From assembly GCA_017303675.1 (NCBI GenBank), contig JAFLBX010000001.1, positions 1,003,970 to 1,067,969 of the forward strand: DNA of 64,000 nucleotides, written 5' to 3'. Positions 1-64,000 of the stretch are shown one piece after another. The stretch's first letter is position 1. Every line of letters starts with the position of its first letter. This DNA is from Ignavibacteria bacterium. Its GTDB lineage: Bacteria; Bacteroidota; Ignavibacteria; Tepidaquicellales; OLB5. The notes beneath the pieces are model-generated. The model saw only the letters and a list, made by a program, of their open reading frames with translations. It was not told the DNA's origin and made no database searches. A program made the position numbers and the translations under genes.

Positions 1-1044
1 TGGACCGTAATATTTTGCGCCGTCAGGTATTATTTCAAATACCTTCTGTACTTTTGGGAATGCCCGGTTAACATCGATCTTTATGAATGGAAACTTGCGG
101 TATGATTTAATCGCTGAATTGAATCTGGGCTTATGTGATTTTATCATCCGGCTTTCAGCCAGAAGGGCGGAAAGCTCAGAGCCGGTTGTTTCCCACTCAA
201 CCCTGTGAACATACCTCACCAGCTTTTTAACCTTTGTAGAGTGTGAAGTATTGTGGTAAAAATAAGAGCCCAGGCGCTCTTTAAGACTTTTTGCTTTACC
301 TATATATATTATCTCATCATTTTTGTTGAACATAAAATATATGCCGGGCTTTTGCGGTACTTCCTTCAGGTTTATCTTAAGCTTTTTGAATCTTGTTGTT
401 GTTTTTGTATCATCATATATCTTTTTGAACTGAAACCCGATTATCTCATCTGCTGTCTCAAACTCAAATTCACTTACAAGCTGCTCTATAAAAATAGAAA
501 GTATCTGCGCTGTCGCGCGGGCATCATCAATTGCCCTGTGTTTGCGTTTGGTGTGTATGCCAAAATGCCGCTTTAATGAATCCAGTGATTTTGAAGGAAG
601 CGAGCGGCTAAGCCTGCGAGCAAGCCTTGCAGTGCAAAGTGAAGGATACTCTAGCCTGTTATAGCCTGCCCTCAGCAGCGACTCATTTAGGAAACTGTAA
701 TCAAATCTTACATTATGGCCGCCGAGTATCACACCGCCGCTGCCAATAAAATTCAGTATTTGCGGAGCTAATTCTTCAAACGCCGGTTTTTTGTGAACCA
801 TTTCATTGGTGATTCCCGTCATTTGTGTGATATAAGGCGGTATAAATTCACCCGGATTCATCAGGGTTTCGTATTCATCGATAATTTCGCCGCCTCTTAT
901 CTTAACTATGCCTATTTCAGTCATGCGGTTATTAACCGCGCTTAATCCTGTTGTCTCAACATCAAACACAGTGAATACTGTATCATTTAATGATGATATT
1001 GTTTCAACAGCTTCAGGAGATAATATTTCAGATACGGCTTTCAA
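1..1044 (-). CDS. DnaQ-like 3'-5' exonuclease fused to GIY-YIG nuclease domain (3' end outside window)
   Basis: The reverse strand reads a DEDD-type exonuclease beginning VFDVETTGLS (ExoI motif), continuing with GGHNVRFDYSF (ExoII) and HRAIDDARAT (ExoIII), then a linker and a UvrC/Cho-type GIY-YIG domain (PGIYFMFN, EIIYIGKAKSLKERLGSYF). The same architecture occurs in Bacteroidota proteins annotated as DNA polymerase III epsilon-like/GIY-YIG nucleases, and a role in DNA repair or processing is inferred. 348 codons are visible and the gene runs off the left edge. There is no ATG before the ExoI motif. An in-frame stop lies just upstream, so the best start is the TTG at 1044. The start is uncertain; the family is not. 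Confidence 0.88.
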   Translation of the reverse strand, partial: MKAVSEILSPEAVETISSLNDTVFTVFDVETTGLSAVNNRMTEIGIVKIRGGEIIDEYETLMNPGEFIPPYITQMTGITNEMVHKKPAFEELAPQILNFIGSGGVILGGHNVRFDYSFLNESLLRAGYNRLEYPSLCTARLARRLSRSLPSKSLDSLKRHFGIHTKRKHRAIDDARATAQILSIFIEQLVSEFEFETADEIIGFQFKKIYDDTKTTTRFKKLKINLKEVPQKPGIYFMFNKNDEIIYIGKAKSLKERLGSYFYHNTSHSTKVKKLVRYVHRVEWETTGSELSALLAESRMIKSHKPRFNSAIKSYRKFPFIKIDVNRAFPKVQKVFEIIPDGAKYYGP

Positions 1045-1224
1045 AATTTGTAAGATGCAAATTAATTAAATTAATTATAACTTTGTAAACCAATAATGAG
1101 GCAATACAGGTCTTAAATAATCTAAACCACAAATTTCACAATTATAACCGAATTTATTCCGGTATTACTTAAAATGCTTATTGGATGTTTTGATTATAGT
1201 AAACCTGAATAAAATTAATTAATT

Positions 1225-1812
1225 ATGGAAAACACTCAGGACTTCTGGCAGAAACGGTGGATCGATAATAAAACCGGGTGGGATATCGGATATGCTGCAC
1301 CGCCGATTACTGATCTAATCGATACACTTACTGATAAAAATATAAAAATTCTGATACCCGGTGCCGGAAATGCGTATGAAGCAGAGTACCTGTTTAAAAA
1401 TGGATTTAGTAACGTTTACGTTATGGATATAGCGGCAAAGCCGCTTGAAAATTTAGGTCAGCGCGTACCGGACTTTCCCCGGGAACAACTGCTTAATGAA
1501 AACTTTTTTGAGCATACAGGCCAGTATGACCTCATCATTGAACAAACATTTTTTATTGCTATCGATCCGGCATTAAGGCAGGAATACGTTTTAAAGATGA
1601 AAGAACTGCTTAAGCCTACCGGTCATTTAACGGGACTATTAATTTTCAAAGATGAACCTTCACAGGGCGGGCCGCCTTACGTAGATACAAAAGAAAATTA
1701 CCGTAAATATTTTGAAGGTGAGTTTAATATCCTGAAGTATGAAATTGCAGAAAACTCAATAAAACCCCGTGCAGGATGGGAAGTGTTCATTGATATGGTG
1801 AAAATTGTATAA
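1225..1812 (+). CDS. TPMT-family SAM-dependent methyltransferase
   Basis: 195 residues, full length for the bacterial thiopurine S-methyltransferase-like family. It opens with FWQKRW...TGWDIGYAAPP, the family signature. A SAM-binding glycine loop follows (ILIPGAGNAYE, residues 42-52), then an acidic residue ending the next strand (VYVMDI) and the QTFFIAIDPALR segment. The enzyme is cytoplasmic and transfers a methyl group from SAM. In bacteria the natural acceptor is usually a thiol, selenide or similar soft nucleophile, but nothing here identifies it. It stands alone, with 180 nt of AT-rich DNA upstream and an unrelated small gene pair 55 nt downstream. The ATG start directly precedes the conserved N-terminus. 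Confidence 0.85.
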   Translation: MENTQDFWQKRWIDNKTGWDIGYAAPPITDLIDTLTDKNIKILIPGAGNAYEAEYLFKNGFSNVYVMDIAAKPLENLGQRVPDFPREQLLNENFFEHTGQYDLIIEQTFFIAIDPALRQEYVLKMKELLKPTGHLTGLLIFKDEPSQGGPPYVDTKENYRKYFEGEFNILKYEIAENSIKPRAGWEVFIDMVKIV

Positions 1813-1867
1813 TCGAATATTATATTGTATCAAGGAAAACGAATTATTTTAATCTTTTAATCAATTC

Positions 1868-2134
1868 ATGAATATTGAATTTACAAAACATGCCCTTGAA
1901 GAAATTCAAATCAGGGGAATTGAACTGGATATTGTTGAGAAAATAATTCGAAATCCAAAACAGGTATTAGAATCTGAAAAAAACAGGAAGGTCTACCAGG
2001 ATATTATTGAATTTGAGAATAATAAACAGTATGTTGTTAGAATAATCATAGATGAAACCAAAGATATTAACAAAGTAGTTACAGTATATAAATCAAGTAA
2101 AATCAAAAAATACTGGAGGGAAGATGAAAGTTAA
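1868..2134 (+). CDS. DUF4258 protein, putative toxin of a toxin-antitoxin-like pair
   Basis: 88 residues matching the DUF4258 pattern: FTKHALEEIQIRGIELDIVEKIIRNP, then a strand-rich half ending VVTVYKSSKIKKYWR. The fold of this family is thought to be related to RelE/BrnT-like small proteins, and such genes are often found paired with DUF2283 genes. Here the stop overlaps the start of the DUF2283 gene by 11 nt, and the second gene's ribosome binding site (GGAGGGAAG) lies inside this frame, so the two are translationally linked. Toxicity is an inference from family and arrangement; no catalytic residues can be named. Confidence 0.72.
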   Translation: MNIEFTKHALEEIQIRGIELDIVEKIIRNPKQVLESEKNRKVYQDIIEFENNKQYVVRIIIDETKDINKVVTVYKSSKIKKYWREDES

Positions 2135-2324
2135 ATATGATGCAGAAGTTGATATAATGAGAATTAGGTTCAATGATAAACCTGTTTCTGAAAGTGATGA
2201 AGAAAAAGCCGGAATTATTCTTGATTACGATGAAAACGGAAAAGTAATTGGGATTGAAATTCTCGACGCTTCAAAAAAGATCATAAATCCTAAATCAGTA
2301 GAATATGAGATTGAAGGTGTTTAA
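2124..2324 (+). CDS. DUF2283 protein, putative antitoxin partner
   Basis: 66 residues with the complete DUF2283 pattern: YDAEVDIMRIRF, then EEKAGIILDYDENGKVIGIEILDASKKI. It is strongly acidic in the first half, as many small antitoxins are. It starts at an ATG overlapping the end of the DUF4258 gene, behind a good GGAGGG Shine-Dalgarno sequence, and ends 14 nt before the convergent gene ending at 2338. Family membership is clear. The antitoxin role is inferred only from pairing. Confidence 0.75.
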   Translation: MKVKYDAEVDIMRIRFNDKPVSESDEEKAGIILDYDENGKVIGIEILDASKKIINPKSVEYEIEGV

Positions 2325-2337
2325 TCATACAACAACC

Positions 2338-2871
2338 TTAATCGTAAAACAAACCCCAGTCATCTTTTATATCGTTTTCTTTATCAAATGTATTTACCCA
2401 TTCAACAAACAATATCCTGAAATTTTCAATTTCATCACGAAGCAATTTAAGATATTCAGGTTTGGAAAGATTTTCAGCTTTGCAAAACGATGTTTGCGTA
2501 AGCAGGTCTCGTGCGTGAATTTTTATCAGCACAGCATTTTCCATTCTTAGTGTGTACATATCACCGGCTTCTGCCCCGGCGATCTTCGGCCCAAGTATAT
2601 AAGCGTTCATCAGCATCTGGTCTTTCATCATCAGGGAATCTTCTTCCTCTTTAATTGTTTCAGCAAGCGATGTGGTGAGCTTCCTTATATTTACCGCGCT
2701 TTTGTATATTGGCATTTCGCGGAGCCGCTCGTGTTCCTTCTTAATTTCTTCTTCCGCTTCCGCAAGGTCCTGTTCGTTTATATCATTAAAGTATTCTTCG
2801 GGGTTAAACCCGTCTTCAAATCCCCCTTCTTCATTATCATCATCTAACGGGTCTTTTGGTTCTTTAGCCAT
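2338..2871 (-). CDS. Hypothetical acidic cytoplasmic protein
   Basis: 177 residues, not recognised. The first 50 are very acidic and low in complexity (DDDNEEGGFEDGF, then EEEIKKEHERLRE, probably helical or coiled). Residues 60-170 look like an alpha-helical domain. There is no signal peptide, membrane segment or cysteine motif. It is the last gene of the minus-strand cluster that starts with the WYL regulator at 6013, 16 nt after the small membrane protein gene, so it is probably co-transcribed. The same N-terminal style is common in small uncharacterised FCB proteins. Confidence 0.7.
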   Translation of the reverse strand: MAKEPKDPLDDDNEEGGFEDGFNPEEYFNDINEQDLAEAEEEIKKEHERLREMPIYKSAVNIRKLTTSLAETIKEEEDSLMMKDQMLMNAYILGPKIAGAEAGDMYTLRMENAVLIKIHARDLLTQTSFCKAENLSKPEYLKLLRDEIENFRILFVEWVNTFDKENDIKDDWGLFYD

Positions 2872-2887
2872 ATTTATTTTTTAAAGT

Positions 2888-3286
2888 TTACGCTGCTCCT
2901 GAAGCTATAAAATATACTGTTGTTAAATATATCCAAATAAGTGCAAAAATAATGTGCATTATTGTTTCAAACCTTTTGCCTTTCCACAGCTCCTTTGAGT
3001 ATACAAAGAACTGGAACACAAGCCTGATGAACCAGAAAATAGCTAAGCCAAGTGAAATTACTCTGCCAAACGGGTTTGTTAAAAGCTCAGCGGAATATAC
3101 CAGGCTTAATATACCCATCATTAAAACAGTGAGCGCAATAAAAAAAGTGTGCACCATCATCATTTGCCTGTTTATCAGGCTTAGAGCCTGCAGGTCATCC
3201 TTCCAGTTAAAACGCCTTGGGAAGGCAATGTGGATAATTCCAAGGATTATAAGAATAACACCGGCTATTTTAATGTATATTTCCAT
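2888..3286 (-). CDS. Small four-helix membrane protein
   Basis: 132 residues with four hydrophobic segments at about 5-25, 43-66, 73-95 and 107-128, and short polar loops, so it should sit entirely in the inner membrane. No named family is certain. The ATG is 3 nt after the stop of the upstream methyltransferase gene, which implies coupled translation. It belongs to the operon led by the WYL-type regulator, whose other members (DoxX-like and DUF2071) also sit in or handle the membrane. Function unknown. Confidence 0.75.
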   Translation of the reverse strand: MEIYIKIAGVILIILGIIHIAFPRRFNWKDDLQALSLINRQMMMVHTFFIALTVLMMGILSLVYSAELLTNPFGRVISLGLAIFWFIRLVFQFFVYSKELWKGKRFETIMHIIFALIWIYLTTVYFIASGAA

Positions 3287-3289
3287 GAT

Positions 3290-4051
3290 TCAACTTTTGG
3301 CTAAGCTGTATATATTGAGAAACGGAGTTAACTTTTTGGCTTCCGCAACCTTTAAACCCGCTGACCTGAAATTTTCCAGCCATGTATCGGGTGAATGGAA
3401 GTGCAGGAACCCAATATTGAATGCCAAAAAGTTGACAATATCTCTTTGATGTTCAACAATAATTATTCTGCCGTTTGGCTTCAGTGAAGCTTTTAATTGT
3501 GAAAAGAATCGGATCCTCTCACTATTATCCCTTATTTCATGTACTGAAAGAATTAAAAAGATTATATCGTAGATTTCTTTTTCTGACAATAAATTACCGG
3601 TATCAATTTGAATAGTTCCGGGATACGGAGGATATGCCTTACGCGCCCGTTCAATAGATATTTCTGTATGTTTCTTTGGATCGTAGAAATCGAACACTTC
3701 CAGCATTGAACCCTGATATTTATTTTGAATTAGAGTGCTGGTTTCATCAAAGCCGGCGTTTATATTTGCAATTCGTTTATGTTGGGGAATATCAAGGCCA
3801 TCAAGCCAGTTCAAAGTATATAGATTTGATCTATCATAAATATACCATGAAACTAGAAGTGATATTACAATACTTAAAGCAGCTAAAGCTGCGGCTGCAA
3901 AGTGAATCATTGAAACAACACCTGAAAAATACCATCCCATATACGCAATGAACAAAATTACAGGTATTGAATAAGCGTAAAAATGCCAGTTGAACCTGAT
4001 AATATTATAAACACCCTCAAGCGGCTTCCTGTTAGTATTCATCCGTTCCAT
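3290..4051 (-). CDS. Membrane-anchored methyltransferase-like protein
   Basis: 253 residues. Two transmembrane helices lie near the N-terminus (about 23-43 and 48-70) and are followed by a cytosolic domain with class I methyltransferase features: a degenerate SAM loop (IANINAGFDETS), an acidic residue in VFDFYDP, the core YDIIFLILSVHEIRD and LKPNGRIIIVEH. The glycine loop is weaker than usual, so catalysis is probable but not certain. The ATG overlaps the end of the DUF2071 gene by 13 nt, indicating translational coupling within the operon. The substrate is unknown; a membrane or lipid-like acceptor would fit the topology. Confidence 0.7.
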   Translation of the reverse strand: MERMNTNRKPLEGVYNIIRFNWHFYAYSIPVILFIAYMGWYFSGVVSMIHFAAAALAALSIVISLLVSWYIYDRSNLYTLNWLDGLDIPQHKRIANINAGFDETSTLIQNKYQGSMLEVFDFYDPKKHTEISIERARKAYPPYPGTIQIDTGNLLSEKEIYDIIFLILSVHEIRDNSERIRFFSQLKASLKPNGRIIIVEHQRDIVNFLAFNIGFLHFHSPDTWLENFRSAGLKVAEAKKLTPFLNIYSLAKS

Positions 4052-4776
4052 AATTCCTTGCGGCCTTTTTTCCAGTGGTAGGGTATGTTCTCTATCATAA
4101 ATGCATTTGCCAGCATTAATCCCTTAATGTTTTTTGATTCAATGAAAGTTACTTTATCATTTATCACTTCCACCGGTTCAGGCTTCCAGTTGCTGCGTAC
4201 TCCTTCTATTATCAGTACTTCTTTTTTGGGTTTGTTGTATGTAAATGTAAAGGGCAGCGGACCCGCAAACTTTCTTGCATCGTTCCAGTTATCAAATGGT
4301 GAGCCAGCAGGAAGCTCAATACCGGCAGAGCCGCAGTTAACTTTAACGTCAAGCCCCGAGGCTTCTGAATGAACGGTTACTATGCTGTCATTTTTGGTGA
4401 AATCAATATCGGTAGTTGTATAATTGTAGTGAGTGAAAATATTTCCCCAGAACTCCATTTTTTTACGGTTTGTCTGTGAGCCCAAAATATAAAGCCCCCG
4501 CAGGCTTTTCCCTGCTGTGGTTTTAAATCTTACAAATACCCTGTAACCAATTAGTATAAAATCATTGCCTATTACCTCAGGTAATCCTTTAGGGCGGAGC
4601 CCCCGTGTTTTAACCATTGCAGCCGCCAGAAATGCCCATGTATCTTTGTATGTATCAAGTGTTAAACATTCCGGAATCAGTGAAGCGAGCTCTTCCTTCG
4701 GCGCGGCGTATGTAAGCACCAGTGAGTTTTCAAAGAATGTTTCAACCGGGAATGGATGATCTTTAAGTGAAAGCAT
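4039..4776 (-). CDS. DUF2071 (acetoacetate decarboxylase-like fold) protein
   Basis: 245 residues of the DUF2071/YqjF type: an early FFENSLVLTYAAPKEELASLIPECLTL segment, an IGYRVFVRFKT strand, RGLYILGSQTN, and a C-terminal block with FTYNKPKKEVLIIEGVRSNW. The family has an acetoacetate decarboxylase-like barrel, but the catalytic lysine context is not obvious, so enzymatic activity should not be assumed. The stop overlaps the next gene by 13 nt and the start shares one base with the DoxX-like gene's stop (TAATG), so the gene is embedded in a coupled operon. Cytoplasmic. Confidence 0.78.
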   Translation of the reverse strand: MLSLKDHPFPVETFFENSLVLTYAAPKEELASLIPECLTLDTYKDTWAFLAAAMVKTRGLRPKGLPEVIGNDFILIGYRVFVRFKTTAGKSLRGLYILGSQTNRKKMEFWGNIFTHYNYTTTDIDFTKNDSIVTVHSEASGLDVKVNCGSAGIELPAGSPFDNWNDARKFAGPLPFTFTYNKPKKEVLIIEGVRSNWKPEPVEVINDKVTFIESKNIKGLMLANAFMIENIPYHWKKGRKELWNG

Positions 4777-5156
4777 TAAGCTGTTTTTGGTTTCAGAATA
4801 AATTCATTAAAATAAACTACACTTACAAAAAATACCGCTATTACTATATTCAACCTGCCGAACAAAAGCAGTTCAGGCGCTATTATATATTCCAGTACAT
4901 TCATTGTTAGTACCACCGTTATTTGCATTATAGCCGCCAGGCGGGAATATTTTCTGCTTATAACCCAAATGAACATACCGATCTCAAGAACTCCGATAAC
5001 TTTTACCGCGATAAAAGAAATTCCGTCTCCAAGTATCTTTGCTACAATTTCCTGGTGTCTCGGAACGAATCCAAGTACCTTGGCAAAAAGCCCGTTTATC
5101 AGCCAGACAAGAGAAATAAGGATCGTGAGAATATTATGCAAGGTGTTTTTCTTCAT
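4776..5156 (-). CDS. DoxX-like four-helix membrane protein
   Basis: 126 residues with four predicted membrane helices. The pattern ILTILISLVWLINGLFAKVLGFVPRHQEIVAKILG and VKVIGVLEIGMFIWV matches the DoxX-like group often found beside DUF2071 and regulator genes in Bacteroidota. It starts with an ATG that overlaps the stop of the regulator gene (ATGA) and ends in a TAATG overlap with the DUF2071 gene. Related proteins are linked to respiratory or redox membrane complexes, but no cofactor ligands are visible here. Function is not assigned. Confidence 0.75.
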   Translation of the reverse strand: MKKNTLHNILTILISLVWLINGLFAKVLGFVPRHQEIVAKILGDGISFIAVKVIGVLEIGMFIWVISRKYSRLAAIMQITVVLTMNVLEYIIAPELLLFGRLNIVIAVFFVSVVYFNEFILKPKTA

Positions 5157-6013
5157 TTATAATTCTTCAAAACGCCTTCGGCAAGTTCAATAACCCGTTT
5201 TTTGAGCTCAGGGGGTTCAATAACCTTTACTCCTTCGCCGCGGGTGACTATCCAACCCGCAATTTCATCAAGTGAATTCACTGTCGCAGTATATTCAATT
5301 GAGCCGTCAGGCATTTTTGTAAATGTTTCTGAGTCGAGTAATTGTTTCGGTTTAAGTCTATCTGCCCAGTAAGATGAGAACGAAAGCTTTATAGAATAGG
5401 TATCTTCACCAAGCCAGCTGCGGAATGAATATTTAAACACATCATCAATTTTTTCTTTTGAAACCGGCTTAAAGGTCCTAGGCGAAGCTTTTGCGTGAAG
5501 TATCTTATTCATCAAAAATTGTTTTATCCTGCCTTCATTTAAGGTAAGCAGCCTCCAGTAATTATCGGTCTGGAATATAAGCAGCGGTGAAATTTCTAAC
5601 CCTCTTTCATATACATCTGCATCCTTTTCGTAATCAATTACAGCCATTGTATTGCTATCTATACACATCTGCAGAACTACCATGTTTGCAAGCGCTTCTT
5701 CCTTTAGCCTGGTAACGAGCAGGGCAGTTGATTTTTCCACGAAGCTGCCTGATGATATCAAGGCCGAATACTGCTTGATAAGCTCGCGTATCTTATCAGC
5801 CGAAGGCTTTTTATCGATTGTAACACCGCGCCCCTTTGCGGAATGTATTAGAATACCTGATGAACGCAGGTCGCCCAGATCCCTTTTAATGGTAAGCTCT
5901 TCAACTCCGAACAGTTGCGCAAAATCACTCAGTGATTTGCCATCATAGTTTTTTGCAAGGCATAAGCCCAGAATTTCTATCTGACGTTTGAATTTTATTT
6001 TGAAATCAAGCAT
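5153..6013 (-). CDS. WYL-domain transcriptional regulator (YafY type)
   Basis: 286 residues from the ATG at 6013. An upstream in-frame GTG at 6049 would add 12 residues but is less likely. The N-terminus is a DeoR/YafY-like winged helix (SLSDFAQLFGVEELTIKRDLGDLRSSGILI). The middle carries a WYL domain (IFQTDNYWRLLTLNEGRIKQFLMNKI), and the C-terminus is a WCX-like segment (EYTATVNSLDEIAGWIVTRGEGVKVIEPPELK). Such proteins sense small ligands or nucleic acids through the WYL domain. It is the first gene of the coupled operon running down to 2338, so local regulation of DoxX, DUF2071 and methyltransferase genes is the likely role. Confidence 0.85.
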   Translation of the reverse strand: MLDFKIKFKRQIEILGLCLAKNYDGKSLSDFAQLFGVEELTIKRDLGDLRSSGILIHSAKGRGVTIDKKPSADKIRELIKQYSALISSGSFVEKSTALLVTRLKEEALANMVVLQMCIDSNTMAVIDYEKDADVYERGLEISPLLIFQTDNYWRLLTLNEGRIKQFLMNKILHAKASPRTFKPVSKEKIDDVFKYSFRSWLGEDTYSIKLSFSSYWADRLKPKQLLDSETFTKMPDGSIEYTATVNSLDEIAGWIVTRGEGVKVIEPPELKKRVIELAEGVLKNYK

Positions 6014-6393
6014 AAGCCGCAAAATAAGAGCAAATTTATGGTAATTCACGGGTTAATTTTTTGCATAAAAAAATCCTCCTTGGAAAGGGGGATGATAATT
6101 TAGAGTTATGAGAATCACGAAAATCAATCAATAAATTAAATCTACCGTAAATTATAGATGGGGATTTAATACTTTATTGTTTACGAGTTATGAGACCACC
6201 CCTCAATCTATTTCCTGTCGGAAATAGATTTCTTCCCCTCCTAAAAACAGGAGGGGAGTTTTTTGCCAAAAATCGCATAAAATTGCAGTATTCAAGGGGA
6301 ACATTAGCTATCCTGAAAAAGTATCATGCAATGATACACATAGAGCCATAACGGAGGATATATTTGTATCGTAATTAAGAAAGGAAATAAAAC
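6014..6393. other. Intergenic spacer with palindromic repeats
   Basis: 380 nt between the divergent regulator and a small membrane protein gene. It holds three inverted repeats: AATCTATTTCC/GGAAATAGATT around 6202-6227, CCCCTCC/GGAGGGG around 6235-6256 and GTATCAT/ATGATAC around 6321-6337. The first two resemble the short dispersed palindromes seen in other spacers of this window. TATATTTG at 6359-6366 fits the FCB -7 element and could promote the small gene at 6394, but no -33 TTG is visible. Confidence 0.5.
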
Positions 6394-6528
6394 ATGGTAT
6401 CACTTAAAAATTTTGTTGAAGACTTAAGAGAAGAAAGACGCGAAGATAAAGACCGCGGACTTATGGCTGTAACACTTGGGCTTACTATTTTTTTCCTGGT
6501 ATTAAGTATATGGGCATCTGCACTGTAA
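6394..6528 (+). CDS. 44-residue single-pass membrane protein
   Basis: A short gene with ATG at 6394, an AAGGA ribosome binding site 8 nt upstream and TAA at 6526-6528. The product starts MVSLKNFVEDLREERREDKDR, a charged amphipathic stretch. One hydrophobic segment follows (about residues 22-42, MAVTLGLTIFFLVLSIW) and only a few residues lie after it. This suggests an inner-membrane micropeptide with its charged N-terminus inside. No family recognised. The 185-residue gene at 6562 follows 33 nt later and may be co-transcribed. Confidence 0.6.
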   Translation: MVSLKNFVEDLREERREDKDRGLMAVTLGLTIFFLVLSIWASAL

Positions 6529-6561
6529 AACTGAATAATAAAACTAAAAAAGTATAAATCA

Positions 6562-7119
6562 ATGAACAACATAATTAAAATAAACCAGCCTGATGTTTTA
6601 GCGGCAAATATCTGCAGGAATGTTATTAAAGAGCTTATAATGCGTTCTGATAAATACAATGTATCTGCCGCAAAGTTTAATACGCTTGTTAAAGCGTATT
6701 ATACTCTCGAAAGCTTTCCGGTTAAGAAAATTTCAGGGTATATCGATATTTCGGCAAATACACATCTGCCCGGGGGCTCGCTTGATTACAGCTCATTCAC
6801 AATAGGTGAAGATTACTTTGAAGTATATACAGGATTTGTAAGCTATGAAGGCGGCGAGTGTGATGACAGCTCATGGGAAAAGATATATTCTTCAAAAGAT
6901 GAAGCTCACCGCGCAAATCTTGTAAAGGCAATGGAGTGCTGGGCTGAGAGCTTCCTGCTGCATCTTGATGAAAATCCCGCAAGATCACTGCTTATAATTG
7001 ACCGCTCACAGCTTGAAGGCGATGAAGCCGTACATGCTGAAATTAAACCTCAGCCAAAAGTTGTAGCGCCTGAGTACTCTTACCTTAACAGCAAAAATTA
7101 CGAAGAAGTACCTTTTTAA
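6562..7119 (+). CDS. Hypothetical cytoplasmic protein
   Basis: 185 residues, not recognised. It has a mixed alpha/beta composition, no signal peptide or membrane segment, and no cysteine cluster beyond scattered residues. The last 35 residues are rich in Pro, Tyr and Glu (KPQPKVVAPEYSYLNSKNYEEVPF) and look disordered. It lies 33 nt after the 44-residue membrane protein gene, and a clear intrinsic terminator sits 44 nt after its stop, so the two probably form a short transcript. Confidence 0.72.
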   Translation: MNNIIKINQPDVLAANICRNVIKELIMRSDKYNVSAAKFNTLVKAYYTLESFPVKKISGYIDISANTHLPGGSLDYSSFTIGEDYFEVYTGFVSYEGGECDDSSWEKIYSSKDEAHRANLVKAMECWAESFLLHLDENPARSLLIIDRSQLEGDEAVHAEIKPQPKVVAPEYSYLNSKNYEEVPF

Positions 7120-7162
7120 ATAAACTGAAATTGTTTTACCATCCTTACAAAATTTAATCAGG

Positions 7163-7195
7163 AAGGACAGTCCCCCGCAGACTGTCCTTTTTTTT
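7163..7195 (+). terminator. Intrinsic terminator
   Basis: AGGACAGTC and GACTGTCCT form a 9-bp stem (7164-7172 with 7180-7188), followed directly by eight T. It ends the transcript of the 6394-7119 genes. Confidence 0.9.
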
Positions 7196-7306
7196 GATCT
7201 CTTTCTTTCTGCGGGTTAAAATAATGCTGGCTTACCTAATAGAAAGTGATGGAACAAAAACTGTAATGGCAGAGTAAACATAATAACATCAAAAAAAGGT
7301 GATATT

Positions 7307-7999
7307 ATGGCACATGAAAATCTGTTTAAAATTCACATACCTGAACCGTGTTTTGAAGACTGGGATAAAATGACACCAAACGAGCAGGGTGCATTCTGCA
7401 AAGTTTGTTCTAAAACGGTGGTGGATTTTTCCAAAAAATCAGAAAGTGAAGTTCAGCAGTATATTGCTGCTAATCTTGATAAAAAGATTTGCGGCAGGTT
7501 CAATGTATCTCAGCTTGATGAGGAAACTGAAGTGCCAAGGCTTAAGATAAATATTGGAGAACCTAAATATACTTTTCCATCTTATCTTCTGCCGGTTATG
7601 ACACCTTTCAGGGTAAGCGCCCTGGCGCTGATGTTATGCGCATCGGCAATGCTCAGCTCATGCGGCAATTCAGAAGGGAATTCCGGCGGCGATGATAAGC
7701 CGCTTACAGGCGCAATCGCTTTAGTCGATTCAAATTATTACGGTAATAATAATTCTGACTCAATTAATACCAATAATACCAATATCCAGGGCGGTATCAG
7801 TATTCAAGATGTGCAAAGGATTAATGGACTGCAGGATAGCAGTGAAACATGTGACCCGGTTGAAACCAGGACAGTTGGAAAGATAAAAGTAGTACAGGAT
7901 ACAATCAAAACAGATACTGCTGAAGTGCAGGTTAAAGGTGAAATTGAACCGAGAAGAAAAATGGGTATAATCAAAAAAATACCGGATGAAAATAAGTAA
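7307..7999 (+). CDS. Cys-motif cytosolic domain plus membrane segment and extracytoplasmic tail
   Basis: 230 residues. The first ~65 carry a pattern recurrent in Bacteroidota proteins: IPEPCFEDWDKM, EQGAFCKVCSKTVVDFSKKS and ICGRFNVSQL. Its four cysteines (C..C..C...C) could bind a metal. Around residues 97-122 is one hydrophobic segment ending in a lipobox-like LSSCGN. The remaining ~110 residues are Asn/Asp/Thr-rich and probably disordered. I read it as an inner-membrane protein with a small cytosolic Cys domain and an outer tail. Whether the internal LSSC is processed as a lipoprotein site is unclear, since it is not N-terminal. Function unknown; a terminator follows. Confidence 0.75.
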   Translation: MAHENLFKIHIPEPCFEDWDKMTPNEQGAFCKVCSKTVVDFSKKSESEVQQYIAANLDKKICGRFNVSQLDEETEVPRLKINIGEPKYTFPSYLLPVMTPFRVSALALMLCASAMLSSCGNSEGNSGGDDKPLTGAIALVDSNYYGNNNSDSINTNNTNIQGGISIQDVQRINGLQDSSETCDPVETRTVGKIKVVQDTIKTDTAEVQVKGEIEPRRKMGIIKKIPDENK

Positions 8000-8017
8000 A
8001 TTATAGCGTTTAATCAG

Positions 8018-8046
8018 AAGGCGGGATTTTATCCCGCCTTTTTTTA
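8018..8046 (+). terminator. Intrinsic terminator
   Basis: AAGGCGGGAT pairs with ATCCCGCCTT across a TTT loop and is followed by a run of T. It lies 18 nt after the stop of the 7307-7999 gene. Confidence 0.9.
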
Positions 8047-8413
8047 TTAGCGGCTTCAGGCAAGCCTTAATTCCTACGCTTTGTATTAAGTCTCATTGTT
8101 TTTTTGCCTTTGTAGGTGTCACGCTTGCGTGACACAAAGGATTATTCTGTAAATGCAATAGCCGCTAATATGTTTCAGGGCTAAAGCCCATATTTTTGGA
8201 TAATTTTTCCACGGTCTAAAGACCGTGGCTATTAAGATTTTATTTTAAGAAATGTGTAAGGAGATTCGTGTAATTTGTGAAATTAGTGGTTAAAGCTTTT
8301 TGGATATAGACTCCACAGGGAATACGAAGTTCCACAGACCCCCTCCTCCAAAGGAGTCCTTCGGACCGGCTTCGACGTACTCCTCCTTGGGAAGTGCGAG
8401 AGCTGCTTCAAGT
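8047..8413. repeat. Spacer with several dispersed repeat types
   Basis: No gene seen. Contains an inverted repeat GTGTCACGC/GCGTGACAC (about 8117-8135), an inverted repeat CCACGGTCT/AGACCGTGG (about 8209-8228), a TTCGTGTAATTTGTGAAATT element (from about 8265) that recurs at about 11622, and a C-rich/G-rich block with TCCTTCGGACCGGCTTCG (about 8335-8395) that recurs in altered form at about 11550-11610. These are short dispersed repeats of the kind that accumulate in intergenic DNA of this group. Confidence 0.6.
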
Positions 8414-11326
8414 CTATTTTACTTTTAATGGGACTTGTGATTGCAATTCGTTCAGCTGATTCTGATACCAAACATCGATTCCTTTATCACCCGAGTTTTC
8501 GATCTTATATTTAAACAGTTCAATCAAATTATATGTTACAGCTTCGCTGCTGTAAACAGGTGAGGCTGACATATAAATCAGCATTATCTTAAGGTCATTG
8601 CTGTTCAACCCGTATAATGAATTTATGAATGCTACCATAGATAATTCATCCATAAAGTATTCCGGTATGAAATCAGAAGTAATAACAGTATTTAACAATA
8701 CCGGAAACTTTCTCAGGTTATCAGCAGCAACAAATCGCGCGCCGTAAAACGGATTCCCCAGCATATCAAGCAATGTCTTTACTCCGGAGGGAGTTATATA
8801 ATTACCCAAAGCGAACGCAATATCTTTATTATACAGTTTTTTCTCAGAGCGTTCCCGAGCAAGCTCGCTTAATCTTGTGGTCACCTTATTTATAAACTCA
8901 ACATCGCTTGTATCATATTTTATTTTACCCAATGCGTTTATTGCCGAAGAGCGTAAGCGGTAATTTTCATCGTACGTTAATTGCAGTAAGTAATCCTTCG
9001 CCAGGGAATCTTTGGTTTCACCGAAGATGTAACACATCATGCTTAGCTCTGCCTGCGTGAAGACTCCCGCCCCGGTTGTGTAAAGTCTGAATTTATCGAG
9101 CAGCACCTGCGCTAATGACCATTGAATTTTCTGAGAAAGCACACGGAAAACCTGTACATCACGGTGATCTGTTGTGTTGAACTTAGTAACTATATAGTTC
9201 GCGGTGTTCGTGCTGTCTTCAACCAGTTTCTTGAAGCCATACTCCTGCCAAAGCGAGAAACGCGGCTCAATGGTTTTTGCCATCATGAAATATTCTTCGG
9301 TTGTATATGTACCCGGTAAGGGGTCATGACCCTTTATTCCTGATGTATCCGCTTTCCTGTTAGTATCAAGCTGAACCTTAAAATTATCGCCGCTTACCTG
9401 TTCAGGCAGGTCGGTGTAATCAAAATCTGTAAACACTCCCCAGTTTGAGGAGTTAATGAAAGTGCTGTCATAACCGGGTTGGGAGTAATAATCACTGCCG
9501 GAGGCATCAAGAAACACTCCAATGCTGCCGTATTCGCGCCGTGGATTGCCATAGCCGCGTGTGTTAGCCGGATACTTATTCAGGTAACCATCAGTGCCGC
9601 TTTCATCTATCAGAATGCCTATACCATCAGCATTGCCTGCGCCCTGGGAGAGCGAGTAAGCGGAATAGTTATCATTACCCTTAACATCCCACAGCATACC
9701 GAATCCAAAATCATGCCCGCATCCCTGCGATACTCCGTTTGACTGGTAGAAATCCCAGCCGTCATAATCTTTAAGCAAGCCAACAGCTAAATGGATTCCC
9801 GCGCCTTGGGAGTACTGGTAGCCGTTGTATTTATCGTGGCCGCCTTTATCAACAATTGCGCCAAGTGAATACCAATACGCGCCGCCCTGCCCGAAAATAT
9901 CAGTGTTATAAATATCGTTGCCTTCGCCTTCGATTATGAGTCCGATACCGCCTGCGTAAAAAGGTCTTAGTCCCAGACCATAACCCTGGCACATAGAGAC
10001 ATAATGATCGTTGTATCTGCCAATATCAAGCGAGCGCGAATCAACCAAATATGAATCATTCCCTTTGTTATCGATAATTGCACCAACGCCTTCGGTCATA
10101 CCGAATCCTTGAGAGTATGAATTGGCTATGTAAAAATCATTTCCTTCTCTATCAACAAGTAAGCCTACACCAAAACATCCCGCGCCGATTGAAAATGAAA
10201 TGCCTTTGTAAGTATCGTTACCTTTTTCATCGTAGAGCAATCCCAAACCCCCAATTGCTGCGCCAAGATTGCCTGAGCCTTTTGATTCATAAAAATCATC
10301 GCCTTCTTTATCGAAGATGAATGAGGATGAGAACAGCCCGCCTGCGAGCGCGAAGTCGCTTGAGGTGGTGTAGTAATCGTTGCCGGCGAGATCTATGATA
10401 CAGCTAAAACCACCGCCATCTAAGACCCCCCTTTGCCCCCCCTTGGTAAGGGGGGGATGTTCTATGTTGTAGATATCATCGGCACCGAGATCTATTATGA
10501 AATCGAATTTGCCGTTGTAGATGTTCTTACCGGGTCCGCCAATTGCGATGCGTATGCCGTCTTCATCGATATAATCTAAGAATTCTCCTTTAACAAATTC
10601 ATTTTCTTTTTCCTCAAATTGTAAGTTACCCAGTTTATAACTATTCAAAAGTTTGTAAATATAAAGGACTAAATCAAGGTATTGGTAATGGAAGAATCTG
10701 AAATTTGATGTTGCAGTTGGTTCAGATATTAATTTCGATAATGTTTCAATTACTTTTCTAGATTTTTCAATTGAGGAATCTCTTAAAATATTATATCTAA
10801 AGATATCTTTAGCATAATTATCTTCTGCTTCTTCTTCAAAGATAGCCAGGTAATTTTGTTGCAAATACTTTATTTCATATGGTGTAAAGCAATTATATAT
10901 CTCCCGTTTACCAATTTGGCTATTTGATTTTAAGAAATCCTTAAGCTCATTAATATTTTTGATGGGATCTAATACATATATTGAGTATTGGGATTCGTTT
11001 TGTGATTTTTCTAAACTTAACAAATCAAAACATTTTGTAAATATTACTCTTAAACTATCATTACACAGCATGCTCACACTATCTAACCATGTTTCGCTTC
11101 GCAATGGATTTGTCATCATATCCTTCACAAGCGGCAGGGTGAGCTTTACATCATTGGTCGGATTTTTTTCCGCGGTGGAGAAGAACTCAATGGGGATTGT
11201 GATATCTTCGCGCGTCAGCCCGCGGTTGCGGAGAGTTTGATCGAGCAGTGTGTTTATATCATGCTGCTGTGAGAAAGCATTCGAGCAGCTCAGTACAAGT
11301 GATAATATAAATATTAGCTTTTTCAT
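8414..11326 (-). CDS. Secreted GNDxY-repeat protein with C-terminal HEAT-like repeats
   Basis: 970 residues from the ATG at 11326, which begins a clear signal peptide (MKKLIFILSLVLSCSNAFSQ). An upstream GTG extension is rejected. Residues 30-260 are helical. From about 265 to 640 there are about ten tandem units of roughly 27 residues with the pattern GxGxxxDxxGNDxYxxxxxxQGxG, probably a beta-solenoid-like structure. From about 730 to 930 HEAT-like helices follow (RLRSSAINALGKI, DIAFALGNYITPSGVKTLLDML). There is no T9SS sorting domain and no lipobox, so periplasmic location is most likely. The unit near residues 288-298 contains PPLTKGGQRG, which is a translated dispersed DNA repeat. Function unknown. 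Flanked on both sides by repeat-filled spacers. Confidence 0.82.
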   Translation of the reverse strand: MKKLIFILSLVLSCSNAFSQQHDINTLLDQTLRNRGLTREDITIPIEFFSTAEKNPTNDVKLTLPLVKDMMTNPLRSETWLDSVSMLCNDSLRVIFTKCFDLLSLEKSQNESQYSIYVLDPIKNINELKDFLKSNSQIGKREIYNCFTPYEIKYLQQNYLAIFEEEAEDNYAKDIFRYNILRDSSIEKSRKVIETLSKLISEPTATSNFRFFHYQYLDLVLYIYKLLNSYKLGNLQFEEKENEFVKGEFLDYIDEDGIRIAIGGPGKNIYNGKFDFIIDLGADDIYNIEHPPLTKGGQRGVLDGGGFSCIIDLAGNDYYTTSSDFALAGGLFSSSFIFDKEGDDFYESKGSGNLGAAIGGLGLLYDEKGNDTYKGISFSIGAGCFGVGLLVDREGNDFYIANSYSQGFGMTEGVGAIIDNKGNDSYLVDSRSLDIGRYNDHYVSMCQGYGLGLRPFYAGGIGLIIEGEGNDIYNTDIFGQGGAYWYSLGAIVDKGGHDKYNGYQYSQGAGIHLAVGLLKDYDGWDFYQSNGVSQGCGHDFGFGMLWDVKGNDNYSAYSLSQGAGNADGIGILIDESGTDGYLNKYPANTRGYGNPRREYGSIGVFLDASGSDYYSQPGYDSTFINSSNWGVFTDFDYTDLPEQVSGDNFKVQLDTNRKADTSGIKGHDPLPGTYTTEEYFMMAKTIEPRFSLWQEYGFKKLVEDSTNTANYIVTKFNTTDHRDVQVFRVLSQKIQWSLAQVLLDKFRLYTTGAGVFTQAELSMMCYIFGETKDSLAKDYLLQLTYDENYRLRSSAINALGKIKYDTSDVEFINKVTTRLSELARERSEKKLYNKDIAFALGNYITPSGVKTLLDMLGNPFYGARFVAADNLRKFPVLLNTVITSDFIPEYFMDELSMVAFINSLYGLNSNDLKIMLIYMSASPVYSSEAVTYNLIELFKYKIENSGDKGIDVWYQNQLNELQSQVPLKVK
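10425..10457. repeat. Dispersed C-rich/G-rich palindromic repeat inside a coding region
   Basis: The run CCCCCCC TTGGTAA GGGGGGG, preceded by CCCCCCTTTG, lies in frame within the GNDxY-repeat gene and is read as HPPLTKGGQRGVL. The same kind of sequence occurs in spacers at 11440-11480 and 11550-11610, so this copy appears to be a dispersed repeat tolerated in the protein. Both homopolymer runs are seven bases long. Confidence 0.7.
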
Positions 11327-11744
11327 TAAATAAATATAAATGTTAGAGTGGATTAAAAGAATGAAAAACCTTGTCTGAAACCTCACCCTCCGGCTCCCTC
11401 TCCTAAAAGGAGAGGGAGAGCCATAGTCCGAAAGTTCATTTTCCCCCTCTCCTCTTGGGAGAGGGGGTCAGGGGGTGAGGTGTGTAATTATTATTTAACT
11501 TAGTGTCTATTCAACGTAATTTAAATTTTGGTCATCTTTTTTAAGACCCCCTCACATGTCTTCGCCAGTCCTTCGGCCGGCTTCGCCGTACTCTCCCTTG
11601 GTAAGGGGGAGAATAAATCATTCGTGCAATTTGTGAAATTCGTGGTTAAGGCTTTTGTTTATGATTTTGAGTACTCCTACTTATGAAACAAAAATCAATC
11701 TAAACGAGTATATAACTTAACATTACCAAAAGAGGTTTTAGACC
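11327..11744. repeat. Spacer with dispersed repeats
   Basis: No gene seen in 418 nt between divergent genes. Two related G/C-rich palindromic blocks occur: CTCTCCT(AAAA)AGGAGAGGGAG at about 11397-11418 and CCCCCTCTCC(TCTT)GGGAGAGGGG at about 11443-11467. Another block with CTTCGGCCGGCTTCGCC lies near 11570-11587. From about 11622 there is TTCGTGCAATTTGTGAAATT, a second copy of the element at about 8265 in the same orientation. Confidence 0.6.
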
Positions 11745-12677
11745 ATGAAACTCACAAAAACGTTAATTTTAGCTTTTATTCTGCCATTTGTTGTGGCATT
11801 AAATGCCTGTCAGGAACAGAGCGATAAAAATACTTTAAGCCAGGAACAGCCACGGGAATTTAAAACAGATGCACCTACCGGTACAACAGATATTGAATCC
11901 TCACCCAAAAACAAAGAATTTACCATAGGGGAAAACAAGTCAGACGGCACATTAAAACAGATAAATTACCAGCAGCCCACAGAAAATACTACACCTCAGG
12001 ATAAGCGGATGATAATCCGCACAGGTACAATGAGCATTGAAAATGACAGCTTTGATGAGACCGAACTTAAGGCTAAGGAGATCGCGAAAAATCTTGGCGG
12101 ATTCATAACCAACTCCACAGCCCAGGTAAACCAGAGCGGAAAGAAACAGGGGACACTCACCATAAGAGTGCAGGCTGATAAGTATGATGCATTGCTTGCA
12201 GAGCTTGCAAAGACAGGTAAAGTTATGAATCAGAACATTACCGGGCGTGATGTGACCGAAGAGTATGTTGACGCCGAGGCAAGACTTAAAACCCAGCGTG
12301 AGCTTGAAACAAGGCTGCTGCAGTTGCTTGCTGAAAAAACAGCGAACTTAACAGCAGTGGTTGAAGTAGAGCAGAAGCTTGCAAACGTAAGAGAGAACAT
12401 CGAAAAGACCGAAGGCAGAATGCGTATGCTCAAAGACCAGGCGTCGTTTTCAACTATTACACTCAGCATATATGAGCCCGCAATACTCAACACTTCTTCA
12501 GGCGGATTCTTTTATGAGCTTGAGCGCGGATTCGAAAAGGGTCTTACCGGATTTACAAAAGTATTGGCTGGTATCATAACATTTGTTATAGCAATGGCTC
12601 CGATACTTGCCATACTTGGATTTATAGTGTATATAGTTGTAAGGGTTATAAAGAAAAGAAAAGTTGTAAAGGCATAA
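11745..12677 (+). CDS. DUF4349 lipoprotein with C-terminal membrane helix
   Basis: 310 residues. The N-terminus is a lipoprotein signal (MKLTKTLILAFILPFVVALNAC, Cys22 as the lipidation site). A disordered polar linker follows. The DUF4349 core runs from about 88 to 250 (RMIIRTGTMSIEND, GGFITNSTAQ, GTLTIRVQADKYDALLAEL, VTEEYVDAEARLKTQRELETRLLQLL, then a long coiled coil, then ASFSTITLSIYEP). A single transmembrane helix (about 275-300) and a short basic tail end the protein. The family is envelope-associated; a structural or signalling role is inferred only. No partner genes are adjacent. Confidence 0.87.
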   Translation: MKLTKTLILAFILPFVVALNACQEQSDKNTLSQEQPREFKTDAPTGTTDIESSPKNKEFTIGENKSDGTLKQINYQQPTENTTPQDKRMIIRTGTMSIENDSFDETELKAKEIAKNLGGFITNSTAQVNQSGKKQGTLTIRVQADKYDALLAELAKTGKVMNQNITGRDVTEEYVDAEARLKTQRELETRLLQLLAEKTANLTAVVEVEQKLANVRENIEKTEGRMRMLKDQASFSTITLSIYEPAILNTSSGGFFYELERGFEKGLTGFTKVLAGIITFVIAMAPILAILGFIVYIVVRVIKKRKVVKA

Positions 12678-13037
12678 GTAATTGTTTGCAGAGTCCTTCA
12701 AACAGCGAAGAGACTCTGCAAAATACGTATTATATGAACAATGGGTTGTAACCCCTTGTTCATAGGAAAGCAAAGATATTGTTTCCAGCAGCATCCCCAA
12801 AAAACAATATAGAACGCAAAGGGATCTTTATGAGGGATCCCTGTTCTATTTTACAGAATTCTGAGGAGTGAAACGACGAAGCGGGGATAAGCCGTACTAA
12901 GTTAACACACCCCGTCACGCTGAAGCGTGACACCCATCTCAAGAGGGGAATTTTCAAATCATTACTAAAAACTTGTGAAATATGTGGTTAGTTTTGTAGA
13001 GAGTTTGGTTCGATTGGTGAGATCCTTCGGCTTCGCC
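12678..13037. repeat. Spacer with inverted and dispersed repeats
   Basis: No gene supported in 360 nt. GCAGAGTC (12689-12696) pairs with GACTCTGC (12713-12720) right after the DUF4349 stop but has no T-run. GAACAA...TTGTTC forms another inverted repeat around 12736-12761. GTCACGC/GCGTGAC lies around 12914-12930, and a shortened copy of the TTTGTGAAATT..GTGGTTA element is at about 12969-12990. Confidence 0.5.
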
Positions 13038-13787
13038 TCAGGATTGAGTTTCCTTAACAACAATTGTCTTAGCCCAGTTATCGCCCATACGGCGGCGGTC
13101 TTTGTTTGAGCTTATCAGTATGAGTTCGATCAGAATTAACGGCGCAAAGTGGATAATTATTTCGCGCTTAAATGAGCGCCAGCCGCCGATAGGTTTGCCG
13201 GTTGATATATCAACAACTTTTTGCTTTAACAGTCTTCTGGCTATACTTTTACCGCCAAACATATCACGGGAGTAGGAATATACTGCCCCTGCCAAAACAA
13301 ATAGTATAACAAATACTAAAAGAATATAATACAAAGCTCCGCTTCTGCCGGTTTGCTCCATTACAGCAGTGAACACTGCGGCAGGCAGCGCAATTATCAT
13401 TATTACAATAAATCTGTCAATTATAAACGCAGCGCATCTTGAAAGTACCGAAGGAAGCTCGCCGTAAACAGAGGTATCAGCCTCTGATTTGAATTTTGCG
13501 GTAAGCGGACCCATATCTGTCATCTGGCTTTTAAATGTAGGTACATTTGAAAATGGCCTGAGTATCAATGCAACAGCAAGGCAGGGCATAAGCAAAAGGA
13601 GCAGTGTTAACAATGCTGCAAGTACTACCGGGTATGTTCCTGTATCATCAGTTAAAAGCTCTGCAAAAAATTCAAAAGGACCCGAAAATGTTACAATAAA
13701 AAATAAGGTACCAATTGCACTTAACAGCAGCATTGATATGCCGATAGTACGAAAAAGCCAAAGAGGAATAATTTTGGGAGCACTCAT
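13038..13787 (-). CDS. RDD-family membrane protein
   Basis: 249 residues with two helices near the N-terminus (about 10-32 and 50-76) and an RDD domain in the C-terminal half: CAAFIIDRFIVIMIIALPAAV, a second helix pair (LYYILLVFVILFVLAGAVY), then the diagnostic SIARRLLKQKVVDISTGKPIGGWRSFKREIIIHFAPL. The RDD family is of uncertain function; some members act in ion or solute transport. The next gene on the same strand begins upstream at 14402, 54 nt away, and is also membrane-anchored, so the pair may be co-transcribed. Confidence 0.85.
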   Translation of the reverse strand: MSAPKIIPLWLFRTIGISMLLLSAIGTLFFIVTFSGPFEFFAELLTDDTGTYPVVLAALLTLLLLLMPCLAVALILRPFSNVPTFKSQMTDMGPLTAKFKSEADTSVYGELPSVLSRCAAFIIDRFIVIMIIALPAAVFTAVMEQTGRSGALYYILLVFVILFVLAGAVYSYSRDMFGGKSIARRLLKQKVVDISTGKPIGGWRSFKREIIIHFAPLILIELILISSNKDRRRMGDNWAKTIVVKETQS

Positions 13788-13841
13788 AAAAAATAAGTAA
13801 TTTTCTGTTTTACTTCATGAAAAGGATTTTTGTTTCAGGTC

Positions 13842-14402
13842 CTATTTATCATACTTTTTAAGATACTTAATGCTTTCCAGCAGCTGCTGCGCTTCTTTAT
13901 ATCGTTTATCCCCCTTTTTTATCTGTTTCAGGTGCCAGGCAGCTTTATCATATTTTTTTTCTGCGATATACTTTGCCCCGATAATATAATTATCTTCACC
14001 TGAGAGCTCGCCTTCGGGAAGCTCTTCTTCAGGCGTAGTTTCATTTTTTGTATTATCAGGCTCAGTTTCGGTCGGACCTTTTGTGACTTCCTTTTCTCCC
14101 GTAATTTCTTCCACTTTTTTTGTTATGGAATCAGATGAGCTGAAAAAAATGAAAACCGCAGCACCCAGAACTCCAATAAAAAGTAAAAGAAACACCGCAA
14201 ATACTATTGCTTTTCCTCCGCCTGATGACTTACCGGTTTGAGCCTGCCCTACCGACCTGAAGGGGTTATCATAAAAGGGTTTTATGTACTCTTTATAATA
14301 TTCCGGGTCTGCAGTTTGGTAATGTTTTGCAAGTTCATCAAAATACTGGCGGCTGTTTTGCCAGTACATTTCAAGCTCTTGTTTGGATGGTCCGCCGGTC
14401 AT
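13842..14402 (-). CDS. Single-pass membrane protein with acidic linker and TPR-like tail
   Basis: 186 residues, not recognised. The N-terminal ~65 residues are helical and polar (YWQNSRQYFDELAKHY). One membrane helix follows at about 72-95 (KAIVFAVFLLLFIGVLGAAVFIF). Then comes a Glu/Thr/Pro-rich linker, and finally about 45 residues resembling one or two TPR helices (AKYIAEKKYDKAAWHLKQIKKGDKRYKEAQQLLESI). The most plausible topology puts the TPR-like tail in the periplasm. It lies just upstream of the RDD gene on the same strand. Confidence 0.75.
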   Translation of the reverse strand: MTGGPSKQELEMYWQNSRQYFDELAKHYQTADPEYYKEYIKPFYDNPFRSVGQAQTGKSSGGGKAIVFAVFLLLFIGVLGAAVFIFFSSSDSITKKVEEITGEKEVTKGPTETEPDNTKNETTPEEELPEGELSGEDNYIIGAKYIAEKKYDKAAWHLKQIKKGDKRYKEAQQLLESIKYLKKYDK

Positions 14403-14546
14403 TTTTTATTGTAGTTTGTTGAGATAATTAATGTAAGTTAAAAATTTTTTTACAATAAAAATGTGCAATTTATTGATTAAACTCAAATATATTACTGAAG
14501 TCCACAAAATAGCTAAATTAATTAGTATATACCTTATTTTTTCCTA

Positions 14547-14576
14547 TTGACTTATAAATACTATTTATTATATTTG
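14547..14576 (+). promoter_or_regulatory. FCB-type promoter for the small RNA
   Basis: TTG at 14547-14549 and TATATTTG at 14569-14576 are separated by 19 nt, matching the Bacteroidota -33/-7 pattern. No protein gene follows on this strand for 1 kb. The transcript would instead cover the folded element ending at 14704. Confidence 0.7.
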
Positions 14577-14581
14577 TAACA

Positions 14582-14704
14582 GATTTAAGATAGTTCTTTA
14601 TATAAAATCAAAATTTTGCAGCAGGAGTTAGCTAGGTAAGGGTGGCTAACGTTTTTAGTACGAACGCTCCCAGTGTTCCGAAAAAACCTGCTGCGTTTTT
14701 TTTG
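14582..14704 (+). ncRNA. Candidate small structured RNA with built-in terminator
   Basis: A closing stem GCAGCAGG/CCTGCTGC (14618-14625 with 14687-14694) surrounds two hairpins: GTTAGC/GCTAAC (14627-14632 with 14645-14650) and GAACGCT/AGTGTTC (14662-14668 with 14672-14678, CCC loop, one G-U pair). Nine T follow almost at once. A good promoter lies ~40 nt upstream of the fold. The three-way-junction shape and isolated position suggest an independent sRNA of roughly 120 nt. It does not carry the conserved core of SRP RNA, 6S RNA or tmRNA, and no riboswitch consensus is recognised. The transcription start is estimated from the promoter. Confidence 0.55.
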
Positions 14705-14751
14705 CCCAAAATTATAAAAATAAGCATTATTTCCAAAAAATGGCAAAAAAA

Positions 14752-14779
14752 AACCGGGAAATTATCCCGGTTATTTTTG
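14752..14779 (-). terminator. Intrinsic terminator of the ACP-like gene
   Basis: AACCGGGA pairs with TCCCGGTT (14752-14759 with 14765-14772). On the minus strand the stem is followed by nine T. It lies 12 nt past the stop of the gene ending at 14791. Confidence 0.85.
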
Positions 14780-14790
14780 AAAATATCAGT

Positions 14791-15030
14791 CTAACCTAAT
14801 TTTTTTTCTATCAGTATAGCTGCATCTCCAACAGTTACTATCCCGTTTTCATCTCCCGGTTCATATCCAAGATCAAAGCTATCTTCAAGTTCAGTTAAGT
14901 AAGTGATTAAATCTGCAGGGGTTACAATGCCTATATCAGTTAATATTGTTGAATTGTGAATTTCCTGAACTGGTCTGCTTGTATAAACAGCAGTAAAATC
15001 GATTACCTGCTGATCAATAGAATTTGACAT
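14791..15030 (-). CDS. Acyl carrier protein-like protein lacking the usual DSL serine
   Basis: 79 residues of ACP size and pattern: a helix I-like N-terminus, TILTDIGI, then helix II (DLITYLTELEDSFDLGYEP), then IVTVGDAAILIEKKL, matching the end of ACPs (TV.DA...I). At the place where ACPs have DSL, the phosphopantetheine serine, this protein reads VTPADL. No serine is present there, so carrier activity by 4'-phosphopantetheine is unlikely. It could be a structural or regulatory ACP relative. It is transcribed alone or with the small gene at 15152-15400, 121 nt upstream on the same strand. The fold assignment is by eye and moderately sure. Confidence 0.6.
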   Translation of the reverse strand: MSNSIDQQVIDFTAVYTSRPVQEIHNSTILTDIGIVTPADLITYLTELEDSFDLGYEPGDENGIVTVGDAAILIEKKLG

Positions 15031-15151
15031 ATTTTAAATCCTTTCTTTAGTATTAATAAAAAGGCGAAACGATTTTCGTAAATATACTAAAAATTTACGA
15101 AAAAAATCAGTTTCGCCCTGTTAGATAGGATGGCAGTAATTTTCTAAAAAA

Positions 15152-15400
15152 CTAAGTTTTTTTTAATTTTTCAAAATCAATTATTTCTTCAAGTATGCCG
15201 TTTGCATCACAAATTCTTAATTCGGCTTTTTGGTTGTTCAACAGATTTTCTGCAAAATAAAGTAGCATCAGCTTATATTTTGCCTTTTTTACAATTGTGT
15301 TTGAACCTTCTTTTCTCAATACCCACCCGTTAATTCCGAATCCGGGTTCAAGAAAATATCTTTGTTTAACAGAAAAATCATTGCTCATAAATAAGGACAT
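15152..15400 (-). CDS. Small protein resembling DUF2188
   Basis: 82 residues (or 78 from the second Met at 15388). The order GWVLRKEGSNTIVKKAKYK, then LYFAENLLNNQKAELRICDANGILEE, resembles the W.V.REG...A...A.E.A....AEL.I....G.I pattern of DUF2188. There is no signal peptide or membrane segment. It lies divergent from the LKTF-family gene at 15604 and 121 nt upstream of the ACP-like gene. The family match is tentative and the function unknown. Confidence 0.5.
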   Translation of the reverse strand: MSLFMSNDFSVKQRYFLEPGFGINGWVLRKEGSNTIVKKAKYKLMLLYFAENLLNNQKAELRICDANGILEEIIDFEKLKKT

Positions 15401-15603
15401 TTTATTTAGTTTTTTTTATTTCAGAAATCGCAATGATGTTTTTTACATAAAACCCCATAATTATTCCTCCAAATTTTCACTAATATATATTATCATTTTT
15501 TTTGATGTAAAAGAAAAAAAACAGCAGTTGTCGAAATGTGATTTGCTAAATATAGTGGATTTTTATGTAAATTTAGTTATTTTCCAATAAATTTGTCGAA
15601 TAT

Positions 15604-17067
15604 ATGGAAATTACAGATTCTAAATTAATTTTATTAATAAAGACGTTTAATAAGGCTGAATTCGAAAAGTTTGAAAAATTCATAAATTCACCCTATTTCA
15701 ACACTAGTGAGCAGTTATCAGGTCTGGTTAAGCTGTTAAAGACTGATTATCCCGGTTTTAAAAAATTGTCGAAGAATGACATTTTTAATCATTTTTACCC
15801 AAAGCAGGAATATAAAGATAAAAAGGTAAGAGATCTGTTAAGCAGGCTTCTGGAACTTGCAGAAGTATTCATTGCCCAGCTTGAATTTGAAAAAGAACAT
15901 ACAACCAGGAATTTTTCGATAATGAATCAGCACATTGAAAGGGGACTTGACAGGCATTTTAAAAGTAAGTTCAGAGAATATGAAAAATATATTAATTCAC
16001 AGAACGTTATAGATGAAAATTATCTGTACACCAAATTTTCATTGGCAAAGCTTTACAGAAATTATACAGATATTTTTTCGAATGTTGCTTATGAGGATTC
16101 ATTTTCAGATATAATTTATACTGAATATGAAAATTTTTTAAATTTTATTATTTATGATATTCTGAATTACACACTGGTTTTTTCGATCAGAAATTATGCT
16201 ATTAAAAATGATATACATCTTGAGTTTTCAGAAAAGGTTCTGGAATTTCTTGAAAAACATCCGCCTGAAAAATATCCGGTAATTAATATCTTCCGCATGA
16301 TATTAAATATTCAAAAAACTGAAAGTGAACCGGTAAGTGAAGTAGATGTAAAGCAGTATAATATTCTGATAGAAAATCTTGATCAAAATTTTCAGTCTGT
16401 AAATAAAGAAATTGCCCGAACCTTATTTGTTTATCTTGTTAATTATACCAGGCTTAAGTCGCTTGGAAATAACAGTTTTTTCAAGGAAGAACATTACAGG
16501 CTTCTGAAATATTCTATAGAAAATGATCTGTATCCCAAGGAAGGAAAATATTTCGGGGAAGCTTCTTATGTTATTGTGGCATCAACTGCGCTGATAAATA
16601 AGGATTTCGAATGGGCGGAAGATTTCATCGAAAAATTCAAAAATGAGCTTAAGCCTGAAGTAAAAGAAAACGCTTATACTATGTGTATGGCAAATCTAAA
16701 TTACCGAAAAGGAAATTACGAGAAAGCGCTTAAACTACTCGTGCGTGTATCAATCGAAGATATTTATTACCAGTTAAAAGTAAAAAACCTTCAGATTAAA
16801 ATACATTATGAGCTTGGTGATTATGAAATGTGTAAAAGCGTGATAGATTCATTCCGGCATTTTCTCAGCAGTTCCAAACAGTTTCCTGAATTTGTAAGGA
16901 TAAGGTTTGTAAATTACGTTAATTTTACCAGCCGAATGGTTAATATCTGGCTTGGAGGCGATACCAGGAATTTGATAGAGATACTGCGGGAATTAAATGA
17001 ATTGCCGCAGGAAAGAGTTGAAAGCAAATCATGGCTTCTTGCCCAGGCTTCAAAAATTAAGATCTAA
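15604..17067 (+). CDS. LKTF/FEKFI-family cytoplasmic protein (paralogue 1 of 4)
   Basis: 487 residues. The N-terminal ~90 define a family shared with the genes at 32474, 35943 and 37408: SKLILLIKTFNKAEFEKFEKFINSPYFN, YPGFKKLSKNDIFNHFYPKQEY, then RDLLSRLLELAEVFI. The rest is all-helical, with degenerate TPR-like pairs at the C-terminus (YRKGNYEKALKLLVRVSIEDIYYQLKVKNLQIKIHYELGDYEMC, then SFRHFLSSSKQF). No catalytic motif, signal or membrane segment. Such proteins recur in Bacteroidota genomes without a named function; a protein-binding scaffold is the most that can be inferred. This copy is isolated from the duplicated modules and lies just upstream of the SUF operon. Confidence 0.75.
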   Translation: MEITDSKLILLIKTFNKAEFEKFEKFINSPYFNTSEQLSGLVKLLKTDYPGFKKLSKNDIFNHFYPKQEYKDKKVRDLLSRLLELAEVFIAQLEFEKEHTTRNFSIMNQHIERGLDRHFKSKFREYEKYINSQNVIDENYLYTKFSLAKLYRNYTDIFSNVAYEDSFSDIIYTEYENFLNFIIYDILNYTLVFSIRNYAIKNDIHLEFSEKVLEFLEKHPPEKYPVINIFRMILNIQKTESEPVSEVDVKQYNILIENLDQNFQSVNKEIARTLFVYLVNYTRLKSLGNNSFFKEEHYRLLKYSIENDLYPKEGKYFGEASYVIVASTALINKDFEWAEDFIEKFKNELKPEVKENAYTMCMANLNYRKGNYEKALKLLVRVSIEDIYYQLKVKNLQIKIHYELGDYEMCKSVIDSFRHFLSSSKQFPEFVRIRFVNYVNFTSRMVNIWLGGDTRNLIEILRELNELPQERVESKSWLLAQASKIKI

Positions 17068-17083
17068 CGCAATGAATTCAGCT

Positions 17084-17136
17084 ATGGGTATACCTTAATT
17101 ATAATCTTGACTTTTTTGTATAGATAGGGTATCTTG
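17084..17136 (+). promoter_or_regulatory. Putative suf promoter and Rrf2 operator region
   Basis: A palindrome GGTATACC (17084-17091), a TTGACT at 17107-17112 and GGGTATC at 17127-17133 precede sufB by 40-90 nt. TTG and a weak -7 (TATCTTG, 17130-17136) are 20 nt apart. TTGACT...GGGTAT resembles the half-site content of IscR/Rrf2 type 1 sites, but the spacing is longer than in the E. coli site. The operon encodes an Rrf2 protein that could bind here. Inferred, not proven. Confidence 0.4.
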
Positions 17137-17177
17137 CAGTAATAATAATTGAATTTTAAACAAATTTTGCATAAATA

Positions 17178-18632
17178 ATGAGCACAGAACTCAGTAATGT
17201 TGAAGAGTTAGCGATACAGGACTATAAGTATGGTTTCAGCACTGAAATCGAAATGGATACTATTCCTAAAGGTTTAAGTGAAGAGGTCGTAAGGATAATT
17301 TCATCTAAAAAAAATGAACCTGAATGGATGCTTGAATGGAGATTAAAAGCATTCAGGCACTGGCAGACACTTGAAAAGCAATCAGAGCCGAAATGGGCTA
17401 ATATATCTTACCCGGCAGTGGATTTTCAGGACATAATCTATTATGCCGCTCCTAAACAAAAGCCGGAATTAAAATCTCTTGATGAAGTTGATCCTGAGCT
17501 TCTTAAAACATTTGAAAAACTCGGAATATCCCTTCAGGAACAGAAGAGGCTTACCGGTGTTGCAGTTGACGCGGTTTTTGACAGTGTTTCGGTTACCACT
17601 ACTTTTAAAGAAGAGCTTTCTAAGCTTGGAATAATATTCTGTTCTATGAGCGAAGCTGTTCAGGAGCATCCGGAGCTTGTTAAAAAATATATTGGTTCAG
17701 TTGTTCCTTACACAGATAATTTTTACGCCGCTTTAAATTCAGCCGTATTCAGTGACGGTTCATTCTGTTACATTCCAAAAGGTGTAAGGTGCCCGATGGA
17801 GCTTTCAACTTATTTCAGAATTAACACCAGCGGTACGGGACAGTTTGAACGTACTTTATTAATTGCAGATGAAGGCGGTTATGTAAGTTATCTCGAAGGC
17901 TGCACAGCACCCATGAGGGATGAAAACCAGCTCCACGCCGCAGTTGTTGAGCTCATTGCGCTTGATGACGCAACTATAAAATATTCAACTGTACAGAACT
18001 GGTACCCCGGGGATAAAGAAGGCAAAGGCGGTATTTATAACTTTGTTACAAAACGCGGCGCATGCAGGGGAAAAAATTCAAAGATCACCTGGACCCAGGT
18101 TGAAACCGGTTCTGCTATCACATGGAAATATCCAAGCTGTATTCTTCAGGGTGATAATTCCATAGGTGAGTTTTATTCTGTAGCAGTTACAAACAATCAC
18201 CAGCAGGCTGATACAGGCACGAAAATGATCCATCTGGGAAAGAACACTAAAAGCACAATTGTTTCCAAAGGAATTTCTGCAGGTAAGAGTAATAACTCAT
18301 ACCGCGGATTGGTAAGAGTACATAAAAACGCTGAAAATTCAAGGAATTTTACACAGTGTGATTCGCTGCTTATCGGCGACAGGTGCGGAGCACATACCTT
18401 TCCTTATATTGAAGTAAGCAATGAATCAGCGAAAGTTGAACACGAAGCAACAACTTCTAAAATAGGTGAAGACCAGCTGTTCTATTTAAGGCAGCGCGGT
18501 ATTTCACAGGAAGATGCAATAAATATGATTGTTAACGGATATTGCAAAGATGTATTCAGAGAGCTTCCAATGGAATTTGCAGTTGAAGCACAGAAGCTCC
18601 TCAGCATTTCTCTTGAAGGCAGTGTGGGTTAA
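17178..18632 (+). CDS. sufB: Fe-S cluster scaffold protein SufB
   Basis: 484 residues, normal length. Recognised by the SufB core GAGTGAAAC-independent protein motifs [48 protein letters not shown], then SYLEGCTAP and the C-terminal [37 protein letters not shown]. SufB forms the SufBC2D scaffold on which [Fe-S] clusters are built in the cytoplasm, with sulfur supplied through SufE from SufS. It is the first gene of an eight-gene same-strand cluster, with sufC 68 nt downstream. Assignment is secure. Confidence 0.97.
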
Positions 18633-18700
18633 TTCTCCAAAACAATTAACAAGTAAAAATAAATAAAGAAAAAATATATATTCATAAAGGAATTCAATTA

Positions 18701-19465
18701 ATGTTAACTGTAAAAGACCTTTTTGTAAAGGTAGAAGATAAAGAGATTTTAAAAGGCATTAACCTCGAAGTTAATGCAGGTGAAGTTCATGCTATTATGG
18801 GACCCAACGGTTCAGGCAAAAGTACACTTGCCAATGTTATTGCAGGCAAAGATGGTTACGAAGTAACCGGCGGTTCCGTTACAATGGATGGCATGGATCT
18901 GCTTGATATGTCTCCTGAAGAACGCGCAAGAGAAGGAGTTTTTCTTGCATTCCAGTACCCCGTGGAAATTCCCGGAGTAAGCAATGCTACATTTCTTAAA
19001 ACCGCGCTTAATGAAATAAGGAAACATAAAGGACTCGAAGAGCTTGATGCAGTGAACTTTCTGAAATTTATGCGTGAAAAAATGAAGGTGGTTGGAATTG
19101 ATGATAAGCTTATAAACAGGCCGGTGAACCAGGGATTTTCAGGCGGTGAAAAGAAAAGAAATGAGATATTCCAGCTCCAGATGCTGCAGCCTAAGCTTGC
19201 CGTTCTGGATGAAACCGACTCAGGACTTGATATCGACGCACTGAAAATTGTTTCTAACGGCGTTAATCTTTTCCGAAGCAAAGAAAATGCGGTAATAGTA
19301 GTAACACATTACCAGAGACTGCTTGATTACATTGTACCTGATTTTGTACATGTACTTGTCAATGGCAGAATAGTAAAATCAGGCGGCAAAGAGCTTGCTC
19401 TTGAGCTGGAAGAAAAAGGATATGACTGGGTTATAAACCCGGAAACAGAAGCAGCAGCCGTTTAA
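18701..19465 (+). CDS. sufC: Fe-S assembly ATPase SufC
   Basis: 254 residues. ABC-type ATPase with Walker A GPNGSGKST (34-42), Q-loop in FLAFQYP, signature FSGGEKKR (146-153), Walker B LAVLDET (166-172) and a switch histidine in VVTHYQR. The FQYP and SGGEKKRNEI forms are specific to SufC rather than to transporters. It drives conformational change in SufBC2D during cluster assembly. An AT-rich 68-nt gap with a weak AAAGGA site precedes it; sufD follows after 21 nt. Confidence 0.97.
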   Translation: MLTVKDLFVKVEDKEILKGINLEVNAGEVHAIMGPNGSGKSTLANVIAGKDGYEVTGGSVTMDGMDLLDMSPEERAREGVFLAFQYPVEIPGVSNATFLKTALNEIRKHKGLEELDAVNFLKFMREKMKVVGIDDKLINRPVNQGFSGGEKKRNEIFQLQMLQPKLAVLDETDSGLDIDALKIVSNGVNLFRSKENAVIVVTHYQRLLDYIVPDFVHVLVNGRIVKSGGKELALELEEKGYDWVINPETEAAAV

Positions 19466-19486
19466 TATCAGAATCGTAAGAGGAAA

Positions 19487-20791
19487 ATGGAAAAAACAGG
19501 AAATAAAGAATATTATATAGCGGAATTCAATAAATCTGAACAGAGCATGAACGGCGAAGCTTCATCTGCCATTCATAAGCTTAGGAAGAAAGCCATTACA
19601 AAGTTCGAAGAGCTCGGCTTTCCTACAGTAAAAAATGAAGACTGGAAATATACAGATGTAAACCCGCTTTTTAATTTTGAATTTTCAGCCGGAAATTCAA
19701 GCGGTATTACAAAAAAAGAAGCAGAGAAATTTCATATTAACGGACTCAATGAAAATACTGTGGTGTTTGTTAACGGAATTTATTCCGAGAAGCTTTCTGC
19801 AATTAAAAAGCAGGCAACCGGGATAGTTATTGACAGCCTTAATGCTGTTTTAAAAAACAACCCTGAGCTTATTATGGAGCATATTGGAAAATATGCATTG
19901 ATAGATAATGGATTTACTGCCTTAAACACTGCTTTTGCAAAAGAAGGCACTGTCATCATTGTTCCCGATAACAGTGAAGTTAAAGGACATATTCATATAA
20001 TAAATATTACAGGTGAGCAGGGGAAACATATATTGACCCAGCCAAGGAACCTGATAATAACAGGTAAAAACTCAAAAGTAAATATTATTGAAAGCTATCA
20101 CAGCACAAATAGCAGTGAAAATCTGGTAAATGCAGTAACTGAAGCGGTAGTCGGAGAAAATTCCACAGTGGAAATTTACAGGCTGCAGCAGGAAAACGAA
20201 AGCTCATACCAAATTAACAGAACCCAGGCTGTACAGGCGCGGAATTCTGTATTCACTCATTACAGTGTAACTCTTGGCGGCGGAATTGTCAGAAATGATA
20301 CAAATGTATTGCTGAATGATGAGAACTGCACAGGCAATCTTTACGGTCTGTACCTGACCGAAGGAAAACAGCATGTTGATAACCATACTTTAATAGATCA
20401 TGCAAAACCGCACTGCCAGAGCAATGAAATGTATAAAGGAGTTTTAAACGGCAGCTCTCGCGGAGTTTTCAACGGTAAGGTTTTTGTAAGGGAAGATGCG
20501 CAGAAAACCAATGCATACCAGTCAAACAAAGCAATATTACTTACCAGTACCGCAACAATAGATACAAAACCGCAGCTTGAAATTTATGCCGATGATGTTA
20601 AGTGTTCGCATGGAGCCGCAATTGGCCAGCTTGATGACGAAGCGGTCTTTTACCTTCGTTCCAGGGGGATAAGCGCTGAAATGGCGAAGACAGTTTTGAT
20701 AAGGGCATTTGCAAATGATATTTTTGAAACGATTGAAAATGAAACATTCCACGATCATTTAAATAATTTGGTTTTTGAAAAACTGGGTTAA
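19487..20791 (+). CDS. sufD: Fe-S assembly protein SufD
   Basis: 434 residues, usual length. N-terminal helical region with the family motif FPTVKNEDWKYTDVNPLF, then the beta-helix core shared with SufB, and a C-terminal block KTNAYQSNKAILLT, YADDVKCSHGAAIGQLDDEAVFYLRSRGIS, which is diagnostic for SufD. It partners SufB and SufC in the scaffold and aids iron acquisition. AGGAAA precedes the ATG. The next gene, sufS, starts 5 nt after its stop, so the two are probably coupled. Confidence 0.96.
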   Translation: MEKTGNKEYYIAEFNKSEQSMNGEASSAIHKLRKKAITKFEELGFPTVKNEDWKYTDVNPLFNFEFSAGNSSGITKKEAEKFHINGLNENTVVFVNGIYSEKLSAIKKQATGIVIDSLNAVLKNNPELIMEHIGKYALIDNGFTALNTAFAKEGTVIIVPDNSEVKGHIHIINITGEQGKHILTQPRNLIITGKNSKVNIIESYHSTNSSENLVNAVTEAVVGENSTVEIYRLQQENESSYQINRTQAVQARNSVFTHYSVTLGGGIVRNDTNVLLNDENCTGNLYGLYLTEGKQHVDNHTLIDHAKPHCQSNEMYKGVLNGSSRGVFNGKVFVREDAQKTNAYQSNKAILLTSTATIDTKPQLEIYADDVKCSHGAAIGQLDDEAVFYLRSRGISAEMAKTVLIRAFANDIFETIENETFHDHLNNLVFEKLG

Positions 20792-20796
20792 TATTA

Positions 20797-22044
20797 ATGC
20801 AGGATACACTTGTAAATAAAATATTTGAAGTAGATGAGATAAGGAAGGATTTTCCCATCCTGAATACTGAAGTTGACGGGAAGCCTTTGGTTTATTTTGA
20901 TAATGCGGCTACATCCCAGAAGCCGCTAAGTGTTATCAACGCGATCAGCGATTATTATTCAAACTATAACTCAAATATTCACAGGGGTGTATATTCAATA
21001 AGTATTAAGGCATCTGAAGCATATGAAAATGCAAAGCAAAAGGTAAAGGAATTTATCAATGCCAATGATCACAGGGAAATTGTTTTCACAAAAGGCACTA
21101 CTGAATCTGTTAACCTGATCGCATATTCATACGGCTTAAACAATGTTAAGCCCGGCGATGAAATAATTATTTCAGAAATGGAGCATCATTCAAATATTGT
21201 TCCGTGGCAGGTTTTATGTGAAAAGAAAAATGCATTACTCAAGGTTATCCCTGTAAATGATGATGGAGAGCTGATAATTGAAGAATATAAAAAGCTGCTT
21301 TCTGATAAGACCAAAATAGTTTCTCTTTGCCATATTTCCAATTCATTGGGTACTATTAATCCGGTAAAGGAAATAATTAAACTGGCTAAAGAAAAGAACA
21401 GGGATATTGCTGTAGTTATTGATGGTGCACAGGCTGTTCATCATACAAAGGTTGATGTTCAGGAACTTGGAGCGGATTTTTATGTGTTCTCATCCCATAA
21501 AATGTACGGGCCGATGGGTATCGGGGTTTTATACTGCAGGGCGGAGCTTCTGGAAGCAATGGAGCCTTACCAGACAGGCGGTGATATGATAAGCTCGGTC
21601 AGTTTTGAAGGTACAAAGTATAATGAAATACCGATGAAGTTCGAAGCGGGTACGCCGAATGTTGAAGGTGCTGTAGGACTTTCTGCAGCAATAGATTACA
21701 TAGCAGCCGCCGGACTTGAAGGGATACAAAGACAGGAACAGGAATTGCTCGATTACGCAACACAGCAGTTAAGAATGATAAATGGTATCAGGATAATAGG
21801 AACTGCGAAATTAAAAACAGGTGTTATTTCTTTTACAGCTGAAGGCTTAAACGCATTTGATATAGGCGTAATGCTCGATACAAACGGTATTGCCGTAAGG
21901 ACAGGACAGCATTGTACGGAGCCCCTGATGAATAGATTTGGTATAGCAGGTACGGTCAGAATTTCATTTGCATTCTATAACACTAAAAGTGAAATAGATG
22001 TATTTGTGAACGCGTTAAGAAAAGCTATGGAGATTTTACACTGA
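20797..22044 (+). CDS. sufS: Cysteine desulfurase SufS
   Basis: 415 residues. Class V aminotransferase fold of the group II SufS type: EMEHHSNIVPWQ (PLP-stacking His), VVIDGAQ (Asp209), SSHKMYGP with PLP-binding Lys235, and the catalytic Cys373 in RTGQHCTEPLM. It removes sulfur from L-cysteine to give alanine and an enzyme persulfide that passes to SufE, encoded 15 nt downstream. Length and motifs are complete. Confidence 0.96.
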   Translation: MQDTLVNKIFEVDEIRKDFPILNTEVDGKPLVYFDNAATSQKPLSVINAISDYYSNYNSNIHRGVYSISIKASEAYENAKQKVKEFINANDHREIVFTKGTTESVNLIAYSYGLNNVKPGDEIIISEMEHHSNIVPWQVLCEKKNALLKVIPVNDDGELIIEEYKKLLSDKTKIVSLCHISNSLGTINPVKEIIKLAKEKNRDIAVVIDGAQAVHHTKVDVQELGADFYVFSSHKMYGPMGIGVLYCRAELLEAMEPYQTGGDMISSVSFEGTKYNEIPMKFEAGTPNVEGAVGLSAAIDYIAAAGLEGIQRQEQELLDYATQQLRMINGIRIIGTAKLKTGVISFTAEGLNAFDIGVMLDTNGIAVRTGQHCTEPLMNRFGIAGTVRISFAFYNTKSEIDVFVNALRKAMEILH

Positions 22045-22059
22045 AACGGATCAGCTTAA

Positions 22060-22491
22060 ATGGTTAAAACAATAGCAGAAATTGAAGATGAAATAGCCGA
22101 TGAGTTCAGTTTTTTTGAAAGCTGGCAGGATAAATATGAATATATCATTGAGCTTGGCAAAAAGCTTAAAGGCTACCCTGAAGATAAACAGACGGATGAA
22201 TATAAAGTAAAAGGATGTCAGTCAAGCGTATGGTTAGTAACTGAAGAAACAGACGGAAAGGTTTATTTTAAGGCAGATAGCGATTCAACAATTGTTAAAG
22301 GCTTAATTGCCCTGCTTATCAGGGTGCTGAACGGCAGAACGCCGGATGAAATAATAAATGCAAAGCTTGAGTTCATTTCAAAAACAGGGCTGCAGCAGCA
22401 CCTGGCGCAAACAAGGGCAAACGGACTTTCAGCTATGATCAAACAAATGAAAATGTATGCCCTGGCATACAAAGCTAAACAGTTAAATTAA
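22060..22491 (+). CDS. sufE: Sulfur acceptor protein SufE
   Basis: 143 residues. The motif VKGCQSSVWLV holds the persulfide-accepting cysteine (Cys53), followed by the typical ADSDSTIVKGLIALLIRVLNGRTPDEI. It takes sulfur from SufS and stimulates its desulfurase activity, delivering it to SufB. Only 2 nt separate it from the next gene. Confidence 0.95.
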   Translation: MVKTIAEIEDEIADEFSFFESWQDKYEYIIELGKKLKGYPEDKQTDEYKVKGCQSSVWLVTEETDGKVYFKADSDSTIVKGLIALLIRVLNGRTPDEIINAKLEFISKTGLQQHLAQTRANGLSAMIKQMKMYALAYKAKQLN

Positions 22492-22493
22492 AA

Positions 22494-22901
22494 ATGTCTG
22501 ATAAAACAGAAGAGAAGATCACACAGCAGGAAATTACAGAACAGGATACAGTTTCTGCCCCGGAAATTAAAGACTCGGCAGAAAGTAACACAGATAAAGC
22601 TGAGCTTAATAATGCCGTAGTGGAAGCGTTAAAAAGCGTATATGACCCTGAAATTCCTGTGAATATATATGAGCTTGGGCTGATCTATTCAGTAAATATT
22701 GATGATGGCGGCAAAGTTGTGATAGAAATGACCCTGACTTCACCCGCATGTCCGGTTGCAGGTACATTACCGCCCGAAGTTGAAGGCAAGGTCCGTTCAA
22801 TACCCGGTGTTACAGATTGTGTCGTAAAAGTAGTTTGGGATCCGCCATGGGGTATGCATATGATGAGTGAAGAAGCAAAATTACAGCTTAACTTGTTTTA
22901 A
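22494..22901 (+). CDS. sufT: DUF59/MIP18-family Fe-S maturation protein (SufT-like)
   Basis: 135 residues: a polar, probably disordered N-terminal 40 residues, then a full DUF59 domain (VVEALKSVYDPEIPVNIYELGLIYSVNI, MTLTSPACPVAGTLPPEVEGKV). It closes with VVWDPPWGMHMMSEEAKLQL, the ending typical of SUF-operon members of the family. The conserved cysteine is in SPACP. Relatives help insert Fe-S clusters into target proteins. The position directly after sufE supports the role. The gene symbol follows common usage rather than a direct test. Confidence 0.88.
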   Translation: MSDKTEEKITQQEITEQDTVSAPEIKDSAESNTDKAELNNAVVEALKSVYDPEIPVNIYELGLIYSVNIDDGGKVVIEMTLTSPACPVAGTLPPEVEGKVRSIPGVTDCVVKVVWDPPWGMHMMSEEAKLQLNLF

Positions 22902-22956
22902 TTCAGATTATTTAAACTAAGAAAGAATTTTTATAAAATTTAAATTATAATATAAT

Positions 22957-23493
22957 ATGTTCCAGATAAACACAAGAGGCCCGATATACGATCCCGAAGC
23001 GGTTCAGCCGATGAGGGATGAATTAACAGCAGCCGGTTTTGTTGAATTGTTAACACCGGCAGATGTAGATACTTATTTAGGAGTAAAGGAAGGAACCACC
23101 CTTGTAATGATAAATTCTGTTTGCGGCTGTGCTGCAGGCAGCGCTAGACCCGGTGTTACACTTGCTTTGCAAAATAAGCTTATCCCTAACAGAATTGTAA
23201 CAGCTTTTGCAGGACAGGACAGGGATGCCGTTGACCATTTAAGGAACAGCTATCTTCCGGGTATACCTCCTTCATCGCCATTTATGGCATTATTCAAAGA
23301 TGGTGAGCTGGTATATTTAATGCAGAGAATGAATATTGAAGGTAAAACAGCAGATATGGTTGCTGAAGAATTAACTGCAGCTTTTGATAAGCATTGCACT
23401 TTTGAAGGACCTTCTGTTCCTAAAGAACAGTATGATGCAATTCTGCATGCTAAAGCATGCGGTTCTAAAATACCGAAATACAGCGGAAATTAA
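22957..23493 (+). CDS. Bacilliredoxin, BrxA/BrxB family
   Basis: 178 residues, with the unusual CxC redox site in NSVCGCAAGSARPG (Cys56, Cys58), the hallmark of the YphP/YqiW bacilliredoxin family. The remainder matches the thioredoxin-like fold (RIVTAFAGQDRDAVDHLR, PSSPFMALFKDGELVYLMQR). In Firmicutes these proteins remove bacillithiol from oxidised protein thiols. Their presence in a SUF operon suggests thiol protection during Fe-S assembly or repair, but whether this organism makes bacillithiol cannot be judged here. Separated by 55 nt from the DUF59 gene and 3 nt from the regulator gene. Confidence 0.9.
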   Translation: MFQINTRGPIYDPEAVQPMRDELTAAGFVELLTPADVDTYLGVKEGTTLVMINSVCGCAAGSARPGVTLALQNKLIPNRIVTAFAGQDRDAVDHLRNSYLPGIPPSSPFMALFKDGELVYLMQRMNIEGKTADMVAEELTAAFDKHCTFEGPSVPKEQYDAILHAKACGSKIPKYSGN

Positions 23494-23496
23494 TCA

Positions 23497-23967
23497 ATGA
23501 AATTCAGTACCCAGGAAGAATACGGATTAAGGTGTTTGCTTAGAGTAGCAGCTGAAAAAGGGGAAAAAGGTTTAACCATCCCCGAAATAAGCAAAGCTGA
23601 AGGAATTACTACTCATAATACCGCAAAGATACTGAGAGCGCTGAGGCTGGGAGGTTTCCTGGCAAGTTCACGCGGTCAAATAGGCGGTTATACCCTTAGC
23701 CGTCCGGCAGAAGAAATTCTGGTTAAAGATGTGCTGGATTTCCTGGGAGGTAAATTATTTGATGCTGAATTCTGTAATGATCACAGCGGCTCAGCAGGCA
23801 TTTGTACTCATTCAGTTGATTGTTCCATAAGATCTCTTTGGCAAATGCTGCAAAATGCCGTTGACGGGGTTTTAAGTAAAATGACAATCAAGGATCTCTT
23901 GAGTAATGAGGAAAATATAATTTCTCAAATTTCAAATTTCGGTAAAGAAGAAATCATTAAGCTTTAA
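23497..23967 (+). CDS. Rrf2-family Fe-S-responsive regulator
   Basis: 156 residues. Winged helix of the Rrf2 type: MKFSTQEEYGLRCLLRVA at the start, IPEISKAEGITTHNTAKILRALRLGGFL recognition region and the beta wing SRGQIGGYTLSRP. Cysteines 93, 103 and 109 lie where IscR and relatives ligate a [2Fe-2S] cluster, although the first spacing (9 residues between) is longer than in IscR. It most likely senses cluster status and controls the suf operon it ends. It begins 3 nt after the bacilliredoxin stop, and a strong terminator follows. Confidence 0.9.
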   Translation: MKFSTQEEYGLRCLLRVAAEKGEKGLTIPEISKAEGITTHNTAKILRALRLGGFLASSRGQIGGYTLSRPAEEILVKDVLDFLGGKLFDAEFCNDHSGSAGICTHSVDCSIRSLWQMLQNAVDGVLSKMTIKDLLSNEENIISQISNFGKEEIIKL

Positions 23968-23983
23968 TAATTAGAATTCAAAC

Positions 23984-24009
23984 AAAAAGCCCGGCTTGCC
24001 GGGCTTTTT
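23984..24009. terminator. Bidirectional intrinsic terminator
   Basis: AAAAAGCCCGGC and GCCGGGCTTTTT form a near-perfect palindrome with a TT loop between the convergent suf operon (ends 23967) and the DUF1501 gene (ends 24024). Each strand gives a T-run. Confidence 0.9.
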
Positions 24010-24023
24010 GTTTATTTCTACCT

Positions 24024-25574
24024 TTATTTTACCAGTATCATTTTTTTAACATCAGTATAGCCATCAGTTACAAGTTTGTAAAAATATACCCCGCTTGCCA
24101 GATGTTTTCTTCCGGTCACATCAAAAATAACCTTATGGATTCCTGATGATTTACGTTCATTTACCAGTGTCTGAACTTCTCTTCCGGATGCGTCAAATAT
24201 CTTGATCATTACATTACTGTCTGTTTTAAGCGTATAAGTAATTTCCGTTGATGGATTGAAAGGGTTTGGATAATTTTGCGAAAGTGAAAATGTTTCATTC
24301 TGATTCTGCTTGCCGACAGGCTGCTGCGGTACTATCAATGGAAGTGTCTGGTATTGATTGGCAAGCACATTAAGTAATTCCTGGTCTGATGCGGCGAACA
24401 ATTGTTTCAGAACTGATGCGTAAACCTGGCGGTAATCATACTGGTAAATCAAATTTCCGCTGTTCAGATTAACAAGGTCAGGATTGTTTCCATACATAGA
24501 GCCATTCACCAGGTCTCCAAACAGCAGCATTGGAGCTGCTGTTCCGTGATCGGTACCAATTGAACCGTTTTCTGTAACTCTTCTTCCGAATTCAGAAAGT
24601 GTCATACCCACAACACGGTTAGAAATTCCGTTCAGGTTAAGGTCAGTATAAAACGCACTAATTGCTCCGTTAACCCTGGAAAGAAGCGTGTTATGCGGAT
24701 TCAGCTGCTGTGTATGTGTATCAAACCCTGATATTGTTACTACATAAAGCCTTGTTTGCAGACCGCCATCTATCAGCCTTGCTACAATTTTAAGCTGGTC
24801 TGCCAGCGAATTATTAGCAGGATATGTAGCCATATTTTGACCGTTTAACGATGCATCGCGTACCCTAGTAGCATATTGGAGGGAATCCGCTGCGATCCTT
24901 CGCGCAAAGTCAAGTTCGGGTCCAGCCAGTGTTTTTACCTTTTCATACCCGTTATAATTTGTTCCCTGTACAAGCTGGTAGAACTGGTTCGGGTCCTGGA
25001 ACGTTAATGCCATATCTCCCGCCTGTGACATCAGCGAAAGCGAAGCGCTTACGCCTATCTGGATAGCCATCGGGTCCGGGGGCAAGGTGTTCGGGTAGTT
25101 GGGATATTCTTCCTTAAGATACCTGCCAAGCCAGCCTGTTGTGAAATATTGATTTGAATTTGAGGCTGTATGCCAAATATCCGTTGCTCTGAAATGTGAA
25201 AAATTAGGATTCGGATAGCCTACATTTTGAACTATTGCAAGCTTATTATCAATAAAAAGATTTTTCAGGTCAGACATAGCAGGATGCAGGCCCATAGTTG
25301 TATTAGGTAAAGAAAGTACCTGCCCGCTGGGAATGCCTAAGTTGGGGCGGCGGGTATAATACATGCTGTCCTGGTAAGGAATAATTGTGTTTAAGCCGTC
25401 ATTACCGCCAAGTAATTGGATTACAACCAGGACTTTATCTGTATCAACAAACGGGCTGCATATTTTTGATAATACTGAGTTAAATCCAAGCGCTTTAATA
25501 GGGATTGAATTAAGGGATAATGCTGCGCCGGCACCGGATACTGCAAGCGTTTTTATGAAATCTCTTCTTTTCAT
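24024..25574 (-). CDS. DUF1501 secreted protein with Tat signal and T9SS sorting domain
   Basis: 516 residues. The N-terminus is a twin-arginine signal (KRRDFIKTLAVSGAGAALSL). The DUF1501 core follows: LVVIQLLGGNDGLNTIIPY, MGLHPAMSDLKNLF, NFSHFRATDIWHTAS, SGFDTHTQQ, GMTLSEFGRRVTENGSIGTDHGTAAPMLLFG. The family is related to alkaline phosphatase/sulfatase-like enzymes. Residues from about 430 form a type A T9SS C-terminal domain (SLSQNYPNPFNPSTEITY ... KKMILVK). It would cross the inner membrane folded by Tat, then the outer membrane by T9SS. Nineteen nt downstream of the DUF1800 gene, its usual partner. Substrate unknown. Confidence 0.9.
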   Translation of the reverse strand: MKRRDFIKTLAVSGAGAALSLNSIPIKALGFNSVLSKICSPFVDTDKVLVVIQLLGGNDGLNTIIPYQDSMYYTRRPNLGIPSGQVLSLPNTTMGLHPAMSDLKNLFIDNKLAIVQNVGYPNPNFSHFRATDIWHTASNSNQYFTTGWLGRYLKEEYPNYPNTLPPDPMAIQIGVSASLSLMSQAGDMALTFQDPNQFYQLVQGTNYNGYEKVKTLAGPELDFARRIAADSLQYATRVRDASLNGQNMATYPANNSLADQLKIVARLIDGGLQTRLYVVTISGFDTHTQQLNPHNTLLSRVNGAISAFYTDLNLNGISNRVVGMTLSEFGRRVTENGSIGTDHGTAAPMLLFGDLVNGSMYGNNPDLVNLNSGNLIYQYDYRQVYASVLKQLFAASDQELLNVLANQYQTLPLIVPQQPVGKQNQNETFSLSQNYPNPFNPSTEITYTLKTDSNVMIKIFDASGREVQTLVNERKSSGIHKVIFDVTGRKHLASGVYFYKLVTDGYTDVKKMILVK

Positions 25575-25593
25575 TTTTATTCTCCCTTAAATT

Positions 25594-27024
25594 CTAATTG
25601 ATCTGAAATTCAGCAAGGTTTACCAGTGCCTTAAGATATTTTTTTATTCTCGATGGCGCCTGCGGGTCATTTATGTACCAATCCATAACCAAAGAACCGT
25701 CTAACATTATTTCAAGCAGCGCGTTAAGCTGCCGAGGGGTGACTGTTAATCTCAATAAATGTTCAGTCATATCTTTTACCAGCTGAACTGCATTATTTGG
25801 CGCAGAAAATGACATGGCAAATGCAAGCGCATCAACTGAAAAACCTGTTGGCTGCCCGTTTTTCTGAAGTCCTGTTATAATGCTTTCAGCAAATGCTGCT
25901 CTGATAGGCATTGAAATAGTGCTTAACCATTGCCTGTAACCTACCCATCCCTGAACATTTGGAGGATCAAGGATATACTGCCCGGCTGCGCTTGCCTGTG
26001 TAATTATATAATTCAGCCTTGTGGTTAATGATGAAGGATCAAAATTAATGTTCAGCATTTTTACCGAACCAATCATCAGGTCAAGCGGATTTTTTATAAG
26101 CGAACTGATAGTATTATCTGAATAAAACAGTTTGCTCTTCAGAAGCGTTTTAAGCAGCGGAGCGATTTCATAATTATTGCTTCTTAGTATATTAGCCATT
26201 TCATCTATTACAGGCTGTGCATAACTTAAGTCATCGTTCTGGTGTATAAATGTTTTATACAGCTTAGTACAGATAAATTTAGCAGTTACAGGCTGGTTAA
26301 AAATGATATCAATTACATCATTATCATCAAAATTACCGGTTTGGCCTAAAAATGTTTTATTACCGTAATCATGCCTTGAAGGAACAAAAATGCTGCCCAG
26401 TCCGGAAAGGATCCATCCTGTTAAAGCTCTGGCAGCTTCTCTCACATCTGTTTCGGTATAATTGCCAATACCCATTGTAAATAATTCAAGAAGCTCTCTT
26501 CCGTAATTTTCATTCGGATTACCTACAATGTTATACCTGCCGTCAAGATAAATGAGCATTCCGGGATCCCGTGTAACCAGTTTTGCCAGAGTCCGGAAGT
26601 TACCTGTACAGTTATTTCTGAATAATGTGTTCTGCATGTACATATATTGCGGAATAATAACAGTAGCGGCTTCAGATACAAAATGATTATGCCAGAAGAG
26701 TGTCATTTTCTCACGGATTGATACAGGCTGCTCATACATCAGCCTGACCCACCATGTCCTTAACTGTGAAGTTCTTTGGGTATTATAGGCTGAATTAAAA
26801 TCCGGAGCTTCTGTTACCCATGTACCCGGTACTTCAGGCGCGGCATATGGCTGAAACAACAGCTCAACTGCTTCATTTGGTGTAAGCGCAAGTACGCTGT
26901 TTACCTGTGAAACAGTAGCCCCGAACATTGTCCGGTTGAGAAGATGAGTAACCAGGGTTTTATTCCATGGTTTCGTAGGCGAAGGTATGTAAGGATCCAG
27001 CAAACCTGTTTTGGATGTTTCCAT
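25594..27024 (-). CDS. DUF1800 family protein
   Basis: 476 residues. Core motifs of DUF1800: HLLNRTMFGATVSQV, MTLFWHNHFVSEA, LYLDG-like LIYLDGRYN, NENYGRELLELFTMGIGNYTETDVREAARALTGW, then NVQGWVGYRQWLS. Partner of DUF1501 proteins across many phyla and usually secreted. Here no signal peptide is visible: the frame starts METSKTGLLDPYIPSPTKPW, and no better upstream start occurs before stops. It may be exported with its Tat partner or act inside. No T9SS sorting domain. The start is not certain. Confidence 0.88.
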   Translation of the reverse strand: METSKTGLLDPYIPSPTKPWNKTLVTHLLNRTMFGATVSQVNSVLALTPNEAVELLFQPYAAPEVPGTWVTEAPDFNSAYNTQRTSQLRTWWVRLMYEQPVSIREKMTLFWHNHFVSEAATVIIPQYMYMQNTLFRNNCTGNFRTLAKLVTRDPGMLIYLDGRYNIVGNPNENYGRELLELFTMGIGNYTETDVREAARALTGWILSGLGSIFVPSRHDYGNKTFLGQTGNFDDNDVIDIIFNQPVTAKFICTKLYKTFIHQNDDLSYAQPVIDEMANILRSNNYEIAPLLKTLLKSKLFYSDNTISSLIKNPLDLMIGSVKMLNINFDPSSLTTRLNYIITQASAAGQYILDPPNVQGWVGYRQWLSTISMPIRAAFAESIITGLQKNGQPTGFSVDALAFAMSFSAPNNAVQLVKDMTEHLLRLTVTPRQLNALLEIMLDGSLVMDWYINDPQAPSRIKKYLKALVNLAEFQIN

Positions 27025-27163
27025 GCCTTAATAATGTTTAATTTTTAAACTTAATAACTTAAAGCTAAACTAATATAATATTAAATGTTTAAATTGTAAA
27101 ATCCTGCATTAATTATTGAATAAGAAAACTCAATTTTACACATTTTTTGAGTTTTCTCTTACA

Positions 27164-29386
27164 TTATTTTACTAAAAGCATTTTCTTTGTTTGTGAAAAT
27201 CCGTTTGTCATCAGCTTTATAAAATATACTCCGCTTGCGAACTTTGACGCATTCCATTTTATACTGTAATTTCCGGGCTGCAGTATATCATTTGTCAGCT
27301 TCTCAATTTCTTTTCCTGCTATATCAAATATACTTATGGTAACAATATCGGTTTTTGTAATACCGAACTTAATGTTGGTTTCGGGGTTAAATGGATTTGG
27401 ATAATTTTGTTCAAGATAAAATTTATCAGGCACATTATTATTAATTGTCGTAATTCCGGTTAATGAAATAAATTTTATGCCCCACATATACACCCTGCCT
27501 GAATCAACATTACCTGCAGCATCGGTAACCGAAAGTCTCCAGTATCCGTTCTGATTTGATTGCGGAAGTGATGATAGCGGAGTAACCGGCCTGATAAATG
27601 ATGAAAACGGAGCCATCAAAGTTCCGGAAAGGCTGTCTGCAAAGTCATCGAACACGGTCATGATATCGTTATTGGTGCTTCCCTGCGAGGAATGAAAATT
27701 CACCGATGTTCCGTTCGGAGCCCGCAGGTTAAGTGTGAGATCATTTACAGAAGTATGATTCATTAACACAACAACAGCAACACGGTTATTGCCGCTTGTG
27801 CCGTTTACCAAAATTGAATCACGTACTGTTGACCCGTTAGGAATGAAAAATCTTTCACTATTTATAATAAACTGATTGTTGGTAAATCCGGGATCGTTAT
27901 TTGATAATCTTATCACAGGCGGTTGTGAATAACCGGATGCCCCGCTTACATTATTCAGCCTTTCAAAATAAACATTTGCCCTTGGATAAAAAATATCTGC
28001 AGGATTAATGCTGTTTATTGTGTTTCCTTCAAAATTGAAGCTGCTTTGACCTGAAAAAATTCCGGGAGCATTAAGATTATCTATACTGGTAAACATATAG
28101 TTCTTAATTTGCTGTGATGTTTTTACATTCTTGCTCAGTTTTATGCCGTCAATGCAGCCATACATATATTCACCAAAAAGGCTTTTGCCTGCAAACACTG
28201 AATCATTGGATAAATTTATACTACCCGGAGTTAAAATCCTGTTTGTATCCGGATTACCGTTTACAAATAAAGCAAGCTCGCCGGTTGAACTGCGGTATGT
28301 TGCAGCAATATGTGTCCACACTCTCGGCAAAATCGGTTTTGAGCTTTGTATTATTTTACTGCCTGAATTCAATATGAACATGGGTGAATTCGAAGGGCTG
28401 CTTGAAACTGCAAGTATATAGCTGTATGAAGACGTTCCTTTGCTTATTATTGTCTGCGGTGAATTTCTGTACGCATCAATGTAAACCCATGCTTCAATTG
28501 TACAGGCAGTATCAAGATCGAAGCTGCTTCCCGCATTATCAGGGCAGGCAAGCCAGCTTGTGCCGGGAAAGCGCAGGTAAAAATTACTTTGATTACGGTA
28601 ATTGGCCGGATTGAAGTTATTACCCGTATAAAATGCGCCGTTAGAAGCTGTTAAATTATTTTGTACGCCAATTGCATCATTACCGTTGCCGTCAAAAAGC
28701 CAGGCAGCGTTCAGCTGTCTGAAATAATTAGAGTTATCAAGCAACGCAGGATTACTGATATTTGCCAGATTTACCGGGATACCTCTGTCATTAGCTATTA
28801 CCGTTGATGTTTTTTGTGTTTTGTAAATTCTAAGATCATCCAGTCTGCCTTTTAATCCGTTGGAAAAATTTCCTGGTATATAACTGTTGCCAACTCTAAG
28901 CGGGTCACTGCTGTTTGCCAGCGGTGCGATATTTGATGTAAATGTCTGTATAAGCGTTCCGTTAATATAAAACCTGATGGTATCGCTGTTAGGGAAGGCA
29001 TTACGGAATGTAACAGAAAAATGAGTCCATGTGTTAAGAGCAAATCTGGTACCGGCTGTTTGTATGAAATTGTTATTTCCGCCGTTAAGATTTAACTGAA
29101 GCTTGCCTGCGTTGGTTGGATTTGAAGATGCACCCTGTATCATGACTGCGTATCCATCGCTTAAAGATGCGTTCACCGTACTGACTATGGTTTTATTTGT
29201 GCCCGTGGAATCCTGCAGGTAAACCCAGGCTTCAATTGTAAATGCTGAATCCAGGTTTAATTCAGCATTTGAAGGTGTTGATAAGTGATCATCAATACCA
29301 TCAAATGCTGCGTACTGATTATAATAGTATTGGGTCAGCACATTTGCTGAAGAAAGTAACAGTAATATTACCAGTAATTTTTTCAA
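27164..29386 (-). CDS. Secreted double-LamG, P-domain protein with T9SS sorting domain
   Basis: 740 residues. Signal peptide MKKLLVILLLLSSANVLTQ. Two concanavalin/LamG-like modules at about 20-200 (FTIEAWVYLQDS, WTHFSVTFRN, GRLDDLRIYKT) and 275-435 (CTIEAWVYIDAY, WTHIAATYRS, GCIDGIKLSKN). A proprotein convertase P-domain-like beta sandwich lies at about 515-650 (NDLTLNLRAPNGTSV, GYWRLSVTDAAGNVDSG). The type A T9SS domain starts at KFYLEQNYPNPFNPETNI and ends KKMLLVK. It is therefore an outer-membrane-attached or released adhesive protein; no enzyme motif is seen. Preceded 11 nt upstream by another T9SS gene, so probably co-transcribed. Confidence 0.9.
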   Translation of the reverse strand: MKKLLVILLLLSSANVLTQYYYNQYAAFDGIDDHLSTPSNAELNLDSAFTIEAWVYLQDSTGTNKTIVSTVNASLSDGYAVMIQGASSNPTNAGKLQLNLNGGNNNFIQTAGTRFALNTWTHFSVTFRNAFPNSDTIRFYINGTLIQTFTSNIAPLANSSDPLRVGNSYIPGNFSNGLKGRLDDLRIYKTQKTSTVIANDRGIPVNLANISNPALLDNSNYFRQLNAAWLFDGNGNDAIGVQNNLTASNGAFYTGNNFNPANYRNQSNFYLRFPGTSWLACPDNAGSSFDLDTACTIEAWVYIDAYRNSPQTIISKGTSSYSYILAVSSSPSNSPMFILNSGSKIIQSSKPILPRVWTHIAATYRSSTGELALFVNGNPDTNRILTPGSINLSNDSVFAGKSLFGEYMYGCIDGIKLSKNVKTSQQIKNYMFTSIDNLNAPGIFSGQSSFNFEGNTINSINPADIFYPRANVYFERLNNVSGASGYSQPPVIRLSNNDPGFTNNQFIINSERFFIPNGSTVRDSILVNGTSGNNRVAVVVLMNHTSVNDLTLNLRAPNGTSVNFHSSQGSTNNDIMTVFDDFADSLSGTLMAPFSSFIRPVTPLSSLPQSNQNGYWRLSVTDAAGNVDSGRVYMWGIKFISLTGITTINNNVPDKFYLEQNYPNPFNPETNIKFGITKTDIVTISIFDIAGKEIEKLTNDILQPGNYSIKWNASKFASGVYFIKLMTNGFSQTKKMLLVK

Positions 29387-29397
29387 TAGAATTCCTT

Positions 29398-30354
29398 TTA
29401 TTTAACCAGTATCATTTTTTTAGTTATAGTTATTTCACCGGCAATAAGTCTGTAAAAATAAGCTCCCCCGGGCAGTAAGCCGGCATCCCATGCAGCTTCA
29501 TAAGTACCCGGTGTTAATTCCTCGTTAACCAATGCAGCAACTTCACGACCTAAAATATCATAGACATTTAATTTTATCTTTTCAGATTGGTTATTGCCGG
29601 ATGCCGTGATTTGGAATCTGATTTTAGTAGATGGATTAAATGGATTTGGATAGTTTTGGCTTAAATCATGCTTTCGGGGGATCTCAGTGCTTATTTGAGT
29701 TATCCCGATCTCGCTTCTGTTGCCAATAAACAGATCATCAATATTTATCCACAGACCTGATGTTTGATTTACAACCATATAATAGCGCCAAGCTATGTAA
29801 ACCCGTTGACCTGCAAACTGGCTGAGGCTGTATTTAAACTCACGCCATGAATTGTTGTTTAAAGGTATGCCTGATGAATCATTGCTTTTAATTGTAGCAA
29901 GCTTAAGCAATGAAGATGATGGGTTTTGCCCAGAACAAACATGTACCTGAACAGAATCTGCATATGCTGCAATTAGCGGAGTGCTTCCAAGCAGGCACCA
30001 GAAATTAAGGCTGTCGCCGGTTTGAATTCTGAGACTGTCTGTCCATACCCAGTCATCATTTAAATTGTTGTTGCCTGAACCGGACAGCCAGAAAATAAAT
30101 AACGATCTGTTGCCGCTGTGTGCCCGCGGTTTAAAAATTGCTGTATCGCCGCCAAAGTGCTGATTAGTATCATTTACTGCCCACCCAAGAACCGGGTTAT
30201 TCTGGTCAACATCAAGCTTTTTCCAGCCGGCAGGAATACTATCGGGGTATACTAGCGGAATAGTTTCAAAGTTTGACTGGAATAATATTCTTTGTGAAAA
30301 CAGAAAGTCAGAAAACAGCATTAAGAAAAAAATGATGAGTATTGCTCTTTTCAT
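29398..30354 (-). CDS. Secreted choice-of-anchor J protein with T9SS sorting domain
   Basis: 318 residues. Signal peptide MKRAILIIFFLMLFSDFLFSQ. Residues ~22-215 form a beta-sandwich module of the choice-of-anchor J/MAM-like type: ILFQSNFET..PAGWKKLD, HSGNRSLFIFWLSGSG, NNNLNDDWVWTDSLRI, then VYIAWRYYMVVNQTSGLWINIDDLFI. A T9SS type A domain begins at HDLSQNYPNPFNPSTKIRF and ends KKMILVK. It should be displayed on the cell surface. Eleven nt upstream of the LamG gene; the same domain plan occurs again at 50749. Confidence 0.88.
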   Translation of the reverse strand: MKRAILIIFFLMLFSDFLFSQRILFQSNFETIPLVYPDSIPAGWKKLDVDQNNPVLGWAVNDTNQHFGGDTAIFKPRAHSGNRSLFIFWLSGSGNNNLNDDWVWTDSLRIQTGDSLNFWCLLGSTPLIAAYADSVQVHVCSGQNPSSSLLKLATIKSNDSSGIPLNNNSWREFKYSLSQFAGQRVYIAWRYYMVVNQTSGLWINIDDLFIGNRSEIGITQISTEIPRKHDLSQNYPNPFNPSTKIRFQITASGNNQSEKIKLNVYDILGREVAALVNEELTPGTYEAAWDAGLLPGGAYFYRLIAGEITITKKMILVK

Positions 30355-30446
30355 CAGCAGTAAAAATGATTGTTTGGAATAAACCGAAATAATAAAATTT
30401 TGTTTTAAAAAACAAGTTTAAAGTTAGTGTTTTTTCATATAAATAC

Positions 30447-30479
30447 AAAAAGCAGGCTAAAAAGCCTGCTTTATTTTTT
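30447..30479 (-). terminator. Intrinsic terminator after module A secreted gene
   Basis: AGCAGGCT/AGCCTGCT (30451-30458 with 30463-30470) with T5 on the minus strand and a T-rich run on the plus strand. It lies 31 nt past the stop of the gene ending at 30501. Confidence 0.85.
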
Positions 30480-30500
30480 GAGGAAATGGTGTTTTCCTGA

Positions 30501-32054
30501 TTATTTCACCAGGATCATCTTCTTAACCTGCGCATATCCTCCGGAACTTATCTTATAAAAATAAACACCACTTGGTAATTTTGATGAGTCAAAATCCGCT
30601 TCATAACTTCCCGGGTTTAATTGTTCATTCACAAGCATTGATACTTCCTTCCCGCTTATATCGTAAATTATCAGTTTGGTGAATGATTGCTGCGGAATAT
30701 CAAACTTTATTTTTGTTACAGGATTAAACGGGTTTGGATAATTATTATACAATTTGTAAACAGAAGGTATTTCATTTCCTGTTTGGTTAATTCCAACCAA
30801 ACCTGTGCGGAAATTCCATACAACTGACCAGGGCCCATCTCCCCCTACATTTTGTCCCGTTACCCTCCAGTAATATTGAATATTGTGATTTAAGAAACCG
30901 GAAGGAATCTGGAATTGTGTTGCAGGAACAGATACATCAAGAACAGTTGTATTAAATACATCTACAGATACCTGAACCCTGTAACTTACTGCACCAGCAA
31001 CAGAATTCCACTGCAGCAAAGGGGTCAAACTGTGACCATTTGAATTGTTAGGCGGAGCTGTAAGCACAGGTGCCTGAGCCGGTGGAATTACTCCGCTTCC
31101 GTTGGTAGTTTTTAAAATATGAGCATTTTCACCGCCTATCCAGCCTGTATTGTAATTTATAAATGTTACAGAATTAATATCAACTCCGGAAACACCTATG
31201 TTTTGATCAACCCAGTTTGCACAGCCGTTTGTTGTTTTTAGCAAACCATTCTGTTTTCCAAGCCATCCCCATTGTTCATCATGCATAAATAATGAATATA
31301 CCCCTCCTCCTTGATTGTTTAACGTTATCCAGTCATCACCATTATTTATGGTTTTATAAGTTTTATTGGAAATATGATACCCAACTCCATTGGGAAAAAA
31401 TTGAAAACACCCCCCTGAACTATAACCGTCTGTTCCGCTGTTCATTTCCGGGGTCCAGGTGAAACCCATATCTGTAGTTCTGAGTAAAACATGATAGAAA
31501 ACGACTGAAGAACCCCCGTTTACAAAACCGGTAGTTCCGTTTATAAAGTGCATACTGCTCATTGCGTTCATACTACCGTATGAAGCGTTACGCGAATACC
31601 AGTTTGCACCGCTGTTTGTAGTGTAATAAAAATTTGTTCCGCCTTGTCCGGAATTATTATAATATACAGTATCATCTGTGCCATTGAAAAACTCCATATA
31701 ACCTGTTCCTCCGGGGACTATAACAGAATCCCACGTAATTCCACCGTTGATTGAACGGTAATAATGGGTTCCGGTATGCCACCACGTATAAATTCTGTGC
31801 TGACCGAAAGGAGGATCTACAAGCTGAAAACCTTTCAGGTTCCTCCATGGCTTAGCAAGAATAACCTCCCAGTTAGTTCCTCCATTGACTGTTTTCAGAA
31901 TTTGTGTTGTAGTGGATGCGTAAACAGTATCCTGACTGACTGCATGAATTTTTATAATATTACCTACTGCAGGATTAGTCTGAACAGCCCAATTCTGGCT
32001 GTGAATTATGCTGCTGATTAAAAGCATACAAACTGTTATTATTGTTTTTTGCAT
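30501..32054 (-). CDS. Secreted YCF48/BNR-like protein with T9SS sorting domain (module A)
   Basis: 517 residues from the ATG at 32054, which follows a GAAGGGA site. An in-frame TTG at 32069 is the ribosome-binding region, not the start. Signal peptide MQKTIITVCMLLISSIIHSQ. Residues 20-330 are a beta-propeller of YCF48/BNR type (repeats of ILKTVNGGTNWEV, YYRSINGGITWDSV, FYYTTNSGANWYS, LLRTTDMGFTWTP, LLKTTNGCANWVDQ, ILKTTNGSG). A fibronectin III-like module (PVLTAPPNNSNG...YYWRVTGQN) and the T9SS domain (VYKLYNNYPNPFNPVTKI...KKMILVK) follow. Surface-exposed and non-enzymatic as far as can be seen. Preceded 11 nt upstream by the small probable DNA-binding protein. Its paralogue lies at 33987, with a near-identical C-terminal part. 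Confidence 0.88.
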   Translation of the reverse strand: MQKTIITVCMLLISSIIHSQNWAVQTNPAVGNIIKIHAVSQDTVYASTTTQILKTVNGGTNWEVILAKPWRNLKGFQLVDPPFGQHRIYTWWHTGTHYYRSINGGITWDSVIVPGGTGYMEFFNGTDDTVYYNNSGQGGTNFYYTTNSGANWYSRNASYGSMNAMSSMHFINGTTGFVNGGSSVVFYHVLLRTTDMGFTWTPEMNSGTDGYSSGGCFQFFPNGVGYHISNKTYKTINNGDDWITLNNQGGGVYSLFMHDEQWGWLGKQNGLLKTTNGCANWVDQNIGVSGVDINSVTFINYNTGWIGGENAHILKTTNGSGVIPPAQAPVLTAPPNNSNGHSLTPLLQWNSVAGAVSYRVQVSVDVFNTTVLDVSVPATQFQIPSGFLNHNIQYYWRVTGQNVGGDGPWSVVWNFRTGLVGINQTGNEIPSVYKLYNNYPNPFNPVTKIKFDIPQQSFTKLIIYDISGKEVSMLVNEQLNPGSYEADFDSSKLPSGVYFYKISSGGYAQVKKMILVK

Positions 32055-32065
32055 AAATCTTCCCT

Positions 32066-32251
32066 TCAATTATTATTAATTAAATTAGTATTAATTTTTC
32101 TATAGTGAGCATTCAGGTAGTTAGTACATATAATTTTTAATGTTTCATCGTAATCAGATTTAATAAGTTTTTGTATTTTGTCTATCATTTTATGGGTTTC
32201 AGGCTTTAGCCTGTAACCCTTGGATATTTTCTTTGCTTTTTTAATTCTCAT
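32066..32251 (-). CDS. Small probable ribbon-helix-helix protein (module A)
   Basis: 61 residues, basic N-terminus: MRIKKAKKISKGYRLKPETH, then KMIDKIQKLIKSDYDETLKIICTNYL. A short strand (KGYRLK) followed by two helices fits the ribbon-helix-helix DNA-binding fold of the Arc/MetJ/CopG type, though no curated family is recognised. A paralogue (35531-35710) has the same first half almost residue for residue. Both are encoded directly in front of a secreted BNR-like gene and directly behind GTGCAC hexamers. Autoregulation and control of the secreted gene are inferred. ATG at 32251. Confidence 0.6.
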   Translation of the reverse strand: MRIKKAKKISKGYRLKPETHKMIDKIQKLIKSDYDETLKIICTNYLNAHYRKINTNLINNN

Positions 32252-32259
32252 ACTTTTTT

Positions 32260-32297
32260 GTGCACCTATTGTGCACAGATTATTTTGTAGTGTGCAA
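32260..32297. promoter_or_regulatory. GTGCAC operator-like array, module A
   Basis: GTGCAC at 32260-32265, GTGCAC at 32271-32276 and GTGCAA at 32292-32297 start 11 and 21 bp apart, roughly whole helical turns. The last overlaps the -7 element of the small gene's promoter and the others lie just after the expected transcription start. They are the likely binding sites of the small RHH-like protein. Confidence 0.55.
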
Positions 32298-32326
32298 AGT
32301 TACTTTAAGCTTTGCTATCATAGCAA
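32295..32326 (-). promoter_or_regulatory. Promoter of module A small gene
   Basis: On the minus strand TTG (32326-32324) and TAACTTTG (32302-32295) are 21 nt apart, fitting the FCB consensus. A 19-bp palindrome with arms CTTTGCTAT/ATAGCAAAG (32310-32328) overlaps the -33 element. Confidence 0.65.
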
Positions 32327-32473
32327 AGAATTTTTTAGTTAATTATTACCGGAAATCTAAAAAGAAATATCATGATTGAAATCTCGTATGCCCTGTATTT
32401 ACAGTGATTTACATTTGTTTTGTATGTGTTGATTTTTTACCATATTTTAAAGGTATTTTAGGAAGGAGATTCA

Positions 32474-33916
32474 ATGAAAGCATCAAAGCTGATCACGATT
32501 CTCAAAACATTTTCTGTTGAGGATTTAAAGAGGTTTGAAAAATTTATTATATCTCCATATCATAATCCCGGCAGAAACCTGAAACCTCTCTTTAAGGCTT
32601 TTACAAAATTTCACCCTGATTATCCCGAAAATAAACTTTCTGATGAGAAAATCTTAAAAAGCCTCAGAATATCATCCGGTGTATATAATAAGAGTTCATC
32701 ATCTCAGTTAGCTGTACGATATTCAGAACTAACAAGGCTGGCAAAAAACTTTTTGGTAGTTGAAAGCTCTCTTAACAACAGTTTTAGTTATTCCAAATCT
32801 CTTGCGGAATACTTTAATGATAAAAATTTATACAATTATTGCAGAAGTGAAATTAAGGAATGTAACAGGATATTGGATGAGAACGGGCTGGATGAAAATT
32901 ATGCACTTGAAAAACTTTTGCTGCAGAGAATTATATCTTTAAGTTACCACAGGGAAAATAAGAAAGATAAAGCATTAAAAGAGTTAATGCACATACCGCT
33001 TTATGCGCTTTCATATTTTGTTACGAATATAAAGGTTCAGTTATACAGTAATCATTTGGAATATCCGGTAAACTTTGAACTTTTAAAAAAAATTACCGAT
33101 AGCCTGAATATTGAAGAGCTTGCCAAATTATGCACTGATGATAACACCGGTTTAAAAAATAAAATGATTTATGATCACAAACGAAGTTTGTTTTATTTAT
33201 ATGAAAATACTGAGCTGTTTTGGGAATTAATTGAATTTTATAAAATGAATTTTGATCAGCTATCTGATGTGCTTAAATGGCAGTATTTTTTAGGGCTGAT
33301 GAAAAGCGGTACTAAGCTTATGAGTACCAGAGATTTTACACTTTTTGCCACTCAGCTGAGTTTATTGATAGATTTTGTATTTCAAAATGGTGTTTTTTCT
33401 TTCAGCCGTAAAGAACCACTTGAAGATGTTTTATTTAATTCTATAATCAGGATTAAAATAGCAATAGAAAGTACGGAATCAGTTCAGGCATTCATTGAAC
33501 AGTATTTGCCAAAAGTTAAAATTGACTATAGAAAAAGATCAAATAATTATGCTTATGCATTTTTAAGTTTTAAAAAAGGAGATTTCACCAAAACACTAGA
33601 TCACCTGAATAAGATCGATTTTTCTACTTTAAACGAAAAAAACTATCTTTATAAGCTTAAAATTGCCGTATTTTATGAATTGAACTATATTGAAGAATTG
33701 TATTATTTGATTGATAGTTACAATCACTTTATTGCAAATAATACAAGATTTTCTAAATCAAGTGAACATTATGGATTTTCTGAAATTATAAAAGTATTTC
33801 TTGCGAACAAAAGTAAAAATAACAAACTGCTTAGTAACGAAAGAAAGAAAATAACAGATTCTGTTAAAACATCAGATTTTGGATGGTGGTTAACACGAAA
33901 ACTTGAAGAATTTTAG
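32474..33916 (+). CDS. LKTF/FEKFI-family protein (paralogue 2, module A)
   Basis: 480 residues. Family N-terminus: ASKLITILKTFSVEDLKRFEKFIISPYHN, then FHPDYPENKLSDEKILKSLRIS and LAVRYSELTRLAKNFLVV. The rest is helical and divergent; the C-terminal part (KKGDFTKTLDHLNKIDF, YKLKIAVFYELNYIEELYYLIDSYNHFI) aligns with the other copies. An AGGAAGGAG Shine-Dalgarno lies 5 nt before the ATG, much stronger than in the neighbours. TACATTTG about 60 nt upstream could be a -7 element. It is divergent from the small RHH-like gene, sharing its 222-nt control region. Function unknown. Confidence 0.75.
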   Translation: MKASKLITILKTFSVEDLKRFEKFIISPYHNPGRNLKPLFKAFTKFHPDYPENKLSDEKILKSLRISSGVYNKSSSSQLAVRYSELTRLAKNFLVVESSLNNSFSYSKSLAEYFNDKNLYNYCRSEIKECNRILDENGLDENYALEKLLLQRIISLSYHRENKKDKALKELMHIPLYALSYFVTNIKVQLYSNHLEYPVNFELLKKITDSLNIEELAKLCTDDNTGLKNKMIYDHKRSLFYLYENTELFWELIEFYKMNFDQLSDVLKWQYFLGLMKSGTKLMSTRDFTLFATQLSLLIDFVFQNGVFSFSRKEPLEDVLFNSIIRIKIAIESTESVQAFIEQYLPKVKIDYRKRSNNYAYAFLSFKKGDFTKTLDHLNKIDFSTLNEKNYLYKLKIAVFYELNYIEELYYLIDSYNHFIANNTRFSKSSEHYGFSEIIKVFLANKSKNNKLLSNERKKITDSVKTSDFGWWLTRKLEEF

Positions 33917-33935
33917 TAAAATTATTTTAAAGAAA

Positions 33936-33962
33936 AAGGGGGCATATATATGCCCCCTTGAA
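33936..33962. terminator. Intrinsic terminator between convergent genes
   Basis: AAGGGGGCATA/TATGCCCCCTT is a perfect palindrome at 33936-33959. On the minus strand it is followed by T-rich sequence. It separates the plus gene ending 33916 from the minus gene ending 33987. Confidence 0.8.
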
Positions 33963-33986
33963 TTTTGAGGAAATGATTTGAATAAT

Positions 33987-35519
33987 TTATTTTACCAGGA
34001 TCATCTTCTTAACCTGCGCATATCCTCCGGAACTTATCTTATAAAAATAAACACCGCTTGGTAATTTTGATGCGTCAAAATCCGCTTCATAGCTCCCCGG
34101 GTTTAATTGTTCATTCACAAGCATTGATACTTCCTTCCCGCTAATATCATAAATTATCAGTTTGGTGAATGATTGCTGCGGAATATCAAACTTTATTTTT
34201 GTTACAGGATTGAACGGGTTCGGATAATTATTATACAATTTGTAAACAGAAGGTATTTCATTTCCTGTTTGGTTAATTCCAACCAAACCTGTACGGAAAT
34301 TCCATACAACTGACCAGGGACCTTGACCTCCTATGTTCAAAGCAGTAACTCTCCAGTAATAAAGTACATTATTGTTTAAAAATCCCGGAGGTACCTGCAG
34401 CTGAGTTACTGAAACCGTATCATAATCAAGTACTGTAGAATTAAAAACATCTATAGAAACCTGAACCCGGTAATTTACTGCATTTGGAACAGAATTCCAT
34501 TGCAGTAAAGGAGTTATACTTTGACCCGTAGAGTTATTGGGAGGTGAAGTTAATGTAGGTGCCTGTGCAGGCGGAGTGACACCGCTTCCGTTTGTTGTTT
34601 TAAGTATATGTCCTGATGATCCGCAAATCCAGCCTGTATTATAATTTATAAAAGATACCTCATAAATTGAAACACCTGATATACCAATGTTTTGATTTAC
34701 CCAAGTTGAGCATCCATCAGTAGTTTTTAATAATCCGTCTGATTTACCCAGCCAACCCCATTGCGGGTCGTGCATAAAAAGTGAATTTCTGCCTCCTGAT
34801 TGATTATTTAATATAACCCAGTTTTCTCCCATATTGGTTGTTTTATAAGTTCTGTTTGAAACATGAAAACCGATATTCCCGAAAAACTTAAAATCTCCAC
34901 CTCCTTCATAGCCATTTGTGTTGCTTGCCATATTTGTTGTCCAGGTAAAACCACGATCAGTTGTTCTCAATAGTCTGTGAAGATAAGTCCAGCTGGTTCC
35001 GCCGTTAACAAAACCAGTTTGTTGATTAACAAAATACATACTACCCAAAGAGTTTATCGTAAATCCGGATACACTTGATGAATACCAGTTTGAACCTGAA
35101 TTTGTAGTATACAAAAAGCTCTGTGAATTATCTATGAAATATATATTATTAGTATCGTTTAAATACTGCATATCATTCGGTACGCCCGGTAATATATAAG
35201 GGGTCCAGTTAAACCCTCCGTCTGTGGTTTTAAATTTTTGATTCCAGTTAGTGAACCAAAGATTCCCGACATTAGGCTGATCCCATTGCCAATTCTTAAA
35301 AGTTCTGCTGGGCGGGGCTGTAAAAACAATATTCCAGTTTGTTCCGCCATTGGTAGTTTTTAGAACTTGAGTACCGGTTAACGCGTATACCAGGTTAGTA
35401 TCAAAAGCCTGTATTGCAATAATATTTCCTGTACCCGGATTTGACTGCACCATCCAGGATTGAGAAAACAATCCAGAACTCATTAAAAGTAAAACAATAA
35501 AACATTTCAGAATTTTCAT
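33987..35519 (-). CDS. Secreted YCF48/BNR-like protein with T9SS sorting domain (module B)
   Basis: 510 residues from ATG 35519; an ATG at 35531 would add four residues. The start at 35519 mirrors module A, leaving the same 11-nt gap to the upstream stop. Signal peptide MKILKCFIVLLLMSSGLFSQ. The domain plan is identical to the 30501 gene: propeller repeats (VLKTTNGGTNWNI, FKTTDGGFNWTP, LLRTTDRGFTWTT), a fibronectin III-like module and a T9SS domain. The last ~110 residues differ from module A at only one visible position, while the propeller has diverged clearly. This points to duplication plus later exchange of the 3' end. Surface-exposed; function unknown. Confidence 0.88.
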   Translation of the reverse strand: MKILKCFIVLLLMSSGLFSQSWMVQSNPGTGNIIAIQAFDTNLVYALTGTQVLKTTNGGTNWNIVFTAPPSRTFKNWQWDQPNVGNLWFTNWNQKFKTTDGGFNWTPYILPGVPNDMQYLNDTNNIYFIDNSQSFLYTTNSGSNWYSSSVSGFTINSLGSMYFVNQQTGFVNGGTSWTYLHRLLRTTDRGFTWTTNMASNTNGYEGGGDFKFFGNIGFHVSNRTYKTTNMGENWVILNNQSGGRNSLFMHDPQWGWLGKSDGLLKTTDGCSTWVNQNIGISGVSIYEVSFINYNTGWICGSSGHILKTTNGSGVTPPAQAPTLTSPPNNSTGQSITPLLQWNSVPNAVNYRVQVSIDVFNSTVLDYDTVSVTQLQVPPGFLNNNVLYYWRVTALNIGGQGPWSVVWNFRTGLVGINQTGNEIPSVYKLYNNYPNPFNPVTKIKFDIPQQSFTKLIIYDISGKEVSMLVNEQLNPGSYEADFDASKLPSGVYFYKISSGGYAQVKKMILVK

Positions 35520-35530
35520 AATGTATTCCA

Positions 35531-35710
35531 TTAATTTTTTGAATATTTAAATTGGTTAGTATTGTTTTTTTTCAGAAAATATGCGCATAGTGCCGTAAGA
35601 GTATCATCATAATCGGTTTTTAATATTTTTTGAACTTTAGTTATCATTTTATGGGTTTCAGGCCTTAGCCTGTATCCTTTTGAAATTTTTTTATCTTTTT
35701 TAAGTCTCAT
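35531..35710 (-). CDS. Small probable ribbon-helix-helix protein (module B)
   Basis: 59 residues from ATG 35710. A longer reading from 35734 would start inside the GTGCAC array and is rejected. The sequence MRLKKDKKISKGYRLRPETH, KMITKVQKILKTDYDDTLTALCAYFL parallels the module A protein with conservative changes, and both then end in polar tails of unrelated sequence. Selection has therefore kept the first ~45 residues, as expected for a DNA-binding domain. It lies 11 nt before the secreted BNR-like gene. Role inferred as in module A. Confidence 0.6.
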   Translation of the reverse strand: MRLKKDKKISKGYRLRPETHKMITKVQKILKTDYDDTLTALCAYFLKKNNTNQFKYSKN

Positions 35711-35718
35711 ATCAATCT

Positions 35719-35744
35719 GTGCACTTGAGTGCATTAAAGTGCAC
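35719..35744. promoter_or_regulatory. GTGCAC operator-like array, module B
   Basis: GTGCAC at 35719-35724, GTGCAT at 35729-35734 and GTGCAC at 35739-35744 start exactly 10 bp apart, one helical turn, between the promoter and the start of the small RHH-like gene. The array matches that in module A in word, position and phase. Confidence 0.6.
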
Positions 35745-35760
35745 TGTTTATATTTTGGTA

Positions 35761-35791
35761 CAAAGTTATCCCCATATGTTTAAGCATTCAA
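35761..35791 (-). promoter_or_regulatory. Promoter of module B small gene
   Basis: Minus-strand TTG (35791-35789) and TAACTTTG (35768-35761), 20 nt apart. The -7 octamer is identical to that of module A. Confidence 0.65.
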
Positions 35792-35942
35792 AGAAAAGTT
35801 TCTTTTGTTGTTAAGGTAATTTTAGTATTAGTATTTCCTGTTAGAATATGTTTCAACTCTATAAAATAGTGATAATAATGAACTTAGAATTTGATTTGCA
35901 ATTGAATATATGTTAAGGTATTTTCGGGAAAATTCAGAAGAT

Positions 35943-37400
35943 ATGAAAGAATTAAAGCTGATTTCTGTACTAAAAACGTTTACTAAAGAGGAAATTAAAG
36001 AGTTTGAGAAGTTTATAAACTCTCCCTTTCACAATAACGGCAGAAACTATAAATCACTTTACAGTTACCTGAAAAAACTTCACCCTGAATTTCCGCCGCA
36101 GAAAATTACCGAGGATAAGATCTTTAAAAAATTATATCCCCATAAAAAATACGATCCCAAAGCTTCATCACTTAGCATAAGGGTAATATTAAGCCAGTTA
36201 ACTAAGCTGACTGAAGAATACCTTATGATCAGGTATTTCAGGACCAGTAATGAATTTAAATTTGTAAGCTTAATCAAAGAATATAGCGGCAGAAAACTAT
36301 TTAAATTGTGTGATAGCTATATTAAAATGATCTCAAAGGATGAAGATAAAAATTCAGACGACAGCTCCTACTTTCTGCAGCAGCATATGATAAAACGAGC
36401 CTTGTTCAATTTGATATACGAAAAAAAATCGAACAATTTGAAAAAGTATAATGATGCAAGAATTGAGCTTACAGAATCCGCGTTATACCTTTTTTTATTC
36501 GAGCTTATTAATCATAAAGAAGATGTAGAGATGCTGTATTCTGAAGATTTCAGGGAATCAGATTTAATTATGGATGTAATGGGCAAGATAGATATAAATA
36601 ACCTTCTTGGAAAAGCTATTGAAGGCAATAAAATGCCGGCTTTAAAGATCATGCTTTTATATTATTTTAACCGAATTGTAACCGATTTTACCGATGAAAA
36701 AGCATTTCTTTCCCTGAAAAAAATACTGCTGGATAATTTAGATGTATTATCATTTGATTCGAAAAAAAGTTATTTGGCCGGGTTATGTAATTTCTGCCTG
36801 TATGAAAAGCTTAATAAAAGAGTTCATTATCTAACAGAATTCAAAAAGCTTTATACTTTGCTGTTAAATGAATCAATAAAAGAAGGCAATTATGAACAGT
36901 TTGATGTAAGGCAGTACAGGAATATTATCAGAATGTATGCTCATGAAAGAAAATTCTTTGAGATCACCGAATACAATGAGAAATATTTAAAGTATCACAA
37001 CGAAGTTCACCGAGAAGATTGTTTTAATTACAGCCGGGCAATAACAGCTTTTCAGCAAAACAGATTTGAAGAATGCCTGCGTATGATAAGTAAAAGCAGA
37101 TTTTCTATACCAATGATGATAAGAGACCTTAAGTATATTAAGATACAATGTTTAATAGAGCTGGAACATTATGATTTGTTTTATTCAGAAATGGACAGTT
37201 TTCAACATTTCTTAAGAAATTCTTCGGAAATACCAAAAGAATTTATTGAAACAGATAAAGTTGTATTAAAACATTTTTTAAATTTCATGAGATATAAAGA
37301 AAAGAATTTAAGCACATCAAAAGATCATTTATACAATATTATAAGTTCTTTAAACTCTGAAAATATTTATTTAAAATGGCTTCTGGGTAAATTAATATAA
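35943..37400 (+). CDS. LKTF/FEKFI-family protein (paralogue 3, module B)
   Basis: 485 residues from ATG 35943, which aligns with the starts of the paralogues. A start at 35910 adds 11 unmatched residues. Family N-terminus: LKLISVLKTFTKEEIKEFEKFINSPFHN, then LHPEFPPQKITEDKIFKKLYPHKKYDPKASSLSIRVILSQLTKLTEEYLMI. The remainder is helical with TPR-like pairs and ends near SFQHFLRNSSEIPKE. It is more similar to the next gene (37408) than to module A's copy, suggesting a later tandem duplication. Divergent from the small RHH-like gene. Seven nt separate it from the next family member. Confidence 0.75.
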   Translation: MKELKLISVLKTFTKEEIKEFEKFINSPFHNNGRNYKSLYSYLKKLHPEFPPQKITEDKIFKKLYPHKKYDPKASSLSIRVILSQLTKLTEEYLMIRYFRTSNEFKFVSLIKEYSGRKLFKLCDSYIKMISKDEDKNSDDSSYFLQQHMIKRALFNLIYEKKSNNLKKYNDARIELTESALYLFLFELINHKEDVEMLYSEDFRESDLIMDVMGKIDINNLLGKAIEGNKMPALKIMLLYYFNRIVTDFTDEKAFLSLKKILLDNLDVLSFDSKKSYLAGLCNFCLYEKLNKRVHYLTEFKKLYTLLLNESIKEGNYEQFDVRQYRNIIRMYAHERKFFEITEYNEKYLKYHNEVHREDCFNYSRAITAFQQNRFEECLRMISKSRFSIPMMIRDLKYIKIQCLIELEHYDLFYSEMDSFQHFLRNSSEIPKEFIETDKVVLKHFLNFMRYKEKNLSTSKDHLYNIISSLNSENIYLKWLLGKLI

Positions 37401-37407
37401 TTGTATT

Positions 37408-38904
37408 ATGCCGGCAAGAGAGATAAAGCTGTTAACAATACTTAAAACATTTTCAAAAGAAGAATTGAAAGAATTTGAAAAATTCATCATATCTCCGTTC
37501 CACAATAAAGGAAGAAACTTTAAACCGTTGCTGGGTTTACTTAAAAAATTATACCCTGATTTTCCTGCAGATAAACTGACTTCTGAAAAGATCTATAAAA
37601 AACTGTATCCCGGAAAGATTTATGACAGGTCAAGGTCATCCTTAACCATTAGGGTTCTTTTTTCACAGTTAACGCAATTGGCTGAAGATTTTATGCTGAT
37701 AAAGGAATTATATAATGATGAAAATACATTGGTCAGGAATAATCTGAAGTTTAAAGTGAACTTTACAAATAAATCTCTTAATATATTTGCAGAAAAACCC
37801 CTTATAGATAACCTGAAACTTCTGGAAGACTATATAGAAACATTTAAAGAAAGCAACCTGCATGTTTTAACAAATGAAAATTTGGTTCAGCTTAAGGTTA
37901 TGAATGCCGACTATGAAACAGTACTTGATTTAAGAGAGCAGAATATACTGTATGCGCTTAATTCAGCATTTGATCAGATCTATTTTACAGTTGCCAGTAA
38001 CCTTGTACTTATCCAGCGGATAAACAGGGGACTCAATGGAGTAAATTTTTATAAACATATTCTTAACAATATTGACCCCGAGTTACTTGAAAATTTTGTT
38101 TATAATGACAAAAAGGGGACCAAAAATATAATAATTTTTAATTATTACGTAAGCAGGTTCATTCTAAATAATGATTTTGAAGATTTAAAATTGATCGATA
38201 AGATAATTGATTTTTACAAAGAAATATTCCCTTCTCTTTCTTTCGAAAACAAACATTCATTATTTGTACGTTTAAGCAATATATTGATAATGGGCTCTCA
38301 TATTGATACGGAATTATTCGGCTATAAAATACATATATTAAGCGAATATATACTTAAGTATAATTGCTACAGCGAAAAAGAAGATGAAATGATGAGCGGA
38401 ATGAGCTATATGAATATTTTTGTGAATAAAGAGTATTTTTTGAATGCGGAAGAAATTAAACAGTTTATTTCAGACAATATAAAATATGTTCATAAAAGAG
38501 ACAGGGAGTATACAGAGAAGATTTCAGAAATTTGTTATTGTATTAAATCAGGGAAATATGAAGATGGTTTAAAAATGCTTAGCAGAATAAATACCAATGA
38601 AACACTTTATAAAATCATAATATACCGTTATAAGCTTATGCTGCTGTATGAAATGAAAATGTTTGAAGAATTGATATCAAATATTGATTCATTTGAACAT
38701 TTTCTGAGGAATAACAGGCTAATAAATAATTTTATGAGCAGCATGTATTTGACGTTATGTAAAGCTTTAAAACTTTTGATAAAAATTAATCTTAACCCGG
38801 AAAATATTATTACGAATGAGCTCGAAACATCAGTTGAAAACTGTAAAAACAAAGTGTTCTATAGGTGGGTTAAACAAAAGGCAGATGAAATAGTTAGAAA
38901 ATAA
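37408..38904 (+). CDS. LKTF/FEKFI-family protein (paralogue 4)
   Basis: 498 residues, ATG at 37408. N-terminus IKLLTILKTFSKEELKEFEKFIISPFHNKGRNFKPLLGLLKKLYPDFPADKLTSEKIYKKLYPGKIYDRSRSSLTIRVLFSQ in short matches the previous gene closely. The helical body is divergent (YALNSAFDQIYF, KHILNNIDPELL), and the C-terminus again has the SFEHFLRNNRLI block. It follows the previous copy by 7 nt and has no RHH-like or secreted partner of its own, so it is probably the product of a local duplication within module B's operon. Confidence 0.75.
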   Translation: MPAREIKLLTILKTFSKEELKEFEKFIISPFHNKGRNFKPLLGLLKKLYPDFPADKLTSEKIYKKLYPGKIYDRSRSSLTIRVLFSQLTQLAEDFMLIKELYNDENTLVRNNLKFKVNFTNKSLNIFAEKPLIDNLKLLEDYIETFKESNLHVLTNENLVQLKVMNADYETVLDLREQNILYALNSAFDQIYFTVASNLVLIQRINRGLNGVNFYKHILNNIDPELLENFVYNDKKGTKNIIIFNYYVSRFILNNDFEDLKLIDKIIDFYKEIFPSLSFENKHSLFVRLSNILIMGSHIDTELFGYKIHILSEYILKYNCYSEKEDEMMSGMSYMNIFVNKEYFLNAEEIKQFISDNIKYVHKRDREYTEKISEICYCIKSGKYEDGLKMLSRINTNETLYKIIIYRYKLMLLYEMKMFEELISNIDSFEHFLRNNRLINNFMSSMYLTLCKALKLLIKINLNPENIITNELETSVENCKNKVFYRWVKQKADEIVRK

Positions 38905-38965
38905 ATTGATTTAAAGGTAATTGAATGGAAATATGAAATCTAAATATAAAATATAAATTGGATAT

Positions 38966-39235
38966 TTAAAACTCTTCCTCGTCAAAATCCTCATCAATTT
39001 CATCAATATCAGCAATAGGATCATCTTCCAGAGCTTTTTCCAGCTCCGCTATATCCACTTCTTCTTTATAAGCTTCGTCTTCGTGGTTTTCGGGTTTATC
39101 CAGCAGTTCAGGGCTGCATACGGGACACTCGCTGCAATCTACATATTCAGGTATGTTACCTTCAAAATACTTTGATGCTGCTCCTTCAAATTCATGTACT
39201 TCGCCGCATGCGCATTCAGTTTTTATTTTTGCCAT
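38966..39235 (-). CDS. Small acidic zinc-finger-like protein
   Basis: 89 residues. Cysteines in ECACGEVHEF and VDCSECPVCSPELL (CxC and CxxCxxC) could bind zinc. The last 45 residues are almost entirely acidic (DIAELEKALEDDPIADIDEIDEDFDEEEF). No membrane segment. Not recognised as a named family. Stands alone between the LKTF-family gene and the LolA-like gene. A nucleic-acid mimic or a protein-binding role could be imagined, but nothing proves it. Confidence 0.65.
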   Translation of the reverse strand: MAKIKTECACGEVHEFEGAASKYFEGNIPEYVDCSECPVCSPELLDKPENHEDEAYKEEVDIAELEKALEDDPIADIDEIDEDFDEEEF

Positions 39236-39326
39236 TGGTAAAAATACAAATTTACATTAAAAAAATAAATGAATTCCGTTTTACTGTTTGTTATTTTTTT
39301 AATTTTAATTAATATTATCTTAATAA

Positions 39327-39350
39327 AAAAAGGGGATAGTACCCCTTTAA
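39327..39350 (-). terminator. Intrinsic terminator of the LolA-like gene
   Basis: AAAGGGG/CCCCTTT (39329-39335 with 39342-39348). On the minus strand seven T follow. It lies 26 nt after the stop at 39374. Confidence 0.8.
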
Positions 39351-39373
39351 TTTTTTTTATTTATGTTATAATT

Positions 39374-40213
39374 TTATTTCCAGTTCCTTATTTTTACATC
39401 ACCATATGGATAGTCAACTTTAAAATCCAGGTAGCCCTGGTTAAGGCTCACATTTTCCATTGTAAGCCTGAAGTATTCATTTTGCTTGGGTCTGCGTATT
39501 TCAACTTTACGCGCGTAAGTGCTGGTACCTGAATATGAAAAATTAGAGAACTCAAACGAGATCAGGGTCTGACCCGTTTTGCTTATGTACATATATTTAT
39601 ATACAAAGTAATTATCTTTATCTACCCAGTATTTGCGTGTAATTGTTCCTCGCTTTAAAGAAAGTACGTATTGTCCGCCTTCTTCAGTCATAGCCAGCTC
39701 ATCTTTTTTTCCTTTTGATATTCTGACGGTCCCTGAAAATGAATTCAGCATATCGTCAAATGTACATCTTATCTTTGTAAGTGTGCCTATGTTAAGTATT
39801 GTTGTTGAGCCTGTTGTCACAACATCGTTCAGGTCATCAAAAAAAGTAAACCTGTCCCGGTTAAAATGTGCAACTGCCGCGTCAATTCCAAGGGGACCTT
39901 CTATTTTGAACCATAGGTCATCTTTTTTCTTTACGTGAATTTCTATATCTCCCGTTTCATCAATTTTCGGGGTCTTGATTTTAATTTCACCCGTTGAAAT
40001 GATATTATCTATTTCTTTTGAGCGGGAGTTAACTTCTTTGATTATCCGTGATATTTCAATTTTTACCGGATCTGTTTCAGTGACCTGAGTGGAGTCCTCC
40101 GTTAGAGGAACTGTTTCTTCAGGTGTTAGTGTAGAATCCTGGTTTTCCTGTGAGTTAACGCTATAAACCCAAAATATTAAAAGAATGAAAAAAACATGAG
40201 TTATTTTAAACAT
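39374..40213 (-). CDS. DUF4292/LolA-like periplasmic lipoprotein-handling protein
   Basis: 279 residues. Signal peptide MFKITHVFFILLIFWVYSVNSQ and a disordered Thr/Glu-rich stretch to ~50. A LolA/LolB-like half-barrel follows: IISTGEIKIKTPKIDETGDIEIHVKKKDDLWFKIEGPLG, TTILNIGTLTKIRCTFDDML, YVLSLKRGTITRKYWVDKDNYFVYKYMYI, and KVEIRRPKQNEYFRLTMENVSLN. Such proteins bind lipoprotein acyl chains or other hydrophobic ligands in the periplasm. No lipobox, so soluble. The family reading is moderately sure; DUF4292 is the best label. Confidence 0.72.
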   Translation of the reverse strand: MFKITHVFFILLIFWVYSVNSQENQDSTLTPEETVPLTEDSTQVTETDPVKIEISRIIKEVNSRSKEIDNIISTGEIKIKTPKIDETGDIEIHVKKKDDLWFKIEGPLGIDAAVAHFNRDRFTFFDDLNDVVTTGSTTILNIGTLTKIRCTFDDMLNSFSGTVRISKGKKDELAMTEEGGQYVLSLKRGTITRKYWVDKDNYFVYKYMYISKTGQTLISFEFSNFSYSGTSTYARKVEIRRPKQNEYFRLTMENVSLNQGYLDFKVDYPYGDVKIRNWK

Positions 40214-40379
40214 GTATTTATTACTTACAATTATTTTTCTATATAACTAATGATAATTAATTGTTAAATTAGCTAATATTTTGAAAGAATTCATCACTTT
40301 AATAGAGTAGATTTCCTCAAAAATTCAACAGAATTAACTACGAAACACTAATTTATTACTGAAAGGCAATAGTTTTTAA

Positions 40380-41783
40380 ATGAAAACCGGCAAAACAAGG
40401 TCAAGAATTGAAAAAGATTCACTCGGAGAAATTGAAATTCCTTACGACGCATATTACGGAGTGCAGACTCAAAGAGCAGTACGTAATTTTCCTGTAAGCG
40501 GGTGGAAAGCTCACCCCGTTATGATAGACGCTTATGTTTACATTAAAAAAGCTGCCGCTATGACTAATGCAGAGCTTGGTCTTTTAAATAAAAAAGTAGC
40601 TGCTGCAATTATTAAAGCTGCCGATGAAGTTCTAAGCGGTAAACACCGCGAGCATTTTGTAGTTGATGTTTACCAGGCTGGTGCAGGTACATCTCATAAT
40701 ATGAATACAAACGAAGTGCTTGCTAACCGCGGTGTGGAATTGATGGGCGGAAAGCGCGGAGACTATAAGCTGATAAATCCGAATGACCATGTCAACATGG
40801 CGCAGTCAACCAATGATACTTTCCCTACAGCTATGAGGCTTGCATCACTCATAATGGCTCAAAGGCTTATGCCGGTAATAAAACATTTTCAGAAAACCCT
40901 TGAGAAAAAAGCCAAACAATTTTCAAAAGTCATAAAATCAGGCAGAACACACCTGCAGGATGCAGCGCCTATCACACTTGGGCAGGAATTTGAAGGCTAT
41001 GCTGAAATTGTTTCAAGACATTATGACCTCATACTTTCTTCACAGAAACATCTCGCAGATCTTGGCATTGGCGGAACTGCAGTAGGTACCGGATTAAACA
41101 CACATGCTAAATACCGCAGCCTGATGGCTAAGAATTTATCAAAAGTATCAGGTTTAAAGCTGCGGCCTACTAAAAATTATTTTGAATCCATGCAAAGCAT
41201 GATGCCGTTTATGGAGCTTTCAAGCGCTATAAATAATTTCGCGATTGATATGACCAAGATCACAAACGATCTCCGTTTGCTGGCATCAGGTCCCACAACA
41301 GGATTTGCAGAAATTATTATGCCTGCAGTGCAGCCCGGTTCTTCAATAATGCCGGGTAAGGTAAATCCTTCAATGGCAGAAATGATGAACCAGGTTCTTT
41401 ACCAGGTTATGGGCAATAACCATACTGTAATGATGTGCTCACAGGCGGGTCAATTGGAATTGAACGTAATGATGCCTGTTATGATATTTAATATAGTATG
41501 GATGATCGAGATACTTAAAAACGCTCTCAAGGCTTTTGATGATAAATGTGTTGCCGGTCTTATAGCAGATGAAAAGAAATGCCGTGACTATGCCGAAAAA
41601 TCCATAAGCATAGTTACAGCCCTGAACCCGATTATCGGGTATGCCAGAGCCGCTGAAATTGCCAAAGAATCAGTTAAGACACACCGCTCTATAATGGATG
41701 TTATACGTTCAAAAAATATTATGCCTGAAAAAGAATTGAATAAGGTTTTAGACCTGATGAAATTAACCAAACCCGGACTGTAA
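40380..41783 (+). CDS. aspA: Aspartate ammonia-lyase
   Basis: 467 residues, usual size for the fumarase/aspartase superfamily. N-terminus SRIEKDSLGEIEIPYDAYYGVQTQRAVRNFPVS is the aspartase form, with QAGAGTSHNMNTNEVLANRG and NPNDHVNMAQSTNDTFPT next. The signature GSSIMPGKVNPS lies at residues ~320-331 with the catalytic loop serine. It deaminates L-aspartate to fumarate and ammonia in the cytoplasm. Fumarase C is the main alternative, but the N-terminal and GTSHNMN patterns favour aspartase. The gene before the TTG-start alanine racemase gene, 4 nt apart. Confidence 0.9.
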   Translation: MKTGKTRSRIEKDSLGEIEIPYDAYYGVQTQRAVRNFPVSGWKAHPVMIDAYVYIKKAAAMTNAELGLLNKKVAAAIIKAADEVLSGKHREHFVVDVYQAGAGTSHNMNTNEVLANRGVELMGGKRGDYKLINPNDHVNMAQSTNDTFPTAMRLASLIMAQRLMPVIKHFQKTLEKKAKQFSKVIKSGRTHLQDAAPITLGQEFEGYAEIVSRHYDLILSSQKHLADLGIGGTAVGTGLNTHAKYRSLMAKNLSKVSGLKLRPTKNYFESMQSMMPFMELSSAINNFAIDMTKITNDLRLLASGPTTGFAEIIMPAVQPGSSIMPGKVNPSMAEMMNQVLYQVMGNNHTVMMCSQAGQLELNVMMPVMIFNIVWMIEILKNALKAFDDKCVAGLIADEKKCRDYAEKSISIVTALNPIIGYARAAEIAKESVKTHRSIMDVIRSKNIMPEKELNKVLDLMKLTKPGL

Positions 41784-41787
41784 AATA

Positions 41788-42936
41788 TTGAATCCTACCC
41801 GGGCTGAAATAGATTTCTCAAAGCTTGCTTTTAATGTTGAGCAGATAAGGCGGCACATTCACGGTGAATATCCGAAACGGAAGATCAAAATTTGCGGTGT
41901 TGTTAAGGCTAATGCTTACGGGCATGGTATTGAAGAAATAAGCAAAAAGCTGGTTGATCTCGGAATTGACTTCCTTGGCGTGGCAAATTATGATGAAGCT
42001 ATCAGGCTGAGAAAGCTTATACCTGATACTCCTATACTTGTTTTCGGTACGCTAATACATTCAAAGCTTGAACCGGCAAAGTATGTTTCTATATTGCATA
42101 AGCATGATCTTACAGCTACTGTTGCTTCTTATGATACGGCGAAATTTCTTAATGATTACAGCAGGAAATTTAAAAGTAAGTTCAAGATCCATATCGAAGT
42201 TGATACCGGGATGAGGCGTATAGGGCTTGATTATAAAAGCGCTTTAAAAACCATTCAGCAGATATCCGCCTTAAAGTATATTGAGCTTGAAGGGATATTT
42301 ACACATTTTGCCTCATCTGAAGAGAAAAATAAATCATTTTCAAAGTTGCAGCTTAAAAGGTTCAACAGGCTGCTTGGTGAGCTTAAAAAGTCAGGTATAG
42401 AAATTCCGATAATTCATTCAGCTAACAGCGGTGCTGTTCTTGATCTGAAAGAATCATATTTTAATATGGTCAGGCCGGGATTACTGTTATACGGGTACTA
42501 CCCGGGCAATGGAGTTAGGAATAAGATTAAGCTTAAGCCAATAATGAATTTAAAGTCAAAAGTAACTTTCATAAAAAAGATAAGCGAAGGCGAAAGTGTA
42601 TCTTACGGAAGAAAATATTTTGCCAGGCAAAATGAGTTTATCGGATCTATACCGATTGGTTATGGTGACGGGTACCAGCGTCTGTTAACCAATAAAGCAA
42701 AGGTTCTTATCAACAAAAAGCTTTACAGGCAGGCCGGTGCAGTTACTATGGACTGGATTATGGTAGAGCTTGGCAAACGATATAATATCAAAATTGGTGA
42801 CGATGTGCTTTTAATGGGTGAAGAAAACGGCATAAATATCGGAGCGGATAAACTGGCAAAGATATGCGGAAAAATTCCGTATGAAATGATTTGCGCTGTT
42901 GCAGACAGGGTCGAAAGAGTATATCTAAACGGATAA
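41788..42936 (+). CDS. alr: Alanine racemase
   Basis: 382 residues with a TTG start at 41788. Fold type III PLP enzyme: the PLP lysine lies in VVKANAYGHG (Lys40), the His/Arg region is HIEVDTGMRRIGLD, the catalytic tyrosine is in SYGRKYFARQ, and the barrel end is SIPIGYGDGYQR. It converts L- to D-alanine for peptidoglycan. Length is complete. It starts 4 nt after aspA and is followed after 3 nt by an unrelated acidic protein gene, so all three are probably on one transcript. Confidence 0.93.
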   Translation: MNPTRAEIDFSKLAFNVEQIRRHIHGEYPKRKIKICGVVKANAYGHGIEEISKKLVDLGIDFLGVANYDEAIRLRKLIPDTPILVFGTLIHSKLEPAKYVSILHKHDLTATVASYDTAKFLNDYSRKFKSKFKIHIEVDTGMRRIGLDYKSALKTIQQISALKYIELEGIFTHFASSEEKNKSFSKLQLKRFNRLLGELKKSGIEIPIIHSANSGAVLDLKESYFNMVRPGLLLYGYYPGNGVRNKIKLKPIMNLKSKVTFIKKISEGESVSYGRKYFARQNEFIGSIPIGYGDGYQRLLTNKAKVLINKKLYRQAGAVTMDWIMVELGKRYNIKIGDDVLLMGEENGINIGADKLAKICGKIPYEMICAVADRVERVYLNG

Positions 42937-42939
42937 TAA

Positions 42940-44772
42940 ATGACATTTAAAAAAGATTATATAAATTACCTTCTTTATACTGTGGTTCATTCACCATCAG
43001 GTGAATTTAAAGAAAATTACAGGTTAAGTAAGCTGGTAGACAGCATTATTGCCGTTGATGATGTAATGAAGGTTACCTTTATTATCGGTAAAACTGCCGG
43101 GCTGGATATGCTTTTTAAATATTTGCTCTATATATCCGATAAAATAGATAAGTCTCAGGTTACAATTTTTAATCTTAAGGATAATTTTGAGTACGATAAA
43201 CAGAATATAACGAAGATATGTTCAAAAATTGATCTTTATAAAAGTGAAAATGTTCAGGAAGCAATAAAAGAAATTACAAGCGATTCTTCTGAGGCGGCAA
43301 AAAATGAAGTTGAAGAAATCCAAACAGAAAATAAGGAAAAAATAGTATTTAATATTGATGAAGATAGTAATATTGCACAGATAGAAGAAACGGAAGAAAT
43401 GGAAACCGTTGAAACTCAAAGCGATGAAGAGGATGGCTTAACTCTGATTGAAAATGCCGGTTCCAACAATACAGAAACCGAAGTATTTGAGCTTGAAAGT
43501 ATCAGCGAATCGGTTGAAAATAGTGATAAGGAAAACGAAAGTAATATAAAAATATACGAAAGCTTAAATTCAGAAAATGAACCTGAACAGGAAGAATTGG
43601 ACGAAGAAGAAGGTAATATTTCAACAGAAGAATTTGAGGAAACTGAAAGTATAATTGCTGAAATAGAATCTGAAAATGATGAAATTGATGAAATTGATGA
43701 AATTGATGAAGAAACTGTTAAAGAAGAAGATTTACCTGAAATTGAAATAGAAGTACACAAACCCAAAGGCGGCTCTCCTGAAGATGAGCATATTAAAGAA
43801 GAAGCTATAACTAATGAAGCCTATTATACATTTGAAAGCAGGTTCTTTGAAGAAGTAAAGATACTTGAAAAACTTTTGGCTTCAGTAGGCAGAGATTGTA
43901 TAACAGATGATAACGGTAAACTAAGCGATAAATGCCTGCAGGCATTAACGGAAATATTGGGAATAACCAGCGAGCTATCAAATCTTTCAAGGCAGCTTTC
44001 CTTTGATCTTACTGCAGATATATTCCTAACAATGAATATTTATTTTACCAGATCCATTAGCCAGCCCGAACTGTTAACATTTGAAAGGATCAGCCTGCTG
44101 GATTCATCGCTGGCGCTTGTGAACAGCCTGATAAAAGGCGAAGATTATTTGAATTATGATTCCATTGTAGATAAAATAGAAAAGCTGAAATCAGATATTT
44201 CAGGCGATCAGCAAAAAGAGCTGAAACCCAAAGAAGAAATTACCGAAGATATTTCTGCGGCTGAAAGTATTGCTGAAGAAACAGGTGCGTCAAACCCTGA
44301 ATATAAAGAGATTGACCCTGAGGATAAAATACAGGAAGAAATTATCAGACCGATACCGGTTATTGAAAAACCAGAGCTGAAAAAATCACAGCTTGAAACA
44401 GCTAATTTTAAGCTGAAATATCTTGTAAAAGAATTTGAAAAAAGTTTTACAGGTATCGGTAACTTAAAAGGAGAGTACAGCAAAATTGATGCCCTTGAAA
44501 AAATCAGTGAGCTAAATAATGCATTGAGGCTTATCGCAAAGATATCTGCTGCAATTAAGAACAGGGATGTTTTAAAGCTTGCTGAAGTTACCTATGTATT
44601 CTTAAAATATGTTAAAGATTACAGAATGGATATGCAGGAAGCAGAAGTTCAGCAGATAATAAAATATATAATTTTTACTTTTAAAATGCTTCTTACTGAT
44701 AGAAAGCCGGAAGACTTTAATGTATTGGTACAGCATTTAAATAACCCGGTGAAGATCTTTGCCGATTCTTAA
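42940..44772 (+). CDS. Acidic low-complexity protein of unknown function
   Basis: 610 residues, unrecognised. Residues 1-95 look folded (YINYLLYTVVHSPSGEFKENYRLSKLVDSI, TFIIGKTAGLDMLFKYLLYI). Residues ~95-285 are a long Glu/Asp-rich disordered region, containing three exact copies of a 9-bp unit (GAAATTGAT, 43681-43707). Residues ~290-390 and ~480-610 are helical domains. No signal peptide or membrane segment. It starts 3 nt after alr and ends 16 nt before the manC gene. The design (two folded ends joined by an acidic linker) suggests a scaffold or partner-binding protein. Confidence 0.72.
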   Translation: MTFKKDYINYLLYTVVHSPSGEFKENYRLSKLVDSIIAVDDVMKVTFIIGKTAGLDMLFKYLLYISDKIDKSQVTIFNLKDNFEYDKQNITKICSKIDLYKSENVQEAIKEITSDSSEAAKNEVEEIQTENKEKIVFNIDEDSNIAQIEETEEMETVETQSDEEDGLTLIENAGSNNTETEVFELESISESVENSDKENESNIKIYESLNSENEPEQEELDEEEGNISTEEFEETESIIAEIESENDEIDEIDEIDEETVKEEDLPEIEIEVHKPKGGSPEDEHIKEEAITNEAYYTFESRFFEEVKILEKLLASVGRDCITDDNGKLSDKCLQALTEILGITSELSNLSRQLSFDLTADIFLTMNIYFTRSISQPELLTFERISLLDSSLALVNSLIKGEDYLNYDSIVDKIEKLKSDISGDQQKELKPKEEITEDISAAESIAEETGASNPEYKEIDPEDKIQEEIIRPIPVIEKPELKKSQLETANFKLKYLVKEFEKSFTGIGNLKGEYSKIDALEKISELNNALRLIAKISAAIKNRDVLKLAEVTYVFLKYVKDYRMDMQEAEVQQIIKYIIFTFKMLLTDRKPEDFNVLVQHLNNPVKIFADS

Positions 44773-44788
44773 ATATTAAAAGAACGAA

Positions 44789-45877
44789 ATGAAATCATAT
44801 GCTATAGTTATGGCCGGGGGGGTTGGAGCCAGGTTCTGGCCTTACGGAACATCAAAGCTGCCAAAACAGTTTTTGCCTATCGCTAATTCAAGCGATACTA
44901 TGCTTCAGCTTACTATTAAAAGGCTGAAAGATATTGTGCCGATCGAACAGGTATTCATAATTACAAATAAACAATATATCGATCTTGTTAAAAAGCAGCT
45001 TCCCAGAATCCCGAAAGAAAACATTATTGGTGAGCCTGTCGGCAGAAACACAGCTCCTTGTATAGGGCTGGCTTCTACTATCTTAAAACAGTATGATGAA
45101 AAAGCCAAAATGTTCGTTGTTCCCGCCGATCATTTAATTGAAAACGTTGATGAATTCACGAAGGTTGTTAATACAGGACTAAAGTTTGTGGAACAGAACG
45201 ATTCAATTGTAACCCTTGGCATTGTGCCTTCGCACCCTGAAACTGGTTATGGATATATCCAGTTCATTGAAGACGCATTTTATAAATCAGAAAAAAGTGA
45301 TGTGAATATTTACAGGGTTAAAACATTTGCTGAAAAACCCTCGCTTGATGTTGCCAAAGTATTTCTTGAAAGCGGTGATTTTTTATGGAACAGCGGAATG
45401 TTCATTTTCAGGGCAGATACAATGCTTAAGCAAATGAGCGACCTGCTTCCTGACCTGCATCACCAGCTTTTGAAAATTGAAAAATCAATTCATACCCAGA
45501 AATATCAAAGCGTGCTCGAACAGGTCTTTGCCGAAATTAAAAGTATTTCCATTGATTACGGTATAATGGAAAAAGCTAAAAATGTATATGTGATTAAGGC
45601 AGATCTTAAATGGAGCGACCTCGGAAGCTGGGATGAAGTATCCAGGCTTAAAAATAAGGATAAAAATAATAATTCTGTTATCGGAGACAGCTTTATTAAA
45701 GATTCCCATAATAACCTTATAATGTCCCCTAAAGGTTTTGTGGGTGTTATCGGGGTTGATGACCTCATAATAATAGATACAAAAGACGGCCTGCTTGTCT
45801 GCAAAAAAGACAGGTCACAGGAAGTAAAAGAAATTGTTGATTATTTAAAAAGAAAGGGACTTAGCGATTATATATGA
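44789..45877 (+). CDS. manC: Mannose-1-phosphate guanylyltransferase
   Basis: 362 residues. The nucleotidyltransferase signature AIVMAGGVGARFWPYGTSKLPKQFLPI lies at the N-terminus in the form specific for GDP-mannose synthesis. ENIIGEPVGRNTAPCIGLAS, then FVVPADHLIENVDEF, TLGIVPSHPETGYGYIQF, TFAEKPSLDVAKVFL, FLWNSGMFIF and DLKWSDLGSWDEV follow. It makes GDP-mannose from mannose-1-phosphate and GTP. No C-terminal isomerase cupin, so it is the single-function form. GDP-mannose feeds polysaccharide or LPS-like synthesis, in keeping with the glycosyltransferase and ligase genes downstream. Overlaps the next gene by 4 nt. Confidence 0.93.
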   Translation: MKSYAIVMAGGVGARFWPYGTSKLPKQFLPIANSSDTMLQLTIKRLKDIVPIEQVFIITNKQYIDLVKKQLPRIPKENIIGEPVGRNTAPCIGLASTILKQYDEKAKMFVVPADHLIENVDEFTKVVNTGLKFVEQNDSIVTLGIVPSHPETGYGYIQFIEDAFYKSEKSDVNIYRVKTFAEKPSLDVAKVFLESGDFLWNSGMFIFRADTMLKQMSDLLPDLHHQLLKIEKSIHTQKYQSVLEQVFAEIKSISIDYGIMEKAKNVYVIKADLKWSDLGSWDEVSRLKNKDKNNNSVIGDSFIKDSHNNLIMSPKGFVGVIGVDDLIIIDTKDGLLVCKKDRSQEVKEIVDYLKRKGLSDYI

Positions 45878-46272
45878 TAAACAAGATCTCTCACCTGGGA
45901 ATTGCTGTTAAAGACCTTAAAACTGCATCAGAAACTTACAAAAAGCTTCTGCAGTCTGAACCTTCTGAAATGGAATATGTAGCTGAACAGAAGGTAAATG
46001 TTGTTAAATTTACAATCGGAGAGTCAACCATAGAGCTGCTGGAAGGAACATCAGCGGATTCTCCAATTTCAAAATTCATAGAAAAACGCGGAGAAGGAAT
46101 TCATCATATAGCATATGAATCTGATGATGTTAAAACAGATCTTAAAAGGCTTGATAGTGAAGGATTTGAGCTTATAAATAAAGAACCGCGAATTGGATCT
46201 GATAACATGCTGATCGCATTTGTAAATCCAAAATCAATCGGCGGTGTTTTAACAGAAGTCTGCCAGCATTAA
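45874..46272 (+). CDS. mce: Methylmalonyl-CoA epimerase
   Basis: 132 residues, a single VOC (glyoxalase-like) domain. NKISHLGIAVKDLKTASETYKKLL opens with the metal-binding His, and VNVVKFTIGESTIELLEGTSADSPISKFIEKRGEGIHHIAYESDDV supplies the second His and the Glu. GGVLTEVCQH ends it. This pattern is typical of methylmalonyl-CoA epimerase, linking propionyl-CoA/methylmalonyl-CoA to succinyl-CoA. It overlaps manC by 4 nt, so is translated with it despite an unrelated pathway. Confidence 0.88.
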   Translation: MINKISHLGIAVKDLKTASETYKKLLQSEPSEMEYVAEQKVNVVKFTIGESTIELLEGTSADSPISKFIEKRGEGIHHIAYESDDVKTDLKRLDSEGFELINKEPRIGSDNMLIAFVNPKSIGGVLTEVCQH

Positions 46273-46289
46273 AATTTATATTTTAATTA

Positions 46290-47411
46290 TTGCAGGAGAT
46301 CAAAAAAATACTGTTTCTGGCTGAAGGCCAGATGGGCGATTCTATTGTTTTAACTCCTGCTCTCAAAGCCGCAAAAGCTTCTTTGCCGGATGTTGAAATT
46401 ACTATACTCCTTTTTCACAGGCGTAAGTATATTAATAACACCCGTGAAGGAAATCCTTACATCGAAAAAAGCAATTTTGAAGGTACCGCTGAAGTATTCA
46501 GGAATAATCCGTTTGTTGATAATGTTCTTGAGCTTGACCGAAGGGCAATGCGCGCCTTAAAAGGATTTGCAAGGCTTAAAGCCGAGTGGCAATGTGTAAA
46601 ATATCTGCGCGCGTTAAAATTTGATGCAGCTGTCTCAACCTTTCCGCAGAACAGATTTGTACTTTGGTCTTTTTTTGCAGGTATAAAACGCAGGGTAGGT
46701 GAAAAAAACCAGCCTTTTGATTATCTGCTCACCGATAAACCTCCCGTAAAAAGAAGTGATTCAGGTGTTCTTAATTATTTTTGCTCTTTGCTGGAACCGC
46801 TTGGCATTACTACCGAAGATAAAAGTACATTTTTCCAGGTGCCTGCAGAATGTATTCAGGCTGCCGCGAAATTTTTTTCAGAACATGATAAAGGTAAAAA
46901 AATAATTGTAGTACATCCCGGAGCAAGCGATAAGGACAGGCAGCTGCCGCCGGAAAAGCTTAAAGAAGTGCTGATAAAAGCTGAAAAAAGCAATAAGTAT
47001 AATATTGTTTTAGCTTATAGTGAATATGACGAAGAATATGTAAATGCGCTCAAAAAGATCTATACCGGCAGTATCAGTTTCGTAAAAACAAAAACTATTG
47101 GTGAGCTTGCAGGAATATTAAAGTATGCAGATGCTGCTTTAGTTCATAATTCCGGCCCCAGGCATCTTGCAGCTGCTGTTGGCGTTAAAACCATAGGCCT
47201 GCTTGAAAAATACGATGATATAATGTGGAAGATCTACGAAAACGATAATTTTCATGCAATAGTTCAAGCACGGTTCGCATGTAATTTATGCAGTGAAGGC
47301 AAATGCCGCGGGATAATTCCTGAAAATGAAGTGTTCGGAGCGAAATGTATGCATGATATAAGTACTGAAGAAATTTTTTCCTCAATAGAAACAATCATTA
47401 ATAATCCGTAA
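46290..47411 (+). CDS. Glycosyltransferase family 9 (heptosyltransferase-like)
   Basis: 373 residues, TTG start at 46290 (an in-frame TAA lies just upstream and no earlier ATG exists). GT9 pattern: KKILFLAEGQMGDSIVLTPALKAAKASLPDVEITILL, then IIVVHPGASDKDRQLPPEKL, and ADAALVHNSGPRHLAAAVGVKTIGLL. Family 9 enzymes transfer heptose or related sugars from ADP- or similar donors to the LPS core on the cytoplasmic side. The donor here cannot be read. Two cysteine pairs near the end (RFACNLCSEGKCRG) are shared with many GT9 members. Fits the envelope polysaccharide theme of neighbours manC and the ligase gene. Confidence 0.87.
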   Translation: MQEIKKILFLAEGQMGDSIVLTPALKAAKASLPDVEITILLFHRRKYINNTREGNPYIEKSNFEGTAEVFRNNPFVDNVLELDRRAMRALKGFARLKAEWQCVKYLRALKFDAAVSTFPQNRFVLWSFFAGIKRRVGEKNQPFDYLLTDKPPVKRSDSGVLNYFCSLLEPLGITTEDKSTFFQVPAECIQAAAKFFSEHDKGKKIIVVHPGASDKDRQLPPEKLKEVLIKAEKSNKYNIVLAYSEYDEEYVNALKKIYTGSISFVKTKTIGELAGILKYADAALVHNSGPRHLAAAVGVKTIGLLEKYDDIMWKIYENDNFHAIVQARFACNLCSEGKCRGIIPENEVFGAKCMHDISTEEIFSSIETIINNP

Positions 47412-47431
47412 TTTTGCTGATAAACAGATAT

Positions 47432-47887
47432 ATGAAATACATTATATTAATAATTATTTTTAATTTACAGCTAATGGCACAGGAAAAAACTGATATGCAA
47501 AAGCTTTTGTGGATAGCGGATAGCTGGGTATCTGCTTCTGGTGAAACCACCAGTTATGAAGAATGGAAAGTTATAAATGATGATCTGTTTGAAGGCGGCT
47601 CAAAAACTATTAAAGAAGGAAAAGTTATTTTCAGTGAATCCCTGAAAATTGAAAAAACTGCCGATGGAATATATTATGTGGCTGATGTAGCCCATAACCC
47701 AGCCCCGGTAAAATTTAAATTAACTAATGTAACTGATACCAGCGCTGTGTTTGAAAACCCTGATCACGACTTTCCGAAAAAAATAACATACCTGCTTGAA
47801 GAGGGAAATCTTCATGCATTTATAGAAGGACCCGGTAAAGACGGAAATACAAAAAAAGTAGATTTTTATATGCAGAAAATGAGATAA
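47432..47887 (+). CDS. DUF6265 secreted protein
   Basis: 151 residues from ATG 47432; an upstream TTG at 47414 adds six residues in front of the signal peptide and is less likely. Signal peptide MKYIILIIIFNLQLMAQ. Domain pattern DMQKLLWIADSWVSASGETTSYEEWKVINDDLFEGGS, and VFENPDHDFPKKITYLLEEGNLHAFIEG matches DUF6265, a lipocalin-like small beta barrel. Probably periplasmic. Eighteen nt after the GT9 gene region and 5 nt before mscS. Confidence 0.78.
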   Translation: MKYIILIIIFNLQLMAQEKTDMQKLLWIADSWVSASGETTSYEEWKVINDDLFEGGSKTIKEGKVIFSESLKIEKTADGIYYVADVAHNPAPVKFKLTNVTDTSAVFENPDHDFPKKITYLLEEGNLHAFIEGPGKDGNTKKVDFYMQKMR

Positions 47888-47892
47888 GTATT

Positions 47893-48705
47893 ATGCTGGA
47901 TAAACAAACTATTGAAATACTTACTAAAGAAGTTATAGAATACCTCCCCAAGCTTGCTCTTGCTTTAGTGACACTTGTTATCGGGCTTTATTTGATAAAG
48001 CTGCTTATCAAATTCCTTAACAGGGTCATGCAATCCCGGAAGATAGATGAATCCCTGAGGCCTTTCTTCAGAACGCTGGTTTCTATAGTACTTAAAATTC
48101 TGCTCATTATCAGTGTGATGGGTATGATAGGTATCGAAATGACCTCCTTCATTGCGCTGCTTGGCGCGGTTGGACTTTCAATCGGTATGGCGCTTTCAGG
48201 CTCACTGCAGCATTTCGCCGGCGGCGTACTGCTGCTTATTTATAAACCGTTCAGCAAAGGTGATTTCATCGAAGCGCAGGGGCACAAAGGAACGGTCATG
48301 GAATTAAGGATTTTTAATACCGTAATAAATACACTTGATAACAAAGTGGTTTTTATTCCAAACGGGCCGCTTTCAACCGGACCCATAGTGAATTATACTC
48401 TTGAAAACACCCGAAGGATCGACTCCGTTTTTTCGATCAGCTACGCTGATGATATAGCAAAAGCTAAATCGATAATTATGAATGTGATCAATTCAAACGA
48501 AAAGATACTTAAAGATCCGGAAGTTATAATAGGCGTTAAGGAGCTTGGTGCAAGCTCAGTTAATATTGAATCCCGGGTATGGGTTAAAACAGATGACCTT
48601 GTTGAGCTGACATTTTTTATGAATGAAGCCGTAAAGAATGAGTTTGATAAAAACGGTATTTCAATACCCTTCCCGCAAATGGACGTTAACCTGAAGAAAC
48701 AATAA
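47893..48705 (+). CDS. Small-conductance mechanosensitive channel, MscS family
   Basis: 270 residues, the short MscS form. Three transmembrane helices in the first ~115 residues; TM3 carries the gating glycine/alanine pattern GLSIGMALSGSLQHFAGGVLLLIYKPF. The beta domain has FSKGDFIEAQGHKGTVMELRIFNTVINTLDNKVVFIPNGPL, and a C-terminal alpha/beta domain follows. It releases solutes upon hypoosmotic shock. Its stop overlaps the following ATG by one base (TAATG). Confidence 0.93.
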   Translation: MLDKQTIEILTKEVIEYLPKLALALVTLVIGLYLIKLLIKFLNRVMQSRKIDESLRPFFRTLVSIVLKILLIISVMGMIGIEMTSFIALLGAVGLSIGMALSGSLQHFAGGVLLLIYKPFSKGDFIEAQGHKGTVMELRIFNTVINTLDNKVVFIPNGPLSTGPIVNYTLENTRRIDSVFSISYADDIAKAKSIIMNVINSNEKILKDPEVIIGVKELGASSVNIESRVWVKTDDLVELTFFMNEAVKNEFDKNGISIPFPQMDVNLKKQ

Positions 48706-50720
48706 TGGAAGCCCGTCCTGCAAACCTAAGTTATATTCCTTTTTACTTTTTTATGCTTGTTGTTGTATCTGTGCCTTTGGCAATAACTATGTTTTTTGAA
48801 AACCCGGTTGATCTGGTTAAAATGAGCGCTTTTATTATTACCGGTTCATTTTTTGTTATGTTCAGCACCGCGCATTTTGCTGAAAATACTTTAAGAAGTG
48901 GGCAAAACACCCCTTTTAGTTTCAATAGTTCGCTGGATGTTCCAGTACTAATATTTATTTGCGCCGCAGTCCTTTCAACAATATTCTCACTTAATCCAAA
49001 GATCAGCGTATTTGGCCAATATCAAAGGCAAATCAGTTTAATTACATTTCTGTATCTGGCTGTTATTTATTTTTTATCCGGCGGCCTGTTAAGTGATAAA
49101 AAACGTTTTACCGGGTTATTTCTTACTGTTGAAATATTAGCTGTATTGGTTTCGGTGTATTCTTTTATACAGTTAGCCGGTTTTGATGCTTTTGGTATTC
49201 AGCAGCCGGGTTTAGATAGGCCTGTTTCTACTTTTGGGAATGCTGTTTTCTTCGGCGGATTTTTAACCCTCATCTTCCCATTTTCAATTCTGAATATTTC
49301 CTCTAAAAAAAACAATATCCTGAAAATTATTTTTCCGGCAATTATTGTCACGGGGATAGTTTTCTCAGGTACAAGATCAGCATACATTGCGTTAGCTGCA
49401 GAAACAGCATTGCTGATTGGATTGTATCTTTTTATCAAAAAGAAAAACGGTGCAGCAGGTGCAGAAAAAATAAATGAAGGCAGGTATATTAAGAATATAC
49501 TTTATCTGACCGGTGGTGTAGTGCTGGTTTTTCTGTTGTATATCCTGATTGCACCCGAAAGCTTTTTGTCACGCCGCATATTAAGTTTTTTCAGTTCATC
49601 AGATAACCCCAGGCTGGTATTATGGCAGGATTCGTTTAATTTGTTTTTAAAATATCCTGTGTTCGGAACTGGTATTGCGATGTTTTCATCTGCATTTGAA
49701 GAATTTTATTCTAACAGGCTCCGCTTCCTTGAAAGAACCGGTTACTTTGATAATCCGCATAACAACTTTTTGTACATGCTGTATTCGATGGGTTTGATCG
49801 GCATGCTGGCATATATCAGCATACTAGTTCAGGCATTAAGACGTTGCCTGGAAAATATCTTCAAAGGAACAGATTCTGATAAAAAAATAATTTTTATGGC
49901 TTTTGGGGCGTTCATCGCCGGGTACAGTGTGTATGGTTTAACTAATTTTGATGATATTTCCATTCTGCTGTATTTTTTTGTTTTTCTGGGAGCATTAAAA
50001 GCTGCAGATAGTGAAAAATCAAAAGAACTGATTTTTAACCGGAAATTAATTATAATGATTGCTATTCCCGTAATATTGGTTTGTTCATACAATATATACA
50101 GCAGCATTAATGATATGAAGGCAGACAGGTTCTTTAAGCTTGGCAATCAACTGATAAAACAGGGTAAGTTTGCCGAAGCTGTGTATAACATGAATACAGC
50201 CATTGCCATGAATGACTATTACACAGATTATAAATATGCGCTTGCAAATACAGTTTACCGGCAGGTTTTTTCCAGTGAAACAATGCCCAAAGAAACTAAA
50301 ATGAATCTTCTCAATCAGTCAGCAAGACAGGTTGAAGGGCTTAGAAATTCACATTACTTTATAAATGAATCGAACGCACTACTTTCTTTGATATATTACG
50401 AAATGGAAAGAGACCGGGAAGCATTGTTACTTGAAAAAGAAGTACTTGCAAAGGATTCAGTTAATATTTCTTACAGGATAAATCTGGCAAGGTACTACAT
50501 TAAAAAAGGAAATCTTACTAAAGCCGATGAGCTGATGAATGTAGTAATGCAGCTGCGGCCAAAATCTCTTGATGCATATTTAACCGCGGCCTACCTGAAT
50601 TTTAAGAAAGGAAATACGGAAGCTGCCCGGATGTACTGCGAACAAATACTAGCGTCAGAACCCGGAAACCAGTTTGCGCTTAAGCTGCTGAATGATATAA
50701 AATCAGATAAAAAGCCTTAG
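48705..50720 (+). CDS. O-antigen ligase/Wzy-like membrane protein with TPR tail
   Basis: 671 residues. About ten membrane helices in residues 10-450, with the Wzy_C region in the middle: GTRSAYIALAAETALLIGLY, SFLSRRILSFFSSSDNPRLVLWQDSFNLFLKYPVFGTGIAMFSS and GYFDNPHNNFLYMLYSMGLIGMLAY (the conserved His-rich periplasmic loop). The C-terminal ~200 residues are TPR-like (GNQLIKQGKFAEAVYNMNTAIAM, YYIKKGNLTKADELMNVVMQL, YLNFKKGNTEAARMYCEQIL). The Wzy_C family joins polysaccharides to lipid A core or polymerises or glycosylates proteins; which applies is not visible. Coupled to mscS upstream. Confidence 0.85.
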   Translation: MEARPANLSYIPFYFFMLVVVSVPLAITMFFENPVDLVKMSAFIITGSFFVMFSTAHFAENTLRSGQNTPFSFNSSLDVPVLIFICAAVLSTIFSLNPKISVFGQYQRQISLITFLYLAVIYFLSGGLLSDKKRFTGLFLTVEILAVLVSVYSFIQLAGFDAFGIQQPGLDRPVSTFGNAVFFGGFLTLIFPFSILNISSKKNNILKIIFPAIIVTGIVFSGTRSAYIALAAETALLIGLYLFIKKKNGAAGAEKINEGRYIKNILYLTGGVVLVFLLYILIAPESFLSRRILSFFSSSDNPRLVLWQDSFNLFLKYPVFGTGIAMFSSAFEEFYSNRLRFLERTGYFDNPHNNFLYMLYSMGLIGMLAYISILVQALRRCLENIFKGTDSDKKIIFMAFGAFIAGYSVYGLTNFDDISILLYFFVFLGALKAADSEKSKELIFNRKLIIMIAIPVILVCSYNIYSSINDMKADRFFKLGNQLIKQGKFAEAVYNMNTAIAMNDYYTDYKYALANTVYRQVFSSETMPKETKMNLLNQSARQVEGLRNSHYFINESNALLSLIYYEMERDREALLLEKEVLAKDSVNISYRINLARYYIKKGNLTKADELMNVVMQLRPKSLDAYLTAAYLNFKKGNTEAARMYCEQILASEPGNQFALKLLNDIKSDKKP

Positions 50721-50748
50721 TGTTAAAACATTAAACTAATTTCAGAAT

Positions 50749-51654
50749 CTATTTTACAAGGATCATTTTTTTTGTATCTGTAAAATTATCAGTGATGATC
50801 CGGTAGAAATATATCCCGCTTGAAATATCTAACGCAGTAAATGATGTTTCATACTTGCCGGCCCCCAGTTCACTATCCACCAAAACATTTATTTCCTTAC
50901 CCGCAGAATTATAGATAATAATTTTCACGTTTGTTCGTTCGGTTATATCAAACCGTATTTTGGTCGTTGGATTGAACGGGTTTGGGTAGTTGTTATGTAG
51001 TTTGAAATCTACAGGAACTTCTGTTGAATATTGAGGAATTCCTGATAAGAATGATGGCTTTACCAGCACTTCATCAACATAAAGATTATTACCGTTCCCA
51101 CCGGCTGCCTGAAAACATATTCTGTTTGTATTTAGCGGCAGATAAATGCTTTTGTTCTGCCATTGATTGCAGGTAGGTGTAAAATATGTAGATGTTGCAG
51201 GCGCAGTCATTAACGTGCCGCTGTTAAATGAACTGAACAATTGCCATGTGGTGCCTGAATTCGTTGAAATAAATATCTCAAGTGACTCAGTTACTCCCGG
51301 TTTCTGGCAATATGCCTCTGAAAATATCAGTGAATCTCTGCTTGTGGATGTTGGAATGAACACAGGCGAAATAAGTCTTGCAACCTGTCCGCTGGGTGAA
51401 ATATTAAAGGGAATGAAAGCTGAACGGTATGTATTACAATAAGCCCCGCTGGAAGCTTGTGCCCAATTATATGTTCCTGTAATAATTTGTGTCGACCAGC
51501 CAAAAGGCGGAAATGCCGGCGTATTAAAACCTTCACTCAAAATTTCCAATGGATAGTCTTTATCAGAAAAATTTTCGTCTTCCAAAAAAATTTGTGAAGA
51601 AATATTACAGGTGATAAGAAGCAGGGTAAATATTATTATTTTAGACTTTTTCAT
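50749..51654 (-). CDS. Secreted choice-of-anchor J protein with T9SS sorting domain
   Basis: 301 residues from ATG 51654, where a signal peptide begins (MKKSKIIIFTLLLITCNISSQ). A longer frame to 51810 runs into the RNase P RNA and is rejected. Residues ~40-215 are a beta-sandwich of choice-of-anchor J type (LSEGFNTPAFPPFGWS, SGQVARLISPVFIP, RDSLIFSEAYC, LEIFISTNSGTTWQLFSSF, LYVDEVLV). The T9SS domain is DFKLHNNYPNPFNPTTKIRF ... KKMILVK. Single gene, downstream of rnpB on the same strand. Confidence 0.87.
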   Translation of the reverse strand: MKKSKIIIFTLLLITCNISSQIFLEDENFSDKDYPLEILSEGFNTPAFPPFGWSTQIITGTYNWAQASSGAYCNTYRSAFIPFNISPSGQVARLISPVFIPTSTSRDSLIFSEAYCQKPGVTESLEIFISTNSGTTWQLFSSFNSGTLMTAPATSTYFTPTCNQWQNKSIYLPLNTNRICFQAAGGNGNNLYVDEVLVKPSFLSGIPQYSTEVPVDFKLHNNYPNPFNPTTKIRFDITERTNVKIIIYNSAGKEINVLVDSELGAGKYETSFTALDISSGIYFYRIITDNFTDTKKMILVK

Positions 51655-51727
51655 AGGTATAAAGTCCTTTCGGCTTGTTATACAAAAATAGATAACAAAG
51701 GCAGAATTTGCAAGTAAATAATAAAAC

Positions 51728-52100
51728 GGAAAGCTCATAAGCCGGATCCTGTTCCCGCCCCTTGCGGGGCATGGGCAGCCATTTATCTTGTGCAGCCTAC
51801 CCTGTATCACACTGCCTTGGCAGATTCAGACGGGCAGCCCGAAAGTGATACTTTACGCGGCCTTGCACTCATGCAGGGTTTATCTTGCAGCATTCATTAC
51901 TGAATGCACGGTGGTCTCTTACACCGCCTTTTCACCTTTTCCAATCGGGTTGCCCCGAATGGTAGTTTGTTTTCTGTGATACTGATCCGTTACAGCGGGT
52001 TTGCCCCGCTGCACCCGCGCTTTCACACGGTGCATTGCCCTTGAGTGTCCGGACTTTCCTCTCCCAACTGTTACATTGAAAGCGGCTGCTTGAGCTTTCC
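51728..52100 (-). ncRNA. rnpB: RNase P RNA
   Basis: On the minus strand the conserved 5' core GAGGAAAGTCCGGACACTC lies near 52049-52067, and P1 is formed by GGAAAGCTCA...CAGCCG at the 5' end with CGGCTTATGAGCTTTCC at the 3' end. Further signs are GGGTGCAGCGGGGCAAACCCGC, the AGAGACCACCG element and the 3' ACAGGATCCGGCTTATGAG. This is a complete bacterial RNase P RNA of about 373 nt that removes tRNA 5' leaders. TATTTTTG on the minus strand (52130-52123) is a likely -7 promoter element. Confidence 0.95.
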
Positions 52101-52188
52101 TTTTATTAGAAATATCTTAAAGCAAAAATAATGATTTTAAGTTCCATTTGAGAGGGAATATTGCTGCAGCGCTGAGATATTCTGGATA

Positions 52189-52614
52189 TTAAAGGCTGTT
52201 TTTATTATCTATACCCATATTAGCAAGCTTATCTGCTTCTTTATTCAGTTTTCTTTCAACATGATTTATCTTGTAGGGTATCTTCAGTTCGTTTATCAAT
52301 GTGTTGAATTTTTTAAAAAGCGGCTTTAAACCTTCATCCTTAACTTTGTATTCCAGCCTTAGCTGTTTAACCATCAGCTCACTATCTGCAAAGAACTCTA
52401 TAAATTCTATCTGAATTGTTTCTTTTAATTCCCTTATCAGATCCAAACTTTTTATAAGCGCAAGGTATTCAGCCTGGTTGTTAGTGGTTTTGCCAATGTA
52501 TTCATTCCACTTCTTAATAATGTTATCACTCTCATCATAAACTATGATCCCTATCCCGGCTTCGCCCGGGTTGCCGCGCGAAGCGCCATCTGTAAAAACT
52601 TTAAGTTTGCCCAA
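52189..52614 (-). CDS. RNase HI-like protein
   Basis: 141 residues from a TTG at 52614, 5 nt after the stop of the upstream gene. A TTG at 52644 would add ten residues overlapping it. RNase H fold: LKVFTDGASRGNPGEAGIGIIVYD (first Asp), NNQAEYLALIKSLDLI (catalytic Glu), FFADSELMVKQL (second Asp), HVERKLNKEADKLANMGI (last acidic residue after a conserved His-like turn). It matches the reverse-transcriptase-like RVT_3/RNase HI group and should cut RNA in RNA-DNA hybrids. Both starts are non-ATG and there is no clear Shine-Dalgarno. Confidence 0.88.
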   Translation of the reverse strand: MGKLKVFTDGASRGNPGEAGIGIIVYDESDNIIKKWNEYIGKTTNNQAEYLALIKSLDLIRELKETIQIEFIEFFADSELMVKQLRLEYKVKDEGLKPLFKKFNTLINELKIPYKINHVERKLNKEADKLANMGIDNKNSL

Positions 52615-52618
52615 TAAG

Positions 52619-53350
52619 CTACGCGGTAATAATTTCTTCGGCAATCAGTATTCTGCCGCAGGATTCACATGCGTAGAATTTATCGGCAGTACGTATTTCA
52701 ATTGCTTTTTGCGGAGGTATTGAGCTGTAACATCCCAGGCATGACCCTTTTCTAACAACTGCAACAGCTTCACCATACTTAACGCTGCTTATCCTGTCGT
52801 AATATGCCAGGTCTTCGGGCTCTATACTTTTTATTATCTCTTCTCTTTGTGAATTCAGCTCGGTTTCTTCTTCACCGGTTTGTTTGGTCAGTTCTTCAAG
52901 CTCTTTTAAGTTCTGGTCCAGCTCAACGTTTACATCTTCAAGCTGACCGGCTATGAGCACAAGTTCGTTTTCAATTGCTGATTTGCGGGCTGAATTATCA
53001 TCCTTTGCAGCCTTTTCGTTTTCTTTTATCTTTGTTGTAGCTTCATCAATTTCTTTGGCAAGCGCATCATATTCTTTGTTTGATTTTACCGCACCTGAAC
53101 GCAGTAACTCATCGTTTTTTTCTATTTTTTCCAGCAGGTGAGTGTTTTCGTTCTGAACGTTGTTTTCAGCTTCTACAATAGTATCAAGTTCCCTGCGTAG
53201 CTCATTGGCCCGCTCATCAAGCTCTCTTTTTTCAGAGCTCAGGTCCTCTATTTTTGCCGGTATATCACCCCGTAGACTGATAAGCTCATGCAGTTCTCTG
53301 TCTATTCTGTTAAGTTTGTAAAGCTGCAGAATTCTTTCTTTCATACTCAT
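52619..53350 (-). CDS. Coiled-coil protein with C-terminal C4 zinc ribbon
   Basis: 243 residues. Residues ~10-185 are an almost continuous antiparallel coiled coil (LSSEKRELDERANELRRELDTIVEAENN, SNKEYDALAKEIDEATTKIKENEK, IAGQLEDVNVELDQNLKELEELTKQ). The end holds a C4 zinc ribbon: GSCLGCYSSIPPQ and YACESCGRIL. This is the plan of the zf-RING_7/CT398-like family, whose members are implicated in flagellar or RNA-related complexes, but no role can be assigned here. Overlaps the Nif3-like gene upstream (ATGA-type, 53347-53350) and lies directly before the RNase H gene, so the three are an operon. Confidence 0.87.
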   Translation of the reverse strand: MSMKERILQLYKLNRIDRELHELISLRGDIPAKIEDLSSEKRELDERANELRRELDTIVEAENNVQNENTHLLEKIEKNDELLRSGAVKSNKEYDALAKEIDEATTKIKENEKAAKDDNSARKSAIENELVLIAGQLEDVNVELDQNLKELEELTKQTGEEETELNSQREEIIKSIEPEDLAYYDRISSVKYGEAVAVVRKGSCLGCYSSIPPQKAIEIRTADKFYACESCGRILIAEEIITA

Positions 53351-53988
53351 ATTACTTCAAAATTAATTATATTATTATTTTTTCTTATTACAAGTGTTTT
53401 TGTTTTTAAAGGTTTTATTTCATATTCTGTTTTACCTGTCAGGTCAATAAATGCTCTGTGAACTTTAGTGTTTAACAGTTTTACCGGCAAAGGTTCAGCC
53501 TTAAGCCTTGGACCTGCTTTTTTTATAAAATCCCCAAGCGTTACCGGCTTTTTAAAATGTAATAATGCTGTTTTTTTATTTACCTTATTATCTTTTACTA
53601 TAACCGGGTAGATCTCACATGCCGGCTCTTCATACGGATGAGCTGAATAAACAGTATTTATTACATTATCCAGGTCTTTTTGTTCACATATCATTTCAAG
53701 CCTCATCTCTTCAACCATCTCAAACTTACCTTTTTTGCCTGTAAACGGTTTGGATGAAGATGATCCTTTGAAAGTGCCTATTCCTGCAGTTCTGAAAGAA
53801 CACATTGAATATTTTCCTATATTACCTGCACCGGCAGAAGCCATTTTGAAAGTCAACTCATCTGCATTTTTTAACGGTACAAATACAGCTATTTTATATT
53901 TTCTTGCAAACACCGGTGAAACATATTCCAGTTTTTTTATATTTGCTGCAGGAAAGAACTTTTTCGCTGTATTTGAAGCATCAATCAT
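53347..53988 (-). CDS. Nif3-like protein reduced to the CutA-like insert region
   Basis: 213 residues. Residues 28-130 match the ferredoxin-like insert domain of YqfO/Nif3 proteins: KYKIAVFVPLKNADELTFKMASAGAGNIGKYSMCSFRTAGIGTFKG, the GKKGKFEMVEEMRLEMIC strand and INTVYSAHPYEEPACEIYPV. The rest (LGDFIKKAGPRLKAEPLPVKLL) resembles the linker after the insert. The metal-binding N- and C-terminal Nif3 halves are missing, so this is either a shortened paralogue or a free-standing insert protein. ATG 53988, no signal. It leads an operon with the zinc-ribbon and RNase H genes. A terminator-like hairpin lies 25 nt before its start. Confidence 0.75.
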   Translation of the reverse strand: MIDASNTAKKFFPAANIKKLEYVSPVFARKYKIAVFVPLKNADELTFKMASAGAGNIGKYSMCSFRTAGIGTFKGSSSSKPFTGKKGKFEMVEEMRLEMICEQKDLDNVINTVYSAHPYEEPACEIYPVIVKDNKVNKKTALLHFKKPVTLGDFIKKAGPRLKAEPLPVKLLNTKVHRAFIDLTGKTEYEIKPLKTKTLVIRKNNNIINFEVI

Positions 53989-54012
53989 AAATAAATATCT
54001 TTAAATTACGTA

Positions 54013-54049
54013 TAAAAAAAATGTCCCGCTTTTATATAGTCGGGACATC
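54013..54049 (-). terminator. Terminator-like hairpin in the leader of the Nif3-like gene
   Basis: ATGTCCCG/CGGGACAT (54021-54028 with 54041-54048); on the minus strand it is followed by TTTTTTTTA. It sits upstream of, and in the same direction as, the gene starting at 53988, so it would end a leader transcript rather than a gene. Attenuation or a small RNA could explain it. Confidence 0.6.
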
Positions 54050-54214
54050 AGATTCTGTGTTCAAATAAAATGGTTTTAAGCCTGAATAATATAAGAAATT
54101 TTGTTGAATTACTTATCATATTAATACTAAAATAGTTTTACTTACTTTTAAATTCAATGCAAAAGGGTAAGTGCGTTCAGAATGCAGGACTGTAAAATCA
54201 GAACAAAATCAGCT

Positions 54215-54222
54215 ATAAATTT
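54215..54222 (+). promoter_or_regulatory. Probable -7 element
   Basis: TAAATTTG matches TAnnTTTG 29 nt before the start of the CoA-binding protein gene. No clear -33 TTG at the usual distance. Confidence 0.35.
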
Positions 54223-54250
54223 GTTTTTATAATATAATAAAATAAATAGT

Positions 54251-54655
54251 ATGAAATTAATTGATGAAATGCTTCAAAATACCAAAACTATAGCTGTAAT
54301 TGGGGCTAAAAAAGATGAGTGGGAATATGCCTATAAAGTACCTCTATATATGTTACAGCATGATTATATGGTATTTCCTGTAAACCCTAAGCTTGAAGGG
54401 ACTGAACTTTTTGGGCAGCCTGTTATTGATAAAGTTAACCGCTTAATTGACCCGATTGATATGGTACTTATTTTCCGCAGGCCTGAATTTTTATATGACC
54501 ATGCACTGGAAATACTGCAGATGGCACCAAAGCCAAAATATGTATGGTTTCAGCTGGGGATATATAACGACAGCGCAGCGAAGCTGCTTGAAGAAAACGG
54601 GTTTAAAGTTATACAGAACAGGTGCATTATGGTTGAGCATGCTAACCTGCAATAA
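54251..54655 (+). CDS. CoA-binding domain protein
   Basis: 134 residues, one complete CoA_binding_2 domain with a Rossmann fold: TIAVIGAKKDEWEYAYKVPLYMLQHDYMVFPVNPKLEGTELFGQPVI, DMVLIFRRPEF, KPKYVWFQLGIYNDSAAKLLEENGFKVIQNRCIMVEH. This is the YccU type that binds acyl-CoA or CoA-like nucleotides; its exact role is unknown. Single gene on the plus strand with divergent and convergent neighbours. ATG at 54251. Confidence 0.9.
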   Translation: MKLIDEMLQNTKTIAVIGAKKDEWEYAYKVPLYMLQHDYMVFPVNPKLEGTELFGQPVIDKVNRLIDPIDMVLIFRRPEFLYDHALEILQMAPKPKYVWFQLGIYNDSAAKLLEENGFKVIQNRCIMVEHANLQ

Positions 54656-54691
54656 TTATATTTAAGAAACCCGGTTTATTTTAAATATATA

Positions 54692-55132
54692 CTATTGCTC
54701 ACCTGCAGAGCTTTTTGGCTTTACGCGTGAGATGACATCTGTTAAACTAAGCGATGTTTCTTTGAATGAAAAATAATATTCATTTGATCTGAAATCCACA
54801 TATTTTTGCAGAAGAAAGTTTTTCACCTGGCCTTCTTTTTCAAGCTGTACAAGCCATGTGCTTGGTGTTACTTCAATAACCGATGCCCCGTTATAGTTTG
54901 CTCCCAGTTTAAATATCTCTGTTTCCAGAAATGAAGCAAGATCCTCGTCCTCACTATCACCAAGGAAATCAATTAATATTGAAGCTGAGAATTTTTCTTC
55001 AGGCGATAAGTTTGTATCAGCGGGTGAATCATTATCTTCCTGTGGAGTCTTTTGCTGCTGTGTATCAGGTTTATCTTCTTTTGAACATGCAATCAGCGAA
55101 ACGAAAGTTAAAAGTAATATTATATATTTCAT
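54692..55132 (-). CDS. Small lipoprotein
   Basis: 146 residues. Lipoprotein signal MKYIILLLTFVSLIAC with the lipobox LIAC (Cys16), then a disordered Lys/Asp/Gln stretch to ~45 and a small alpha/beta domain (SASILIDFLGDSEDEDLASFLETEIFKLG, ASVIEVTPSTWLVQLEKEGQVKNFLLQKYVDFRSNEYYFSFKE). Outer-membrane or periplasmic-side location inferred from the signal. No known family recognised. The gene upstream (spt-like) ends before a terminator, so this is probably transcribed alone. Confidence 0.72.
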   Translation of the reverse strand: MKYIILLLTFVSLIACSKEDKPDTQQQKTPQEDNDSPADTNLSPEEKFSASILIDFLGDSEDEDLASFLETEIFKLGANYNGASVIEVTPSTWLVQLEKEGQVKNFLLQKYVDFRSNEYYFSFKETSLSLTDVISRVKPKSSAGEQ

Positions 55133-55180
55133 TAATTTTCTTATTTTTTAATTCTGATTTTTTAGTTTAATTTGTTTTAT

Positions 55181-55209
55181 TAAAAAACCCACGGCATATG
55201 GCCGTGGGT
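55181..55209 (-). terminator. Intrinsic terminator of the spt-like gene
   Basis: ACCCACGGC/GCCGTGGGT (55187-55195 with 55201-55209). On the minus strand the stem is followed by TTTTTT. It lies 39 nt past the stop at 55248. Confidence 0.85.
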
Positions 55210-55247
55210 AATATTTATAGAATTAATTCTATCTCAATAACAGAGCT

Positions 55248-56444
55248 TTATTTTATCAGTTCCAGCTCTTTCCCGATATCATTAAAAAGCTCAAGTATCC
55301 TGTCAAGATGTTCCTTTTCATGCGAAGCCATATATGATGTGCGCAGCATTGAAAGATGCGGCGGCACTCCCGGCGGTACAAAAGCATTTGTGAATACTCC
55401 TGCATCAAACAGCTTGCGCCAGAATACCAGCGTTTTATCAAACACACCAAGAATTACCGGAACGATCCCGGTCACACCTTCAATAATAGTATATCCCTGT
55501 GCTTTTAAGCCTGCGCGCATATAATCTGCATTTGCAATTAGGCGGTCAATTCTTTCAGGCTCTGCTTCAAGAATTTCCAGGGCTGCCATTGCTGCGGCAA
55601 CGCTTGCCGGTGTTGGTGAAGCACTGAAAATCAGCGCAGGTGCATGATGTTTAATGTAGTTTATAACTCTTTCGCTGCCGGCAACAAAACCGCCAAGTGA
55701 GGCGAATGTTTTTGAAAATGTACCCATAGTCATATCTACCTTATCCATTAAACCGTAGTGTGACCCGGTTCCTCTTCCGCCTACACCTATAACGCCAACT
55801 GAATGCGCGTCATCAATAAGTATCCTTGCTCCGAATTTTTCAGCAAGCTCAACCATTCTTGGTAAATGAACAATTTCTCCTGTGGTTGAAAACACTCCGT
55901 CTGAAACGATAAGTATGCCCCTGTCTTTCGGGACTTTGTTCAGAACTGCCTCAAGGTCATCCATATCGTTATGCTTGTAGCGTTTGAATTCTGCAAAAGC
56001 GCCCTTTGCCATCAGGTCTGCAGCTACAATACATGCATGGTTATCTTTATCAGAAATTACATATTCACCTTTTTGAACCAGTGTTGGAATAATAGCCTGT
56101 GCTGTCTGGTAACCGGTTGAAAGCAACAGAACAGCTTCAGTACCAAAGAATTTAGCCATTCTTTTTTCAAGCTCTATATGCAGGTCCAATGTACCTGTTA
56201 AATATCTCGAACCGCTGCATCCTGTGCCGTATTTTTCAATGGCTTTAATTGCTGCTTCTTTTACTTTTGGGTGTGCTGTTAAGCCAAGGTAATTGTTGGA
56301 ACCCGCCATGATCATTTTTTTACCTTCAATCTGAACCACGGGACCTTCATTTTCCTCAATTGGCCTGAAATAGGGGTAAAGCCCTGATTTTTTAACTTCA
56401 TCAGCCCTTGTAAAATCAAAACACTTCTGAAATAGATCTGCCAC
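55248..56444 (-). CDS. spt: Serine palmitoyltransferase-like alpha-oxoamine synthase
   Basis: 398 residues, GTG start. PLP-dependent alpha-oxoamine synthase: [49 protein letters not shown] (PLP-stacking His136), [26 protein letters not shown] and [15 protein letters not shown] with PLP Lys245. The group includes serine palmitoyltransferase, KBL and BioF. The sequence around the lysine and the absence of biotin or threonine neighbours favour serine palmitoyltransferase of the Bacteroidota type, making 3-ketosphinganine from serine and an acyl-CoA or acyl-ACP. The epimerase gene at 57371 may act in the same pathway. The specific substrate is an inference. Confidence 0.8.
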
Positions 56445-56469
56445 TTAAAACGCTCCCCGGCAAAAATTA

Positions 56470-56522
56470 TGCCTGTAAATTGAATTAACGTAATAAATTG
56501 AATTTACGTAATAAATTGAATA
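56470..56522. repeat. Tandem repeat, ~18-bp unit
   Basis: The unit TAAATTGAATTTACGTAA is repeated about 2.8 times (TTAACG in the first unit, TTTACG in the second, a partial third). It lies between the spt-like gene's start and the RAYT remnant, in the region that should contain the spt promoter. Confidence 0.7.
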
Positions 56523-56584
56523 TGTTTGAAAACAAATTTACTTCATTTCTGAAATTATAACAAGGAAAATCACGATTTATAAAA

Positions 56585-57268
56585 ATGAACGGGGTGTACT
56601 ATAAAAGAAACTTACCCCACTATCAGCCCGGAAATACAGATTATTTTGTTACATTCAGGCTGGCAAATTCATTGCCAAAAAAGGTAATTGATAACCTGTA
56701 AAATGAATATAGCATTTTGATCAATGAAACTGGAAAAATCAACGATTTATCAAAAAGAAAAAGAGCAATACTGCGAAATGGAAAACAATATTTCAGAAAA
56801 TTTGACAACCTGCTTGATGGTTCGCAAACCGGTCCATTGTGGCTAAAAGAAGAGCCTATTGCAAACATTATCTGTGAAAGTATAATTTACAGAGATAAAA
56901 AACAGTATGATCTGCACTGTTTTACTATAATGCCTAATCATGTACATGTAGTATTTAGTATCGAAGATGTTAATGTAGGTCGAATCGCTGATTCGACTGC
57001 CCGAAACAGCGTTTCGGGCTACAGAGTTACAAAAATTTTACAGGACTTGAAAAAATTCACAGCTATTGAATCTAATAAAATATTAAAAAGAAGCGGACAA
57101 TTTTGGCAGAATGAAAGTTATGACCATGTTATCCGGAATTCAACTGAGTACAGAAATGTAATAAATTATGTGATCAACAACCCGGTAAAAGCGGGACTTG
57201 TTGACAATGCAGAAAATTGGAAATGGACATATATTGCAGATCCAGTAAAAGAATTTTTAGCGAAATAA
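56585..57268 (+). pseudogene. REP-associated tyrosine transposase (RAYT, Y1_Tnp), interrupted by a nonsense codon
   Basis: An open frame starts MNGVYYKRNLPHYQPGNTDY, with FVTFRLANSLPKK next. It stops at TAA 56699-56701 and continues in the same frame to 57268. The rest shows the IS200/IS605-like transposase family: MPNHVHVVFS with the HUH motif, FWQNESYDHVIRNS with the catalytic Tyr and YVINNPVKAGLV. The single-base change from a sense codon (Gln or Lys) to TAA disables the full-length protein unless readthrough occurs. Residues between ED and VTKILQ come from a 50-nt REP copy (56975-57024). RAYTs move or nick REP palindromes as single-copy domesticated genes. Confidence 0.85.
56975..57024 (+). 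repeat. REP element inside the RAYT pseudogene
   Basis: GTAGGTCGAATCGCTGATTC...CTACAG contains two palindromes, TCGAATCGCTGATTCGA and CCCGAAACAGCGTTTCGGG. It is 96% identical (48 of 50) to the copy at 57273-57322 just after the gene. Confidence 0.9.
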
Positions 57269-57272
57269 AGAT

Positions 57273-57322
57273 GTAGGTCGAATCGCCGATTCAACTGCCC
57301 GAAACAGCGTTTCGGGCTACAG
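57273..57322 (+). repeat. REP element downstream of the RAYT pseudogene
   Basis: Same 50-nt unit as at 56975-57024 with two differences, starting 5 nt after the pseudogene's stop. The CCCGAAAC/GTTTCGGG stem is intact; the first palindrome carries the changes. Confidence 0.9.
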
Positions 57323-57370
57323 TTTTTAATAGAGAATTAATTATAAAATGAAGTTAAATAATACATTATA

Positions 57371-58357
57371 ATGGCTAAAGTATTTGTAACAGGCGGCACC
57401 GGGTTCATCGGGTCACACCTTATAGATGAATTACTTAAAAAGAATTATGAAGTTAAGGCATTGATCAGGAAATCTAGCAGCACCAAATGGCTGAAAGATA
57501 AACCAATTGAATTCATCGAAGGCGATCTTTTTACCGATGATGTACTTAAAAAAGCTTTAAGTGATGTTGACTACGTTTATCACGTTGGCGGCGTTACTTT
57601 TGCTAAGAAAAAAGAGGAGTTTTACCGCGGTAATGTTGATGCGACCAAAAGCCTGCTTGAGGCCACTTTAAAATATAACCCCGGAATAAAAAAATTCGTG
57701 CATGTAAGCTCACAGGCTGCTGTGGGACCCTCGTTTGACGGCAAGCCTATTGATGAGATGCGCGATTACTTTCCACTAACAACCTACGGCAGGTCAAAGG
57801 TTGAAGCTGAAAAAGTTGTAATGAGCTTTTTTGATAAATTTAACTGTACAATTGTAAGGCCTCCGGCCGTTTACGGCCCGCGAGACTACGCGATATATGA
57901 ATATTTTAAATCAATGAGCCGCGGCCTGCAGCCTATGATAGGTTTTGATAACAAGCTTGTAAGCCTTATACACGGCGTTGATCTTGTTAAGGGCTTCATT
58001 TTAGCAGGCGAAAAAGAGATATCTTCATCAAGCATTTATTTTATATCCAGTGAAGAATATTACAACTGGCGTGATGTCGGAGAAATAACAAAAAAACTGC
58101 TGGGAAGAAGAACTGTAAGGCTTACTATTCCGCATTTTGCCGTCAGAACCACAGCTTTCTTTTCCCAGGTATTTGGTTTCTTTTCACCTAAACCTGTAGT
58201 GCTGAATATCGAAAAATCCAGGGAGTTGACCCAGCGTTACTGGATCTGCTCAATAGAAAAAGCCAAGCGCGAGCTTGGCTTTAAAGAATCATTTACGCTC
58301 GAAGCCGGATTTAAAGATACTATTGACTGGTACAGAAAAGAAGGATGGATAAAGTAG
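57371..58357 (+). CDS. NAD-dependent epimerase/dehydratase (possible ceramide-pathway reductase)
   Basis: 328 residues, extended SDR family: NAD-binding GGTGFIG (8-14), the DxD turn EGDLF, and active-site YxxxK as YGRSK (Tyr139, Lys143) with Ser in VHVSSQAA. Substrate-binding residues do not identify a sugar. Known ceramide synthesis in bacteria uses an spt, an acyltransferase and an NAD-dependent epimerase-like reductase (CerR). A location across the RAYT remnant from an spt-like gene makes this a possible reductase of 3-ketosphinganine or its acylated form. A sugar epimerase is the alternative. Evidence for the specific role is contextual only. Confidence 0.75.
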   Translation: MAKVFVTGGTGFIGSHLIDELLKKNYEVKALIRKSSSTKWLKDKPIEFIEGDLFTDDVLKKALSDVDYVYHVGGVTFAKKKEEFYRGNVDATKSLLEATLKYNPGIKKFVHVSSQAAVGPSFDGKPIDEMRDYFPLTTYGRSKVEAEKVVMSFFDKFNCTIVRPPAVYGPRDYAIYEYFKSMSRGLQPMIGFDNKLVSLIHGVDLVKGFILAGEKEISSSSIYFISSEEYYNWRDVGEITKKLLGRRTVRLTIPHFAVRTTAFFSQVFGFFSPKPVVLNIEKSRELTQRYWICSIEKAKRELGFKESFTLEAGFKDTIDWYRKEGWIK

Positions 58358-58620
58358 AAGATTCTTAAAAGTGTGCAGTATATTGTTATAGATGAAAACA
58401 CTATCTATGTTAGGAAAACAGAAATATTGTCGTGGCTAACGGTTGTTAGGGCTTGTTAGGCATTTATCGTTAAATATGTAATAATTTTTGATTTAAATTG
58501 AAAGATTATTTATTGATTTTACCCTGCTATACTGCCTTTTCAATTGACTAAAAAGCAATTTTTAGCTATTTTTGTGGTTTGTAACAATTCCGCTAAACAA
58601 TTTAATAAAAAGGTTATATA
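58358..58620. other. Spacer before rplY
   Basis: 263 nt, AT-rich, no gene seen. The second half holds the rplY promoter (58544-58574). The first 100 nt show no repeat or structure that I can support. Confidence 0.5.
58544..58574 (+). promoter_or_regulatory. FCB-type promoter of rplY
   Basis: TTG (58544-58546) and TATTTTTG (58567-58574) are 20 nt apart, 46 nt before the rplY start. Likely drives rplY-pth and perhaps hppA. Confidence 0.7.
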
Positions 58621-59274
58621 ATGGCTACAGTGAATTTATCTGCTCAGAAAAGAGAAGACCTGGGCAACTCAACTACTAAGAATGCAAGGAAAAAGGGTTT
58701 TATTCCCGGTGTATTTTATTTTAAGAATTCACCCGCAGTTGCAATCAGCGTAAAAGATACTGCTTTAAATCCTTTCGTTTATACATCGGAAGTTAGAATT
58801 ATAAATCTTCAGATAGAAGGTTCTGAAAAAGCGCAGAACTGTATTTTAAAAGATATCCAGTTCGATCCGGTAAGCGATAAGCCGATCCATTTTGATCTCC
58901 TTGGAATTTCTGAAAATGAAACTATCAAAGTTGAAGTTCCAATAAAGCTTGTTGGCGCGCCTATTGGCGTAAGAGACGGCGGAATTATTCAGCATGTGCT
59001 GCATTCACTTGAAGTAGAATGTTTGCCCGCAAACATTCCCGCTCACATTGATGTTGAGATCGGTGCATTGGCTATAGGCGACGCAATACATATCGGTGAT
59101 CTGAAAATTGAAAGCGTTGAAATTCACGGTAACCCCACTTCAACAATTGTTGCGGTTGTTCCGCCTGCAGTTGAAAAAGTTGAAGGCGCTGCTGCAGAAG
59201 GTGAAACTGCTGCTGCTGAACCGGAAGTTATTGCTAAAGGCAAGAAAGACGAAGAAGAAGGCGACAAGAAGTAA
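58621..59274 (+). CDS. rplY: 50S ribosomal protein L25/TL5 (long form)
   Basis: 217 residues, the CTC/TL5 two-domain form. The 5S rRNA-binding N-terminal domain reads VNLSAQKREDLGNSTTKNARKKGFIPGVFY. The C-terminal beta domain has ILKDIQFDPVSDKPIHFDLLGISENETIKVEVPIKLVGAPIGVRDGGIIQHVLHSLEVECLPANIPAHIDVEIGALAIGDAIHIGDLK. The tail is an Ala/Glu/Lys-rich extension. It binds 5S rRNA in the large subunit. Followed by pth, the usual partner. Confidence 0.95.
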   Translation: MATVNLSAQKREDLGNSTTKNARKKGFIPGVFYFKNSPAVAISVKDTALNPFVYTSEVRIINLQIEGSEKAQNCILKDIQFDPVSDKPIHFDLLGISENETIKVEVPIKLVGAPIGVRDGGIIQHVLHSLEVECLPANIPAHIDVEIGALAIGDAIHIGDLKIESVEIHGNPTSTIVAVVPPAVEKVEGAAAEGETAAAEPEVIAKGKKDEEEGDKK

Positions 59275-59374
59275 TTCTTCAATGTACAATGAGCAATTAA
59301 CAATGAACAATTGTTGTATTTTAGAAACGGTTTTCACTTTTGTTAATTGAAAATTGATAATTGGAAATTGAAAT

Positions 59375-60055
59375 TTGTATTTAATAGCAGGATTAGGAAA
59401 CCCGGGAGCCAGGTATCATAACACAAGGCACAATGCCGGGTTTTTTGTTATAGATAAATTAGCGGAGTTCTTTAAAATAGAATCTTTTGAGTTTGAAGAC
59501 AATTACCTTTATGCAGTAACTGATCATAAAGATGCAAACGGTGAGGCCAAACAGGTTGTTTTAATGAAACCTCTTACATATATGAACCTGAGCGGACAGG
59601 CTGTAAAGAATTTTTACCAAAAGTACGAAATTTCGAAAGAAAACATCCTTATTATTTATGATGATGTTAATATTGATCTGGGTGTGTTAAGGATGCGGCC
59701 GTCAGGTTCTGACGGCGGACAAAACGGGATAAAATCCGTTATGTATGAAATGGAAACAGATGAAATACCCCGGCTAAGGTTCGGTATCAGGTCGGGAGCT
59801 GAATTTGAATCCAGGCGCTTAGAAGAAGGATTTTCGCTGGCCGATTATGTTCTTTCAGGTTTTGAGGAAAATGAGCTCGAATTGCTTGATATTTCTGTTA
59901 ATGCGGCAAAAGATGCTGCTTTAAGCTTTGTTGAATCAGGTATTAAAGAAACCATGAACCGCTTCAACCGAAGCGTTACTGAGCAGAAAGGCTTACCTAA
60001 CGGGAATCCCGGTAAAAACGGAACTGAAACAAAAGGAGAAAATAATACAAACTAA
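59375..60055 (+). CDS. pth: Peptidyl-tRNA hydrolase
   Basis: 226 residues, TTG start directly before YLIAGLGNPGARYHNTRHNAGF, which contains the catalytic His19 and Asn residues. ILIIYDDVNIDLGVLRMRPSGSDGGQNGIKS and LRFGIRSG complete the family core; a polar tail of ~30 residues follows. It hydrolyses peptidyl-tRNA released by stalled ribosomes. Between rplY and the gene are near-repeats of AATTGAAA, AATTGATA and AATTGGAA, plus CAATGAGCAATTAACAATG. Confidence 0.94.
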   Translation: MYLIAGLGNPGARYHNTRHNAGFFVIDKLAEFFKIESFEFEDNYLYAVTDHKDANGEAKQVVLMKPLTYMNLSGQAVKNFYQKYEISKENILIIYDDVNIDLGVLRMRPSGSDGGQNGIKSVMYEMETDEIPRLRFGIRSGAEFESRRLEEGFSLADYVLSGFEENELELLDISVNAAKDAALSFVESGIKETMNRFNRSVTEQKGLPNGNPGKNGTETKGENNTN

Positions 60056-60063
60056 ATAACTAT

Positions 60064-62460
60064 ATGAAGAAAAACATAATACTAAGTACTTTGTTATTTC
60101 TGTTAAGCTCGGTCACAGCCTTCGCAAGCGAAGCCGATCTTAAGATCCCCGAATTAAGTGCATCACAGAATAACCTGCTTCTTATCGGTATCGCAGTCTG
60201 CGGTATCGGTCTTCTTTTCGGAATTATGCAGTTCCTGAAAGTAAAAAAGTTAAGAGCTCATCAAAGCATGCTTGATGTTGCCCAGATCATTTACGAAACA
60301 TGTAAAACATATTTAAGCCAGCAGGGTAAGTTCCTCGCTATTTTATTCGCATTTATAGCAGCATGTATAGCGTTTTATTTTGGTGTGCTTAACCATACCG
60401 GCGCCCTTGGCGTTGCTCTGATCTTAATGTGGACAGTTATCGGAATTCTTGGTTCTTACGGTGTTGCCAAGTTCGGAATCAGAATGAACACTCTTGCAAA
60501 CAGCCGTATGGCGTTTGCATCACTTGAAAGAAAACCTATAAAGCTTCTTAATATTCCACTAGATGCGGGTATGAGCATTGGTGTTATGCTTATCTGCGTT
60601 GAGCTTATTATGATGCTTATCATACTTCTGTTTGTACCCCGTGAATATGCCGGCGCAAGCTTTATCGGATTTGCTATCGGTGAATCACTCGGCGCATCTG
60701 CACTCAGAATCGCCGGCGGTATCTTTACTAAGATAGCTGATATCGGTTCTGACTTAATGAAAATTGTTTTCAAGATCAAAGAAGATGATCCGCGCAACCC
60801 CGGTGTTATTGCGGATTGTACCGGTGATAATGCAGGCGATTCAGTTGGACCCACGGCAGATGGTTTTGAAACATATGGTGTAACAGGCGTTGCACTTATC
60901 AGCTTTATAGTGCTTGCTATCCCCGATGTAATGTTCCAGACAGAATTATTAACATGGATCTTTGTGATGAGAATTCTTATGATCATCACTTCTATAGGCT
61001 CATTTTATATTAACGGTATCTGGGCTAAAGCCAAATACGGCAAAGATGAAGATATAGATTTTGAAAAACCCTTAACATCACTTGTATGGATCACTTCAAT
61101 TTTTTCAATCATAGTTACATTCGTTATCAGCAAAATAATGATCGGTCATTTGCCCGATAATTTATGGATGACCCTTTCAATTATTATCAGCTGCGGAACA
61201 CTTGGAGCTGCGCTTATTCCTGAATTTACAAAGATATTCACATCTCCAAAAAGCAAACATGTAAACGAAGTCGTTACCGCGTCCCGCGAAGGCGGCTCAT
61301 CACTCACAATATTATCCGGTTTGGTTGCGGGTAATTTTTCGGCATTCTGGACAGGAATGGTATTTTTTATACTGATGCTTATAGCATACTTTGCTTCGCT
61401 TTCAATTCCGGGGGCTATGATCCCGGCTTATGCATCAATTTTCGCGTTTGGCCTTGTAGCGTTTGGAATGCTTGGTATGGGTCCCGTTACAATTGCAGTA
61501 GATAGTTACGGTCCTGTAACGGATAATGCACAGTCAATTTATGAGCTTTCACTTATTGAATCTAAACCCGGAATTTCAGAAGAAATTCAGAGAGATTTCG
61601 GATTTAAACCGGATTTTGAGAAAGCTAAACATTACCTAGAAGCAAATGATGGCGCAGGCAATACATTTAAAGCTACAGCTAAGCCTGTGCTTATAGGTAC
61701 TGCAGTAGTTGGCGCTACAACAATGATATTTTCACTTATTCTTGTGATCAAAAATACTCTTGGCATTCAGCCGGAGGCAATATTAAGTATTCTTAATCCG
61801 TATTCCATTCTTGGATTTATCTGCGGAGGCGCAATTATATACTGGTTCACCGGTGCTTCAACACAGGCAGTTACAACAGGTGCATACAGGGCTGTTGAAT
61901 ACATCAAAAAGAACATCAATCTTGATGAAAATGCAAGCATGAGCGCATCCACTGAAAAATCAAAAGAAGTAGTTAAAATATGTACTCAATATGCCCAGAC
62001 AGGTATGTTCAATATATTTATCGCAATATTCTCATTTGCGCTTGCCTTCGCGTTCTTTTCAGCGCCGGGCAAAACAAATGAGCCGGTTTCCTTCTTCATC
62101 AGCTTCCTGATCTCAATCGCTGTATTCGGCCTGTTCCAGGCAATGTTCATGGCTAATGCCGGCGGCGCTTGGGATAATGCGAAGAAAGTTGTTGAAGTTG
62201 ACCTGAAAGAAAAGAACACTCCGCTTCACGATGCTACAGTAGTAGGTGATACAGTGGGTGATCCGTTCAAAGATACATCATCAGTTGCCTTGAACCCGAT
62301 CATTAAATTTACAACACTGTTCGGTCTCCTGGCTATGGAAATGGCTATTACTGAATCATTCAGAGCTACAGCTCCTTACGTTGGCGGATTATTCTTCCTC
62401 ATCGCTATATACTTCGTATGGCGTTCATTCTACAAGATGAGAATCACCGCAAAGGCATAA
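60064..62460 (+). CDS. hppA: Membrane-bound pyrophosphatase, K+-independent type
   Basis: 798 residues, with about 16 membrane helices and an N-terminal signal-like segment (MKKNIILSTLLFLLSSVTAFAS). Pyrophosphate-binding motif: KEDDPRNPGVIADCTGDNAGDSVGPTADGFETYG, and on the other side ATVVGDTVGDPFKDTSSVALNPIIKF. The GNTFKATAK segment has Lys536 where K+-dependent enzymes have Ala, which indicates the K+-independent, proton-pumping kind. It couples PPi hydrolysis to ion export across the inner membrane. 9 nt after pth. A strong terminator follows. Confidence 0.93.
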   Translation: MKKNIILSTLLFLLSSVTAFASEADLKIPELSASQNNLLLIGIAVCGIGLLFGIMQFLKVKKLRAHQSMLDVAQIIYETCKTYLSQQGKFLAILFAFIAACIAFYFGVLNHTGALGVALILMWTVIGILGSYGVAKFGIRMNTLANSRMAFASLERKPIKLLNIPLDAGMSIGVMLICVELIMMLIILLFVPREYAGASFIGFAIGESLGASALRIAGGIFTKIADIGSDLMKIVFKIKEDDPRNPGVIADCTGDNAGDSVGPTADGFETYGVTGVALISFIVLAIPDVMFQTELLTWIFVMRILMIITSIGSFYINGIWAKAKYGKDEDIDFEKPLTSLVWITSIFSIIVTFVISKIMIGHLPDNLWMTLSIIISCGTLGAALIPEFTKIFTSPKSKHVNEVVTASREGGSSLTILSGLVAGNFSAFWTGMVFFILMLIAYFASLSIPGAMIPAYASIFAFGLVAFGMLGMGPVTIAVDSYGPVTDNAQSIYELSLIESKPGISEEIQRDFGFKPDFEKAKHYLEANDGAGNTFKATAKPVLIGTAVVGATTMIFSLILVIKNTLGIQPEAILSILNPYSILGFICGGAIIYWFTGASTQAVTTGAYRAVEYIKKNINLDENASMSASTEKSKEVVKICTQYAQTGMFNIFIAIFSFALAFAFFSAPGKTNEPVSFFISFLISIAVFGLFQAMFMANAGGAWDNAKKVVEVDLKEKNTPLHDATVVGDTVGDPFKDTSSVALNPIIKFTTLFGLLAMEMAITESFRATAPYVGGLFFLIAIYFVWRSFYKMRITAKA

Positions 62461-62480
62461 ATTTCTGCAAATAAAAATTA

Positions 62481-62508
62481 AAAAGGCACTCGTTTGAGTG
62501 CCTTTTTT
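62481..62508 (+). terminator. Intrinsic terminator of hppA
   Basis: AAAAGGCACTC pairs with GAGTGCCTTTT across GTTT, then TT; T-rich on both strands, 20 nt after the hppA stop. Confidence 0.9.
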
Positions 62509-62590
62509 CGTTGTAAGCTTAATTCAGATTCCTTTAACTTGCTTTCATTCCGCGTCTCATCTTTAACATAGTTAGCAGGAAATGTTTCAG

Positions 62591-62950
62591 CTAACCGATT
62601 ATCATCTCTACATGGTGGCCTTCATCAGATTTAAAATCAAGTATCTTGCCGTCGTTTCCTGTTTCTATTGCATTTTTAAGTACCTTCAGGTCTATTTCTT
62701 TAACACCGTGAACTTTTACAGGAAGCTTTCCTGTTGCTCTCATTATTGCTTTTGCAAATTTGAGCGGGATCGAAAGATTAACTTTATTCTTTCCTTCTTT
62801 AAGAACATTTATTCTCAGGTTCTTATCTTTTGTTTCTGTTCTAACAGGTGTTCTTTCTTCCTTAACGGCATCAATCAGCGCAGATGCCTGATCAGAATTG
62901 ATTTTACCATCCTCAAGCAGTTTCAGTATGCGTTTAATATCGTCACTCAT
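62591..62950 (-). CDS. SHOCT-like/LiaX-type small protein
   Basis: 119 residues. The N-terminal ~30 (DDIKRILKLLEDGKINSDQASALIDAV) are a short helical module seen at the start of YvlB/LiaX-like proteins (SHOCT-like bind to phospholipid or partner). The C-terminal ~70 (LRINVLKEGKNKVNLSIPLKFAKAIMRATG) look like one beta/alpha domain common in the DUF2089-associated genes. It starts 11 nt after the DUF2089 gene, with which it is almost certainly co-transcribed. A membrane-stress or adaptor role is inferred at most. Confidence 0.7.
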   Translation of the reverse strand: MSDDIKRILKLLEDGKINSDQASALIDAVKEERTPVRTETKDKNLRINVLKEGKNKVNLSIPLKFAKAIMRATGKLPVKVHGVKEIDLKVLKNAIETGNDGKILDFKSDEGHHVEMIIG

Positions 62951-62961
62951 ATTTTTTTTGT

Positions 62962-63330
62962 TTATTTATTTTCATTAATTTTTTTCAAAGCCTCTTCCGG
63001 GGTAATTTCTCCGCGCTCAAGCAGGTCTATTACAGAAGGGGATTTTTCCGGCTTTTCAGCTTCAATATTATAGCCAAACGCTTTTATCAGGTCATTCAGT
63101 TTACCCTTTACTGTTGGATAAGATATCCCCATCTCTTTTTCCACATCTTTGATGCTCCCGCTGTTTTTAATAAAGATCTCTGCAAAAGCCAGTTGATCTT
63201 CACTTAGCCGGTCAAACTTAGAAAGGGAAAAATCATTTTCTATTACTGTTCCGCATGTATTGCAGCTTAACCGGGTTGCCTTCATTGCTGATGAACATAC
63301 CGGGCAGCTATTTATTAACTTATATGACAT
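62962..63330 (-). CDS. DUF2089 family protein with zinc ribbon and helix-turn-helix
   Basis: 122 residues. Zinc ribbon CPVCSSAM...LSCNTCGTVIEND (four Cys), then a helix-turn-helix-like region (LSEDQLAFAEIFIKNSGSIKDVEKEMGISYPTVKGKLNDLIKAFG), then a small SHOCT-like tail (VIDLLERGEITPEEALKKINEN). The DUF2089 family is predicted to bind DNA, and its C-terminal module is the same kind as in the neighbouring gene, so they may interact. Its own promoter has FCB form (63374-63344). Confidence 0.85.
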   Translation of the reverse strand: MSYKLINSCPVCSSAMKATRLSCNTCGTVIENDFSLSKFDRLSEDQLAFAEIFIKNSGSIKDVEKEMGISYPTVKGKLNDLIKAFGYNIEAEKPEKSPSVIDLLERGEITPEEALKKINENK

Positions 63331-63343
63331 TAACTATTTTTTT

Positions 63344-63374
63344 CAAAAATAAAACAAAGCTTCATAATAATCAA
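63344..63374 (-). promoter_or_regulatory. FCB-type promoter of the DUF2089 operon
   Basis: Minus-strand TTG (63374-63372) and TATTTTTG (63351-63344), 20 nt apart, 14 nt before the ATG at 63330. Confidence 0.65.
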
Positions 63375-63381
63375 GTATATT

Positions 63382-63445
63382 ATTAAGAATATTAATATTA
63401 TTGCAATTATATGTTATAAATATTAATTATATCATTAAGAATATT
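63382..63445. repeat. Direct repeat ATTAAGAATATT, two copies
   Basis: Copies at 63382-63393 and 63434-63445, 52 bp apart (about five helical turns), between the divergent promoters of the DUF2089 gene and the membrane protein gene. Could be a regulator site. Confidence 0.45.
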
Positions 63446-63488
63446 TAGTTATTTTGGATATTTTAATAAAATTCTATAATAATTCCGC

Positions 63489-63519
63489 TTGACAAATCAA
63501 TTTGTACGAAGTATATTTG
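63489..63519 (+). promoter_or_regulatory. FCB-type promoter of the last gene
   Basis: TTGACA (TTG 63489-63491) and TATATTTG (63512-63519) are 20 nt apart, 58 nt before the ATG at 63577. The best -33/-7 match in the window. Confidence 0.75.
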
Positions 63520-63576
63520 TAAAGTACTTTAAAAAATAAAGTAGATATTTATTAAATTTTATTAAATATTGTAAGA

Positions 63577-64000
63577 ATGGATACTAAACAGGCAGAACTT
63601 GAACTTACTGAGATAAAACGTATCATGGCTGATAGCCGGCGCATTATGGTTGATGATGGTATAGGTTTTATTCTATGGGGGACTTTGGTGGCTGCCGGTT
63701 TGATAGCAACATATTTATCAGTACTCGGATATATTCCCTGGAATATTACCAGTATTGCATGGTTTGCGCTTATTGGTACAGGATGGATAATTACCATATT
63801 ACAGTATAGAAATGAAGATAAAAAACGTAAAGCGGTTACCTTTGCCGGTAAAGTTGCAGGTGCTATTTGGGGTTCGGCAGGGTTTACAATGACTATTATT
63901 GGATTTATAGGTTCTGCAACAGGGCTGGTTAAAGGAATGGGAATTTCACCACTAATGGCTTGTGTACTTGCTGCAGCTTTTTTTGTTAGCGGTGTAATTT
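63577..64000 (+). CDS. Hypothetical membrane protein (C-terminus outside window)
   Basis: ATG 63577, 141 codons visible before the window ends. N-terminus MDTKQAELELTEIKRIMADS is polar and probably cytosolic and helical. Then RRIMVDDGIGFILWGTLVAAGLIATYLSV and WNITSIAWFALIGTGWIITIL form the first membrane helix pair, a basic loop follows (YRNEDKKRK) and FAGKVAGAIWGSAGFTMTIIGFIGS starts the next pair. This type of small multi-helix protein is common in Ignavibacteria and Bacteroidota and often adjoins a PadR or ArsR regulator gene; the region downstream is not visible. Function unknown. Confidence 0.75.
   Translation, partial: MDTKQAELELTEIKRIMADSRRIMVDDGIGFILWGTLVAAGLIATYLSVLGYIPWNITSIAWFALIGTGWIITILQYRNEDKKRKAVTFAGKVAGAIWGSAGFTMTIIGFIGSATGLVKGMGISPLMACVLAAAFFVSGVI

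Follow-up and report, generated by a model that had tools for sequence, protein, structure and literature searches.

A candidate family of multicopy structured small RNAs in Ignavibacteria

A contig from an Ignavibacteria bacterium almost certainly carries a genuine, hitherto uncatalogued small RNA gene. Its functional RNA core occupies positions 14615-14703 (+) of the window, the whole 64,000-nt stretch of DNA that we analyzed. The original prediction, made from the sequence of this one locus, was that it could be a novel small RNA, and both compensatory stem changes in homologues and the absence of a matching Rfam family support that reading. Our case rests on homologues because folding z-scores are modest and a generic scan finds no more promoters than chance would give. 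The gene and its relatives form a family of stand-alone, multicopy structured bacterial small RNAs. We regard this as a known sort of RNA rather than a new kind, even though its fold, its loops and its boxA-like leader set it apart from the described families compared. What the RNA does in the cell we can only infer. The locus comprises the following features.

14547-14576 (+): promoter TTG(AC), 19-nt spacer, TATATTTG (Bacteroidota-type -33/-7), from sequence and conservation
14580-14617 (+): predicted 5' leader, its start placed at ~14580-14584 from promoter spacing
14593-14599 (+): GTTCTTT, boxA-like, the sole well-conserved leader block, missed by the original prediction
14615-14703 (+): conserved RNA core and T tract, matched by covariance models R1/R2 (104-108 bits, E ~1e-25)
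14618-14625 (+): P1 5' strand, GCAGCAGG, two-sided changes in 5/8 pairs
14627-14650 (+): P2 hairpin, 8 bp when the conserved U-G and A-U pairs are added to its 6-bp stem
14635-14642 (+): P2 loop, GGUAAGGG, 98.6% identical among copies
14653-14656 (+): P3a 5' strand, UUUU, predicted by RNAalifold to pair with AAAA 14683-14686
14657-14660 (+): AGUA, the 5' strand of an internal loop resembling sarcin-ricin (bulged-G/loop E), opposite GAA 14680-14682
14662-14678 (+): P3b hairpin, CCC loop 14669-14671, two-sided changes in 5 pairs
14683-14686 (+): P3a 3' strand, AAAA, from RNAalifold and compensatory pair types
14687-14694 (+): P1 3' strand, CCTGCTGC, pairs with 14618-14625
14696-14703 (+): eight T, presumed to act with P1 as an intrinsic terminator; a T-rich tract follows P1 in copies
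14752-14772 (no strand assigned): terminator hairpin of the converging gene and possible second stop for the RNA, from sequence

Fold, covariation and loop conservation

Folding of the window copy recovers the predicted three-way junction. The minimum free energy and centroid folds both contain the 8-bp closing stem (P1), a 6-bp hairpin that extends to 8 bp (P2) and a 7-bp hairpin with a CCC loop (P3b), as originally proposed; a fourth helix, P3a, had been overlooked. The core has a folding z-score of -3.0, matched by 2 of 200 dinucleotide shuffles, and the core with its leader a z-score of -3.4, matched by 0 of 200. These shuffle z-scores are modest taken alone.

Homologues change both sides of the stems while keeping them paired. 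Across 14 distinct sequences, two-sided changes occur at 16 of the 21 pairs in the three stems first proposed, and 94.9% of alignment cells are paired, versus 77% in shuffled and ~30-49% in slid alignments. RNAalifold, run on 19 copies in an alignment built with the first covariance model, adds P3a and two extra P2 pairs. In this refined fold 19 of 28 pairs have two-sided changes, sliding destroys the covariation score, and none of 500 shuffles reaches it. Whatever the tree, no fewer than 19 two-sided changes are required. Single helices follow suit: P2 is paired in 99% of cells, with two-sided changes at 5 pairs; P3b in 93% over its 6 main pairs; and P3a in 97%, with one pair seen as U-A, C-G and A-U. 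The P2 U-G pair becomes U-A in one divergent copy. Compensatory changes were found in all three stems on which the original prediction had staked its case.

The loops, in contrast to the stems, barely vary. Identity reaches 94% at unpaired positions versus 69% at paired ones, the pattern of an RNA with selection on its shape as well as its loops. AGUA lies opposite GAA between the covarying helices P3a and P3b, which we take, by sequence only, to be the signature of a sarcin-ricin (bulged-G, loop E) motif. The alignment shows it in 15 of 18 distinct copies, and correcting a one-base shift adds one more; in the orthologous pair L073/L095, CAA replaces GAA. All 18 distinct copies could pair a GGG of the P2 loop with a CYC of the P3 loop, but this loop-loop contact stays a guess because its bases are almost invariant and hence provide no covariation support. 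The most divergent copy, L099 (1530-1616, -), carries AUCCCAG in P3 and a P2 loop shortened to GUUAGGG, and sits directly 3' of a gene resembling a homocysteine S-methyltransferase.

Promoter, leader and 3' end

Conservation, rather than motif scoring, is the evidence for a promoter. The FCB-type promoter originally proposed was found, with TTG at 14547-14549, a spacer of 19 bases and TATATTTG at 14569-14576. It is kept as CCTATTGACAT...TATATTTG in 14 syntenic copies whose flanks vary. We lean on conservation because a generic sigma-70 scan gives chance-level counts (8 promoters versus 8.5 expected).

The leader carries a single conserved block reminiscent of rRNA operons. Leaders of homologues vary in both sequence and length apart from GTTCTTT, which 13 of 14 syntenic copies retain and one has as GTTCATT. 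Since GTTCTTT occurs 28 further times in the window, the boxA-like argument is one of conservation and not of presence. In this genome GTTCTTT also stands in the 16S rRNA leader, 3' of a TTGACA promoter; unlike in that leader, the block here precedes an 85-nt structured RNA. Against the published gammaproteobacterial boxA consensus GYTCTTTAANA (PMC5725501), the GTTCTTT half matches and the AANA half does so inconsistently. The survey that gives this consensus states that small non-coding RNAs were outside its consideration (PMC5725501). Were the boxA functional, it would place a Nus-factor element on an RNA of that class.

The 3' end is marked by a T tract. Eight bases long (14696-14703, preceded by G) rather than the nine T first reported, it is presumed to form an intrinsic terminator with P1. 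Almost every copy has a T-rich tract directly 3' of P1, paralogues at unrelated positions among them; against termination, P1 encloses ~60 nt, which is unusual for an intrinsic terminator. The surroundings are as originally described: the opposite strand carries a converging gene of 79 aa (14791-15030, -) with its own hairpin terminator at 14752-14772, and the + strand is free of open reading frames for almost 1 kb, the first convincing one starting at 15604, 902 bp on. Within 14695-14754, T8-GCCCA 3' of the core is complementary to TGGC-A9 5' of the converging gene's terminator, and several syntenic homologues have a comparable TTTTTTTTGCCC...GGGCAAAAAAAA. The complementarity may serve to keep the T tract sequestered, or it may simply be a relic.

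Distribution, genomic context and known families

The RNA appears to be confined to a single Ignavibacteria family. BLAST and two covariance models identified homologues in 15 of 15 genomes examined of the window's family (13 of the same genus, 2 of sister genera), with 1-5 copies each and one in the window's own genome. Searches with stricter filters in 294 genomes of the class and 395 of the phylum gave no convincing match beyond the family, and phage, plasmid and viral-contig collections gave no match. A core-pattern scan of ~85,000 species matched 23 Ignavibacteria/Chlorobi contigs plus four further ones; the latter (Idiomarina, Roizmanbacteria, Thaumarchaeota and a Bacteroidetes MAG) have no covariance-model score and were taken as chance. 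Beyond the family the models gave weak matches of 20-28 bits, most of them 33-42 nt long; these are mostly hairpin-sized and were put down to chance or terminators. Being limited by sequence, these searches might miss very divergent relatives elsewhere.

One locus is ancestral, and copies outside it share only the core. Nearly all members have the same neighbors, named here by sequence impression: an upstream membrane protein gene on the other strand, a converging small ACP-like gene and, further on, a conserved 487-aa gene and then sufB. Paralogues occur in varied gene contexts with no shared neighbor. Two non-syntenic loci (L074/L092 and L073/L095) are each common to two species, which points to retained copies rather than recent jumps. 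L080 (2345-2432), L096 and L095/L073 would give a leaderless version of ~85 nt and lack the boxA-like element.

Copies near stop codons raise the question of a purely 3'-terminal role. On this reading, which we consider improbable, the RNA would have no function in trans and would serve as a structured terminator, halting transcription and shielding mRNA 3' ends. The reading would suit the T residues after P1 and the copies at L074/L092, L099 and L075, which lie 7-27 nt past a stop codon. The window copy and 13 syntenic homologues, however, have their own promoter and no upstream same-strand open reading frame, and in L096, L095/L073 and L080 the promoter abuts P1. Simple terminators need neither invariant loops of 8-12 nt nor AGUA/GAA.

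No catalogued family accounts for the RNA. The cmscan comparison called for at the outset, run against Rfam 15 with the window copy and two divergent copies, gave no family at gathering level and, at E<=5, no credible overlap with the core. Rfam holds the families of Weinberg et al. 2010. The candidates reported there (PMC2864571; Chlorobi-1, Chlorobi-RRM) are likewise intergenic, with covarying stems, conserved loops and function not known; unlike them, our RNA is matched by no Rfam model. Position led us to reject a 5'-UTR riboswitch, since the core does not head a set of co-directional genes.

A divergent version of a standard housekeeping RNA (SRP, 6S, tmRNA or RNase P) is highly improbable. 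The rRNA-like boxA leader and an ancestral locus retained throughout the genus would suit one, but the genome's SRP RNA scores above the cut-off at another locus (G000:C2:417442-417539), and its class A RNase P RNA lies at 51723-52101 (-), the sole gathering-level Rfam match in the window. The 6S covariance model gives no match at the core, whose fold is unlike the open-promoter hairpin of 6S; the single weak 6S candidate maps elsewhere, as do the rRNA loci. The absence of SRP, 6S and RNase P elements noted in the original prediction is borne out by these results.

Possible modes of action

We favor a stand-alone structured RNA family that probably acts in trans, with its invariant loops read by a partner. 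Polymerase would start at the conserved promoter (~14582 by our placement) and read through the boxA-like leader element, giving a transcript of ~120 nt that would end at 14703 in the T tract behind P1. Its last 85 nt would fold into the three-way junction: P1; P2 with the GGUAAGGG loop; and P3a, the sarcin-ricin-like loop and P3b with its CCC loop. The folded core would be the functional unit, since paralogues retain only the core; some of these would start at P1 from their own promoter, and those past stop codons would be 3'-UTR copies. The P2, AGUA/GAA and CYC loops would be presented to the partner. We propose action in trans through these loops because they are nearly fixed while the stems vary and still pair.

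The partner may be a protein, somewhat less plausibly another RNA reached through short contacts, and only at a stretch a small ligand. A protein is slightly favored because conservation of the loops and internal loop exceeds what a simple seed needs. We also entertain, as an unlikely variant, a lineage-specific housekeeping-type RNA with rRNA-like transcription from a strong promoter through a boxA leader. Its sarcin-ricin-like and GGUAAGGG loops would be bound either by a protein dedicated to it or by the translation/Nus machinery, and such an RNA would be a new ribonucleoprotein regulator akin to 6S or CsrB but structurally unrelated.

Base pairing with mRNAs is the alternative we take most seriously, if with considerable doubt. 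Pairing near start codons would involve the GGUAAGGG loop, taken as accessible, or else the CCC loop, and the invariant loop is compatible with a seed. The multicopy intergenic and 3'-UTR layout, Bacteroidota-type promoters and a segment common to paralogues recall FopS, paralogous small RNAs of ~65-70 nt from a related bacterial group (Bacteroides thetaiotaomicron), with a 5' seed of consensus GTGTTTTTCATAGTATTAG..., that are bound by the RRM protein RbpB (PMC11697453). Unlike FopS, our RNA has no FopS-type seed sequence and its genome yielded no RRM_1 protein, and an RbpB-like mechanism is not supported. Pattern searches for targets also speak against pairing. The exact 12-nt complement of the P2 loop occurs, in 13 genomes of the genus, almost only on the element's own opposite strand, and the whole loop was rejected as an antisense seed. 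Sites of 8-nt complement with an ATG <=20 nt downstream were not above a reversed-pattern control, a weak test given its differing composition, and no 8-nt site recurs across all genomes. A seed alone would also leave AGUA/GAA conservation unexplained. Pairing of the P2 loop with rRNA was set aside: 16S rRNA has a 9-nt complement (~0.1 expected by chance, an estimate), and it is broken in L099.

A metabolite sensor, in trans or in cis, is improbable. This orphan riboswitch-like aptamer would be built from the junction, the GGUAAGGG and P3 loops and perhaps the GGG:CYC contact. The three-way junction, its invariant loops and the sarcin-ricin-like loop would all suit an aptamer, as would the universal potential for that contact; the sarcin-ricin motif is also found in the lysine riboswitch (PMC2258182). 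Yet no syntenic copy lies ahead of a nearby co-directional gene, neighboring genes share no pathway, and the contact lacks covariation while P2 and P3 differ in length.

Returning to the trans-acting RNA that we favor, the covariance model is fit for deposition, and the concrete RNA can serve as bait for partners. Covariation, a recognizable 3D module and a boxA-like leader together offer a defined entry point to regulatory RNA in Ignavibacteria, on which a literature search yielded little and which appears little studied.

Two further features of the window lie apart from the RNA. A near-perfect inverted repeat (15-nt arms, 2-nt loop) occupies a non-coding gap at 12733-12764, 3' of a 310-aa gene ending at 12677. 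Segments 30501-31235 and 33987-34724, and likewise 32142-32265 and 35601-35724, form a tandem-like duplication ~3.49 kb apart, with 97% identity in the first 300 nt and 73-78% further on, possibly reflecting duplicated genes.
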